In this document: positions 1 through 64,000 of the stretch, piece after piece
How positions within the stretch are numbered: position 1 is the stretch's first letter
How the letters are laid out: every line of letters begins with the position of its first letter
NCBI RefSeq assembly: GCF_009727055.1
Contig: NW_024065302.1
Span: 56,566 to 120,565, forward strand
Direction: 5' to 3'
Origin: Benincasa hispida
Lineage: Eukaryota; Streptophyta; Magnoliopsida; Cucurbitales; Cucurbitaceae
DNA: 64,000 nucleotides
Position numbers and translations under genes: made by a program
The notes under the pieces: model-generated
The model's database searches: none
Told to the model about the DNA's origin: nothing
What the model saw: only the letters and a program-made list of their open reading frames with translations

Positions 1-691
1 TTGAAAACAAAAAAAAGGACATTAACCACATTTCATATTTTAGCTTTTTATTGGTAAGAATCAATATTTAAAATGTGAATTTCAACGGAATTATAAAAAT
101 CTTAATTTTATAGAAATTTTAATGAAAATATCTATTTGTAGATATTTCTGGAAAGTTATATAAACAAAAGAATCAAGTAAGAAATTTAAATTAGTAAATA
201 AATATTTTATGATTTTAAATAAGTTAACATGTCTATTACTTATATTATATGTATATTAGTGACATTTTTGTTATTTTTTTTTATTTCATAGATTTTGTTA
301 CGAAACAATGAAAATATCAATTCACCTCTCATGTCGATGTCAAATCCATAGAAACGTGAAATATCGATGAAGATATCGACATGTCGATAGAAATTTAACA
401 TTATAGTAAGAAGTAAGCTTATAAATATACTAATTTCATCCCTTGGTTTATTTCTTTTGTTGTATGTATTTTTAGAGTATTTTTAAAATCAAATTCTTGT
501 TTTGAAAACTAAAAATTATAGATTTAAAAAATATATATTATTTTTGGAATTCGACTGAAAATTTAAATATTTTCTTGAGAAAAAAAATAAAAATCTTGAT
601 TAAGAATTTGTGAAAAAGCCTAACCGAATTGTTAAAATAAAAGAAAATCAAATAATTATTCAACGAAACTTAAATTATCAACAATTTTGAC
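1..691. other. AT-rich stretch, probably last intron of RhoGDI
   Basis: No coding match was seen for the missing RhoGDI C-terminus on either strand. The donor at 691-690 opens into this region, so it is most simply the last intron running out of the window. It has a short imperfect palindrome around 360-395 (ATCGATGAAGATATCGACATG) and otherwise only low-complexity A/T. Confidence 0.45.
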
Positions 692-2758
692 CTTTGTCCT
701 TGCGGTATAAGACCCTCTTGCAAACATTCCAGAAGGTGTAGTTTCTTCTTCCATTCCATACACATAAGGCTCCTTCTGAGGACTGAAAGTTCCAAGCATT
801 TTCTTTGTATAATCCACTGCCAAAATATTAATCCAACACAATCAAACCAAAAATTTTATTTTAAATTTCGAGTTATTTAATTTTAAAATTATTAAAATCA
901 TTTTTGTCATATTCAAAATCATTCTAAATAAACCTTTAATCATTCAAATTTAATTTAACATTTAATTTTACACTTTTTAAATGATTGTTCAAATCGATAT
1001 GAAAACCAACCTCTAACTCCACTCTTCCAGATGGTGTTTGTGTACTTGAGACCCGAGACGATATTCCCGGCAACGACGAAACTGAACCGGAGTCGGTACC
1101 GGGAGCCTTCCTTTAAGGTGAAGAGGCTGCTATTCTTGGAAGTTTTGGTAAATGGCAATGGCAGCACAAGATCTTCTCGCCCTGGACATTGGATTGTTAG
1201 GCTCAGGATTTTCACTTCTGCTTCTTTGCTTTCTGCTTCACGTTAAAAACATACATTATTTTATCTTATGATTGAATCTTAAATTAACATTATGTAACGT
1301 TTCTTAAATAATTTGAAGCTAAATCCTTAACCCTTCTATTTCTCTTACTAAATTCAATACATAACTTTTCATAAATTATAGTCGATACTGAGTATATAAA
1401 GCACGGTTTCTAAATTAGCGATCTTTTATTTTGTTTTGTATTTTCGGTTTTTGAAAATTAATTATCCTATACATCACTTTCATTCTATTAATTTGTATGT
1501 TTTTGTTGTCTGGGTGCCCTTTCAAAATCCAAGAACAAAGTTTTGAAAACTCAAAAATGTAGTTTTTGTTTTTTAAATCTAACTACGAATTCATATTTTT
1601 TCATAGAAAATGCAAAAATTATGATCAAGAAATTACGTGACACAAGCACGATTTTCAAAAATCAAAAACTAAAAATCAAAAGTTAAAGACCTCATTTAGT
1701 AATCATTTCGTTTTTTTTTTATTTTTGATTTTTGAAAAGTAAACTTATTTCTTCGAGAATTTCTTACAATGATTTCTATTTTTCTTAAATACAAGGGTTG
1801 AAGTCTTAGTTAAATTTTAAAAACAAAAACAAATATTTTAAAACTATTTTTTTAGTTTTCAAATATTGGCTTGGTTTTTTAAAATATTGGTAAAAAATAG
1901 ATAACAAATCAAGAAATTCAAAGATGGGATGAGTGTTTATATTAGAAGTGGTTTGTTTATGTGGTTCCTAAAATCTAAAAGTCAGAAAATAAAATATAAT
2001 AACAATAACAATACTAATTAAAAAAGAAGAAAAAAAACATAATGAACACAAAGAAAAATTAATGTTCATTTTCACCTCCAATGGCTGAGAGATCCACACA
2101 ACCCAGCAACTGTTCTTTCCATTTCCTCAAGCTCTCATCATCCTAGAGAAAGAACACCAAAGAAAATGCTTAGTTGATTGAATTTTGGGAATACTTTTGA
2201 AAATAACAAATTTTAATATTATTACTTTTTAGGGAAAAAAATTACTTATTATGTTTTATTTAGACTATATAACCTAAAAAACATATTAATTTAAAAGATC
2301 TAAATTTTTAATTAATTAAATGTACATTTTACTTTATTAAATCTCATATAAAAAATAAGACATATTTGATTACTCGTTGGCCTACAGTCCTTTTTTTTTT
2401 TTTTTTAACTCAATCTAATCACGAAGAGAAAAACTATAAAAAAAATTCTTGAAAAAATCAACTTATTACATGATACGGTGTCATTAGAGCAAGTGACTAA
2501 GCCGCAAAAAACGTTAAACTTCAGTTAACAATGAAGTATTACTCTTTGAAATTTTACCTTATCTTTCTCGAGTTGTTCCTTGAGAGAGAACTGAGGACCA
2601 AGATCCATTCCTCTATCTAACTTTAGTTTGTTCTCTTCATCTTCTTCAATGATCTCTTCTTCTTCTCTATTGTTCATTGTCCTACCGAGCTCTTCCTCTC
2701 CAATTTGAGGGTTAAACTTGACATCCTTAGTCGAGAGAGAATCGACGACGGCCGACAT
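692..2758 (-). CDS. Rho GDP-dissociation inhibitor (RhoGDI), partial, 4 exons seen
   Basis: RhoGDI binds prenylated Rop/Rho GTPases in the cytosol, holds them GDP-bound and extracts them from membranes (family knowledge). Exons read on the minus strand: 2758-2558, 2142-2076, 1232-1011 and 816-692, all with GT-AG borders and matching phases (615 nt, 205 codons). Residues 1-67 form an acidic N-terminal arm with a Glu/Asp run at about 32-44 and LGPQFSLKEQLEKDK, the family entry motif. Exon 2 gives DDESLRKWKEQLLG. Exon 3 holds the start of the immunoglobulin-like fold (VKILSLTIQCPGREDLVLPL and NIVSGLKYTNTIWKSGV). Exon 4 gives KKMLGTFSPQKEPY and TTPSGMFARGSYTARTK. The conserved C-terminal beta strand after ARTK is missing. 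A GT donor sits exactly there (691-690), so the last exon should lie left of position 1. Unspliced read-through would stop at 656. The ATG at 2756-2758 is the first in frame. Confidence 0.9.
1680..1920. repeat. Dispersed low-complexity repeat in RhoGDI intron
   Basis: This segment contains, in order, TTTAGTAATCATTT, TTTTTGAAAAGTAAACT, TTTCTTAC, TCTTAGTTAAATTTTAAAAA and a run of AAAACAAA. The same order of words recurs at 3610-3890 and more loosely at 63520-63690. Three similar segments in one window suggest a dispersed non-autonomous element. Ends and target duplications are not clear. Confidence 0.4.
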
Positions 2759-2863
2759 CGTAAAATGGAGGAAGAAAGAAAGAGAGAAAGTTTAGGGCAC
2801 CAAACAAAAAGCGTAGATGCTTTTAGAAGATAGCCTTGCTAAAAATAGATGTTTCCCTCTCCC

Positions 2864-2876
2864 TTTTATATAAATA
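2864..2876 (-). promoter_or_regulatory. TATA box candidate for the RhoGDI gene
   Basis: On the minus strand this reads TATTTATATAAAA, about 110 nt upstream of the ATG at 2758. That distance suits a plant core promoter with a short 5' leader. A purine-rich GAGAG leader (2761-2790 as seen on the plus strand) lies between. The call rests on sequence and position only. Confidence 0.45.
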
Positions 2877-3180
2877 AAAATTGTGGAAGCTAAGAGAGAG
2901 AAAGGTAAGGGCAACAGTATATTAATTATTTGTCTTAAGCAAAAATTAACAGCCAACCCTTTTTTTCAACACATAAAATATATGTGATTTTTTATTTTTT
3001 ATTTTTTTGCTAATTATTAATTAATTATGTGGTATACCAACTCAGAAGGATTCTGCATTAACCATAAGCTACATCAAATAATGATGTTGATGTACCGTTG
3101 GCTCCTTTTTTTTTTTTTTTTTTTTGCTTCTTTTTCTTGGAAAAAAAATTCTAATATTTACCTTAAAATTAAGAAAAATT

Positions 3181-3365
3181 ATTTTAAATAACAAAACTGT
3201 TGAAAATATTTATAAATAATAGTAAAATATCACAATCTATCTGCGATAGATCATAATAGACTACCTATCATGATATTGATAGACATAGATTATAGTCTAT
3301 TACGATGTATCACATATACACAATGAAATTTTGTTATATTTATAAATATTTTGATTCAGTTTTCT
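3181..3365. repeat. MITE-like inverted repeat, family shared with 18165-18325
   Basis: The left arm carries ATAGTAAAATATCACAATC and the right arm TGAAATTTTGTTATATTTATAA, so the ends are roughly complementary. The centre is a nested palindrome of GATAGA and TATCA words. The copy at 18165-18325 has the clearer arms. This looks like a small hairpin DNA element with no coding capacity. Confidence 0.5.
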
Positions 3366-3609
3366 ATATTTTGAAAACAATCCTAAGATTAAGTTTAAAT
3401 CAAAATTTAATGGCTCCCAATTGAAACAAATATACATAAATTTTCTCATTTGTTTAAGAAAAATGTTTTTTTATTTTTTAAAAAATTGTAATATCACCTC
3501 GACGTTTCATAAATGTTCTAAACACCCTTTAATTTGAAGTAGCAAATCATGCATTTAGAATTATGGATGTAAATTGAAAGTTAAGACCGTGAAGTGGTAA
3601 CCTAGAATA

Positions 3610-3890
3610 GCGTAGGCTCTATTTGATAATTTTTTTTTTCAAAATTGTGTTTATTTTTTCTCAATTTCTTACTCGTGGTTCTTATATTTTCTATATAAGC
3701 ATTTGAATTCTTAGTCAATTTTAAAAAACAAAAAAAAATAAATAAAAACTAAATAGTTATTAAACCAGTTATAAAATATAAACAACTATAAAAACCAATG
3801 GATGAAAGTGATGTCTATAGATTTAATTTTTAAAAATAAAAAACAAAACAATCAAATGGTTACTAAATCAGGTTATAACAATCCAATTTT
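3610..3890. repeat. Second copy of the dispersed repeat seen at 1680
   Basis: It shares word order with 1680-1920: TTTGATAATTTTT, CAATTTCTTACTCGTGG, CTTAGTCAATTTTAAAAAAC and AAACTAAATAGTTATTAAACC. The copies are diverged. It lies in the intergenic stretch between RhoGDI and the gypsy element. Confidence 0.35.
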
Positions 3891-5416
3891 CTATTCTTAG
3901 GTTACAACCACACTATTCCTTTGATTTCAAGTTTCATATGATATTTCTCGTAGTATTTCTACTTCAATGAATAGTTTAAATTTTAAGGATAATATTGCAA
4001 CTTTTTGTAAAATAAATATGAGTATTTTAAAATAAAGACTGTAATTCAGGGTTTTTTTAAATGATTTGGCCAATTTTAGTTTTATGTTTTCTAAAGGTAA
4101 TTTTGGAGTGAAGATATATATATATATTTATTTAACTTAAAAAAAAATTAATTGTCTTTAAACTTTGAATGGAGCTTATTTTTTGTTTTTATCTTGTTGC
4201 ACAAGGATCTTCATATCTAAAGATGACACTCCATTAGATAAGTCATAGAAGGAAGTGAGATGATTAGTGCGACATTTAAAGCATTTACCAAATATTGCAT
4301 TAAAATAGAAGTGGCAGTCTAACAAACTTTTACGTTTTAGATCTAATTTTAACCAACTCCCAAACAGCTTGTCACAAAACTATGCTACATAATATTCATT
4401 AGCAAATAATAATAATAATCTATGTTACATAATCCAAATCTTAATAGTACATCGGAAATTCTGTAAACATATTTATGTTTTCGAATCTTCCTATCTCTAT
4501 TGTACTAACAAAATGACTTCTATATATATAATCTAAATAGATAGATTCAATTATACAATTGTTTAAACTTTTATTTATTTATTTATTTTATATGAATAGC
4601 CTGTTAGACTCTTATTTTACATAAAAGTCAACTCAATTTCACCTTTTCAATCCTCTTTGCCATTCAGTTTTTTCAATATATATGTATATATATACCAAAA
4701 GAAACATGTAAGGAACTAAAGAAGTTTCTTGCAGTTATAAACGTCCTAAAACAATTTTCTTTTCAAAGCGGTTTTCCAAAAATCTAAAAATTGTTGCCTT
4801 AAAAATGAAAGCAAGAATCGCCAAAAAGCTTTAGAAAAAAACAAGTTATATTTGATATATATACAACAATATATATTTGAATTTTCTAAAAAAATAAACT
4901 AGGTTAGATTTGATAATTGCATGAACAAGTTAATTTGTACAATTTATCGTCTTATATACTAAATAATATATTCGATGTATATTTACATTTTCGGTACATT
5001 ATCAGTATATTCAACATATACTTGATGTTTTAATAGAGATGTTGTTGAATGAGAAATTTTGGACCAATCGCAAATTGTCACGTTATTTATGACGAAGTTC
5101 CAAATCATCAAATTTGTGACCAATTAGGAGTTGATATGTGTCCCAAATTAAAGTTGAAGACAAATTTTGATGACGACACGTGGTTTCATTGTGACTGTTG
5201 AATCAGATCAGATTAATTTGTTCCAATTTGATATTATTATTTGGGTTAAAGTCTAACTAAGCTAAAAAATGGGCTAAATTTGACTCAAATGTCAAATCAA
5301 GCCCAAATTCAACTAATTGGGCCCAAAGGTCATATTCATTGACCAACCAAGCCCCAGTCCAACTAATCAGACTCATGAACCAACCAAGCTTAAGCCCATG
5401 AGGTCCACCAGAGAAC

Positions 5417-5426
5417 TCTATAAATA
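5417..5426 (+). promoter_or_regulatory. TATA-like site in LTR
   Basis: CTATAAATAG lies inside the 5' LTR. The 3' LTR has CTATAAATGG at 13091-13100 in the same context (GAACTCTATAAAT). Conservation between the LTRs supports it as the LTR core promoter. The short GTAGGGTCAACAATTCTACA stretch that follows would be the start of the R region. Confidence 0.5.
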
Positions 5427-5514
5427 GAGAAACTCTCCTCATTTGTAGGGTCAACAATTCTACATTCTAGAGAGCCAGAGAGAATTCGACTTAAGATCAA
5501 TAAGCGAGCCAATC

Positions 5515-5865
5515 GTCCAAGAAGATCATCAAGCCCAAAGGTCGATCATTCAAGAAAATTATTAAGCCCAAAGGTCGATTATCCCAAAAGATCAACAAGC
5601 CCAAAGGTCGATCATCCAAGAAGATCAACAAGCCAAAAGGCCGATCATCTCCAAGAAGATTATCAAACCTAAAGGTCGATCATCCAAGAAGATCATCAAG
5701 CCCAAAGGCCGATCCTCCAAGAGGATCATCAAGCCCGAAGGTCGATCATCCAAGAAGATCAATAAACCAAAAGACCGATCATCCAAGAAGATCATCAAAC
5801 CCAAAGGCCAATTATCCAAGAAGATCATCAAACCCAAAGGCCAATTATCCAAGAAGATAAATCAG
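5515..5865 (+). repeat. 33-bp minisatellite inside the LTR
   Basis: About ten diverged units of 33 bp, each with CGATCATCCAAGAAGATCA followed by a CAAGCCCAAAGG word. Because 33 is a multiple of 3, it leaves an open 11-residue periodic frame on the minus strand, which I do not regard as a gene. The same unit forms tracts at 13430-13605 and 16083-16370. Confidence 0.85.
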
Positions 5866-6000
5866 CTTAAAGATTAAAGTTTATTTTGAATGCATTAGAG
5901 GATTATGTATTAGAGATTGTACTTGTTATACTAAAATTAATACAAATATAAAAGTTCAAATTTCACGAAACAAGTTTCTCAAGAAACCTTGTGCGAACAA

Positions 6001-6020
6001 ATTGGCATGCCTAGTGGGAC
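6001..6020 (+). other. Candidate primer-binding site
   Basis: The sequence directly after the 5' LTR is ATTGGCATGCCTAGTGGGAC. A TGG two bases after the LTR end is the usual start of a tRNA-complementary primer site. I cannot assign the tRNA without a comparison. Confidence 0.35.
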
Positions 6021-6061
6021 CTCTCTGCCTCTCATCTCTCTTTCAACATCCCAACAAATCA

Positions 6062-8490
6062 ATGGCACCAAAGAAAGTTGTATCCAATATTACCGTCGCA
6101 AGCAACACTTACACAGGCTCTGTCATCACGGAGAAAATCTGGGAACAGTTGATGGAATCTCCTAAAGGCGAGATCATCATAAGAGAAAATCCCTTGTTTG
6201 AAAATTATGCTTCTACTTTTGATCCATCAGAGAAAGAATTACAAATTTATGTAGTGTCTGTCATGATGATTGACATAACGGCTGAGCTCATGACAAAGAT
6301 GGAAAAGAGAATAGATCTCCTTATGAAAGTTATTGAGAAGCGAGATCAAGAAATCGCCGCCTTAAGAGATCAAATACAGGCTCGAGAAATTGCAGAGACA
6401 AGTCAAACTCCTGTTGTCAAAGCCAATGATAAAGGAAAGACTGTCTTGCAGGAAAGTCAACTGCCACAATCCACCTCTATCGCCTCCTTGTCAGTTCAAG
6501 AGTTTCAGGATATGATCACAAACTCCATAAGAGCTCCCTATGAAAGACCTTCGCAAACTTCTTTTTTGTATTCCAAGCCGTACACCAAAAGAATCGATGA
6601 CTTGAGAATCGCAACTGGGTACCAACCTCCAAAGTTCCAGCAGTTCGATGGAAAAGACAATCCAAAACAACATGTTGCTCATTTGATTAAAACTTGCGAA
6701 AGTGCAGGAACTAAAGATGATCTGCTAGTCAAGCAATTTTTTAGAACCTTAAAAGGGAACGCCTTTGACTGGTACACTGATTTGGAGCCAAAAGTGATTA
6801 TGACAGTTAAGAACGGCTAGAAAGGGAGTTCTTGAATCGCTTCTATAGCACAAAGTGCACTGTTAGCATAATGGAGTTGACGAACACCAAACAGTGGAAG
6901 GGAGAGTCAGTCATTGATTACATCAACCGAAAGAGAGCTTTGAGTCTAGATTGCAAAGATAGACTCAGTGAATTATCTGCAGTGGAAATGTGCACCCAAG
7001 GCATGCACCAGGAACTTCTCTACATTCTGCAAAGTATAAAGCCTCGTATGTTTAAGGAGTTGGAAACAGTGCACATGATATGAAGCTGAGCATCACCAAC
7101 ATGGGAACTAAAGATTTCCTACTCCCTGAAGAAAGAAAGGATAAGAAAGAAATTAAAGGCACTGAAAAGATCGTTTATAATGTCATAACAGAATCTATGG
7201 TTGTAAATATGACCCCGCTAAAATTTTTCTCCAAAGGAAAGGAAACAAAGTTTGAAAGAAAGCATGATAGCGGCCAGAAACATTGCCCAACTTTAAAAGA
7301 AAGACTGGAGAAGGTTTATCCATTCTCTGACTCTGATGTTGCCAACATGTTGGAGCAATTATCAGAGAAACAACTTATTCAACTGCCAGAATGTAAGTGA
7401 TCGAAACAAAGAGGAAAAGTAGATGATCCTAACTACTGTAAGTATCACTAAGTCGTTAGCCACCTAGTGTAAAAGTGCTTCGTGCTGAAGGAGAGAATTC
7501 TGAAGTTGGCTCATGAAAAGAAGATTGGGCTAGATTTTGATAAAGTAACTCAAACAAATCATGCTATAGTAGCTGTGATTTCTAGTGTTTCAACGTCGAC
7601 TGCGTTTTATGATCAGAGAGAAAGGTTAATCCAGTTTGAGTCCTTCGAGCTTATAGTTGTTCGGTTCCAACAAAAGATTCAAATGATAGACTCCCAAAAG
7701 AGAGATGAGTATGTTGAAGATAATGACAAAGGGTGGATCCTCGTGACTTGTCGAAAGAGAGGAAAATCAAATTCCATTAAAAAAAAAAAAAGTTGTTCTT
7801 CCCTCAAAATTATAGAAGAGGAAACAAGACTCAAAAAAAGAAAATAACAAAGAAGGCTAAGATCATGCAGAAAGAAAACAAGGACTTCTCCCATGTCGGC
7901 AACCAGTAACTTCGGCATAATTTCTCCCAAGAAGTTTTCTCGATAATCGTCCAGAGGAAGTATTAGAAGTTACTGCATGTTACGTTGTTGGCATAGTGGA
8001 AGTCGACAATAATCATATAACTGCTGAAGAAGTCGATGACTCAAAATAAATGAAGCAAAAAACTTTTGTCTTCGATCGTATTAAGCCTTCAAATGCTCGA
8101 TCTTCAGTTTTCCAAAGATTGAGTATGACCACGGTAGAAGAAGAAGATCAATGTTCAACGTCTACTTCCACTCGAACTTCAGCCGTCAAAAGGTTAAGTA
8201 TCTCTACATCAAAGAAAGATTGACCTTCAACATCGACTTTTGATCGTCTTAAGATGACAAGTGATCAACATAAAAAGAAGATGAAAACCCTGAAGGCAAG
8301 ACAATTTCATGAAGAAAACAATGACGAGAAGATTCATAATCGTGTCCCTTCATACATGAAGAAGAAGTTGTCTGTTGATATAAATATAGAAGGTTTCTTG
8401 ATGGCGAAGCCAAAACTCATCATATTGACGAATCCTACAAATGAAGAGAATGATCAAAGCCATGATGAAATAAGAACTTCGAAAATTTAA
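6062..8490 (+). pseudogene. Ty3/gypsy gag polyprotein, broken
   Basis: The first ATG in good context is at 6062. The reading frame then runs through a coiled-coil-like stretch (MEKRIDLLMKVIEKRDQEI), the gag capsid words YQPPKFQQFDGKDNPKQHVA and LKGNAFDWYTDLEP, and, after a stop at 6818-6820, FLNRFYSTK, MELTNTKQ and ELSAVEMCTQGMHQELLYI. A frame change occurs at about 7080. Further stops fall at 7398-7400, near 8047 and near 8221. The last piece carries RVPSYMKKKLSVDINIEGF and PKLIILTNPTNEEN. The order and wording match Ty3/gypsy gag proteins that I recall from cucurbit genomes. The protein would form the virus-like particle. With at least four disruptions it cannot make a full product. Confidence 0.8.
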
Positions 8491-8949
8491 ATGTAGAAGC
8501 TCCTTATCGCAAGAGCCTAAACTGCATGTTTTTCTTAGCCTGCATGAGCTTAAAAGGTAAATGACCCAAAAAAAAAACAAGAATTTTTTTTTGAACTACG
8601 TCATGTCTTGATCACTTTCTTCAAGGGTACGTAGGCAACTTAAAGAAAGTTCAGTCCGTCAGAAAGGGTACCACAACCACCTAAGTATGATATTACAAGA
8701 TTGATATTCATGATCCTCATTAAAGAATGACACTTCATATTGAAGATGTTCATCCCTCGTAAGGAGCTAATACAGTAAATTAAAAGCACACACTTGGTAT
8801 GGCGCTTTACTTCCTTTTCGAAGTCAAGTTTGGATGCTTCATTGCTTCCTCTTCGAAGTTCAACTTGGGTGCGACTTCCCTACTTCCCCTAAAAAAATAT
8901 TATTCCCTGTAGCTTCGCTCATTCTCCAAAAGTTGTTGCAGTTTCACCT

Positions 8950-10170
8950 ACTCTACAAAGACGTTGGTGCTACTGCTTCTTCATCTCCAAGTTCGAGGAT
9001 CAGACTGCTGCTTTGATGGTCGTACCACTGTTTCTCCATCTTTGAATTTGATGGTTGTACTGCTGCTTCTTCGTCTCCAAGTTCGAGAGTTGCACTATTG
9101 CTTCTACAACTCTAAGTTTGATGGTTGCATTGATGCATCTCATCTCCAAGTTTGAGGGTTGGATTGCATGTCATTCCATCTTCAAGTTCAAGATCGATGT
9201 GCACGGCTCCATTCCATCTTCAAGTTCAAGATTAATGTGCATGGCTTCACTTCCATCTTCAAGTTTAAGATCAATGTATATGGCTCCACACCATCTTTAA
9301 GTTCAAGATCGATGTACACGATTCCACTCCATCTTCAAGTTCAAGATCAGTGTGCATGGCTCCGCTTCCATCTTCAAAGTTCAAGATCAGTGTGTAGGAC
9401 TCCGCTTCCATCTTCAAGTTCAAGATCGGTGTGCATAGGCTCCACTTCCATCTTCAAAGTTCAAGATCAGTGTGCATGACTCAGCTCCATCTTTAAGTTC
9501 AAGATCGGTGTGCATGGCTCTGCTCCATCTTCAAATTCAAAGTTTGAAGGATTTGTCGAGGCTCTTCCCCATTTTCAAGTTTAGAAGCTCCATCGATGCT
9601 CTTCCATCTTCAAATTCAGAGGCTTCATTAATGTTCCATCTTCATGCTCAAGTTTGGAGGCTTTGCAATGTCATCTTCATGCTCAAAGTCGCGAAGTCAA
9701 GCTTAATACCAAAGATTCGCCGATACTTTAACTCAAATGTGAAGGATTCGTTGATGCTTCGTCAAACTCAAGTGCGGAGGATTTGTCGATACTTAAGCTC
9801 AACTTCAAAGGATTTGTTGATGTTTCGTCAAGCTCAGATGTCGAAGATTCATCGATACTTCGTCAAACTCAAAAGTGGAGAATTCGTCGATGCTTCGTCA
9901 AACTCAAATACGGAAAATTTGCCAATGCTTTGTCAAGCTCAAGTGCGAAGGTTTCGTCAATGCTTCTCCATCTTCAAGTTCAGAGGCTACGTTGATGCTC
10001 CTCCATCTTCAAGTTCAGAAGCTTCGCCAATGCTCTTCCATCTTCAAGTTCAGAGATTTTTCCGATGCTCTTCCATCGTCAAGTTTGGAGTTTTTTCTGA
10101 TGCTCTTCCATCGTCAAGTTCGGAGGTTTTTCCGATGCTCTTCCATCGTTAAGTTCGGAGGTTTCGCCAC
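8950..10170 (+). repeat. Complex tandem-repeat arrays inside the gypsy-type element
   Basis: Three adjoining arrays are seen. At 8950-9165 there are long units with TTCTTCATCTCCAAGTTCGA and TTTGATGGTTGTACTG. At 9170-9540 there are units of about 38-39 bp built on CCATCTTCAAGTTCAAGATC and GTGTGCATGGCTC. At 9540-10170 there are shorter units with GCTTCGTCAAACTCAAATGC and later TGCTCTTCCATCGTCAAGTT. Several long open frames here are artefacts of the periodicity. The arrays occupy the place where pol would be expected. Confidence 0.8.
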
Positions 10171-10660
10171 TTTCTCTTCGACGTCAGGTTTGGAGCTTCG
10201 CTACCTCTTCAAAATATTGATGCAGCTTTCTTCCTTCTCCAAAATATTGGTGTAGCTTTGCTTCCTTCTAAAAAAATGTTGATGCAGCTTCGCTCCTTCT
10301 TTAAAATGTCATGACAGCTTTGCTTCCTATCCAAAAATGTTGATGTGATTTTACCTCATATGCGAGATCAAGTTTGGTCCAACTAGCTCCACCTCATATG
10401 AAAGAATAACTTTGGTCCGTCTGGCTTCGCCTCATATGCGAGATTGACTCCGGTTAACCTGACTCCGCTCAAAAGCTTGATGACATATTCTCCCTATCTT
10501 CAAAGCTTGATGGCATATATGCATCATCTTCAAAGTTGGATCAATAAGTGATGTTATAGGATTGTTTAGACCTTTCCGGGGTCATCGCTATGTTGATCAA
10601 GAAAGATGATATAATAAGGCTATTTAAACCTTTCGGGGGTCATCCTATGTTTGTCAAGGA
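10171..10660 (+). repeat. Short degenerate repeats following the arrays
   Basis: Repeated words include CCTCATATGCGAGAT (three diverged copies, 10353-10450) and ATCTTCAAAGCTTGATG. Two units carry TTTAGACCTTTCCGGGGTCAT (10565) and TTTAAACCTTTCGGGGGTCAT (10622). No coding frame is supported. Confidence 0.6.
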
Positions 10661-11300
10661 GGCAATCACGTATCAGGTCGTTGCTACAAACAAAGAAAAA
10701 AGCAATAATAATAATAATAATAAAATCCACCCTCTACCAAAAAAACATAAAAAATAAGGAGTTGGCGAGATGGAAAAAAAAAAAGTTACTCCGTCGAATG
10801 CAAGTCACGAGTAACTTTAATTCCTGTAAAAAAAAGGGGGGGGGGCAAGTTAGTAAAAAAAAATTATATTCCAAATGGTGGAAAATGGAAATTAAAAGAA
10901 AAAAAAAGATTGAAAAAAAAAGGAAAAAGAAAAAAGAAAAGTTATGAAAACAATTTAAAAAAAATCGTGAAAGGAAAGATGAGAAAAGGGAAGTTAAAAA
11001 AAAAAAAAAGAAAGAAAAAGAAAAAAAGAGGGGAAAAAAAAACAGGTGAGGGAAGAGAAGAGAAGAGGTGAGCAGCGGCAACCACCGGTGGTGAGCAGTG
11101 GCCACGGTGCAACGACTTCGGCGGCTATCCATCCAACTGCAGCATTAAAATAAGAACAGGTGAGGAAAGAGAAGAGGTCGAAGAAAAAGGAAAAGAGAAA
11201 GCAGAAGACAATAAAAGCATAGATCAAGAAAAGATTTAAAAAAAAAAAAAAAACTTCAATTGAAAAAAATAAAAGTAGATAAAACAAGAAGGGAATTGAT
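10650..11300 (+). other. Purine-rich block
   Basis: Long A/G runs (AAAAAGAAAGAAAAAGAAAA and similar) dominate, with a short GC-rich island at 11070-11130. The minus strand is open over 130 codons only because poly-T/C reads as Phe/Ser/Leu. I see no gene. Confidence 0.6.
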
Positions 11301-12690
11301 GATTTGTTGTGAAAAGAAGATTGCAGAAGTCGAAGTGAAGGTCAAATGTGCCATACAATGACCAAAGCATGGCACGTGATTTGGAGAAGAAAAAAACAAA
11401 CTTCAATTTTCATCTTCCCTCTCAATCGAACAGAGATAGAAGGGCATATCCAATCTTGGCTTAATTTATTGGAGTCTAAATTGAAGCAAAATCTTATCAC
11501 AATTACATTCATCCAAGGTTTGAATTTAGCCGATCAAGTTAAGATTTGAACAAAAAAAAAAGTATTGAGATGTTCTTAAAAAAAATAATCAAATGGAGAT
11601 CCAAATTCTATCGGGATTCAAGTAAAATTTAGAGTTAATTGCTGAGTCGAGGCGGGACAAAAATCCAAGTTCAAATCTCCTTCCCATTTCTGTGGAGTCC
11701 AAGCTCTCCTGAACTTATTTATCTATTTCAAAAAGAAACTTCATTTTAATCTCAAATCTTCGACTTCTCAAAAAAAGAAAAATCTTGGAGGAAGTCAAAT
11801 TTCAATTGTACTCCAAGATTCAATTTACTCAAATTGAAATTGTTACCAACCCAAATTTAATTGTGGGCAAGATTTCAAAATTATTACAAATAAATTTTTC
11901 GTCTACTTCCGAATTTTATTCCAAATTCAAATCATTCCAATCTGTTCTCAATTTTAAATCAAGCAAATTAAATTGAGGAAGAAATCTCAAATTTTTCTCC
12001 AAAATTTGGAAATCTTGGAGCCAATTTAAGTTGATGATGAAGTCAACCAAATTTTGGCCATATGCCAAAATTTTAACCCAAATTCAAATCATTTTTTTTA
12101 TCCAAATTAAATTAAGGTAGTATCTCCAAGTCTATCTCAAATTAAAATTTGGAGTATGAAATTTGGCCATTTTTCCAATTTTATCTCAAACTCAAATATC
12201 TAGTTTAGATTTTTATTTCTAAGTCAAGATAAATTAGAAATAAAGTCTCTTAATTTCATCCCAGGGAAAAGATTGGGTGATATTCAAATTTCTTCTCCAA
12301 ATTTGATACATAAAATGGAGCCAAAATCAAGAGTAAATTACTTGTATTTTGATTTCAACCTAATTTCAAATTAAAAATTTGGTCATATTCCAAATTTTAT
12401 CCAAATTTAGACTTTCATATCCTCAAGTCAAATTAAATTGAGGATAAAATCTCAAATTGATATGAAATTCAAATTTGGGCATCTTCCAACTTCTATCTCA
12501 AATTCATCCAGATTTAGGTTCTTATCCTTATTTCTAAATCAATTTGGGGTAAAATCTCAAATTAAAATTTGGCAACTTCATAGTTTGATTGACACATCAA
12601 TTGAAATCAAATTTAAGAATAGATATATCTGAATTTCGATTCCAACTTTATATTTTTCGAGACTCACCCACCTATATATGTTCATAAATC
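11301..12690 (+). other. AT-rich 3' interior of the gypsy-type element, no gene
   Basis: Repeated words CAAATTTTGG, TCAAATTCAAAT and ATCTCAAATT give a loosely repetitive texture up to the polypurine tract. No retroviral motif was seen on either strand. Confidence 0.6.
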
Positions 12691-12704
12691 TCGAAAAGGG
12701 CATT
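12691..12704 (+). other. Polypurine tract candidate
   Basis: TCGAAAAGGGCAT directly precedes the 3' LTR start. It has the purine run expected for plus-strand priming. Confidence 0.5.
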
Positions 12705-13423
12705 TTTTGAATGAGAAATTTTGGACCAACCACAAACTGCCACGTCATTCACGACGAAATTCTAAATCATCAAATTTGGGACCAATTAGGAATTGACATG
12801 TGTCCCAATTTGAAGTTGAAAACAAATTCTGATGACGCCACGTGGTTTCATCATGACCGTTGAATCATATAAGAGTATTTTGACCTAATTTGGTTTTATT
12901 ATTTGGGCTAAAATTCAACTAAGCCTAAAAATGGGCTAAATTTGACCTAAATGTGAAATCAAGCCCAAATCCAACTAATTGGACTAAAAGGTCAGACCCA
13001 TGCACCAACTAAGCCAAATCTATTTAATCAGGCCCAAGGGCTAAGCCATAGACCAACCAAGCCCAAGCCCACGAGGCCCACCAAAGAACTCTATAAATGG
13101 AGGAGCTTTTCTCATTTGTGGGGTTCAGCAATTTTACATTCTAGAGAGCCTAGAGAGAAAAATCTCCCAACAATGAAAAGACTTCCAAATTCTTGAAGTT
13201 GCACAAAATTTGAAGACACAAGTCTCCTAAAAATACAAAGACTCTTCCAAGACTTCGTAAGAACATCACATGCTCTGCTTTTTCAAGTCAAGCACACATA
13301 TTCATCTGAGAGAGAATCAGAGGATCAAATACTAGAGATCGAACTACATCGCATTAAATCACATCAATACCAACTCAAGTTCAACTCCACAAAACGAGTT
13401 TCTCCGGAAGCCTCGTGCGAACA
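12705..13423 (+). repeat. 3' LTR-like end of the gypsy-type element (variant without minisatellite)
   Basis: It matches the 5' LTR from GAATGAGAAATTTTGGACCAA to TTCTAGAGAGCC (about 13155). It then has its own segment (AAATCTCCCAACAATGAAAAG onward) in place of the minisatellite, and ends CCTCGTGCGAACA. The terminal TG is degraded to TT. Confidence 0.65.
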
Positions 13424-13610
13424 CTAATCCTCCAAGAAGATCATCAAGCCCAAAGGACGATTATCCAAGAAGATCATCAAGCCCAAAAGGCTGATCATCT
13501 AAGAAGATCAACAAGCCCAAAGGTCGATCATCCAAAAAGGTCAATAAGCCCAAAGATCGATCATCCAAGAATATCAAGAAGCCAAAAGATTGATCTAAGA
13601 TCAACATGAA
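13424..13610 (+). repeat. Left part of a split LTR: minisatellite tract
   Basis: About five 33-bp minisatellite units follow directly on the 3' LTR end. The tract resumes at 16083, on the far side of a minus-strand copia remnant. Together the pieces look like one LTR 3' half split by that insertion. Confidence 0.65.
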
Positions 13611-15646
13611 GGGAAACTCAACATGAGGAGTTCTTTGAGTGGAAGTGGATCGTCTAAATTCTATTGTGATTGAACTCATACATTTACAATCATACAAACA
13701 AATTATGCGGTTAAAGTAAATTACAACATGCTTTTGAAATAAAATACAAAGGTTGAGAGATTATACCTTTAAATAACCATTCTTTAAGTAATCCCTCAAT
13801 CCAACTTTTTCACAAACGCTTCGAACAAGTCACGAACACTCCTCTCGAACAAGAAGCAAACAACAATTCGATCCTCGAACCAACAGGGACACTACTACTC
13901 GGATTCCTCAGTATGCTCAGGGTGAGAACCCAAGAGTGGTGGACTCTAACTATTTTAGCTAAAAGGATATTTGTCAGTTTGGAGAAGGAAGACGATCAAA
14001 GAAGAAGCACTATCGCATAGCAAACTTCTCAATCGTTTAGGCTATCGCATAACAAAACTTCCAATTGCATAGGCTATCGCATAGACAGAGAGAGTCTATC
14101 GTATATGCTCTATGTCTGTTGTGTAGACTATCGTATAGTTTCTCCTTTGTGATCGTGTTGTTATTTTTTGTGTATTAGCCTTCGAAGTAAAATGAAAAAC
14201 ACTTTTTCATTTTATTCCAATTGCCATAAAATTTCCATAGCTACCCACCAAGGTAGTTTTTGAGAAAAAAAGAATATTATTCAAAATAATAAATAATATA
14301 AACAAATATGATAACCAACTTATCATAGGTTATCATATTATATTTATAACCTATAGTTTTAATATTGCATCACATACAATATAAACTATAGTTCTTTTTC
14401 TCTATTTTATGGCATCTAATATAAATTATATTTATATTAAATTAACAACTATTTGAATCTCATTCAAATATTTATTCCTCCAATTAATGTATCAAATACA
14501 TTATATCAATTATATCATATATAATTGAATTAATTGAATTATATCATATATATAATTAAATTCCCTCTTATTAATTTGAACAATCCAAATTAACCCAAAA
14601 ATTGATTCTCAACATAATCCTTTTGAGCTACCAAGGGGACCTTATGGACCTATAGCTTGAAGCTCCAATGGTACGTGAATAATTAATTAAACTCTTTAAT
14701 TACATTATCCACCATTCGTTAATTGTCGAGCACTCCACTAAAAATCGACAATTGCACAGTACAGATATATTTCTGTGTCCATTGGATATAGCCAATCAAC
14801 AGCGCGATGACCCTTCACAAATTGCTCATAAGTACAATTGGGCCAAATTACCGTTTTGTCCCTATAGTTACATCTAACTTCTTTTAAGTACCACTGATTC
14901 CTCTAATGAATAATAAGTCATAGTCTCACTATGACTAATTCCTCTCTGGCCAAGAGAGGGTATGGCTACTATGTTCAAGACCTAGAATCAGCCCTTAAGG
15001 TAGTAATTTATGTACTTGCCCCTGTATTGGGAAAGGAGTGAATTTCGTCTTGTGTAGTTGAGTTTCTAGATCCCCAATAAGACGAATCCCCAAAATGTTA
15101 GGCTTGTTGAGTTGGCAATCTGGTCACTTTCACCCATACAAATCAAAAGACCGCCTTCGTGAACAGAAGTTCACAATTCACTTAGGATTTAGGTCATGTC
15201 ACTTATGGTCATCCTAGTGAAATGTAAGTCTTTATTATCAACGGTGTTATATAAAGAGACTAATCATTTCGTGGTCCGGTCTTATACAAACTCTTTGTAT
15301 AGGATACCCCGCTTGCATGTGTCCACATAAATGATCAGGATCAAATCATTTGTAGCACTTTACAACATTTGTAACACCTACAAATCGGGTCGTATCCGTA
15401 GTGTCACTAGGATAAGGTACCCAGCCTTATCCATCTATTACATGCTATTTAGATTATTATTTAAACAAAATCCATCTGTATGTCTCTACATACTTGTATA
15501 AATTTACATAAAATATCCTTGGATCTTAGTTTATTAGATTGAGTATATGCTTATAAAATAACACTTATTTTATTAATAACAATATGTTTATACAGAGTTT
15601 ACAAACTACGAGATTATAAAGAGATTTAGGACACCATTCCCAATAA
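13611..15646 (-). repeat. Minus-strand Ty1/copia LTR (3' LTR)
   Basis: On the minus strand it starts near 15646 just after a polypurine-like GGACAAGTGGGAGAT (15647-15661). It reads GGGAATGGTGTCCTAAATCTC, the same kind of start as the copia LTRs at 36317 and 45581. It also shares the block AAGGGGACCTTATGGACCTA (14633, plus view) with those LTRs. The far end near 13611-13700 is not sharply defined. Confidence 0.6.
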
Positions 15647-15775
15647 TCTCCCACTTGTCCTAAAACCTAAGAAGACTAATGTACAATACAAATAAAGTAC
15701 AAAATACAATAAACTAGGGTATACATTATACCCCAATAACATCTCCCACTTGCCCTAGACAATGTGTCGCATATC

Positions 15776-16082
15776 CTATAAACCCAGACTTTCTAGATGA
15801 CCCTCAAACACTTTAGTCGTAAGAACCTTTATAAACGGATCAACAACGTTGTGCTCCGACACGATCTTCGTGATAATCACATCACCGTGATGCACAATCT
15901 CCCGAATCAAATGATATTTTCGTTCTATGTGTTTTTCTCTTCGGTGACTCTTAGGTTCCTTAGAATTTGTCGCAGCACCACTATTATCACAATAAAGTGT
16001 GATAAGCAAAGACATATTTGGAACAACTTCCAAATCAGTAAGGAACTTCTTAAGCCAAATAGCCTCTTTAGCAGCTTCACAA
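15776..16082 (-). pseudogene. C-terminal end of a Ty1/copia RNase H domain
   Basis: Minus-strand frame with EAAKEAIWLKKFL, then TLYCDNSGAA (the copia RNase H motif), REKHIERKYHLIREIV and VFEGHLESLGL, ending at 15776. It is the last ~100 residues of a copia pol. The 5' part is cut off exactly where minisatellite sequence begins (about 16083), so the remnant is a 3' fragment plus LTR. A second polypurine-like GGGCAAGTGGGAGAT lies at about 15742-15757. Confidence 0.8.
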
Positions 16083-16507
16083 AGGCCGATCATCCAAAGA
16101 AGATCATCAAGTCCAAAGGTCGATCATCCTAGAAGATCATCAAGCCCAAAGGTCAATCATCCTAGAAGATCATCAAGCCCAAAAGCCGATCATTCGAGAA
16201 GATCATCAAGCCCAAAGGTCGATCATCCAATAAGATCATCAAGCCCAAAGGCCGATCATCAAGAAGATCAACAAGCCCAAAGTCGATCATCCAAGAAGAT
16301 CACCAAGCCCAAATGTCAGTTATCCAAAAACATCAACAAGCTCAAAAGCTGGTCATCCAAGAAGATAAACCAGTATAAATATTAAAATTTATTTTGAAAG
16401 CATTAGAGGATTATGTATTAGAGATTGTACTTGCTATACTAAAATTAATACAAATATAAAAGTTCAAATTCCAAGAAATAAATTTCTCAGGAAACCTCGT
16501 GCGAACA
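16083..16507 (+). repeat. Right part of a split LTR: minisatellite plus LTR tail
   Basis: About nine 33-bp units run to 16370. They are followed by the same tail as the 5' LTR at 5870-5999 (GCATTAGAGGATTATGTATT; CCTCGTGCGAACA at the end). No primer site follows, so it is a 3' end or LTR fragment. Confidence 0.75.
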
Positions 16508-18164
16508 AAAGTGATCGAATTTTAGCTAAGAATATGGAAGAAAATAAACGAAATTGATTAAAATGAAAGAAATATTTAATTTGAAATATCTCACATTAAA
16601 TGAATATCAACTGAAATTAATAAATAACATAAGTAAAATTAAAATTCGAAAATGATATTAATAAGAAAAGAATTAAATATTTTAAAATTTATTGATTGGA
16701 GATCATGTAATTATTGATCTTTAAAAGAAATCCTTATATAATTAATAATAAATCTAGAAATTAAGGATATATATTTTTTATTTTAAAATGTTAAGAAATT
16801 AAAAGATGAGAGAGAAGCTATAAAAAAGTTTTAAAGAAAAGTCTCAAAATGTTGATGAAATCTAGTGATGAAATATTACTAAATTTTAGTACGTATTTGT
16901 GAAATATTAGTTATATAGTAGATTAATTCTCTAAATCGTAGAAAAAAAATTGCCTAACTGGCATTGAATATATGGTAAGGAGGGTGGAGAGAGATGGGAG
17001 AAAATGAGACAAGTGATGGATAATTTTTTATGATTATTATTTTAATTTAAAATGTAATATAATTATTTAAAATAATAAAATGAATTAGTCTACTCTTAAA
17101 AACTTAGAAAATATATTTTGAAAACTTGTGGCCAAGCACATTTATTCTTAAAAACTTAGAAATTAAAAAGTTACATTTTTGAAAACTCAATGACCGAACA
17201 CACCTATTTTTCAAAACTCAAAACTTAAAAGGGAGTTTTTTTTCTAAGTTAAAATAATATTTTGATCCCAATATTTTGAAGTTTTGTACTTTCAATTGTC
17301 CAATTCTAATCTTTATACTTTAAATTGTCCAACTTTAGTCCTTGTATTTTAAATAAAGTTTAAATATAGTCCTCTAAAAACAAATTTTTAACAAAATTGA
17401 TTAAATAATAATGATAATTTTCATATAAGAAACAATATATATTTAAATATTTTTAAAAAATTTATAGTAAAAATGTTAATAGAAAGCAAAAAGTCTTTTT
17501 TTAAATAAACTAAAATTAAATTTATGATTTATTGAAAGTAGATAAACAAAAATAGAACAAACTTCAAAATATATAAATGAAAATGATATTTTAACTGCTT
17601 TTAATATCGTTCCATTCTCCATATTTTAAAAGAAAAAAAAAATATTATGGTACAACACTAACCAGAATCCAAAAGAAAAGTGCATGTGACACAAACGAAC
17701 TCCTAGCAACTTCTTCAAAAAAAGAAAGAATAGCGATTACCAAAACAAATCCCAACCTGAGCAGCCTGTCTACTAAACAATCCAGCTTCGTTAAGCCACT
17801 AACCAAATTATTAATGCCGTTAATTAGCTCACCACACTCAAATTCAATAACCGAGGTGAGGACCAACCAACCACAAAATACGATTCATTGTGTAGTCGTT
17901 GTTGCACTCAATTAAAATCTTTCACGCGACAATTTATTTTTTAAAAAATATTAAAAAAATATTTTTTGTGTGTATAGAGAAAGGAGAGCATAAATTAGAT
18001 TGCACCTAAATATTGCTCATATTTTAGTTCCCTAGAAATCATTATCGTTTTACTTTCTCAATTTAAAAATCTATTACGATATTAGTTAAAGTATTTGTTA
18101 ATAAATAAATAAATAAATATATATATATATATAATAATTATTTTAAATAATAAAACGGTTGGAA

Positions 18165-18325
18165 TATTATCAAATATAGCAAAATATCATTGTTTATAAA
18201 TGATAGATGGTGATAAACAGTAATAGACTTTACCTATAACTGAAACTGATAGATGTCTATCAATATCTATTACTGTTAGACAGTGATATTTTGCTATATT
18301 TGTAAATAAGTTGACACCGTTTCCT
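18165..18325. repeat. MITE-like hairpin element
   Basis: Terminal arms are complementary: CAAATATAGCAAAATATCA (18173) against GTGATATTTTGCTATATTTG (18284). Between them lie inward repeats of GATAGA/TCTATC words. It has no coding capacity. It is related to 3181-3365. Confidence 0.65.
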
Positions 18326-19289
18326 ATATTTTTACAACTTAACACCTATGTTTCTCAATATTTTTTCGAAATGCTTTCTCCAATTCTTTTGGTTATATGT
18401 TCCTCTCTCTTTTTTCTGATGTGAGTTTATGTTAAAATTAGTAACGTGACATGTTCATCTCTTTTAGATCTTATATTTATATTTTTTTCCCTTTTGTAAA
18501 GAAAAATTGACCATCATACAATTTTATGGTGGTATATTTATATTGAAATCTTACATATTATTAAATTTGGGACATGTAGTTAAAATAGACATAGTTCAAC
18601 TGATATAATGTTTGTACTATCAACTTTGAAGTCATCCTACATATCGTAAAAAAAAAAAAGTTGGGACATGTCAATTAACAATTATGTTCTAAATTAAATT
18701 TGAACTAGAAAAAAAATTGTAAATAATATCATGTGCGTTCATCTTGATCAAGTAAGCATAGATTGGTCAAATGGAATCCTATGTTGTTCAAAATCATGTT
18801 CGAATAAGCCCAAAAAAGTTCGTTACATGATTACTTGGCCCAAAGTCCAAATGGTAAAGCCCAAAAGGTTTCCCTCAAAATAAACAAGGCCTAAGCCCTA
18901 AGGGTCCTGCCTGAAATTGACAAAGCCCTAACCCACACAATATGCGCATAGAAGGCTCGATGAAAGACTTTTGAGAAATCGAAGAAATACCACCTTTAAG
19001 TTTTTACCTGTTTTTCAAAAACTCGTTCAAATAGTTTTTTTAGTAGATCTTAGACGAGATCGGCACATAGATTTAGATTAAAAAAATAAACTTTTTTTTC
19101 TAATTTATCATTGTTTTGCCCTTTTAGGCTTTTCTTGGTCTATATCGGAGAGATTACACCAAAATTTTAATAACTTTTCTAAAATATTATGTGATCTTAT
19201 ACAAAAATTCTCTAAATATTGTATCAAAATGTTACGTAATTTTTAAATCTTTAGCCCAAATTCTAATTTCCAAGATCAATTTGCCAATT

Positions 19290-19560
19290 ATCAATGAAAT
19301 TTTTTACATGGATTTTAGTTGATTGATTTTAATTTTTTAATTTTTGGAAAGATTAAAATTTTCAAAAAAATAAAATATGGAAAATATATAAAATCTCGAT
19401 ATGAATCTTGGACAGATTAACACCGAGATCATTGAATTCTCAGGTAGACTAATACCGAGATTTTATATATTTTCTATATATTACCTTTTTTTTTTTGCAA
19501 AATTTAAAAATCAAAATGCAATCATCCATCTGAAAAAAATTTAATTGGTAAATTCATTTG
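19290..19560. repeat. Long imperfect palindrome
   Basis: The inner arms AAATATATAAAATCTCGATA (19382) and CCGAGATTTTATATATTT (19453) are complementary. Outer words (GATTTTAATTTTTTAATTTT near 19325 and AAAATTTAAAAATCAAAATG near 19500) also pair loosely. It could be a degraded hairpin transposon. Target duplications are not evident. Confidence 0.45.
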
Positions 19561-20689
19561 AAAATTTAGAAATTTATATAATCGTGGAAACAGAAATTGC
19601 CCTAAAATTACGTAAGAATTGAGTGTAATATTCCGTAAAGATAACTGAATTTGAAGAAAATTTGAAAATATTAAGATTTGGATGTATTACTTAATATTTG
19701 GGAAAATATTGATAAGTTAGAAAGAGTGATTTTTTAATTCGATGGTAGATCTCACGAAAAAACTAGTTTAACAATTTTTTTTAAAAAAAGTGCTAATTTT
19801 AAAAGATAGAAAGTTCAAGGTTGCTATTTTTGTCAATTTTCCAAGATATTTCTTTCCTTCATTTTAGAGATTCAAAGGTTCAAATTTTAAAAATGAGAAT
19901 CTCCAAGTTGTTGAATATTAAACACTCTTTGAAGACCACAACACTTGATCGATGTTCACATTCAAGTGAGAAAATTAGAGAATCGGATATTGGAAACTAT
20001 ACTCCATTACATATATGTAAAATCAATACGAATCAAGATTGAACACTACTATTTATTGTTGTTTACATTTCTATTATTATATATATATATATATATATAT
20101 ATTTGATTACCCTTGGTTTGTTTCATTTTCCCGATCTAGAACTTGTCCTTTTTTATTTGAACTAGAATTCCCTTGTTTTGGGATAATTAAACTAAAAATG
20201 GTCATCAATGTTTCAAGTGTATAAATGCTTTTTAATACACTATAAATGTAGAGAATGAATCAATACTAATGACTTTTCTTTTAAGGGTAAATACTAATGA
20301 CTTTAAAATAATAAAGACACTAAAGGTTAGTTTTCATGGATAGTAAATAATTAAAAGCGTTTAGGACAATTCAAAAATAGTGATTACCATTACTAACATG
20401 AGGTGTATGGACACGTGAGATGGATGCATGTAACTAGAGGTAGATGCATACATGCTTGACACGTGGCAATTGAAAAAAATGATAGTTGTATGAGATAGAA
20501 ATTATGAAAGAAGAATATGTGGGTATTGATGTGATTAAGTTTAATATAATGGACTTGTGGGAATGGAATTGTGAGAAATGATGAAGAAAACTCTTGGAAA
20601 ACTAAAGTAGTTGTTGAAAATATAAAAGTTGTTAAAGAATATTGATATTAATAAAATAGTTATTGAAAATATAAATATGCTAGGAACTT

Positions 20690-21214
20690 ACTTAGGTTTT
20701 GGAATATCGACACTAATGTGTAGAATTGAAGAACCTTTATTAAATTTCCACATAGTACAAGCTCTTTTTTCTCTCAAGACAAAACACTCAAAAAGCTAAG
20801 AAAAGACTCATGCCCTTTGATTCGTACTAAGCTTCCTTTATATACAGACGGGAAGCTTTTCATACATTACATTAACAAGACACGTTGATAATTTACAATG
20901 ACACGTTATCATGGATTGTAGGACACGTTTTTACAGAATATTACACTTTTAAAGTCTCAAATTTCATATGTACAATACTTTGACATAGTGATACATGTAC
21001 AATACTTTTATCTTCATCTGCTAATTTGAGAATTTTGTCTTCTACTGATTTGGATCGGTGGATTGAGTTGGGGTATAAGTATGATGCATAAAATTTACAA
21101 ATTCGTTCTCATCCTATTCTTTTTTAATTTTGGAGTATTTTCTTCTTGGCTAGTATTGGGTTGAGACGAAATTTATTGAAGGATAATGTTGAGTTCTTCT
21201 TCATTTGATACTTG
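20690..21214 (-). pseudogene. Endogenous pararetrovirus fragment, promoter/leader side
   Basis: On the minus strand this continues the viral block at 26608-28400 once the CACTA element is removed. The two flanks meet across the TTG target duplication. It has no intact frame. A TATA-like TGTATATAAAGGAAGC (20831-20846) followed by a leader resembling those of Caulimoviridae suggests the intergenic promoter. The assignment is by continuity and layout. The left limit is approximate. Confidence 0.5.
20831..20846 (-). promoter_or_regulatory. TATA-like site in pararetrovirus remnant
   Basis: TGTATATAAAGGAAGC on the minus strand resembles the TATATAAGGAAG-type core promoter of plant pararetroviruses. 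Downstream on the minus strand are short repeats of AAAGACTC-like words. Activity cannot be judged. Confidence 0.4.
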
Positions 21215-21400
21215 CACTAGAAGAAATTCGGGCTTTAATGTCGGTTGGCAACCAACATTAAAGATAGGTTATTAAAGCCCTTTAATGTCGGTTATAAACC
21301 GACATTAAAGGGCTTCAATAATACCAATAACACAGCCTTTAATGTCGTTTGCAACCGACATTAAAGCCTGTTTTTTTAATTATTATTATTCTTAACTGAC
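21215..21400. repeat. Left terminal and subterminal repeats of the CACTA element
   Basis: A 33-bp terminal repeat is followed by direct and inverted copies of TTTAATGTCGGTT / AACCGACATTAAAG (21234, 21279, 21297, 21339 and 21353, approximate). Confidence 0.85.
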
Positions 21401-22199
21401 ATTGAAGCCTAAATCTATATGTTTTATCAATTATTGTCCGTTTTTTAAAGTTCCCTTTCCAAATCCATTTTTTTGGTAAAAAAGTATAACATGACAAATC
21501 ATCATCGAACGTTATGGCTATGACATATTATTCACGTATGGATTGTAAATCTATTACATCTAATCCGCAAATTCTGCTATAGAATTATAATTTAAAAGAC
21601 CTACAATAATTTAGGCCTTGAAAACACAAATTACAAGTAATACAAAGATTATGATTTTACAAGGGCAATATAATCTTCCGTGTAAGGGCAACACAATTTT
21701 ATTTGTCTACAAATTTGGGAGGGTTTGAGAGATTAAGAGATGTAATATACATTGTTGAAATGGACTTCATTATCAGGATTCTTCTTCTTCAGCTCATCCA
21801 GTAACTACAGAAGAATTGGAAAGATTTAGAATTTAACTTCAACTTAATAAGTAAAGTTACTGCACACAGTAAAAGTTAGCAGCAGATCTCGGCCAGGCGT
21901 ATGGAGGGTCCTCCAAGCTGCATTTTCTCCATAATAATGTTGTGAGTTGTCGATAATAAACTCTCCCTTCGCATCCTTTCGCTTGTCGATACTCCTGTGG
22001 TAGTCATATCCATGTCAATAGTTCCTGAAAGTTTATTGCAAAGAAGCAAAATTGAAGTTAGGATATGAGTTAAGAAAACACACATCACAACACATAAGAA
22101 CAATATCAAGTTCTAAAACAAAATTCTCTTAAACCTAACTTCTAGCAGAGAGCCATACCTTGAACATGTAAATTTACACAACACAAATTAAGCACCTAC

Positions 22200-23069
22200 C
22201 TTCAAACGATGTTTTCCAAGAGGAGGTCGTAATTCTCCATATGTTGTGGGTAATACTTTATCATCAGATGACAAGTTTAAGAGTTTTAACAAATCACCTG
22301 TGAGACAAGTGCTATTAGAAACTAATAGAAGAATTTTACTTCCCACAAGTAAATCAAATATTTGCAATTATGGAGACCATGCTGCTGTATTCATAGTGCT
22401 ACTCACAATGCTACTTTCCTGTTGTGTACATGCATGCCAAATTAATGGGTTAGATGTATAAGAGAAACCACAAAGCATACACACTTATCAATATCAGATC
22501 AATAACAATTAAATATTTCTCTGAAACTTTGATGATTATTGACCTGATATTGATAGTTGTATGCCTTCTATGGTTTCTTTTATACATCTAGCCCATTGAT
22601 TTAGAAAATATAGAGAGCACAAGTGTGAACTAAGGCATCATCAAATAAATGAAACTAGCATTATAGACTAACCAAGTTTAGGGAGCATTGCACTAAGAGT
22701 CTCTGGATCAACAGAAACTGAACATTCATACATATGTTGATTTCGGAAAGAGTGATACAAAGGAGAATACGTTGATGATCTCTTTGGATCCAACAAAGAA
22801 ATGCATACAGAAAGTGAATGCACAAGGCCAAACTTTGAAAGTGAATCTTCCAAAGCATGATCAAATACCCTTGCAACAAAACTGCATAAGAAGTGATTGA
22901 TAAGTCAAAACAATGATGACATATCTACATACTACCATAAAAACTGAAAAATAAAGAAGTGGTTCTTGGTCAACCTGGGGCTATAAAGTTTGGCAGCAAG
23001 AAAAGATGGGGCATTACGGGCTATAGCACATAATGTTTCTGTCGCATTTGCATGAACCTCAAGCAGACT
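22200..23069 (-). pseudogene. Captured fragment of a SIT4 phosphatase-associated (SAPS) protein, 3 intact exons
   Basis: SAPS proteins are regulatory subunits of PP6/SIT4-type phosphatases (family knowledge). Minus-strand exons 23069-22975, 22881-22673 and 22297-22200 join in frame at GT-AG borders for 402 nt (134 codons) with no stop. Exon 1 reads EVHANATETLCAIARNAP. Exon 2 reads FVARVFDHALEDS, LVHSLSVCISLLDPKRSS and PETLSAMLPKLG. Exon 3 reads DLLKLLNLSSDDKVLPTTYG and LRPPLGKHRLK. This is the core of the SAPS repeat region. The parent protein is far longer, and the rest is absent here. The open frame shows little decay, unlike the G-protein piece. It could be a recent capture or part of a chimeric transcript. 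Confidence 0.8.
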
Positions 23070-23337
23070 CTGATCCAAGGAGAAAAATTAATATTATAAC
23101 CATAATCACATTAATATAATCATATGAAAGGCCAAATGTTAATGAAACTTCAATTTGTCATGCACATTGAAACGTACTATAATGTGATCAGGATACAAAA
23201 AATAGAAGTGCCAACTCATACGTAACAGTAACACAATCAAGATAACCAGATTCTGTCAGATTGCAAAAGTAATCTCCATTCAACAGAATGAATGCATAAT
23301 CTGATTATATGAAACAGGTTTAGCCAAGTAAATATAC

Positions 23338-23505
23338 CTTATCCGGTGTCATGTCAAGCTCTCTCTTGAACACTTCACACACTTGATTGTACGGGGATAC
23401 TGGACATTTGTTCAACATATATTCTCTTATTATCTGGACATATTCTTGGGGCACCAAATACTCCATGAATACAACTTCCAATAATAAACAGATCATGTCT
23501 TCCAC
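23338..23505 (-). pseudogene. Captured single exon of an ABC1-family (ADCK/UbiB) kinase
   Basis: One 168-nt exon (56 codons) with AG acceptor before 23505 and GT donor after 23338. It reads EYLVPQEYVQIIREYMLNKC, then YNQVCEVFKRELDMTPDK. This matches the region just before the Ala-rich loop motif of plant ABC1 kinases (family sequence LVP-EYV--MRE-MLNKCPVS). The catalytic parts are not present. ABC1 kinases act in chloroplasts and mitochondria in quinone metabolism. Confidence 0.7.
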
Positions 23506-23849
23506 CTATGAATTTATCCACAAATAAGAATCACAATACCAGAACCAGACTTTCATAGAATACTTACACCAAGCCATCATTTCTCTCATTCACAAATATC
23601 ATATTAGTACTAATTTCATTCACAAAGATCATGGTTAGATAAATTTACATTCATGCCCATTGGGTCCGAATTACGTTGATCTCTCCTTGCGTATGTGCAT
23701 CTTTTGTATTGAACTACAAAAAGGAAAAAAAAAGAAGATAAATTCAACATAAGTTTACGTCCATTTATTAAATTAAAGCTAGCACTATATAAAAAATAAA
23801 TAATTTATGTACAAAGCTAGTAATGGGAGTAGTAGGATTATGCACTATT

Positions 23850-24152
23850 TCATATATATACTTTTGCACATAGTACCCGCATCCTACAGAATCTAGTTGA
23901 CGAGGGCACTGCATATTTCCTTTGAGGACAGAGTAGTGTGTAATCATGTATAGTTAGATCGATACATAGCCCAGAGCTTTTGATGTCTTTAGTAAAAGGT
24001 TTCATATCCTTGGCTCCAGGCTCAAGGTGATCAGTTTTTTTGTCCTGATAACCCAGTATCGGTGGCCCACTCCCACTAATCCAAAGGGCACCTATGCCCG
24101 CCCCAAGGCTGAGACCCAGAAGACATAAGAATTTTTCCTTATTTAAGCTCAC
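23850..24152 (-). other. Open frame of unknown origin inside the CACTA element
   Basis: A 100-codon minus-strand frame with a hydrophobic start (FLCLLGLSLGAGIGALWISG) followed by polar sequence (DHLEPGAKDMKPFTKDIKS). I do not recognise it. It sits between the G-protein and ABC1 kinase fragments, so it may be a fifth captured piece or chance. Confidence 0.3.
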
Positions 24153-24317
24153 TGTTCAACACTAATTGTGCATTTGATAGACAATTGAATGCTAAATCTA
24201 AAAAGCCTAAGTCATTATCCAAAATTTTTGTTCAACGTAACTAGCAAGCACATGAACAGTAACTTTGTCTAATGCCTTAAATAGATATTGAGGCAAGAAT
24301 CATAACTCCTACCAGCA

Positions 24318-26258
24318 GGGTCAACTTCATCAGATAGTTTTTTTCCTTATTTCAGGCAAATTGTCCTCCTCAAATCGCTCACGACCTTCAAGAATTATAC
24401 CAAGATATCCGTACACATTGCTCTGGATCTTCAACTTAATAATTTCACGTTCATCTTTAGAGAAAGGTGCATCCTTATATAGAATTTTAGCCTACAAAAG
24501 CATTTAGGAAATGAGATTGCCAACTTGATTGGACTACTAAAGATTTGCAATCAAGGAGTGCAATGCAGACAAAATTGAGATTACTAAAGAAATCTATAGA
24601 GTACACACATTATCTCAGAGATAAAATAAATGGAGCACCATTTCTCATAATATAACCACCAATGGAACTGTCCAAAGACAATCTAGTGATATTGGTACGA
24701 TGTACCATATACTTAATTGACCAATTAGAGACTACCTGCTTGAATATAGTACTTGTCCTAGATCCATCATAACCAACTAAAAGGAGCTTTTGAAGAGCAA
24801 GGTAGTCAGGAAAAGTTCTGTAAATAAGGTTGTTGTCTGGTTCCCCAGAACAAGTTGAAGATTTAGAAGGAACCGATAGTGATAACAAAACACAGACAAG
24901 CTTTGTTCCAGCCTAAAATGTAATCAAGAAGTTAAAAACAAGTATATGACCAGTTATAGCTACATATGTAAGCTAAAATCAAAATTAACTGTCTATTTGC
25001 ACAAGATAGTACCTTCCCCNGCTAAAATCAAAATTAACTGTCTATTTGCACAAGATAGTACCTTCCCCTATATGTACCCTTTGGTGTTCTTCTGACCCTC
25101 CCTTGGTACGATCCATCCTCATTGACCCAAAATTGTGGATTACCAGGGCATTGAACTCCAACCAACTACAACGATCAAATATTCCCTTTTAACTTTAGAA
25201 GTTTATGCTAGAGACAAAGGTTACAGTACAAAATTTACCTATAGCATCCGGAGCTTTACTTTTGTAATTTCTCGGCCATTTATAAAAATCTTTGTATTTC
25301 CATTGCTAGCATCTGCCTTAATAGGCTCACCGATGTTAAGATGAGGAGTAATCATCTTTGAAGGTTTCTATCCTTTCTGTCAAATAGATTAGAAAGTTTA
25401 ATTGCATAACCAAGAATTACGTCTTGAAAATAAAAGAAAAGGAGGAAAACTCAATGTAACAAGATTCACCTTTCCCCATAGACCAAAAACTTTGTCATAC
25501 CAATAATTTCCTGGTTTTAGCTTATTTGGTAGGTTGGGGCAGGTATGTAGCATTGTAAGCTCCTCAAAAGATAAAGGTTCCCCATTCACACAAACATACT
25601 TTGGTGGCAGTTGATTCACCTTATAACACTTCTTAGCCTTCATAACCTGTCGAATCTCCAACTCATTCAGCAGTCTCTTAAGCATTCTGGAACATTTTCC
25701 CAAATTTTCTCGCTTAGACTCATCAATAGGAAAACCTATGCAAGTAACACATTTGCGACCTTCAGGCATTGAACCCATAGCTCTAAGCACACAGTTGCTA
25801 CAATACTTGGCATCACACACGATACAGACCTCCTTTTCAGTAAACCGGTTCCCCTTGGAGCATCGATAACAAGATCCTGTCTTTCCTTTTCTTAGTGGTT
25901 CTCTTCTCATTCGTAATGTTTCTGGCCCATCCTGACTATACTCTTCATTATATGTATAATCAGACTCGGGGTCAAGAAATGTTGCAGCTGACCGCCTACC
26001 ATCACCACCTCCCTCATTTACAACTTTATAGATGAAATGCGGGGAGATGGATAGTCTGTACTCAGTATTGATTCTGTGGAGACCCAGTCAACTTGGTTTA
26101 TATCATTGAAATCTGTGCTTTCCTTCCTACAATTTAAAGCTATCAAAGAACCTGAGCTTCGCTGCGATTTATTAAAGTTTCAAGAAAACTCTATCGTGCA
26201 AGAGCTCCCAGCGTCACCTAATAACTCAGAAGAATTTCCTTGACTAATCGATGAGCAG
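24318..26258 (-). pseudogene. Captured fragment of an extra-large G protein (XLG), decayed
   Basis: XLGs are plant Galpha-like proteins with an N-terminal Cys-rich region. Minus-strand exons are visible at about 26258-25470, 25376-25239, about 25165-25070, about 24913-24737 and about 24492-24318. Key words: [35 protein letters not shown]; the Cys-rich [19 protein letters not shown] and [71 protein letters not shown]; the GTP-binding loop GYDGSRTSTIFKQ; and NVYGYLGIILEGRERFEE. Damage: a stop near 26180, a frame change near 26030, two TAG codons in the 25376-25239 exon (both where family members have CAG), a frame slip near 25100, and an A-run slip near 24340. The GTPase domain stops early. It cannot make a working G protein. 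Confidence 0.85.
25020..25020. other. Assembly join (single N) with 48-bp unmerged overlap
   Basis: The base at 25020 is N. The 48 bases before it (24972-25019, starting GCTAAAATCAAAATTAACTG) are repeated exactly after it (25021-25068). This is what results when two overlapping contigs are abutted without merging. The duplication falls in an intron-like part of the captured XLG piece. Confidence 0.9.
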
Positions 26259-26430
26259 GCAAAAACCATGCAGAGGCAGATGGTGTTGGAGGTGATTTTT
26301 GTGGACAGGTAGATCTCAGCGGCTTCAAAGATTTGATTTAGGGATATGTCGGTGGTCCCTTCGATGACGAGAGTGAATAGAGGGGAGTGCAAGTTGAAGA
26401 GGCGGCGGATTTAGGGATTTAGGGATATAT
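26259..26430 (-). pseudogene. Captured N-terminal fragment of a BCS1-like AAA-ATPase
   Basis: Minus-strand frame reading LHSPLFTLVIEGTTDISLNQ then IFEAAEIYLSTKITSNT. This matches the N-terminal associated domain (before the ATPase) of plant BCS1/AATP1-type AAA-ATPases, whose members read LTLVIEE-DG---NQVYEAAE-YL-TKISPST. It breaks off at a GT (after CTCTGCATG) and runs into the G-protein piece. The ATPase Walker motifs are absent. As the most 5' minus-strand piece it could supply a first exon. Confidence 0.6.
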
Positions 26431-26460
26431 TATTTAATAAAATAAGAAAAAAAACATTAC

Positions 26461-26607
26461 ACCTTTAATGTCGGTTTTAAACTGACATTAAAGCCCATCT
26501 TCAATGTCGGTTTAAAACCGACATTAAAGATCCATTTTTTTAAACCGACATTATACATCCAATTTCACTATTTTCAACCGACATTAAAGCTCGAATTTCT
26601 TCTAGTG
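26461..26607. repeat. Right terminal and subterminal repeats of the CACTA element
   Basis: Copies of TTTAATGTCGGTTT and AACCGACATTAAAG alternate from 26464, ending with the terminal repeat at 26575-26607. Confidence 0.85.
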
Positions 26608-26689
26608 TTGTGTCATTGCAGTCTAGATTTCTGAGTCAAGAATTGTTGATTTTTTGTAGGTTTGACTTCATATTGTGAGGATAGATGGA

Positions 26690-28400
26690 AAACCATTTTT
26701 CCACCACAATTTTTGAAGTAACAACCGTATTAATTTATCCCACCATTTGATTCTATGATTAAGTAATTCCAACAAAAGATCCATGCCAGATGAAAATAAT
26801 TTGAAAAATGTAGAGTTAAATTAAAAGAATTTGAGAAAATATTATTTGAAAAGTATTTAAAACTTTCAAGAATTGGGTATGGCAGGATGGTTTCATTAAG
26901 GTCAAATATATCCCACCAATCATTAAATCATAATGGAAAATTTTGAATACATGTTTTGTCAAACATTATGAACCAGAAATGATTAAAATCGTTTAACCAA
27001 AACATATTGTACCAAGCATTTTGATAATCGATGTAAGAATAAGTTTATGGAAGAAATTGATGAGGAAATCTTTTTTCAATATAAATACTTTGATTCCATT
27101 TGGTTGGAGTTAGGACACGAAGAATCCTAACTTTTGAAAAGTCAAATATGTTGGGGTCGTCTTTGCTTCTATTATGAATGATTTCAATTGAATCGGTATC
27201 AACAAGAATAAATTCATAGAATAAAAAAAATTTTTGTGGATGACTTGGAATGAAATGAAAATTTGATGGAAATGTTTTTTGGATTGTTTCAAGAATTGGG
27301 CTACCTAGGAATTTCGGCTCAAGAGTTATGATAGATGAAGTTTAGGTTTTATTATGATAAGAAGTAGATGAAGATGGTCGATAATTAAAGGTTTTGTTTG
27401 AGGGTATAACTTCTGAATTTTGAGAATTTGAGTTTGTAATGGCTTGGACGTAAGTGGTGGGAAGAGTGGATGATTCCTCACTTTTGATAGGAGAAGAGTT
27501 TATTCTCAAGGCAAAAGATCTTGAAGGGATGAATTATCCCAAAATATGAAATTTATTAAATAATGGTATTGGTTGAGGATTTTTCCCTTTTCGATCTTTC
27601 ATTGCTTATGATGATTCTCCTTTGAGAAATTGAAACACTTGATAGTATGAGGTTTTGGTTTGTGGAGGTGTTGATCGTTGTTGTTCTTGATCACGATCAT
27701 TCTTTTCTTCTTTCTTGTAAGTATAACTCATTCTTTCTTTTCTTTCTCTCTTTCACTCTTTTTTTCACTCTTTCCTTGAAGAAATTCTCTCTAAGATAAT
27801 CGGTAAGGGAGTTTGTACTTCCTTTTATGGCTTCAATTTTGAAGTCAAAATAAGAAAGTATTGCTTGTCATCTGACAAAAATTTATCGAGAAACCAGATT
27901 TTTAACCTCCTTTTGTAAAATATCTGTAGCTGTTTTGCAATCAACACGTTTTAAAAAACTTTTGTTGATTGAATCACTTTGAAATTTGTTTGTACATATT
28001 TCCTTTTTAATGGTTGAATATTTTTTTTGCGATTCTAGCCAGGTACTCGAATGATATCTAACTAGTTGTTCTTGACCATTGATGGATTATTTGAGAATGG
28101 CACCATATCCTATATCTGATGCATCTGTTTCTACAATGAGTGATGCATGTGGGTTGATGATGGATAAATATGAAAGACTCTTGACTAGACCTTTGATAGT
28201 TTTAATGATGCATGTATGTTGATGAGTCCATGAAGGGGGAGATTTCCTAAGTCTTTGATACAAGGGTTCACATGTTTATCTTAAATTTGGAGTAAAATCG
28301 GAAATATAATTTAAGCAACCTAAAAATCTTTGTAATTAATTTTTATTGGTGATTTCATCTGGAAATTTGTTAGCAAATTCTATCGATATTTGTTAGCAAT
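26690..28400 (-). pseudogene. Endogenous pararetrovirus block A (RT end, RNase H, downstream region), decayed
   Basis: Minus-strand reading: reverse-transcriptase thumb/connection words (CLNYISDFIP near 28300), the RNase H catalytic motif VETDASDIGYGAI (28136-28098), then QAILSYFDF and EAIKG near the RNase H end (27865-27830). Further along, words of a downstream region include DYQNAWYNMFW and FNDWWDIFD (about 27000-26900). Several in-frame stops (for example around 27885 and 27400) break the frame. The order matches the end of a Caulimoviridae polyprotein. The CACTA element splits it from its continuation at 20690-21214. Confidence 0.75.
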
Positions 28401-28409
28401 AAGGTCTTT

Positions 28410-28495
28410 GACGAGTTTAGATTTTTATAAACACAACCCTTGACGAGTTTAGATTCTGATAGTCACAACCCTTGATGAGTTTAGATTTTGATAAA
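28410..28495 (+). repeat. Short tandem repeat at the junction of two viral blocks
   Basis: Three units of about 32 bp carry ACGAGTTTAGATT or ATGAGTTTAGATTTTGATA with CACAACCCTTGA between them. The repeat sits exactly between oppositely oriented pararetrovirus blocks. Confidence 0.65.
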
Positions 28496-31440
28496 CTCAT
28501 CAAAAACCTTAAATACATCAACATCAAAAGTTAATACCATTAATAAAACCCTTGGTGAAAATCATTCTGACATACACGAACTAGAAGACAATTTTGATCA
28601 TAACCTAGAAGAACAATTTCAGAACCTTACTCTTCAAAAGATAACAAATCCTAGATATCCAAAATTAAGAAATTATTATTCCAGACCTTCTCTCCCTGAC
28701 ATGCGATATGAAGAAAGACAACAATTAACTCAAACTCAATATACAGTAAATGGCATCTATGAATGGAATATAGATGGTATGACTAAACTTCTAATTTTAA
28801 ATTTAATGCATGAGACGACCTTAGCTGCCATTGTTTACAAGATACACCAAAATACAGACTACCAAATTGCTCAAATACTAATTTTCGGATTCATTGGAAA
28901 TTTAAAAGGATGATGGGATAATTGTGTATCCTCAAGTGACAAAATAAGAATATTAACTTCCATTAAAATTGAACAAAATGGCTCAGGAATCAATCAAATA
29001 CAGGACGTTGCTGCAACTTTGATTTACACCATTACAAAAAACTTTATAAGAGAACCCATCCAATTTTAAGAACAAAGTTCTAAAATACTTTTTAACCTTA
29101 CTTGTCCAAAACTTTAAGATTTTAGATGGTACAAAAATGTTTTCTTAAACAAAGTCTACACCCGAACAGACTGCAATAATCAATATTGGAAAGAAAAATT
29201 CCTCTTAGGATTACCAAAATTGTTTGTCGAAAAAGTACGCCAAACAATAAGACAAACTTATCATGGTACAATTTTTATCGATAATCTAACCTATGGTGAA
29301 CTAATTAACTTTATAAACAATGAAGGTTTAGCTTTATGCACCTACCTTAAATTGAAAGTAAAAATGAAAAATGAATTTCATAAGCAAAAGCAAGAACTTG
29401 GATCCTTTTGGGTATAATATGGTTATGAGAAAATCAAACTCCATCAGCAAGAAAACAACCCAAGAAGTTTGGAATTTTTTTTTTATAGAAAACCTTATAA
29501 CACTAAGGATATTTTCAAAATAAAAGAAGAGAAAAGAAATTACTTGTTATAAGTGTAGACAAAAATGAGACAGCTCCCAACTGTCCTATGAAAGGGAAAT
29601 TAATAGCTTAGAAATAAAAGAATATTTAAAAATTCAATTATTTAATTTATTAATACCTTCAGACCCTTTCTCTTCATCAGATAACAATGAAAAATCCTCT
29701 TATGACCAAATTTTTGAAATCGAACAAAATACTGATAATTCTGATTATGAAACACTTGTGAAAATGAAATCGGAACATGTACATGCAATAAAACTATAAA
29801 TGTCATTTCAAAAAATCAAGAAATTCTTTTTGAAGGCATTAGTCAAATTAAAGATCCACAAATTAAAAAAGAATATTTTGAAAACTTAAAGATCTTATTA
29901 TAGAAAAAAACCTAAACAACAAAGTTTCCAACATTACAATCTTAAAGAGAGAACTTCTAGCTTTAAACTAAAACAAAACCAGTAACTATTTCTGATCTTC
30001 AAAGGTGAATAAATACAATAAAAGAAGAAATATGTAACATTAAAAAATAAAATTCTCAAATTAAATTTGAACTCTTATCGCTTCAAACTCAACAAATAAT
30101 TGATCAACCTTCTACTTCTGAAAATCCTAAAAACATTGACATTGATAACAAAACCAATGAAATTTTTCATGAATCTTTTATTAATCTTATCAATAAAGTT
30201 CAATTACAAAAATGGTACTCTAATATTAATTTTGTCATAAATAAGGAATATCATTTAACTTCTAAGGTCTTAATCGAATCAGGGCTGATCAAACCTGTAT
30301 ACTAGAAAGTTTAATACCTACTAAATACTTTGAAAAAACCCTAGAAAAATTACATGGTGCCAATGGTCAAATATTACAAATTCGCTACAAACTCTCTAAT
30401 GCACCTATTTGCAATCAAGGATATTATTTTTAAAATACCTTTATATTAGTTAAGGACTTAGATGAAGAAATAATAATAGGAACTACCTTCCTATCCCAAC
30501 TTTATCCATTTGAGAAAGGAATAATTTCAAAGATTTTATATCAAAATATTACCTTTAAATTTGTAAATTCCATATCCACTAAAACAATACATTCTATTCA
30601 ACATTCCTCAATATTTAAAACTATTAATTCTATCAAAAGAAAGACACAACAAATACAATTTCTAAAAGAAGAAAGAAATCATAAAAGAAATGAAAAACAA
30701 CTAGATGATCCTTATATTCAAAACCAAATTAATCAATTCAATGAATTAATTGAAAAAGAAATATGTACTTCTATTCTTAATGCCTTCTGGAAAAAAAAAA
30801 CATATTGTCAGCCTGCCATATATTAAAGGTTTTCATGAATAAAAAATTCCTACAAAAGACAGACCTATACAGATGAATGTCAAACTATTAAAATACCGTC
30901 ATAAAGAATTTCAAGAACTTTTAGAAAAAGGATTCATACGACCTAGTAAATCATCCTAGAGCTATGTAGCTTTTTATATTAATAATCAAGTAGAAATAGA
31001 ACGAGGAATGTCTCGTCTTGTAATCAATTACAAACCTTTAAATTTTATTTTAGAATGGATACGTTACTCCATAAGAAACAAGAAGGGCTTAATCAATCGA
31101 ATACAAAATGCCTTAGTCTTTTTAAAATTCGATATGTAATCTAGATTTTGACAAATTCAAATTGCTGAAAAAGATAATTATAAAATAGCATTCAATGTTT
31201 CATTTGGACAGTATGAATATAATGTAATGCCATTTGGACTAAAAAATGTCCCTGTGAATTTCAAAATATAACGAATAACATTTTTAACCTATATCAAGAA
31301 TTTACCATTGTTTATATTGATGATATTCTAATCTTTTCACAATCCATAGAACAACATTTTAAACCTTTAAAAATATTTTGCAAAATAATTAAATAAAATG
31401 GTTTAGTTGTTTCTCTACCTAAAATAAAATTATTTCAACA
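28496..31440 (+). pseudogene. Endogenous pararetrovirus block B (coat protein, zinc knuckle, protease, RT), decayed
   Basis: Plus-strand reading, in order: coat-protein-like words (NQYWKEKFLLGLP, TYGELINFINNEGLALC; 29180-29345), a CCHC-like knuckle starting CYKC (about 29538) whose His is lost and whose frame slips, a protease region with LIESG in place of the usual DSG (about 30270), and reverse transcriptase with the catalytic motif VYIDDILIFS (31310-31339). RT flanking words are INYKPLNFILEWIRY and FGQYEYNVMPFGLK. There are many stops and frame changes (for example 28911-28913, 29414-29416 and near 30300, 30960 and 31270). It ends soon after the RT catalytic motif, so RNase H is absent from this copy. 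The copy is endogenous and inactive in this form. Confidence 0.85.
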
Positions 31441-33478
31441 AAAAAAAAATAAATAAGGCTCTTAAGATATGATCAGTAGAATTTGCTAACAAATTTTCAG
31501 ATAAAATCACCCATAAATATATATATATATAGGAAGTATATAATATATTCTTTGACTTTTAAAGTATTTAATAGATTTCCAGTTAAACTTCTTTGTTTTT
31601 AATAGGTTTTTTAACTTTTAGAAATCTGCAGTTAGTGATACTTAATTTTATGTCTAAAAAAGTCTGTAAGTTCTTAACCTATTAGACAATTTTTTAGGCA
31701 AAAGCACAAACAACACCAACCAATAGAACTACCTAAGACCTCCTCATAACAAATGATGGGAAAACATAATAAAAAAAAAACACCTTTCCAAAACAAAAAA
31801 AAAACAATCTTGAGAGGAGGTCAAAGATGCAAAGCATAAGTATATTTGTTATCCTCTTGAGGGATGTGACAAAAAAAAAACAATATTAATGGAGTTCCCA
31901 AAACAATGTCCTCGATAATGATTCCAATGCTCACAAAAGAAATTTCATCCCTATCAAGAACTCAAATAACCTCTAACAAATTAGGCTCCACGATAATCGA
32001 CGCATTCTCACCCGACCACCCCAAAGTAATTGCTTTCAACCCTTCCAATAAGACTAACTTTCAACAAGCTCACACCCCAATGCTTTTGACTAAACTTACA
32101 ATATCACGAAAGAGCTCTGCCTCTATAGTCATGGATGATCCATCTATGCTCACCTCTTACTGGTTTTACTTCTGACAACTATTTGCAGGTGGAGATCAAC
32201 TCGATCAAGAGAAGACTGTAAAAGGGCCCTGAAGCAATATTACAAGCGGGATCCCTCAGGGAGCCGTCGGCACCTAAAAGTTTCGACATCTAGCAGTGAA
32301 TCGACATTTTCTAAAGTTAATAAATTTATTAGACACCAAATTAAAAAGTCTGGACAATAAAAACACAAATTGAGAATTTAAGGATCTACTAAAAACTTAA
32401 AATAATTTAAAGATCTCACGTCCTAAAAGTTTAGATACCTATTAAACATAACCAAGTTGGAGTCAAATTATTTTTTTTACCATATTTATATAATCTTTGA
32501 ATTCTGGACAGGAAAATAGATAGTAAATCTCAAAATCTTGATTGAATGAGTTCAAATCATAGTGGTCACATATCTAGAGATGTAATATCCTACTAGCTAT
32601 TTTAAACAAATGTAAAATCAAATATAATATAATCGCACAATTAAGTAATCTTTTAAGACAATTACACGAATAATATAAGAAATAAAAATATAAAAATCAC
32701 AGCTTGTGAGTCAAACCTTTATTTTTGGATCATGCCAAATGCATCCTTAGACATCTAGCCCACTTTGAACTTATCCAACATAAGAATAAGCTATAGTTAA
32801 AATGAAAATAATCGAAAGAATGTTATTAATTTATTGTTGTTTACTAATAATTGTCTGAAATTGCAATCAGAATCTCATTGATTGATATTATTTACTAGAG
32901 ACAACTGAAAATTAGAATAGGGTTAGAAAATATTAAAATTTAAGACTTTTTCATATTATTAACTAATTAAAATGCACTTTCTAAGAAAATAATTAAAATG
33001 CATTACTAAACAATAATCTAATATAATATTTAATTAAAGTAATATAAAAACAATCCTAGTTTATTTGATAGCAATGTTAATATTAAAAATAATAACTAAT
33101 TTAAGTAAAAAAGATTAAAATAATTTGTTGTTAAAAATATAGGCGAATTTTATTTGTATATATTATCTAACACAAATATTTTATTTTAACACACTTTATA
33201 CTAATAATTAAATATTTAACCAATTAAACAAAAAAAAACTTTTATAAAATGATTAGACTTAATAAAAGAATAATAGATAAGTATGCTTTTGTTTTCCTTA
33301 AGAAAGTATATATTTATATCTAAAAAAAATATTGGTAATGAAAATAAGAGAGGGTGAAAAAAATTGTTACATAGTAAATAAAAGGGTTGTGGATCAAAAA
33401 GGATACTTAAGAACATTAAAGGAATTAATCAAAATGTGGTTAAGCACATAATTAAAAAAAATGATTGAGGGAAGTTTA
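31441..33478. other. Intergenic stretch without a supported gene
   Basis: AT-rich. Frames such as 31906-32175 match nothing that I recognise. A B-box-like GAGTTCAAATCATAGTGG lies near 32549. Poly-A tracts near 31437, 31773 and 31871 are not informative. Confidence 0.5.
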
Positions 33479-34205
33479 TGAAATAAAGAAGGATGAATCA
33501 CAATAATATCGTAAGTCAGGAAAGATGTCACAGACATAAACAACGACAACTGGGAGAGATAAGAGAAAGATAGAAAAAACAGAAATTTGTTAACCCAGTT
33601 CGGTATAATCACACCTACGTCTAGGAGGCTCTACGCCTATTATGTATTTTAGTTCCACAGCATACACTTCAACTAAAATTACATAAAATTCGCTTACACA
33701 TAATTGAATTACTAGTGAGCAAGTTAGGCTCCCCCTAATGTCAGAACTCTCTTCAATGAGTCTGCAGAATTAGGCTCCCCTTAAAACTGTTGTTGTAGCA
33801 ATGGTCTCACCTTTTCTTCACCTTCAAATGAATAACCACTCATATGATGTCTTTAACAACTCTACAAATGATTGCTTTTGAGAATGTCTGTTTAATTTCA
33901 CGAAGGTAATTCACGTATGTTTAATTTCACGAAGGTAATTCACGTACAATCCCACAATTTCTTCACCAAAGTTTTTCAGACAAGAAAGCTCTAATCAAAG
34001 TGTATAGTCGGTTGACCTCAAACATCCCACGAAGCCAAATAAATATATCTCATTCATAAGGTCAATAGGTTATAACCAGAAACAACAAAGAAGGAAAAAA
34101 TCTTCCAGCAGATCACCATCGATAAGGAAAAGATTTTACAAAAGTTAGAGACAAAGAATCCAACATAATAAAAGAAAATATTATTTGCCAACTACAACAA
34201 TAACG
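33479..34205 (-). repeat. 3' LTR of minus-strand copia element with env-like gene (element D)
   Basis: 727 bp, the same length as the LTR at 54498-55224 and similar throughout (for example TTGTTAACCCAGTTCGGT at about 33590 and 54610, plus view CAGAAATTTGTTAACCCAG). It is preceded, on the minus strand, by the polypurine-like ACCAAAGAGGAGTT. The LTR start reads CG where TG is expected, and the end is CA. Confidence 0.75.
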
Positions 34206-34222
34206 AACTCCTCTTTGGTATA
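34206..34222 (-). other. Polypurine tract of element D
   Basis: On the minus strand TACCAAAGAGGAGTT ends at the LTR start. The related site at 55225-55240 reads GCCAAAGGGGGAGTT, the classic form in this group. Confidence 0.55.
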
Positions 34223-34389
34223 AAATTTCCTTTTATGGCAAAAAAATTGGGTAGAAATGAGAAGAAACCAAACACTTCATTAAGAGATCACAAATTACAG
34301 TTCGAGCAATAATAGAAACAACATAATTCAAAACATCAAAACAAACCAACACCAACCAACACAAAACTACATAATTATCTCCCTCTTTT

Positions 34390-35337
34390 GCCAAGAAGAA
34401 AATCAATAAGACGAAAGAGGATCCACACCAGATTGAAGAAGCCATAAACTAAGAAGATGAACCAAGGCATCAATTTTAGCACGACGATCAATCAAATCAC
34501 GAATAACAGTGGTCAGCGAGCGAATTCAATAGACAAAATCCGTAGGATGCGAGTACCCAACTTAATGGAAAGCAGTAGACCACCTTTAGGTATCTGAAGA
34601 TCCTCTGGAAGAGGAATTTCAGAGGCTTTGGGAGGCCGAATATTGTGTACAATGTCAGGAACATGAGTGCCTTGAAAGATTTTGTAGCTGAGATTAAGGA
34701 GCTTAGAAGTCATGGGACCAAGAATTATTGGGCACTAAGATAGAAAAATATCAGAGAGAAGTCTCGGAAGCTTGATGACAAATGAATCAACATGCTTTAA
34801 AAGCTGATTATACAAAAAAAAAAAATCCAAAATTGAAAGTAGACATAGTATCAATTTGATATAAAAGACTTGCCAGGGAAGGGGAGAGATTGGAACCGTG
34901 TGTAAAAGGACACCAATTTATAATGCCAATGCAAACAGAATAGCATATTTCACACTGAGCGTAGAAGCAAATAACTGACCAGACTCATAACAATAAAAAT
35001 GGGTGCCCCTAGTTAGTTCTGTAACGAGCTCCTCAATTGAAGGATGAGTAGCACCTAAAGGTGGAGACTCTTCACACCCAAGATATGCATTAATAGAGGC
35101 AAGAGAAATAGAGAAGCAATGACAAAAAATGTGGACCTTCTGATAATCATGACTGCTAGGATCATCAAACTTAGAGGGCAAATTTACAATAAACTCTCTC
35201 AATAATTGCGGATAAAAAGAACCAAAGTCCAAAACAATCTTAAGAAGACCAGCATATTGAAGAAGATGCATAATTTCCAGACAGGATTTGGTCTGATCAG
35301 AGAGAGTTTTCTCGTCAGCAATACGATATTGTACCAC
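34390..35337 (-). pseudogene. Envelope-like protein gene of an LTR retrotransposon, broken
   Basis: The first minus-strand piece (35337-34918, 139 codons) reads FYPQLLREFIVNLPSKFDDP, HIFCHCFSISLASINAYLG, HPSIEELVTELTRG and SVKYAIL. A later piece (34713-34513) reads KIFQGTHVPDIVHNIRPP and GGLLLSIKLGTRIL. In order and spacing these match the plant 'envelope-like' ORF found just upstream of the 3' LTR in some elements, well represented in cucurbits as I recall. At least two stops or frame changes lie between the pieces (34720-34915). It lies immediately upstream of polypurine tract and LTR, the expected place. Function in plants is unproven. Confidence 0.7.
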
Positions 35338-35340
35338 ATA

Positions 35341-35845
35341 CTTCCTATTATGAATGTCCTAAAACTCATAGTTTATAAACATTAAACATATTCTATTCAA
35401 AATAAAATTATTATTGAAATTTTCTATCAATAAAGGTGTTATTGAATTGCATTCTTTTATAAATCCAATAAACTAACCCATGACTATAATATGAATACTT
35501 AAACTTTATGTAGAGACATAAAAGAGGATCAAGTTTTAGTATATAGCTAAAAAGATTTGTATATGGATAGGATTGGGTACCTTGTCCTGGGGACACTATA
35601 GATGCAACCCTCTTTAGGTTTCTCCAAACGTATAAACCAAAATCAGAAGCAACCGGTCCTGAAATATTGATACAAACGATGTGATCCCAAAATCGTTCAT
35701 GTAGAGACATATAAGTGGAGGCATCCTACGTAAAATACGTTTTTCATAAAACTGAACCACGAAATAGTCACTTTTTTTTTTATAACGACTTTTTACTGTT
35801 AAAACTAACCATTTTAATTCGATGACCTAAGGTGACTCGATCTTA
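35341..35845 (+). repeat. Truncated LTR of the solo-LTR family (family C)
   Basis: It contains GTCCTAAAACTCATAGTTTA, CCAATAAACTAACCCATGAC and ACTTTATGTAGAGACATAA in the same order as the start of the LTR at 47676. It breaks at about 35845 into another LTR type. Confidence 0.6.
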
Positions 35846-36316
35846 ATCCTACGTAAAATGTATTGTACAAACTCATTGTTCATTTAACAAAATATATGCT
35901 ATTTTATTCCGAATTTTGTTGCATTAATCACAAACCAATAAACTAAGTTCCAAGGTTATTTTGTAGCTTAAACATATATGTAGAGACATACGGATGAATC
36001 ATATTTTAAGTGATAACCTAAATGATCTGTAGTAGATAGATAAGGCTGGATACCTTATCCTGGTGTCACTACGACTATGGTCTGCTTTGTAGATGTTACA
36101 ATTGTTGTAAAGTGCTACAAATGATCTGGTCTTGATCAGTCATGTGGAAACATGTGAGAGAGATATTCTATACAAAGGAGTTTATATAAGACCGGACCAT
36201 GAAATGTATAGTCTCATTATATAACACCGTTCTTAATAGAGACTTACATTTCATCAGGATGACCATAGGTAACACGACCTGAATCCTGAGTGAGATGTGA
36301 ACTTCTGCCTATGAAA
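35846..36316 (+). repeat. Truncated copia LTR of family A
   Basis: It matches offset ~45 to ~510 of the LTRs at 36317 and 45581 (AATGTATTGTACAAA, ATGTAGAGACATACGGATGA, GGATGACCATAGGTAACA). The full LTR at 36317 starts abruptly after CTGCCTATGAAA, giving two partial or full LTRs head to tail. Confidence 0.65.
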
Positions 36317-38138
36317 TGTTGGGGTTGATGCCCTAAATCTCGTAGGGTTCTATATTTTGTAAACACTCGTATGTACAAACATTTTGTGATTTATAATATA
36401 TGATATTTTATTCACATTGTCTATGAAATATTTGATATTTTAGTTGTTTTAACCACAACCAATAAACTAAGATCTATGGTTATCATTGTAACTTAAACAT
36501 GTATGTAGAGAGATACAAGTGAATTGTGTTTTAAGTAATAACCTAAATGGTTTGTAGTATATGGATAAGACTGAATACCTTATCCTGGTGACATTACGAG
36601 TATAACTCGCTTTGTAGGTATTACAAATGTTGTAAAGTGCTACAAATGACCTGATCCTAATTATTCATGTATTAAACATGCGAATGGGGATATTCTATAC
36701 AAAGAAGTTTGTATAAGACTGGACCACGAAATGTTTAGTCTTGTTATATAACGCGTTCATAATTGAGACTTTCATTTCACTAGGATGACCATAGGTAACA
36801 TGACCTTAATCCTGAGTGAGTTGTGAACTTCTACCTATGAGGGTGATCCTTTGATTTGCATAGGTGAGAGTAGCCAAATCGTCGACTCAACGAGCTATTG
36901 TTAACGGATGTAACTATAGGGGCAAAATGGTAATTTGACTATGATCTATTATTCATTAGAGGAACCAGTGGTACTTAAAGAGTTAGATATAACTATAGGA
37001 GCAAAACGGTAATTTGACCCATCTGTACTTATGAGCGATTTGTGAAGGGTCATCGTACTATTGATTGGTTATATCCAATGGACATAAAAATATATCTGTA
37101 GTGCGAAGAGTGTAGCTATCGGTCTTTAGTGGAGTGCCCGACAGTTAACGGATGGTAGATAACATGATTAAAGAGTTTAGTTAGTTATTCACGTACCGTT
37201 GAAGCTTCAAGCTACAGGTCCATAAGGTCCCCTTGATAGCTCAATGGATTCAAGTTGAGAATCTGTTTTTTGGTTAATTTGAAATGTTCAAATTAATACG
37301 AGAAAATTTGATTATATATGATATAATTCAATTAATTCAATTATATATGATATAATTGACATAATGTATTTAATACATTATTGTATGATTGGAGGAACTA
37401 ATATTTGAATATGATTCAAATATGATTTTTATGAATTAGATTCATAGTTATTAAATTTATTATAAATATGATTTATATTAAATGCCATAAAATAAAGAAA
37501 AAGAACTATGGTTTATATATTGTATATGATACAATATTAAAACTATTTATGTATATTTATTGATTATTTGATAATTAAAAATCTTTTTCACAATAACTAC
37601 CCTTAGTGGGTAGTTGCACGGTTTTAAGGCAATTTTGGGATAAAATGAAATTTGATTTCAAAATCTCAAACCTTTCATATTATTAACAATTGAGTAATCG
37701 AGTTACTACATGATAGCATCGATAAAATTCGATAGCTTTCTTATCTAAACGGTCGAGTATCTAGTCTATGCGATAAACTTCATCCTCTACATGACAGTGT
37801 TGTCGTTTACTCGATCGTCTCCTCCTCCACTCTAAATCTTCCCTTAAACCAAAATTAGCCAGAACTTACAAATCCTAGATCCCTCATCCCAAAAGATACC
37901 AAGGTTGCTTTCGTGGTAGTGCCAATTAGAAAGGTTCTTTGTGAAAAAAGTCTTCAAATGTAAGGTTTTCTAAAAACCCTAAAATTTCTTTTCATTTCAT
38001 CTTTTTGTAGCATGCTGTATTTTTTTTTATAAATGCATGATCTGTACTTCGTCTTGTAAAATTTTTTTTCTAAAACGAATTGAGATTTTGGATGATTCCA
38101 CTTCCGTGCTCAAGGTTTCCCTCATAGGGGTTCCTTCA
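36317..38138 (+). repeat. 5' LTR of copia element A
   Basis: It starts TGTTGGGGTTGATGCCC and ends GGGGTTCCTTCA. It shares start, end and interior (GGATGACCATAGGTAACATG) with 45581-47560. Confidence 0.8.
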
Positions 38139-38140
38139 AT

Positions 38141-38155
38141 TGGTATCATAGTATT
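38141..38155 (+). other. Primer-binding site of copia element A
   Basis: TGGTATCATAGTATT begins two bases after the LTR. It is a mutated form of the initiator-Met tRNA complement TGGTATCAGAGC, the standard copia primer site. Confidence 0.7.
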
Positions 38156-40420
38156 AGTTTTAATCCCAAATTGCCAATTTTTTAAATTAATTTTAAAGTA
38201 ATGGTGGGATTTAAATTTCTGCATTTTGTGTTTTGATTCATGTGATGAATTGTTTTTTTTATGATGAATATGGTTTGTTAATGGATGTTTTTCGGGACAG
38301 GGCATAGTTTTATGGCTTTTATGTTTATAATTTGATTGTAAAGGCCTATGTTTTTTGGGCATAATTGCTATAGAGTTTGTAAGTGTTTAGTTTTGAGTCG
38401 TTCGTGATGCTTCTTAGTGGTTTTTTGGCGATTTGGAGTTGTCTTTGGACATCGAATTGAGGGAGAACGTTTTTGTACAGTAATAGACTGCACAGTAACG
38501 TCATGACGCTCCAAACGGCAAATGGAGAAAATTCTTCGTAGCATCGCGACACTAGGCACAGGTCGCGACGCCGCATGGTAGAGAATTTTATCCCGTTCGC
38601 TCGTGTTTTGCCCGGTTCGAACAGTTTGAGGGCGGTTTGATTGCTGGTTGGACCGGTTTATGGCTTGGTTCGAGCGGCTCAAGGCCCAATTCACTTCTTT
38701 CGAATCGGATGGCTTTTTTATTAATGTAATAATTATCTATTTAATTTCTTTATTAGTGTCCTATCCCGGTCCATTAACTTTTATTTTAAATATCCATGTG
38801 ATGTATATTTTTTTTATTATATATGTCATATTGTATGTCATATAGAATTAAATCCCACCTTAGATTATACATTTATTTTCATGCATCATTTTATATTATA
38901 GTGTTATAATATTTGAATATGCATGATTTAATTATATAGCATGCTCATGCATAATATAGTATAATTGTTATATTATATACATGCATGCATTAATAACATA
39001 TACATGCATAATGTATATTATAAAGGTTATAATATAAAGTATGAATGTATGTTTATATAGTATGTTATTAATGTCTTTCATTTCTTTATAATATATAATT
39101 GCTATATATATTAGTAATGAAATTGAGATTGCATGAAGCATGACACTACCTTAGGTTAATTTATAAATGTTATGATTAACTAAAGTATGTCAAGCATGCA
39201 ATGATTGTTTTCTAATTGTTTCATTTATTTATAATCATTATAACTAAATGAAATTAGAATTAAAATTAATAATAAAGAGTTGCATGTAAACCTTAGGTTA
39301 TAATCATTTTTTAAAAAATATTTTAAAACATGATTGAGATAGTCCTAAGATCACATTTCTAATTAGAAATTTAGCGTTAATCTTTTAATCGGTTTAATAA
39401 GATTAAATTGATTTTTAATAAAAGATTAAAAGTGTAATAAATATATCTATAAGGGACCTTTTGTCTAAGATGAGTTCTGTTTAGGTTGGAGTACTTAAGA
39501 TAACGGATATGTCACACCTCTAACTGGGAACCTACCTGAAAAGGTGAATTAAATATATTTGTTATATGCATGCAAGTTTGGTTAAAGTTTATTAAAAAGT
39601 TTAATAAGACTTCAACCAAAATTGTTTAATCATCAAAGACAAGTGTTGTCTTTTGAGCAAATTAAATGTTCACTTAGTTAATAATCAGTAGCCACTTTTT
39701 TCTAAGTTAAATAACCCTAGGTAAAACACTCAGTGGGAGAAAAATGAGGTATATAATACTTCATTTTATCCTCTACACGTGTCTTCCTGTAAGCTCACAT
39801 CTTGAGATCTACACTCGGCCTTGAGGCACCATGGGTGTCCCCCTATGGATGAAATTTGTGTATATCAATATCAAGGTGAATGGAGAGAGTATTTATAGTA
39901 AGTGGGAGTGGGACGTGTAACAACACATCCCTCGGTCTCCTTCATTAGGTTGAAGTAAAGCTTCATGCATCGCCTCGTGGCATTGTGGGTGTCCTCCTAA
40001 AGGATGGCAATTTTGCATGGCGCTTTATTCAATCTCCAAAAATGGATAGGGTTACTTTAGTTTCATGTCCCAATTGATTTGTTCCTACAGTTGACTCATT
40101 GGGTCAGAACTCCGGGATCTAAAATGAGGGGTTACATTAACAAGAATTGTTAAGTTAGTTTAACGAATTATGGGCCAAATAATGGTGACTAATAGTGACA
40201 ATAACAAGAAGTTGTTTTATCTATTTGTTGAGAATGTCTCATTTTAGTGAATGGACACTTAATCACCCTACAGTGACTTTTGTCCTACCTCACTGAAAAA
40301 TCATTGCAAAATTAAATGTCACTTAGGGTACATTAGAATTTTGCTAAAATCAATTGGTTGTTTTTGTGATAAATGAAAGTTATCTAATTAATAATTTGTT
40401 CATTTTCAAAAATTTATATT
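38156..40420 (+). other. Long leader of copia element A, no gene
   Basis: About 2.3 kb between primer site and gag. It has a GC-rich patch at 38495-38580 with CATCGCGACACTAGGCACAG and is otherwise AT-rich. Long leaders are common in this type of element. No frame is supported. Confidence 0.55.
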
Positions 40421-40707
40421 ATGGCTACCGTTACATTAAATTTGCTCGCCGCTGACAAATTAACGGGCGAAAACTATACATCTTAGATAAATATGTTCAA
40501 CACAATTTTGATAATTGATGATCTTCGATTCATCCTGATGGATGATTGTCCTCCCATTCCTTCTCCAAATGCTCCTCGAAACGTTCGAGAGGCATACGAG
40601 CATTGGACAAGGGCAAACGAAAAGGCCCAAGCGTATATCTTTGCTAGTCTTACCGAAGTCTTAGCCAAGAAGCATGAGCCCATGTTCACAACCTGTGAGA
40701 TCATGGA

Positions 40708-41416
40708 TAGAGATGTCCACGGGGTGGAGCGGGAACGGGGAAGCCTTCCCCATCCCCGGCCCTGCCCCCCTTTTCCATTCCTCGTCCTCGCGAATTTTCC
40801 CGCGGGATTTCGCGGGGATCAGGTTCTTCGCGGGAAAAAATTCCCCGCCTTTATTTTTCTCTAACATTTTTTAAAATTTCAATTAAATATATTTTTTTTT
40901 ACAATTATTTAAACATTTTCAATGGAATTTTCATTTAAATGGAATATTATCAATTTTACTAATTAAAACAATAATACACATACAATTTAAAAAGTATAAT
41001 TAAAATGCTAAATTCTTATACTTTGTAAAAATTAAAATTCAACATGTAGAGTATCCTATCTTAATATTACAACATCTAAAGAATTGAAGTAATAAAAATC
41101 TTGAACTTAAATAATTAAAAAATCCATATTATCTTAATAAAGTCTACAATATTAATATGAATATATATATATTATATATATATATATTAAAAATTTATAA
41201 TTAATATACAAAGTTGGGATGGGGCTGTCTCTTATACACATCTAGATGTGTATAAGAGACAGGGAATATATCCCCCGTCCCCGGCCCTAAATTGTAAATG
41301 GGGAAAAAAAAATTCCCCACTCCCTCCCTCATTCCCCGTGTATTCGGGGATTCCCTGCCCCGTTCGGGGTGGGTCCCTGTGGGGCCCCATACCCATAGAT
41401 TTTTTGGACATCTCTA
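40708..41416. mobile_element. hAT-type MITE inserted in copia gag
   Basis: The 709-bp element starts TAGAGATGTCCA and ends TGGACATCTCTA (12-bp inverted repeats). The 8-bp target duplication is ATCATGGA (40700-40707) versus ATCATGAA (41417-41424), 7 of 8 matching. Both flanks rejoin the gag frame. Subterminal sequence is unusually GC-rich (CCCCATCCCCGGCCC near 40747 and CCCCGTCCCCGGCCC near 41271 are in the same orientation on this strand). There is no transposase. A mate-pair adapter lies within (see 41225). Confidence 0.8.
41225..41262. other. Nextera mate-pair junction adapter (assembly contamination)
   Basis: CTGTCTCTTATACACATCT is followed directly by AGATGTGTATAAGAGACAG: the 19-bp Tn5 mosaic end and its exact reverse complement, 38 bp in all. 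This is the circularisation junction left by Nextera mate-pair libraries. It is not plant sequence. Confidence 0.95.
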
Positions 41417-41999
41417 ATCATGAAATCTTTGAGGGGAATATTCGGACAGCTGTCCGCACAACTTAAGCATGATGCTCTAAAATACATCTTCAATGTCTGT
41501 ATGCCAGAAGGGGCATCTGTACGAGAATATGTTCCATCGATGAAACCAATCAGGAAACCTTCATATTGAAATTTTTACCTGAAAGTTTCCTTCACTTTTG
41601 TAACAATGCTATTATGAACAGGATTGACTACAACTTGATCACCGTGCTTAATGCGCTACAAACCTTCCAATCCTTGCATAAAAACGAGGTTCATAAAAGT
41701 GAGGCAAATGTTGCTTCATCTTTCAAGAAATTCCACAGAGGTTCGACCTCTAGAACTTAGTCTGTACATTCTTCCTCCGGTACCAAAAAGTGAAAGAATA
41801 AGAAAGGTGGGAAAGCGAAAGCTAACCCTGGAGTTGCTGCACAAGGAGGCAGAAGGCCACTCAAGGCTGTAAAGAGAATCTGTTTCCATTGCAACCAGGA
41901 TGGTCATTGAAAAAGGAACTACCTCAAATACTTGGCAGAAAAGAATAAGGCCAAGCAAGGTAAATTTAATTTACTTGTTTTGGAAACATGCTTAGTGGA

Positions 42000-44900
42000 G
42001 AATGATGATTCTGCCTAGATTATAGACTTTGGCGCCACTAACCATGTTTGTTCTTCATTTCAGGGAATTAGTTCCTAACGGCAACTAGATGTTGGTGAGA
42101 TGACAATGCAGGTTGGAACTGGGGACATCGTCTCAACTGTGGCAGTGGGAGGTCTCAATTTGACATTACAAAATAAATTTCTTTTATTAGAAAATCTATA
42201 TGTAGTTTCTTGTTTGAAGAGGAACTTAATTTCTGTAAAATGTCTTTTAGAACAATCTTATTGTACAAATTTTTTAGTTAATAAAGTGTTATTTCTAAAA
42301 ATGGTGTCAATATTTATTTAACTGAACTAGAAAATAACCTTTATGAGCTAAGACCATTAGCAACTAAGGCACTCCATGACACTGAGATGTTTAAGACTGC
42401 AGTGACTCAATATAAAAGACTTAGAATTTCTCCTAAAAAATGTCCATCTTTGGCACCTAAGGTTAGGACACATAAATTTCAATAGGATTGAGAGATTGGT
42501 AAAGAGTGGACTTCTAAGTGAGTTAGAAGAAAATTATTTACCTGTATGTGAGTCATACCTTGAAGGAAAAATGATTAAAAGACCTTTTACTGGAAAAGGT
42601 CACAGTGCCAAAGAACCTTTTGAGCTCATACATTCAGACCTTTGTGGTCCGATGAATGTCAGAGCTTGAGAAGGTTTTGAATATTTCATCACTTTTACTG
42701 ATGATTATTCCAAGCATGGGTACGTTTATTTAATGCAACATAAGTTTGAGTTTTTTTGAAAAGTTCAAAGAATTCATGGCTAAAGTTGAAAATGCATTAA
42801 ACCGAGCGATTAAAACATTTCGATCTTGTCGAAGTAGAGATTTATGGATCAAACATTCCAGAACTATTTGATAGAACATGGAATAGTATCTTAACTCTCA
42901 TAACTTGGTACACCTCAACGGAATAGTGTATCAGAAAGGAGAAATCGAACTCTGTTGGACATGGTTCGATCTATGATGAGTTACGCTTCCTTACATGACT
43001 CATTTTGGGGTTATGCAGTAAAGACGACAACATATATCTTTGTTGGAATACAGAAGCAAGCAACAGAAGAAAATAGGATCATTAAGCATTCTAATTTCTT
43101 GATTTTAATATTAAAATAAGCATGTTTATAGAGAATTAAGAGGGTTTCAAGAAACACATACCTTTGAAGAACCTCTTAAATTTTGATCTTCAGCTGCAAT
43201 GTCTTTTTTCTTTGGTTGTAATCCATCACAAGGTCTTCCCTACTATTCTCTTGGAGCCTTAGATTTAGTTGTGGGACTCAAAATAAGCTTGAATTGAAGG
43301 GAAATTGAAGAAAGGTTTTCTAGTTTTCACTTTGAAGAACAGTCTTCTTCAACCTCTTGATTTATCTGTAATTCAGCAACAACTGCATGGCCATCCCACT
43401 CAGAATTTGAGCTATATATTGCATCATTATCATGCAATCAAGAAGCATGCATGAATTACAACTGTTGCCCTGAATTTGCTGAGAATTGTAATGGAATTGT
43501 GACTAACCTACTTCAAAGAAAGTGGAAAAATCCCAAAATTTGGGATTTTCCACTTTCATTTTTCAAAATTTGTTTTAATTATCAAATTGATTTCCAAAAT
43601 TAATTTTATTTTCAAAAATTGAAATTTTATTAATTTTACAAAAATTAATTCAATAATTAATTTTTCAAATAAAATTAATAATTAATTAAAATAATTTAAT
43701 TAATTCTAATTAATTTAATATCAAATATTAAATTAATTAATCACCAATTCCACTACTATGAATTCCTATTTATGAATTTAATTTTTAAATCATATTTAAA
43801 TATTAGTCGATTCTCCAATTCTGTTTAATTCCAAAATTAAAAGTGTAATTATATCACATATAATTACTAATTCTCTTGATTCTAATTTGAATGTTTCAAA
43901 TCAACTTATCATGCTACACTAGGACTGGTCCGTTTGTGAGCTAGTGGACCTACAGATCATGGGCTCCAACGATTCGAGATTAATCGGCTAAACTCTTTAC
44001 ACCGAATTAACCCCCATTTGTTAACTACCGGGTTACTCTACTAAAGTCCGGAGTCGCACTCCCTTCACTATAGATATATTGTGTCTACTCGATATAACCA
44101 TGCTTAGTAATATAACCCTTCTCTAGTTATTCATAATAATGACTTTGTCAAATGGTTGTTTTACCCTCGAGATTACCTTTTCTTCCTTAAGTCCCACTGA
44201 TCCTTTAGTAAACAATTGATTTGTGATCCAATCATCAAACCAAGTCCCTCTCGGGCCAATGAGAGAGTGGAGCCCCTTGTTCAAGACCCGGAGTCAGCAT
44301 TTAAGGGAACAACCTCTCTAACACTTAAGGGAACAACTTCTCTATTATCCTAAAAATGGGTAGGAGTGAATTTCATCTTGCACCCTATATCCCCAAGTAT
44401 CTACCTGATCTTACCCCTAAAATGGGAGGTTTATTGAGTCGGTGCTGTTGAGCCAACCCTCACCCATGCAAATCTAAGAATAATCCCGAATAAATAAGAG
44501 TTCATAGTTAGCTCGGGATTCAGGTTAAGTTAACTAGGTCATCGTTGTGAAATAGTTAGTCTTAAATAGTAAACAACGTTATAAAGTAAGAATGACTTAT
44601 TTCGTGATTCGATCTTGTGAAAACTCATTGAATAGGATGCCCCCACTCTTCATGTCATCACATGTACGAATCAGGATCACTTCGTTTGTAGCATTTTACA
44701 ACTCCTTGTAACAACTACAAAGTGGGTCGTATCCGATAGTGTTACCAGAATAAGGCCCCCAAACTTATTCATATACTATAGATCATTTTGACTATTTACT
44801 CGAACCTGATCCACTCTTATGTCTCCACATAAAGTTCAAGTACTCATGTAATAGTCATGGATCTTTTAGTTTATTGGATTTATTTCTAAAACGAAATAAG

Positions 44901-45480
44901 CAATTCATATATTTAATAACGACTTTATTGAATTTTAAAAAAAAAAAAAGAAGTTTATTGTTTACAAACCACGAGGTTTAGAACATAAATCCCAACAATC
45001 CTGAACTGCGTTCCATCCAAGAGTGTTACTAGAACACCTTTGGAATTATGGAATAGGCGTAGAACTAGTTTACGTCATTTTAGAATCCGAAGTTGCCCAG
45101 CATATATGCTTGAGGTTAATCCTAAGAAATTGGAACCACGTTCAAGATTATGTCTATTTGTAAGCTATCCTAAAGGGACGAGAGGTGGTTTCTTCTTTGA
45201 TCCTAAAGAAAATAAAATGTTTGTATCGACAAAACGCTACTTTTCTGGAAGAAGATCGCATAATTCCAAAGAGCTTAGGAGTCACAAGCGCGTAAAGCAT
45301 ATAGAGCATAAGTATCATCTCATCCGAGAAATTGTGCATCGAGGAGACGTGATCGTTACGTAAATATCTTTGGAGCACAATGTTGTTGTTTCGTTTACAA
45401 AGACCCTCACGGCTAAGGTGTTTGAGGGTCACCTGCAGAGTATAGATCTATGAGACAAACCACATCTAGTCTAGGGCAAG
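42000..45480 (+). pseudogene. Copia pol remnant: protease and integrase, RT deleted, RNase H tail
   Basis: The protease active site reads IIDFGATNHVC at 42019 (DSGA in active copies). The zinc-binding and GAG-pre-integrase region near 42445-42600 holds HLRLGH, split by a frame slip, and EGKMIKRPFTGKGH. The integrase core has FITFTDDYSKHGY (42690-42730), and its end has PKKLEPRSRLCLFVSYPKGT and GGFFFDPKENKMFVST (45120-45230). At about 45255 the frame passes straight to RNase H tail words KELRSHKRVKHIEHKYHLI and VFEGHLQS. Reverse transcriptase (about 1.5 kb expected) is absent. Stops are frequent. A solo LTR interrupts it at 43041-44997. Confidence 0.8.
43041..44997 (-). mobile_element. Solo LTR C1 (family C), minus orientation
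   Basis: Plus-strand ends are TGTTGGAATACAG and ATCCCAACA. Target duplication ATCTT (43036-43040) versus ATCCT (44998-45002). Removing it restores the integrase frame (…YILNCVPSK…). It has no internal sequence, so it is a solo LTR left by LTR-LTR recombination. Confidence 0.8.
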
Positions 45481-45564
45481 TGGGAGATTTGTACGCGTGT
45501 TTTATGCCCTAGTTTATTGTTTGTGTACTTTGTATTTTGACTATATTATACACCCACTAGCTTT

Positions 45565-45580
45565 AGGTCAAGTGGGTGAT
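45565..45580 (+). other. Polypurine tract of copia element A
   Basis: TAGGTCAAGTGGGTGAT directly precedes the 3' LTR. A second similar GGGCAAGTGGGAGAT lies about 100 bp upstream (45473-45487), as in the minus-strand copy near 15650 and 15750. Confidence 0.6.
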
Positions 45581-47560
45581 TGTTGGGGTTGATACCCAAA
45601 ATCTCATAGGGTTCTATAGTTTGTAAATGTATTGTACAAATTAATTTTTTATTTAATAAAATATATGATATTTTATTTCGAATTTTGTTGCATTAGTCAC
45701 AAATCAATAAACTAAGTTCCAAAGTTATCTCGTAGCTTAAACATGTATGTAGAGACATACAGACGGATCATGTTTTAAGTGATTAACCTAAATGGTCTGC
45801 AGTAGATGGATAAGGTTGGATACCTTATCCTGGTGACACTACGAGTATAGTCTGCTTTGTAGATATTAAAATTTTTGTAAAGTGCTAAAAATGATCTGGT
45901 CCTAATCAATCATATGGAGACATGTGAGTGGGGATATTCTATACAAAGGAGTTTGTATAAGATCGGACCACGAAATGTGTAGTCTCATTATATAACACCG
46001 TTCTTAATAGAGACTTACATTTCATCAGGATGACCATAGGTAACATGACCTGAATCCTAAGTGAGTTATGAACTCTTGCCTATGAAGGATGTCCTTTGAT
46101 TTGCATGAGCGATAGTGGTCAGATCGGCAACTCAACAAGCCTACCATTTTGGGAACTCATCTGATTGGGGAGCTGGGAACACAACTACATAAGATTGAAT
46201 TCACTCCTTCCCCAATGCCAGGATAAGTAAATAAATTGCTTCCTTAAATGTTGATTCCGGAGCTTGAACAATGTGGTGCCATACCCTCTCCTGGCCCAAG
46301 AGGTATTAGTCATAGTGGGACTATGATTTATTGTTCATTAGAAGAATCAGTGGTACTTAAGGAGTTAGATGTAACTATTGGGGCAAAACGATAATTTTGG
46401 TCCAACTGTACTTACGAGCAATTTGTGAGGGATCGTTGTACTGTTGACTGGTTATATGCAATGGACACAGAAATATATTTGTAGTACGAAGAGTGTAGAT
46501 CTCGGTCTTTAGTGGAGTGCCCGACAGTTAACGGATGGTGAATAATTCAATTAAAGAGTTTGATTAATTATTCACATACCGATGGAGCTTCAAGCTACAG
46601 GTCCATGAGGTCCCTTTGGTAGCTCAACGGTATTTAATGAGGATAAGTTTTAGATTAATTTGAATTGTTCAAATTAATTGAGGTAATTAATTATATGTGA
46701 TATAATTAAGTTTAATTATATATGATATAATTAAGTTAATTATATATGATTTATAATTACTATAATGTATTTGATACATTATAATATATAGTATTTTTTT
46801 AGAGGAATTAAATATTTGAATATGCTTCAAATATTAATTATGTGAATTACATTCACATTATTAAAATTTAATGTAAATATGATTTATATTAAATGTCATT
46901 ATAAGAGAAAAAGAAACTATAGGTTATATTGTATATGATACAATATTAAAAGTATAGGTTATATGTTATATTTTGATATAATATATAGTTTTAATATATA
47001 TCATATGATAAAATAGTTATAATATAAATATATATTAAATTAATTAATTAATTATTATTATTTTCTTGTTAAAATTAATTATTTTTATTTTTAAAATTAA
47101 TTATGGGGAGGGAGTTAACTCCCTCCCCTTTTTTCTCTCTACCACATATGTGTTATAGAGGTCTTTCCTTCTTCCTCTTACAAGAAAGGGAAAAAGGTGT
47201 GAGACACAGTGAACTCTCTGTAATTCTCCCAATTCTTTCTTCCTCTAAAAAAATTCTCTCCATTTCCTCAATCCCAAAATTAGCCAAAGCCCATCACTCA
47301 TGAATCCCTCATCTTAGAGGATACCAAGGTTGCTTTCGTGGTAGTGTCAATTGGAAAGGTTCTTTGTGAAGAAAGTCTTCAAAGGTAAGTTTTTCTGAAA
47401 ACCTTAAAATTTCTTTTCTTTTCATCTTTTTGTAGCATATTGTATTTTTTGATTAATGCATGATTTGTACTTCGTCTCTATAAAATTATTTTTCTAAAAA
47501 GAATTGAAATTTGGGATGATCCTGTTTTCGCTCAAGGTTCCCCTCACAGGGGTTCCTTCA
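45581..47560 (+). repeat. 3' LTR of copia element A
   Basis: It starts TGTTGGGGTTGATACCC, ends GGGGTTCCTTCA, and is about 1980 bp. It is longer than the 5' LTR partly because it keeps a segment (about 46140-46310) that the 5' LTR lacks. Confidence 0.8.
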
Positions 47561-47675
47561 GCATCAAGTTACTTTGATCTTCATTTTTGTTCCGAGAAAC
47601 CTTTGAATTTTTCATATCATTAGTAATTACATTTATAGATTCCATCGAATTTCAGTGCATTTATTAAACATCCAA

Positions 47676-49513
47676 TGTTGGGTTTTATGTCCTAAAAACT
47701 CGCAGATTGTAAAATAATAAACATCTTCTATGATTAATATATTTGTTACTAATTTCATAAATTGTACAAAAGTCTAAATCTAATAAACTAAGACCCAAGA
47801 CTATTGTATGAGTACTTGAACTTTATGTGGAGACATAAGAGTGGATCAGGTTCGAGTAAATAGTCAAAATGATCTATGGTACATGAATGAGGTTGGGTAC
47901 CTTATTCTGGTAACACCATTGGATGCGGCCTACTCTGTAGTTGTTATAAAGAGTTGTAAAGTGCTACATAAAATGAGATCCTAATTCATACATGTTACGA
48001 CATGAGGAGTGGGAGCGTCCTATGCAATGAGTTTGCATATGATCAGGACCAAGAAATAAGTCACTCTTACTTTATAACGTTGTTTATTGTTTAAAACTGA
48101 CTATTTCACCTAGATGACCTAGGTAACTCGATCTTAATCTTAGCTAACTATGAACTCCTATTTATTCGGGATTGCTCTTAGATTTGCATGGTTGAGGGTT
48201 GGCTCAACAGCGCCAGCTCAATAAGACTCCCATTTCAAGGGTAAGATTGGATAGATAGCTGGGGACATAGGGTGNAAGGGTAAGATTGGATAGATAGCTG
48301 GGGACATAGGGTGCAAGACGAAGTTCACGCCTACCCAATTTAGGGACAGGAGAAAGGTTGTTCCCTCAAGTATTGAATCAAGGTCTTGAACAAAGGGCCC
48401 CACCCTTTCACTGGGCTGAGAGAGTTTGATTTAGAGATTGGATCACAAAGTAGTTGTTCATTAGAGGATCAGTAGGGACTTGAGGAATAAGACGTAATCT
48501 CAGGGGTAAAACAGATATTTGACCTAGCCGTTATTACGAATAACCTATGAAAGGTCGACTTGCTGATTATGATTAAATCATATGGACATAATATATCTAC
48601 AGTGAGAGGAGTTGAACTATGGGCTATAGTGGAGTGTCCCATAAGTTAACGAATGGAGATTAGATCGGACTAATGAGTTTAGTCGATTAATCTCGAATCG
48701 TTGGAGCCCATGATCTGTAGGTCCGCGAGGTCCCCCTACTAGCTCGTAAATGGATAAGCTTTAGGGTAGCTTGAGAAATTAATTTGAAACGTTCAAATTA
48801 AACAGAACAAGAGAATATATATTTAAATATGATTTAAATATATGAAGATGATTATTGTGCAAAAATTAATTTAATATTTGATAATAAATTAATTAATATT
48901 TTAAATTAATTTATGAAATTAACTTAAGAAAACAAATTTTCAATTAAAATTGTTTTAAAATCATTTTATGTTTTAAAAGAAAAATGAAAATTCGTTTTGC
49001 ATGTTGCAAAAAATGAAAAATGAGTTTTTTCCATTACCTTCATCTTCATGCTCACACAAAGACCATTATCCTCTCTTCATTGATTCTTCAAGTATGAGCT
49101 GCAAGCCATGCACTCCACTTCTTTGCATGTTCATCTACAATATATAAAGAAGTTTGGTGTCATTTGAGAAAAAAGGAATGCAGAATTTTTTAGAGAAAAT
49201 TTTTTGTGAGAAGAAACTATCTTCTTTGTTCGGCTGCTGTGAGTTCTTCTTGGTTCTTTACTTCTTCAAGCTGTTCTTGAGTCTCACAACTCTGCCTAAA
49301 GCTCCAAGAGAATAGTAGGGAAGACTTTGAAGTGGTTCACGGTGATATCAAGTGAAGACTACTGTTGTACACTCGTTTTCTTGGAGAGTTCTTCAAAGGT
49401 ATGATCTTAAAACCTACTTTTTAGAAAAGCATGCTTTAGTTTCTGCCAAAATTAGTGAATTTGAATGCTTATGGATCCTTGATATTTCCGCTGCATGTTA
49501 TTTAACTCTTTCA
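47676..49513 (+). mobile_element. Solo LTR C2 (family C), plus orientation
   Basis: It starts TGTTGGGTTTTATGTCC and ends CTCTTTCA. Target duplication TCCAA (47671-47675) versus TCCGA (49514-49518). On both sides the minus-strand integrase frame of element D continues. It contains an assembly join at 48275. Confidence 0.75.
48275..48275. other. Assembly join (single N) with 38-bp unmerged overlap
   Basis: The N at 48275 is flanked by an exact 38-bp direct repeat, 48237-48274 and 48276-48313 (starting AAGGGTAAGATTGG). It has the same signature as the join at 25020. Confidence 0.9.
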
Positions 49514-50574
49514 TCCGATACGCACGATTATTTGAGGAATAGCCCAGGAAGATGTCTTCGTTAGACTTTGAATCCCATTTTTTTTCTCAAGTCTCTATCA
49601 GCAAGAATATTTCGTTTTTTCAGATTTCATAATTCATGCTCATGGTGCTAGGACAAATAGAGATGCGATTGTAAATATGAAATGCTGCATTTAAGGCTTC
49701 ATCCCAAAAGTGTAGTGGTAAGTTCTTTGTGTGTAACATAGTTTTGGCCATTTCTTGAAGAGTTTTATTCTTTTTTTCAACAACTCCATTTTGCTAAAGA
49801 ATTATGGGGGATGAAAATTCATGTTGTATACCTGTAGAAAATCTCAAACTGGGAATTCTCAAATTATTTTCCATGATCAGATTAGATTATTACCATTTGT
49901 AACCCTTGCTCTCATTGAAGTTGACGACAAAGTGTTTGACGGACTTGAAAAGTGTTGGATTTATCACGTATAAACCGTACCCAGGTGAGGCAGAAAAAAT
50001 CATCAACACAAGCAAAAGTATATTGTTTACCTCTCAGGCTTTCGACTTGCATGGGTCCCATTAGATCCATGTGAAGAAGCTCAAGTACTCGTTTGGTAGA
50101 ATAGGATGGAACTTTCTTATGAGTGTGTTTAACTTGTCTTTTGGATTGGCAGTCGCCACAAATAATATCACCATCCCGAATAAGGAAGGTATCCCTAAAA
50201 CAGCTTCTCCAGCAATAGCCTTTCTGATAGAATGGAGACAAACATGCCTTAACTGCTTGTACCAAACATTAACATCCTTTCTTCTCACGATGCAACAGAC
50301 GTCTATACTAACATTAGAAGATTGGAGGTAACAATTATCTGAAGAACGTGTGCCTGTCATAATGGTCTTGTCATTTGAAGATACAACAAAACATTAATCT
50401 TTAAAGAAATTTACAAAAAGACCTTGATCAAGTTTGCTTATGCTTATTAAGTTTACAGTCAATCCTTCAACAAGGAACACGTTTTCTAATGAGGGAAGTC
50501 TTAGGTATGAAAGTTGGCATTTTCTTAGGACTTCACCTGTTGCTCCATCCGAAAAGTAACATGACCAAACTCAC

Positions 50575-52557
50575 TGATGGAATATACAAGCATGTAACAG
50601 AAGCAAACTGAATCAATAAGTACTCTAATTATATTTAATTTGAGTTTTAAAGCATGCATATTCAAGTGGATTTTAAGTTACATACCTTTTATGATGAAAT
50701 CTTCAAATCCAAGCTGATCTTCACTCTAATTCAGCTTCAACAGTCTGTGAACCACCAAGAGATTTTCTCTACTATTCTCAACCTTGAATTTGAGTGGTGG
50801 AACTCAGATTTAAGTGAATTTGGTAAGTGTTTTGTGAGTTTTAAGAGAGAAGAAGGTGAAGTGCAGAAAACTTATTTTTCTGTATTCAATTCTCAGTCAA
50901 TCCATCATCATCTCAGCAAATTAGAAGTGTTTTATTCCTCAATAACATGCAGGTAACATCCATAAAATCATGGTCAGTAGTTGCTTTCTCAGTTTAGTGG
51001 AAATTGTGTAATCATGCATGAATTACACATCATGCTTAAGAAGAAAAATGGGAAAAACCCACTTCTTCCAAATTTCCAATTTTTTCTAATTAATTAATTC
51101 ATAATTAATTTTCGATTTAATTAATTCATAATTAATTAAACCTAAATTACAAAATCCAATTTCTTAAATTAAATTTAAAATTGGAAATTAATTTGATTTT
51201 TAATTAATTAAACAAATTTAATTAATGTAATTTAATTTAATATCAAATATTAAATTAATCACACACCTAATTCAAACATGAATCCTATTCATGTAATTAA
51301 TATTTAAATATTATACATTCTACAATTTCGTTTAATTTCAACAAATTAAATGTTAATTATATTGAATATAATTATGCAAACCCTAATTTGAATTTGAACT
51401 AACTTAAACTCAAAACCATAATTTGAATTTAAACATTTTCAAATTGAAATTCAAATTGATATCATTCTAAATTCACTCAATTTAATAATTCAAGGTGTTC
51501 ATGTTTTACGAGCTAGTAGAGAGACCTTATGAACCTACAGATCATGAGCTTCAAAGATTAAGATTAATTGGCTAAACTCTTTAGACCGAGTCAATCAGTA
51601 TTCGTTAACTATCGCGTCACATCACTATAGCTTGATAGTTGCACTCTCCTCATTGCATATATATTTTTGTCCACGTGATTTAACCATAACTAGTAAGTCG
51701 ATTCTTCGCAGTTGTTCGTAATACTGACTGGGTCAATGTGCTATTTTATCCTCGATATAGTGTTTTGTTCCTTAAGTTCCAACTGATCTTCTAATGAACA
51801 ATTGGTTTATGATCCAATCACTAAACCGGATCCCTCTAGAGCCAGTGAGAGGGTGGGGTCCTTTGTTCAAGACCTGGATTCAGTACTTAAGAGAATAACC
51901 TTTCTCTTATCCCTAAATCGGGTAGGTGTGCACTCCGTCTTGCACCCTATGTTCCCAGTTGTCTATCCAGACTTACCCTGAAATGGGAGACTTATTGAGC
52001 TGACGCTGTTGAGCTAACCCTCACCTATGAAAATCTAAGGATGATCCTGAATAAATAGGAGTTCATAGTTAGTTCAGAATTAAGATCGAGTTACCTAGGT
52101 CATCTAAGAGAAAAGTCAGTCTTAAACAGTAAACCATATTAAAAGTAAGAGTGAATTATTTCTTAGTCCGATCTTATGCAAACTCATTGCATAGGACGCC
52201 CCCACTCCTCATGTCAATACATGAACGAATCAGGATCACTTCATTTGTAGTATCTTTATAACAACTTGTAACAGTTACTAAGTAGGCTGCATCCAATAGT
52301 GTTACCAAAATAAGGTACCCAACCTTTACTATAGACCATTTTTGCTATTTACTCGAACTTGATCCATCTCTATGACTCTATATAAAGTTCAAGTATTCAT
52401 ATAATAGCCATATATCTTAGTTTATTGGATTTAGACTTTATGAATGCAATTAATAGATTCAATGTCTGTATTGAAAAAATGTTGAATAACATCTTTTATT
52501 GATAATAGAATATATTTAACTTTACAAACTGCGAGTTTTAGGACATAAAACCCAACA
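50575..52557 (-). mobile_element. Solo LTR C3 (family C), minus orientation
   Basis: Plus-strand ends are TGATGGAATATAC and AACCCAACA. Target duplication CTCAC (50570-50574) versus CCCAC (52558-52562). It splits the pol of element D between protease and integrase. Confidence 0.8.
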
Positions 52558-54456
52558 CCCACAAGGTTCAATATTCTTAACAAATGATCTTTCACCTGTC
52601 ATATGTCTTGAGCACCCACTATTGATGTACCGTTTTTCTTTAGACGAGGCTCGAAGAGAAGTAAAAACAACATGACATTTTGCATCAGAGGGATCCGGAC
52701 TTCGTTTAACTCTCCACACCAATTTGGCTTTTTGATGCTGTCTCCCTGAAGAAGGGACCTAGGAACGATTCCACTAAGATGAGTAACTCTGACAACTCAA
52801 TAATTTGTAACAAAAAGGTTGGATATGGTCTTCCTTCCCATAGTGGTGGTAGATCCACCATTTTTTAACAGATTGATCGTGAGCACACAAGGGTCTCTTA
52901 GTTGACTCAACCAAGGGATAAGTTATCATAGTATCTTTGGCTGGAACAAAACTTTTAAATAGAGGGGATTCTCCTTTGAAGATCTGTTTTTCAGCCTTTC
53001 TGAAACTAATGCCTTGTTTGTTAGTAATGTTTCCCCAGAGGAGAGAATTTTATTTAGATTATCTGTGCCAGAGTTGAGCATTCAAACTGACTTTGACATA
53101 TTGTCAAGGTCTCCCTTGGTGGCTTGCAGCTCTTTCTTAAGTTCTGAAATGGTGTTAAGCAAGCGACAGTTATCATCAATAAGTTTCTCAATTTTTTCCT
53201 TTTGAATAGTTAAGAATTTAGAGTCTTCAATCCACATTTGATAGACCTCCTCCTAGAAAAACTTGACTTGAGTGGAGGAAGTTGAAACCAATAGAGGCCT
53301 TAAATTAGGATCATCAGAATTAATAGTGACACAGTTTTCAAGACAATCAATAGAGAGACTCCTTACAAGAGCACGAACTTCTTCGTCTGACTCACTACTT
53401 GTGCTAGTTTCCTCATAGAAAAGGTGGCTGAGAATCCATTTTTTGTCTCCTAAGAAAATTGGGACATTCTACCTGAAAATGTCCAAACCCTTCACACTCT
53501 CGACATCTAAAGTTTCTTTCACGAGAACCTTGACCACTACTGCCTTTTTTATCATTTTTGTTTCGCTTGTTCATTTGATTACCAGGCCTTGGAACATTAA
53601 TAATGTTGGTGTTACTCACGTCTTTGACTGTGGGGGAGCATAAGAACCTCGAGAGGAGGTATGCTTGTCCCAACGTCTAAATGCCTTACCAAACTACTTT
53701 GCCAGGAAAGATATGGATTCTAAAAGATTCTCATCAGAATATTTCGGCTTACATGTTGAGTTGTCATCATCTGTAGAGGATTTGAGTACAATTTCCTTGA
53801 CCTTAATTTATGTTTTGTCACCTAAGGTCATTTCAAATGTTCGTAGAGACTTGAACAACTCATTAATTTTCATTGTACTGATATCTTGTGCTTCTTTGAT
53901 AGTTGTAACATTCATATCAAACATTTTGGGGAGAGAGCGAAGAACTTTATGCACAAGTTTCTCAGACATTTTTTCACCAAGAGCAAAGAATTCATTCGCA
54001 ATATCAAGAAGAGGAACATTAAACTCAGACACACTCTCATCATCATGCATTTTTAGAGATTCAAATTTCGTTGTCAAAATCTGCAACCTTGACATCTTTA
54101 CTTTCTACTTTCCCTTATGGGCCACGACAAGAATCTCCCATGCTTCTTTGGCAGTAACGCATGTGCTCATTAACCTGAAAATATTTTGATCAACACCGTT
54201 GAAAATAGAATTAAGTTCTCGTGAGTTTCCTAGCGAAGCTAGGTCTTCTTCTTCAGTCCAATCCTTCTCAGACTTTAGATAATAGCACCACCTTTGTCTA
54301 TTACAGTTGGGTGTGTCCGCTCATTAAGAATTGCCTTCCATGATTTGTTGTCTATGGATTTAAAAAAAGCAAGCATACGAGCCTTCCAATAAGAGTAGTT
54401 TATCCCATCAAGGGCTGGCATCGAGATGTAGATCCACCTTCTTTGATCGACTCCAT
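52558..54456 (-). pseudogene. Gag and protease of element D (Ty1/copia), broken
   Basis: The minus-strand ATG is at 54456, about 40 nt after the primer site. Early words are YSYWKARMLAFFKSIDNKSW. The gag core reads MSRLQILTTKFESLKMHDDE, EFNVPLLDIANEFFALGEKM and KVLRSLPKMFD (54095-53920), then LFKSLRTFEM. The zinc knuckle CRECEGFGHFQVEC is complete (C-x2-C-x4-H-x4-C, near 53505). The protease site reads INSGCSRHMTG (52625-52590), with Asn in place of the catalytic Asp. Several frame changes occur (for example near 54280 and 53700). The gag makes the particle and the protease processes the polyprotein. Both are inactive here. Confidence 0.8.
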
Positions 54457-54484
54457 CGAGAACTCAATAAAGGATGTCAATCCA

Positions 54485-54496
54485 CTCTGATACCAA
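54485..54496 (-). other. Primer-binding site of element D
   Basis: On the minus strand TGGTATCAGAGT starts two bases after the LTR end, matching the initiator-Met tRNA complement almost perfectly. Confidence 0.8.
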
Positions 54497-54497
54497 T

Positions 54498-55224
54498 TGA
54501 AATAAGGAATGATGAATCACAATGATGTCGTAAACCAAGAAAGATGTTACAGACAAAAACAACGACAACTAGGAGAGATAAAAGAAAGATAGAAAACACA
54601 GAAATTTGTTAACCCAGTTCGGTGTAATCATTCCTACATCTGGGAGGCTCTACGCTTAGATGAAAAGAAATTCACTAGTATGTAATTTAGTTCTATAGTA
54701 TGCACTTCAACTAAAATTATATAAAGTTAGCTTACATATAACTGAATTACTATTGAGCAAGTTATGCTCCCCCTGACGTAAATAAACTTTTCAATAAGTC
54801 TACAGAATTAGGCTCCCCCTAAAACGGTTGTGGTAGCAATGACCTCACATTCTCTTCACCTTCAGATGAATAACCACTCACTTGATGTCTTTAACAACTC
54901 TATAAATGACTATTTTTTTAGAACCTGCTTTTGAGAATGCCTGTTTAATTTGACAAGGTAATTCACGTACAATTCCACAGTTTCTTCACCAAAATTTTTC
55001 AAACAAGAAAGCTCTAATCAAAGGTTATAGACAACTGATTTCAAACACTCCAAAAAACCAAATAAATATATCTCATTCATAAGGTCAACATGCCATAACC
55101 AGCAGCAACAAAAAAGGAAAAATCTTCCAGCAGATCACCATTGATAAAGAAAGGACCTTAAAGTTAGAGACAAAAAATTCAACATAATAAAAGAAAACAT
55201 TATCTGCCAACCACAATAATAACA
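54498..55224 (-). repeat. LTR of element D next to gag (5' LTR)
   Basis: 727 bp. On the minus strand it starts TGTTATTATTGTGG and ends CTTATTTCA. It is the same length as 33479-34205. The primer site follows at once. Confidence 0.8.
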
Positions 55225-55505
55225 AACTCCCCCTTTGGCATAATTTTCTTTTATGGCAAACAACAAAAAAATTTGAGTAGAAATGAGAAGAAACCAAACA
55301 CTTCATTACGAGAACACACATTATAGTGTAGGCAATAACAAAAACAACATAGTCCAACCAAGGCATAGAAAAAAATATCAACAAAACCACAACCACAAAA
55401 CCAGATCAAAACATCAAAACAAACCATCACAAAACCACATAATTATCTCTTCTTTTGCTAAGAAAAGATCAATCAGTCGAAGGAGGATCTACACCAGATC
55501 GAGGA
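55225..55505 (-). pseudogene. 3' interior tail (env end and polypurine tract) joined upstream of the 5' LTR
   Basis: The minus-strand sequence matches 34206-34437: TCTGGTGTAGATCCTCCTTC, GCAAAAGAAGAGATAATTATG, GGTTTGTTTTGATGTTTTG, and the polypurine GCCAAAGGGGGAGTT. Normally this comes before a 3' LTR, not a 5' LTR. The block ends at about 55505 without a further LTR. Confidence 0.65.
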
Positions 55506-56050
55506 GCGACAAATTGAGGAGATGATTCTACCTACGTATCGATTGATTTTATTCTCTCTCAAGAACTCTCTCTCTTTACCTCACAAAACAAACGTTGTTT
55601 GTAGTTATTAATATATTCATATGTCAGTTGAGTTAGATCTATTTTTATGAATATTTCTAAATTAAAAGTGAATATGTCCATTGATTTTATCTCCGTATTA
55701 TAATAATGATCATCAATAAGTGAAAATATTATACGGAAAATTTCATTCCTATTCCTAAATGGGACCTAGGGTAAAGTCGGCTCTGTTACAATGTACATTA
55801 TTTACGGAATAATTACTATGGTCCAATACTATTATTGTCACTTATATTATTCTCCCCCAAAAAAAAGAAAACAAATTTTCTTTTTGCAGATTAATCCCCA
55901 AATACATATATATATCTTTTTAAATTTAAAACAACATTTAAAATTAAACAAACAGAAGGTCCCTGCAAATCCCAAAATTACAAAACACGAGGGACGCAGC
56001 AGCAATATCTAGAAAAAGAAAACATAGAAAAACCGACATCTGACCGTTCC
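55506..56050. other. Upstream region of the dCTP pyrophosphatase gene
   Basis: AT-rich with an ATATATAT run near 55905. No clear TATA box is placed at a typical distance. Nothing else is supported. Confidence 0.45.
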
Positions 56051-56275
56051 GTAGCCATATCAACCGGCATTTCCCCGTACCCGGTCATTAATTTCCCTCC
56101 CGTGATCGCAGTGAAAAGGCATTAGAAAAAGAGAACCAACGTTTTCCTTTTGCTTAATGCTTCTCTGCAATTTCATGTCCGGCCTGTAAACGGCGGCCGT
56201 TTTTCCTTCTGCTTCTGCAGCGTACGGTGTTCCGGTTAAAGAAAAGTGACCGCGAACGGCTATCAGCAGCTGCCG

Positions 56276-57421
56276 ATGGCGGAGGTTGTAGAAAGTGAGG
56301 AGGTGACTCTCAAGAAATTGAAGACGATGATGGCGGACTTTGCGAAAGAGAGGGACTGGGATCAGTTTCATAGCCCTAGAAATCTCCTTCTCGCTATGGT
56401 AATCTATTAATGTTCTTTCGAAAACTGTAGTCTGTACTTCCTTACGCGTTTGTAAAAATGAATTAGAATACGAATATCACATTCTTCTTTCGTCCATGGA
56501 AGCTACTTGGAAACGATATGGTGATAGTATTAGAGGATTGAACAGTCTGCTGACGATCGACATTTTTTTCTTACTCTTTTTCATATCGGGATTGTGGTAC
56601 TATATGTCTATTAGGGATTTCTCATTCGCGATGATTGATTCAATACTTCCTCGTTCCTTTAGGGTTTCACTGACGTTTAATCGCAGAAGAACTGCTTCAA
56701 CTGAAGTTATATTGCGACTATGAAGATGTGTAGGAGAACAATTTATGTTTGGCTTGAAATTTTATGCGTAATGGACTGCTCTGAGTAGGTTATACTCATT
56801 TGACCGTCCAGATTTTATCTTCAGTTTTACATTAGCAATGATTCTCCCATTCATGAAGTACAAATTTTAGGAACAGTAAAAGCTGTTTTCTGATTACTGT
56901 TTGAACTGTTTGAACTATTTGAAAGTGGATTAAGACGTAGGTAGAGAATCATGATAGGCATTCTATTTAGTGGATTGAGCATAAATGATTAGTTTATTTG
57001 AAGTTTTGTCTGTTTGTCTTGTGGTAGAATATCCCAACTTTGACTGCCAAAGAGGAGAAATCTCTTACTCTTAACTTGTACCCTTCTTCATGGCTATACT
57101 ATTTTCTGTTAGGTGGGTGAAGTGGGAGAGTTATCTGAGATATTCCAGTGGAAAGGGGAAGTTCCAAGAGGCCTTCCAGATTGGAAAGATGAAGAGAAGC
57201 AACATCTTGGGGAAGAACTCTCAGATGTTTTGCTGTATCTTGTTAGGCTAGCTGATATTTGTGGGATTGATCTTGGTAAAGCAGTATTAAGGAAGCTAGA
57301 GCTGAATGGCAAAAAATATCCAGTCAAGCTTTGCAAAGGGTCATCAAGAAAACACACACAAATCAGCTGTGAAGACGATTGCAATGAAAACGGTGGAAAA
57401 GAAGAAGACCCCACCAAATAG
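56276..57421 (+). CDS. dCTP pyrophosphatase 1-like (MazG-fold nucleotide pyrophosphohydrolase)
   Basis: These enzymes hydrolyse dCTP and related or modified dNTPs to monophosphate and pyrophosphate, cleaning the nucleotide pool. Two exons, 56276-56398 (41 codons, ends ATG|GT) and 57113-57421 (102 codons plus TAG, after CTGTTAG), encode 143 residues. Residues 12-30 give LKKLKTMMADFAKERDWDQF and then HSPRNLLLAM, the family N-terminal helix. The metal-binding motif is complete: E44-x2-E47 (VGEVGELSEIFQW) and E76-x2-D79 (EELSDVLLYLVRLAD), with the same 29-residue spacing as in the animal enzyme as I recall it. YPVKLCKGSS ends the fold. The last ~25 residues are polar and family-variable. The first ATG in the GC-rich leader is used. 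The family usually forms tetramers. Confidence 0.92.
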
Positions 57422-57559
57422 TGGCAGAGGAAGTGGCAGGGGCATACACAAGAGAAAGAAAGCACTGATGGTGTCTCTTCCGAACATTGGTATGATTTTA
57501 TTATATGTCTTTATGACTTGACTTGGATAGCTTCTAAATGTTGTTGTCATTTGTCATGG

Positions 57560-58086
57560 CTCTTCTTTTGTGAGTATATTTAATGATACTTTGTGACACA
57601 TTTTGTCTTTTTCTAAGTACTTTTCAGCCACAGTACTCTTTAGCTGTCCCCAAATACGCCTCCACTGATTCTTCGCTCGGTTGATTTGGGTGGTTTTTTT
57701 GCTGAGTTCATCCCATTTTTAAAATGTTTCTTTCTTTTCTTTTCTTTTCTTTTCTTTATTTCTTTTTCGGTTGTCCCCAATTTTTGTTTGGTTGGTTTAG
57801 AATTATGCTTTCATTTTGGCTTTTGGCGTCTTTTTGTTTTATTTTACTTTCTAATATTTGTTAGGGTTTAGGATTGCTATGCATAAACCTTAAATTAATC
57901 CTAAGTTTACTGCATGACTCTACAATATCTAGACAGGCCGTCATTGGGTTTGAATACATTTTCTTTTTTTTAACAAAGTCCTTGGTTTTTTCACCAGTCC
58001 CAATGACCACTGGGTGCCATGATGATCTGACTTTTGGGTATTTTGAATTTTATTTTATAAAAACAAAAAATATATATATATTTTTT
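57560..58086. other. Downstream of dCTP pyrophosphatase, no gene
   Basis: T-rich. It includes a TTTTCTTTTC microsatellite at 57731-57757. Short open frames here are low-complexity Phe/Leu. Confidence 0.55.
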
Positions 58087-58914
58087 GTCTTGAAAAAACG
58101 ATTTCAAATTTCTTCCGGAGATGATTTTACATTAATCAAATTATATAACCATTACATTACATATTGATTACAGGAACCTCTCTCTCTATGTATATTGTAG
58201 AAGATTATTTGTCTTAGGGAGCTATTTAACCCATCGATGTAAATTGATATTGATTTTTATATTTTGATGTTAAACGGATTAAATTCTGAGTTTGCACACT
58301 AATTTTGTAATTGCAGCAGTCTAGGCACAATAATAATAATTATAAGATTGTTTTAATAATGGGGATATGATTATTTTTTAACGACTAGCTGCACCTAAGT
58401 CACACTTTCCCTTTCTTACACACTAAAAAAATAATTTTTGATAATTTTTGACAATTTTTAATTGGGTGTAATAGGAGATAAACAATAAATAGTGTATAGT
58501 CCAGGCTATAACAAGATTTTTCCTTTTTTTTAAAAAAAAAATTGATCACTTTTGAAATTTGTCTTAGAAAAACGATTTCAAATTTCTTCTGGCTAGGATT
58601 TTACATTAATCAAAGTATATAGCCGTTACATTACACATTGATTATATATATCTATCGTACAAGATTATTTGGGTTTGTGAGGTAGCTTATGACAAGCATC
58701 ATTATTGTTTTGTCTCAATTAGTAGCGGATCCTAAATTTTTTGTCAAGGGAGCTATTTAACACATCGATGTATGTTCGATATTAATTTTTATATTTTGAT
58801 GTTAAACGGATTAAATTATAAGTTTGCACATTAAATTTGTAAGTTGTATTAATAATACCAATGACCACAATAATAATAATAAGATTGTTTTTAATAATAC
58901 GTTTATGATTATTC
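58087..58914. repeat. Diverged direct duplication, two units
   Basis: The unit at 58087-58378 and the unit at 58561-58914 share AACGATTTCAAATTTCTTC, GATTTTACATTAATCAAA, ATATTTTGATGTTAAACGGA and TAATAATAA in order. The second has about 60 extra bases (TAGTAGCGGATCC region). Confidence 0.7.
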
Positions 58915-60370
58915 TTTCAATATTCTTTAAAAATTTTGTATTGTATTTAATAAAACACTAAATATTCAATTTTGTATTGGATCTTACAAAAAGTCGATTA
59001 AATTAGTTAAATTGGATATAAAGTTGAAAGGTCGCACACTTTTTAACATTTAGAATTGGTTGGAAGCAACTCTCAAAATTTATAAACCGATCTTTTAATG
59101 TAACGAATTAAGTTTGTTCAGATTACAAATAAATGTCTTTTGTAGAGCATGTTTGAAATCACTCGTCACGCTCACAATCACTTATAATTTAAAATTAACT
59201 TGTTCAATGGTCTATTAATTAGTATCATCTTATTATGCAATTTGAGGTGGTTTTCATAGCTCGAAAGAACTTTTGCATCATGGATTTAAGTAAGTACTAG
59301 AATCAACAAATTAAGCACACATGTTCAAACTCACTTTCAAACTTTTAAACGTGATTTTCATACCATTAAAATTCATTCTAAATGATTAAAATCATGTTTT
59401 AGAATGATTATGAATCTAACCAAATAATTTTAATCATTTCAAAATTATCTTTCAAACATGACTTAATCATAATTCAATATTAACAAAAGTGTTAAAACTA
59501 TCAACTAGAACATGAAGTAAAGGTGGTTTGACTTAGAGTAATTTTATGATGGGTGACTCTTTAGAAACTTATAAAGCAAGTTTGAAAACTTTCTTATTTT
59601 TTAAAATTAATGAAAAGAAAATAATGCATTGAAAAATTAATTGATTAGCTGGTATAAATCAATATATAGTTTGTGCAGGGCTATCAATTTCATAATGCAT
59701 GAGCTTTTACTCCAGCATTATTTTATATTTTGATTTAAATTTTGAAGAAAGGATTGAATCTCTAACTTAGAAGACTGTGTCAATTTCGAAGGGAGGATTG
59801 AATCTCTAACTTTTATATTTTGATTTAAATTTCGAAGGGAGGAAGACTGTGTCCTTGTATTCGAAATATCTTGATATCTCAAATAGCTTGAAATATTGAG
59901 AATTTCAACTGTTTTCCAAAAGCACTTTCAAAATCATTGAGGTGAATAAAAAATTAAGGGCAATATTAATTTATATTCTTAAATTTTGGAAGTTTTATCA
60001 ATTTAAATTTTGAACAAAGAATTGTATTGGTTTAAACCCTTAACTTTGAGAGTTGTATCAATTTAAACTCTGTACTTTTTGAATTGTATCCATTTAAACC
60101 CCAAATTAATAATGGTATCATTTTGAATCTGAACTTTTATAAACTTTCATAAGTGTATCCATATAAAACATATTGGAGGGATTAAGTTGATACAATTATG
60201 AAAGTTTAGTGTCTAAATTGATATACTTATAATAGTTCACAATTTAAATTGATATAATTACTAGTTTGGGGTTTAAATTGATACCACTTCCAAAGTTTAG
60301 GGTTTAAATTAATATAATTATTAGTTTATGGATTAATTTGATACAACATTCAAAATTTAGGTGTATAAAT
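58915..60370. other. AT-rich stretch with degenerate repeats
   Basis: 59740-59840 has a direct repeat (GGATTGAATCTCTAACTT twice). From 59990 to 60365, words TTTAAATTGATA and TATCAATTTAAA recur every ~40-60 bp in both orientations. No gene is supported. Confidence 0.55.
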
Positions 60371-61015
60371 TGATATTTGTCTAAAAATTGAAAAAGAGAG
60401 AGAGAGAGAAAAGAATATGATTTTACATGGCACAAACATTAGATGTACTTGAACATATGCTTCAATTCATTAATAAAAATGGCTGGATCTTTTTTTTAAA
60501 AAAAATTAATAACAACAACCACCATAATAATAATAATAATAAAAGTACCTGGATCAAATAAGTTTGAGATTCGAATCAAACTTTACTCACTGAATATCGC
60601 TCAACTACTCACTCTTGGAGTACAAATGTCTTAAATTGAATTTCCACATTTACATGTTTTTAAAACATAAGCTCAATTACAATAAATACAAAAAAAAAAA
60701 AAAAAAAAATTGTTTTTTTTTTTATTTAAAAAAAAGAATACTCAGAAATCCATTTAAAAGTTGTAACATTACTACTGGCAATTCATAAATGTTCAAAACC
60801 ACCCTTATATAGTAAGTCCATAAAAAATTTTGGATAGAAATTGAGATGATAGCATGTAGTCCCAAAATTTGTTATGACTCACCGATATACTATTTTCAAT
60901 TCTAGTTTTCTTCCGATAGTAGTTTTGATCCATTTATATTAAAACTTCAATGTAACCTCAAAACATTTAAAAGAATAAGAATACTTTAGAAATTAATAGC
61001 AAAATTTGGGGATAT
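60371..61015. other. AT-rich stretch, nothing recognised
   Basis: It has a GA microsatellite at 60390-60410, a poly-A/poly-T pair at 60690-60735, and a short perfect palindrome GTTTGAGATTCGAATCAAAC at 60561. Confidence 0.5.
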
Positions 61016-62060
61016 ATATACATACACTATTTAGAAGGGTTTAATAGGTGGAGAAACTTTTGATTTTACCTTTTGTCTCTTTTAGATAATGGTCATATGA
61101 TTATGTTAGGTAATTTGACATTTGAATGATTAAATAAACATTTTTTTTCTTATTATTGGGGATCACATGTAAAAAGAAAAAAAAAATCTTTTCTTTCATG
61201 TTAATTTAAAGTTTGTCAGTAAGATGATAATCAAATCATCCAATAGAAAAAAATAAAAAAATAAAAAAAATTATCACAAAATTTAAGAAAATTAATATAA
61301 AATTAAAAGAATAATAAAATCATCAAAATTAAAATAAAAAATATTAAGAGAGAATTATCAATAAATTTAAGAAAAAGTAGTACAAAATTAAAAGGACAAT
61401 AAAATCATACCAATCTAAATATCAACTACATTTTTTAACTAGGTGAGTACGAATTTTAGAAAAATAATAATAATGATTTTGTTCCTATTGAATTTCGAAA
61501 TTTGGAAAATAATCCATGTCAATTAAAATATAACAGTTTTTTTTTTTTAATAAGATGATAATTATCACAAAATCTTAAAAAAATATTACAAAATATTTTA
61601 GTTTATATATTATTTTTTACATGTTTAATTTACATATTCTTTTATAATACATCGTATACATAATTAAAATAACTATTATTATTTCTCACCCAACTTCCAA
61701 AATTTTTATCAATGTTTTGTCATGACTTATTTAAAGAAATAAAATTCTTTTATTCATAAATTAAACTTGTATTATTAAAATATAATAAATAAGTTATTTT
61801 ATAAACGGTACGCAACACGTGCGATACACGTAATATTAAATTAATACTATCTAGAAGCAATTATGGAGGAGAAACTTTTGATTTATCCTTTTGCCCTTTA
61901 GAGGATGGTCATAAGATTATCTTAGGTAATTTAGCATTTAAATCATTAAATAAACTATTTATTCCCTACTTTAGCATAAAAGAAAAAAAAAAAATAAAAC
62001 TCCCCTATATTTTAGCATCACACGTGAAGGGATTTTTTTTTATTAAAAAAAAACACATTT
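61016..62060. repeat. Diverged duplication about 835 bp apart
   Basis: 61020-61165 and 61850-61990 share GGAGAAACTTTTGATTT, CCTTTTG, GGATGGTCAT or AATGGTCAT, TTAGGTAATTT and ATTAAATAAAC in order. The spacer is AT-rich without a gene. Confidence 0.6.
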
Positions 62061-62345
62061 TATATCTAATTAATATCTATATCACCTAAATAAAGGGATT
62101 ATTTTTTTAAAAAATTACATTTGATCTCTAACTAATATGTACTTCATTTTAAATAAAAATATCACATTTGATCTCTAACTAATATTTTACATACAATGAT
62201 TTTTTTAAAGAAAATACCACATTTTATCTCTAATTAATATCTATTTCACATTAAATAAAGATTTTTTTTCAAATCACATTTTATCTGTAATATTGACTTC
62301 ACCTCACATTTTATTTCTATTATCTATCTCATGTTAAATAAAGGG
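62035..62345 (+). repeat. Degenerate tandem repeat of about 60 bp
   Basis: About five units are built on CACATTTTATCTCTAATTAA, ATATCTATTTCAC and AAATAAAGGGATTTTTTT. Confidence 0.6.
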
Positions 62346-63150
62346 ATTTTTTTAAATAAAAAATCTATCTATCTAACTAAATTATTTTCGTAAAATCAAA
62401 TTAGAATTTCAAATCTACATTTTCTCTATAAATGGTTGAGTTAGACCTTTAATTTCTATTAGGTATCTCCTCTTCATTTTTTTCTTTTTGTTTTGGTTTT
62501 AATTTTGTTAACCCACCCTCCCTATTTTTAAAAAGTTTTTTTGTAGTGTGTTTTTAAGCATCAATGGCACATTTTTGTGTTTCTTTCTCTTCTTTTTTTT
62601 TCAATTTTTTTTTTTCCTTTTTTCCCTTTTCAAGACTAGAAGTAGTTGGGTATAACACCTCCAATTCTTTTTATTTATTTAAGGTAATTATCTTTTTCAA
62701 TTTTTTTTTCTTATCATTTAACATTTTTTTGACCTTTACGTGAGATTAAGATATAGATTGAATAATCTTCTTTTAAAAGTAAAATATAATCTTTTTTTAA
62801 AAAAAATTAAATAGTAGTTATAAATGTATTAAAATATGTTTTTTTATTTCCAATAAAAGTGATTAGTTTTTTATTAGAATTTTTTTAAAGTTTCATATTA
62901 TTAATTTGTTTGTTCTTTTATTATCAAAGATTTAAATTAAGAGATCAAAATTTAATTCGAAAACTTAAAAAAAAAATTGTTTTAAGAAAATATATTAATT
63001 CAAATTTATTTTGAGTAATATGAAAAGAATAAGGATCAAGATTCATATTTTAATTAACTTATACATTTATCTTTCACATTCAACGTTATGAAATACACAC
63101 AAAACACGTAGTTCCGATAAATATAAATATATAGACGAAAAAAAAAAAAA
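62346..63150. other. AT-rich stretch, nothing recognised
   Basis: Poly-T and poly-A runs dominate. No coding frame or RNA signal is supported. Confidence 0.5.
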
Positions 63151-63369
63151 AGAAAAGAGTGTGCAGGGAAGACATTCCCATTGGCAGAGGGATACGAGGG
63201 GTAGAAGCTTCAGTTTCAGTACTCTCTGCCAAACCCCTTAAGATAAGTTTGATGCATTTACCCAAATACACACGCCATATCCCCAACCCATGCCTCTACC
63301 AAATCCTATCGTTTTTAGCCCTAACCCTAACCCACTTTACCTCTATTTAATATCTTCTCGGCTTTTGAA

Positions 63370-63440
63370 ACCGAACGTAGCTCAACTATCGTAGTTTATA
63401 TGTGAACGATTATAAATTTATGGTTCGAATCTTTTTATAT
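63370..63440 (+). repeat. tRNA-derived SINE-like unit
   Basis: ACGTAGCTCAACTATCG resembles the start and A box of a tRNA-derived SINE. GGTTCGAATC (63422-63431) is an exact B-box core, with about 45 bp between them. It is not a folding tRNA gene, since the anticodon arm is not evident. The 3' end was not located. Confidence 0.45.
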
Positions 63441-63519
63441 TTTGTTATACTATGGAATGTGTTCTTCGACCTTAAATAATATCTAATAACATTCTAAACT
63501 TTTTCTAAATGTCAAACAA

Positions 63520-63690
63520 GTCTATAAAGTCATGTTAGGTAACCCTTTGATTATTGTTTTTGGTATTTGAAAATTATGCTTCTTTTCTTACTTTTTATTT
63601 ATCATGCTTTTTATAGTTCCTAACCAAACACTTGATTTATTAATCAAATGCCAAAAAAAAGAGTTAAAAACTTTTTTTTTTTTTTTTTAA
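63520..63690. repeat. Possible third copy of the dispersed repeat seen at 1680
   Basis: TTTGATTATTGTTTTTGGTA, TTTGAAAATTATGCTT and a later CCAAACACTTGATTTATTAA resemble the ends of the 1680 and 3610 repeats. The match is loose. Confidence 0.3.
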
Positions 63691-64000
63691 TTTTCAAAAC
63701 TTGACTTGATCCTTTAAAAAACTCTTAAAAAGTAGATAACATAATAAAGAAGTTAATAGGTGAAAGTATTATTTATAATTTGTCCACGTTGATCGTGTCT
63801 CATTGTAGAATCTTCTTGTCCTACGCTGTCGTCTCCGCCTATAATTCACACGCCGAAAGGAAAAAAGAGAGGGAGAGGAAGAAGAAAAAAAGAGGAATGA
63901 GGAAGAAGATATATAAAAATATATATTAAGGAGAGAGAATATGCATGGGAAGAGAGAATTATATATATATATTTATTTATTTATTTATATTTATACATTG
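63691..64000. other. Right edge of the window, no gene seen
   Basis: It includes a purine-rich GAGAGGGAGAGGAAGAAGAA tract (63868) and ATATATAT/TATTTATTTA microsatellites, which is promoter-like texture only. Confidence 0.4.

Follow-up and report, generated by a model that had tools for sequence, protein, structure and literature searches.

A CACTA transposon of wax gourd with pieces of four host genes, very probably the product of fusion between two gene-carrying elements

Structure and cargo of the element

Within the window, a stretch of 64,000 nucleotides of wax gourd (Benincasa hispida) DNA, lies a complete CACTA element that carries pieces of four host genes (Table 1). Its terminal inverted repeats (TIRs) are 97% complementary, with one mismatch in 33 nt, and at up to 3 mismatches the 33-nt repeat is found at these two places of the window only (0.00 expected from 100 shuffles). 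Both ends start with CACTAGAAGAAATTCG. At up to 1 mismatch, the subterminal repeat TTTAATGTCGGTT has 12 matches in the window, all of them in the two element ends, where 0.15 are expected. The element is flanked by a 3-bp target site duplication (TSD), TTG on both sides, and matching duplications were seen in 5/5 elements read at both ends. TIRs, TSD and subterminal repeats thus bear out the first-pass annotation, which had proposed a CACTA element from its inverted repeats (33 bp, one mismatch) and the duplication of TTG. In all 9 further loci that were examined, the XLG donor and 8 copies, the 48-bp stretch repeated around the assembly gap occurs once, which puts the true element length at about 5.34 kb.

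Table 1. Features of the element, in window coordinates
Feature	Position	Strand	Remark
TSD	21212-21214; 26608-26610		TTG, left and right copy
Complete CACTA element	21215-26607		Bounded by TIRs and TSD
Left TIR, 33 nt	21215-21247	+	The family's 3' (transposase-downstream) end
Subterminal repeats, left end	21234-21365		TTTAATGTCGGTT, both orientations
Left-module sequence of unknown origin	21374-22070		Common to SAPS-carrying elements
Captured SAPS piece	22071-23166	-	96% DNA identity to donor C10:11958538-11961783
SAPS exons	22977-23069, 22674-22883, 22200-22295	-	Within captured piece
Captured ABC1 atypical-kinase piece	23189-23464	-	96% to C9:43970500-43971700
ABC1 exon	23338-23463	-	Within captured piece
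Proposed fusion junction, left (SAPS+ABC1) and right (XLG+BCS1) modules	23463/23464		2-bp microhomology CC
The family's own internal repeat region	23464-23916		Near the family's 3' end; 196 matches in the genome, with 40 of 478 candidates scored
Captured XLG (extra-large G protein) piece	23945-26273	-	91% to donor C3:40560206-40565540
XLG exons	25470-26267 (first-exon part), 25242-25355, 25103-25162, 24736-24912, 24342-24491, 24272-24340	-	
Assembly gap (single N)	25020		Flanks are a false 48-bp duplication, 24972-25019 and 25021-25068, exact
Captured BCS1-like AAA-ATPase piece	26268-26411	-	93% to donor C1:58411500-58413500
Subterminal repeats, right end	26464-26588		TTTAATGTCGGTT matches
Right TIR, 33 nt	26575-26607	-	The family's 5' (transposase-upstream) end

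The four gene identities first read from the DNA (BCS1-like AAA-ATPase, XLG, ABC1 kinase and SAPS) all hold, and alignment to parental genes yields a donor for each. The joined SAPS exons match PF04499 at 1e-16; the gene belongs to what we take to be the PP6 regulatory-subunit family, and its donor on C10 has exons past both capture borders. XLG cargo matches G-alpha at 5e-9; its best match spans 92% of the query at 65%, and the top matches include proteins named XLG. The C3 donor has exons on either side of the captured part, and the remaining XLG loci, those that fall outside the 80-99% class, reach 58-61%. The BCS1 piece matches AAA_assoc at 2e-7, and its C1 donor has a 390-aa open frame and an AAA domain. 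The frame of the BCS1 piece continues into the XLG remnant (open from 26183 to 26410), and the two matches overlap by 6 bp. Searches of Pfam and PDB with the 42-56 aa ABC1 piece itself gave no match; its identity comes from the donor locus, where the 96% identical C9 sequence matches PF03109 at 3e-25 and has exons past the shared border. The ABC1 donor would be the C9 locus or a close paralogue of it; of up to four candidate loci (the others at C4:63458845, C12:8919656 and C4:53498577), C9 was read, over 1.2 kb.

As first described, the cargo lies in one orientation and has kept introns, with AG/GT borders at several exons. The interior is assigned to the four donors and the family repeat, except for the left-module sequence and two gaps of less than 30 bases. 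The left-module sequence occurs in 19/31 loci compared, two of the 19 overlapping; the longest stop-free stretch touching it is 78 aa and gave no significant Pfam match. Two candidate readings near the middle of the element were dropped. An open reading frame at 23850-24155, considered as an ABC1 piece, gave an empty Pfam result and spans the border between family repeat and XLG piece. A chimeric exon made of 23464-23505 and the ABC1 exon was likewise dropped, since 23464-23916 belongs to the internal repeat of the transposon family and is not captured DNA.

A mobile family with its own transposase

Do the element's ends recur elsewhere as a mobile family? In the 913-Mb host genome, 1,117 family-end matches (559+558) were found at up to 3 mismatches, against 0 for the reversed-pattern control; with every end paired, this would amount to some 560 elements at most. 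Matches to tnp2 transposase (PF02992) lie near perfect family ends at C6:35185344, C12:58352496 and C11:62140305, at 0.36, 3.2 and 6.0 kb inside the ends, respectively. The C6 and C12 loci were confirmed by reading, and a full two-ended autonomous copy was not among the loci read. Stop codons interrupt the C6 and C12 matches; the C11 match, known from the search alone, has none. The family thus appears to possess a tnp2 transposase, as expected of CACTA transposons, and all cargo of the element runs sense to it. The element itself, as judged from its sequence, contains no transposase.

Transposase frames were also sought in 39 end-bearing loci (L001-L038 and L069; 30 longest frames). Pfam on 3 of the 39 returned a reverse transcriptase and a gag, as well as a Transpos_assoc domain in L001, whose CACTACAAGAAAA ends are those of another CACTA family.

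Could the structure be no transposon at all, and instead a segmental duplication or assembly chimera with inverted ends by chance? The assembly does contain artefacts, and the contig that holds the window is small (127 kb) and unplaced. This reading is nevertheless refuted by independent insertions, and we give it practically no chance: duplications match in every element read at both ends, the family ends recur throughout the genome, and one junction, described below, is present at three unrelated sites.

Evidence for fusion of two loaded elements

How did pieces of four genes come to lie in one element? The donors are all on different chromosomes, which excludes ancestral adjacency of the fragments, and the cargo was copied from these genes elsewhere in the genome, as expected of a Pack-TYPE element. 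In a search of the genome with the whole element (40 of 3,192 candidates scored), some copies cover only positions within 1-2250 of the element, others only about 2249-5393. When left-type places were read past element position 2250, 9/9 were found to go on into the ABC1 donor intron, and 4 of these 9 reach the upstream ABC1 exon. In the right-only element L041, the family's own end and tandem copies of its internal repeat take the place of SAPS and ABC1. The identical 23463/23464 junction is present at three insertions with different TSDs: TTG in the window, ACT on C10 and ACA on C12. A junction shared in this manner implies that the fused element moved, as a unit with its cargo.

We conclude that the element is very probably a non-autonomous Pack-CACTA element that arose when two Pack-CACTA elements fused. 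In one lineage of the family, the SAPS piece was captured and, adjoining it, the ABC1 piece; L055, with a longer SAPS piece, the same left border and no ABC1, apparently represents the stage before ABC1. A second lineage took up the XLG and BCS1 pieces. At the 2-bp microhomology, the 3' end and cargo of the first were joined to the 5' end and cargo of the second, giving the fused element that now occupies the three sites. In line with the Catoni/Gisby model, capture and fusion may both have followed from aberrant excision or repair of neighbouring insertions in which the internal ends were lost; for the fusion, the route may have been tandem insertion followed by deletion, or a template switch during gap repair. 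Mobilisation would be in trans, by cut-and-paste, through tnp2 transposase of the same family made elsewhere.

Alternatively, one element took all four pieces serially, and left-only and right-only elements are its internal-deletion derivatives. The shared orientation of the pieces agrees with this, and deletion derivatives do occur in the family (for example, element positions 1-643 joined to 1841-2193). However, the additional ABC1 intron and exon sequence of the left-type places is absent from all three fused copies, and deletion can restore neither this donor sequence nor the family end of L041. Serial capture is thereby largely refuted, and we regard it as extremely unlikely. From the first-pass reading of one element that had collected pieces of four genes, the mobile CACTA transposon with four-gene cargo remains; the pieces were very probably not gathered one by one, two loaded elements having fused instead.

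A fourth composite, C8:42552600-42557943, has both family ends, SAPS and ABC1 on the left, and XLG and BCS1 pieces on the right, with a middle of about 2.6 kb that, as far as read, is unlike the window element. It may have arisen through another fusion, or it may be a descendant that was rearranged; we therefore claim one fusion for the three copies only. Trees built with FastTree, including the donors, from 17 rows for the SAPS part and 9 for the XLG part have a star-like shape and weak support, which suggests no more than a burst.

Some copies lie close to donors: about 119 kb separate L041 from the BCS1 donor (Poisson chance 0.002 with 9 copies), and about 382 kb separate the fused copy on C10 from the SAPS donor (0.02 with 26 copies). 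These copy numbers are rough counts, that for the right type being too low; 14 places give about 0.004 by hand. Since the closeness was spotted after the fact, it is only a hint of local hopping.

Coding state of the cargo and relation to known systems

Could selection be acting on the fused element, or on a precursor of it, as a chimeric gene that is expressed? All cargo is in transposase sense, the BCS1-XLG join is in frame, splice borders are kept, and pooled pN/pS of XLG against the donor is below 1. The cargo of Tgm-Express1 is spliced into transcripts when it lies inside an expressed gene (PMC1947982). However, the XLG part of the window copy contains 2 stops, and three of its six exons have a 1-base indel; stops and indels occur in other copies too. 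Donor and copy branches are not separable in the pooled figures (XLG 0.47 and 0.57; SAPS 1.30 in 19 other copies), and a value near 0.5 is expected when a donor branch under constraint is combined with a copy branch that is neutral. In the SAPS part of the window copy, 16 changes are non-synonymous and 1 is synonymous; these are too few for interpretation, and they do not point to constraint. We therefore consider selection on a chimeric gene very unlikely; the cargo looks like neutral debris, and would now evolve as such. Exon shuffling by a DNA transposon, the initial interpretation, holds at the level of DNA, with the XLG frame broken.

The closest precedents are fused Pack-TYPE elements and soybean Tgm-Express1, the latter reportedly without a transposase of its own. 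In the wp allele, this 5.7-kb CACTA element carries exon and intron fragments of five unrelated genes of the host and, inside an intron of an expressed gene, gives rise to chimeric transcripts (PMC1947982). It is of nearly equal design to the wax gourd element, a CACTA transposon with multi-gene exon and intron cargo, and the class was rightly called known at the outset (PMC1947982). Genes and host differ; transcripts are described for soybean, whereas the gourd element is known from its DNA and has identified unfused relatives and donor loci. Pack-CACTA elements of Arabidopsis and Pack-TYPE elements of maize and rice include AB-type fused elements, for which a neighbour-fusion model was put forward; like ours, they are non-autonomous, bounded by TIRs and loaded from several loci (PMC8903248). 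In the rice AB example, A is a non-Pack element and B holds one gene piece, whereas each gourd partner would have carried pieces of two genes (PMC8903248). Jozin CACTA elements of Chenopodium likewise have captured gene fragments, with satellite arrays in the 3' region; they reportedly keep coding sequence to which cargo is added (PMC8978399), whereas in the gourd element, which has no transposase, cargo fills the interior. Benincasa is not named in the best 8 of 51 literature matches on CACTA capture.

The process is known already, and the gourd element documents it well; what our analysis adds to the first reading is the very probable fusion of two loaded elements. Gene capture by CACTA elements often leaves a sequence of events that is difficult to reconstruct. 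Here, one genome holds unfused classes, an apparent stage without ABC1, four donors and several composites, which allows each step of the tandem-fusion model, and its timing, to be tested. An unlikely extension would make the family a modular assembler of gene fragments, with local hops around donors, repeated fusion (the C8 composite), cargo sense to the transposase promoter, and chimeric BCS1-XLG-ABC1-SAPS transcripts or small RNAs that act on the four donor genes. For annotation, pieces of XLG, SAPS, ABC1 and BCS1 in the gourd genome are often transposon cargo.

Family, ends and donors of the CACTA element

Is this a mobile element, and where did its cargo originate? We searched 912.9 Mb in 1,791 contigs, the large ones being C1–C12 and the window lying at C1763:56566-120565; the published description gives Benincasa hispida (wax gourd) 12 chromosomes and a 913-Mb assembly (PMC6856369). 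Re-analysis of the window bore out the ends, target duplication and subterminal repeats of the first-pass annotation. Allowing up to 3 mismatches, the 33-nt end occurs 559 times in forward and 558 times in reverse orientation genome-wide, or 1,117 in all, compared with 0 for a reversed control, so that the ends do recur as a mobile family. Matching 3-bp target duplications flank all five family elements read at both ends. Tandem arrays of ~190-bp units lie near the 3' end of elements of this family, in locus L041 (433-1491 in element direction; C1:58.29 Mb) and at C12:58359077-58359760, and resemble the 3' satellite arrays of Chenopodium CACTA elements described in PMC8978399.

Coordinates of the element, its cargo, family members and transposase matches
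Feature	Location	Strand	Detail
CACTA element	window 21215-26607		target duplication TTG
SAPS piece	window 22071-23166	-	96% identity to donor C10:11958538-11961783
ABC1 piece	window 23189-23464	-	96% identity to C9:43970500-43971700
XLG piece	window 23945-26273	-	91% identity, introns included, to C3:40560206-40565540
BCS1 piece	window 26268-26411	-	93% identity to C1:58411500-58413500
Family element with same join	C10:11573869-11577894		target duplication ACT
Family element	C4:27747801-27751903		target duplication GTT
Family element	C5:61820625-61826276		target duplication AAT
Family element with same join	C12:53578596-53582548		target duplication ACA
PF02992 match	C6:35185344-35185973		0.36 kb inside family end
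PF02992 match	C12:58352496-58353119		3.2 kb inside family end
PF02992 match	C11:62140305-62140928		6.0 kb inside family end

Alignment to parental genes confirmed the four host-gene pieces proposed earlier, each with a donor-like locus: SAPS on C10, ABC1 on C9 (or C4/C12), XLG on C3 and BCS1 on C1. The SAPS donor has further SAPS exons outside both capture borders, and PF04499 matches its exons at 1e-33 and the captured ones at 1e-16. A 75-nt inverted repeat (79%; window 22439-22513 / 22528-22602) within the SAPS intron was probably in the donor gene before capture, since that gene carries the same repeat. At the C9 ABC1 locus (PF03109, 3e-25), the next ABC1 exons follow donor position 642-649, where captured copies stop if their sequence reaches so far. 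Two loci on C4 and one on C12 also match the ABC1 exon at 88-95%; the donor may be any of these or C9. The XLG donor has a first exon open over 523 aa, with later exons present. Proteins of Cucurbita and Cucumis are 90% and 92% identical to that of the donor, and the rest of the 120 listed reach at most 71%. The XLG query gave 66 matches (63/63 candidates scored); over the first exon, the other XLG loci outside the transposon class show 58-61% protein identity. The BCS1 donor has an open frame of 390 aa that encodes AAA_assoc and AAA domains.

Protein P0039 of Dillenia turbinata, annotated at 518 aa and containing a Ribonuclease H domain, also aligns with 75% of the XLG fragment query and is possibly a transposon-XLG chimera or a mis-annotation.

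Origin of the fused element

How did the four pieces come together? A search with the whole element (40 of 3,192 candidates scored, so that counts are lower bounds) revealed two classes of unfused relatives, left-type with SAPS and ABC1 and right-type with XLG and BCS1, which abut at element position 2249/2250 (window 23463/23464). All nine left-type places with sequence past 2250 (ten rows, in which L053 and L058 overlap; L053 ends 5 bases on) continue into ABC1 donor intron, and 4/9 run on into the upstream ABC1 exon. In right-type L041 (C1:58288501-58292815), the junction position is instead occupied by an end and tandem repeats that belong to the family itself. The stretch 23464-23916 is the family's own repeat, with at least 196 matches genome-wide (40 of 478 candidates scored). 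Only CC is common to both sides of the join. Two more insertions, on C10 and C12, carry an identical join, so the three copies go back to a single fusion whose product then moved.

Other loci bear on the steps that preceded the fusion. The common SAPS lineage ends at donor position 2140, followed by ABC1. L055 (C10:7.47 Mb) begins at the same left border and extends at least as far as donor position 3246, where the donor sequence examined ends, with no ABC1 piece in the L055 stretch examined; most simply, it would predate the addition of ABC1. L065 also passes 2140. The BCS1 piece of the CACTA element (donor 716-859) shares its inner border with the pieces in L041 and L043, which are longer (donor 676-859). 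A fourth composite, at C8:42552600-42557943, has the family left end with SAPS and ABC1 (element 1-2193; left part in L051) and, 2.6 kb further on the same strand, an XLG piece, a BCS1 piece and the right end. In the 1.5 kb of its middle examined, nothing after the first 58 bases matches the CACTA element or donors. This composite may be either a second, independent fusion or a rearranged descendant.

The CACTA element belongs to a known kind: Tgm-Express1 holds five unrelated host gene fragments within 5.7 kb (PMC1947982), and a 2026 review gives the same model as for Arabidopsis Pack-CACTA (PMC13317346). Unfused relatives, donors and composites are documented here with unusual completeness within one genome.

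Transposase source and coding state

No transposase was found within the CACTA element. A PF02992 profile search of the genome gave at least 150 matches (150 of 2,020 candidates scored, all past the cut-off), compared by eye with 100 of the 1,117 end places. Among these listed places, three matches fall a short way inside a perfect family end, where ~0.2 pairs within 7 kb are expected (hand arithmetic). The C6 and C12 places have a tnp2 domain and family end sequence, C12 also Transpos_assoc; both matches contain stop codons, so neither demonstrates an active transposase source. The 5' end of the C12 transposase element is closer to the right end of the CACTA element than to its left, and the 3' end of the C6 element closer to the left than to the right. 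With all cargo on the minus strand, the four pieces are thus sense to the transposase. This is only suggestive, as four independent events would agree by chance 1 time in 16.

The BCS1 piece is in frame with XLG (26183-26410), in a frame that ends in a stop inside the XLG part. Relative to its donor, XLG in the element has 2 stops and a 1-base indel in 3/6 exons. With overlapping L057 and L058 dropped, exons covered below 60% left out and insertions and deletions counted apart, pN/pS against the respective donor comes to 0.47 for XLG in the element and 0.57 in nine other copies. For SAPS it is 1.30 over 19 other copies, and the element's own SAPS piece shows 1 synonymous and 16 non-synonymous changes, too small a number for interpretation. 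Copy-versus-copy ratios by exon range from 0.38 to 3.03, and several copies have stops and frameshifts (overlapping loci and the XLG donor included). The trees are star-like, suggesting that the copies arose in a burst. Our reading is that the cargo has probably decayed neutrally since its capture.

Other families, assembly artefacts and open frames

Several further CACTA families exist in the genome, as CACTACAAGAAAA has 624+657 matches versus 27+24 for its reversed control and the eight loci read with it diverge after a common start. One locus of another family, L001, has a Transpos_assoc domain.

A 38-bp palindrome, CTGTCTCTTATACACATCTAGATGTGTATAAGAGACAG (window 41225-41262), is presumably a pair of adjoining Nextera mosaic ends, a residue of sequencing adaptor in the assembly. 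It recurs in full in L022 and in the donor loci L042 (XLG) and L072 (SAPS), where the gene is partly duplicated beside it, and as single halves in L015, L043 and L068. The single-N gaps at window 25020 and 48275 have the same sequence on either side and are false duplications at gap joins, the comparison with other copies covering 25020 only. A 319-aa open frame (window 5861-6820, +), in which Pfam found nothing significant, we take to be LTR-retrotransposon gag-like; a 237-aa frame (window 9439-10152, +) is built of degenerate internal repeats.
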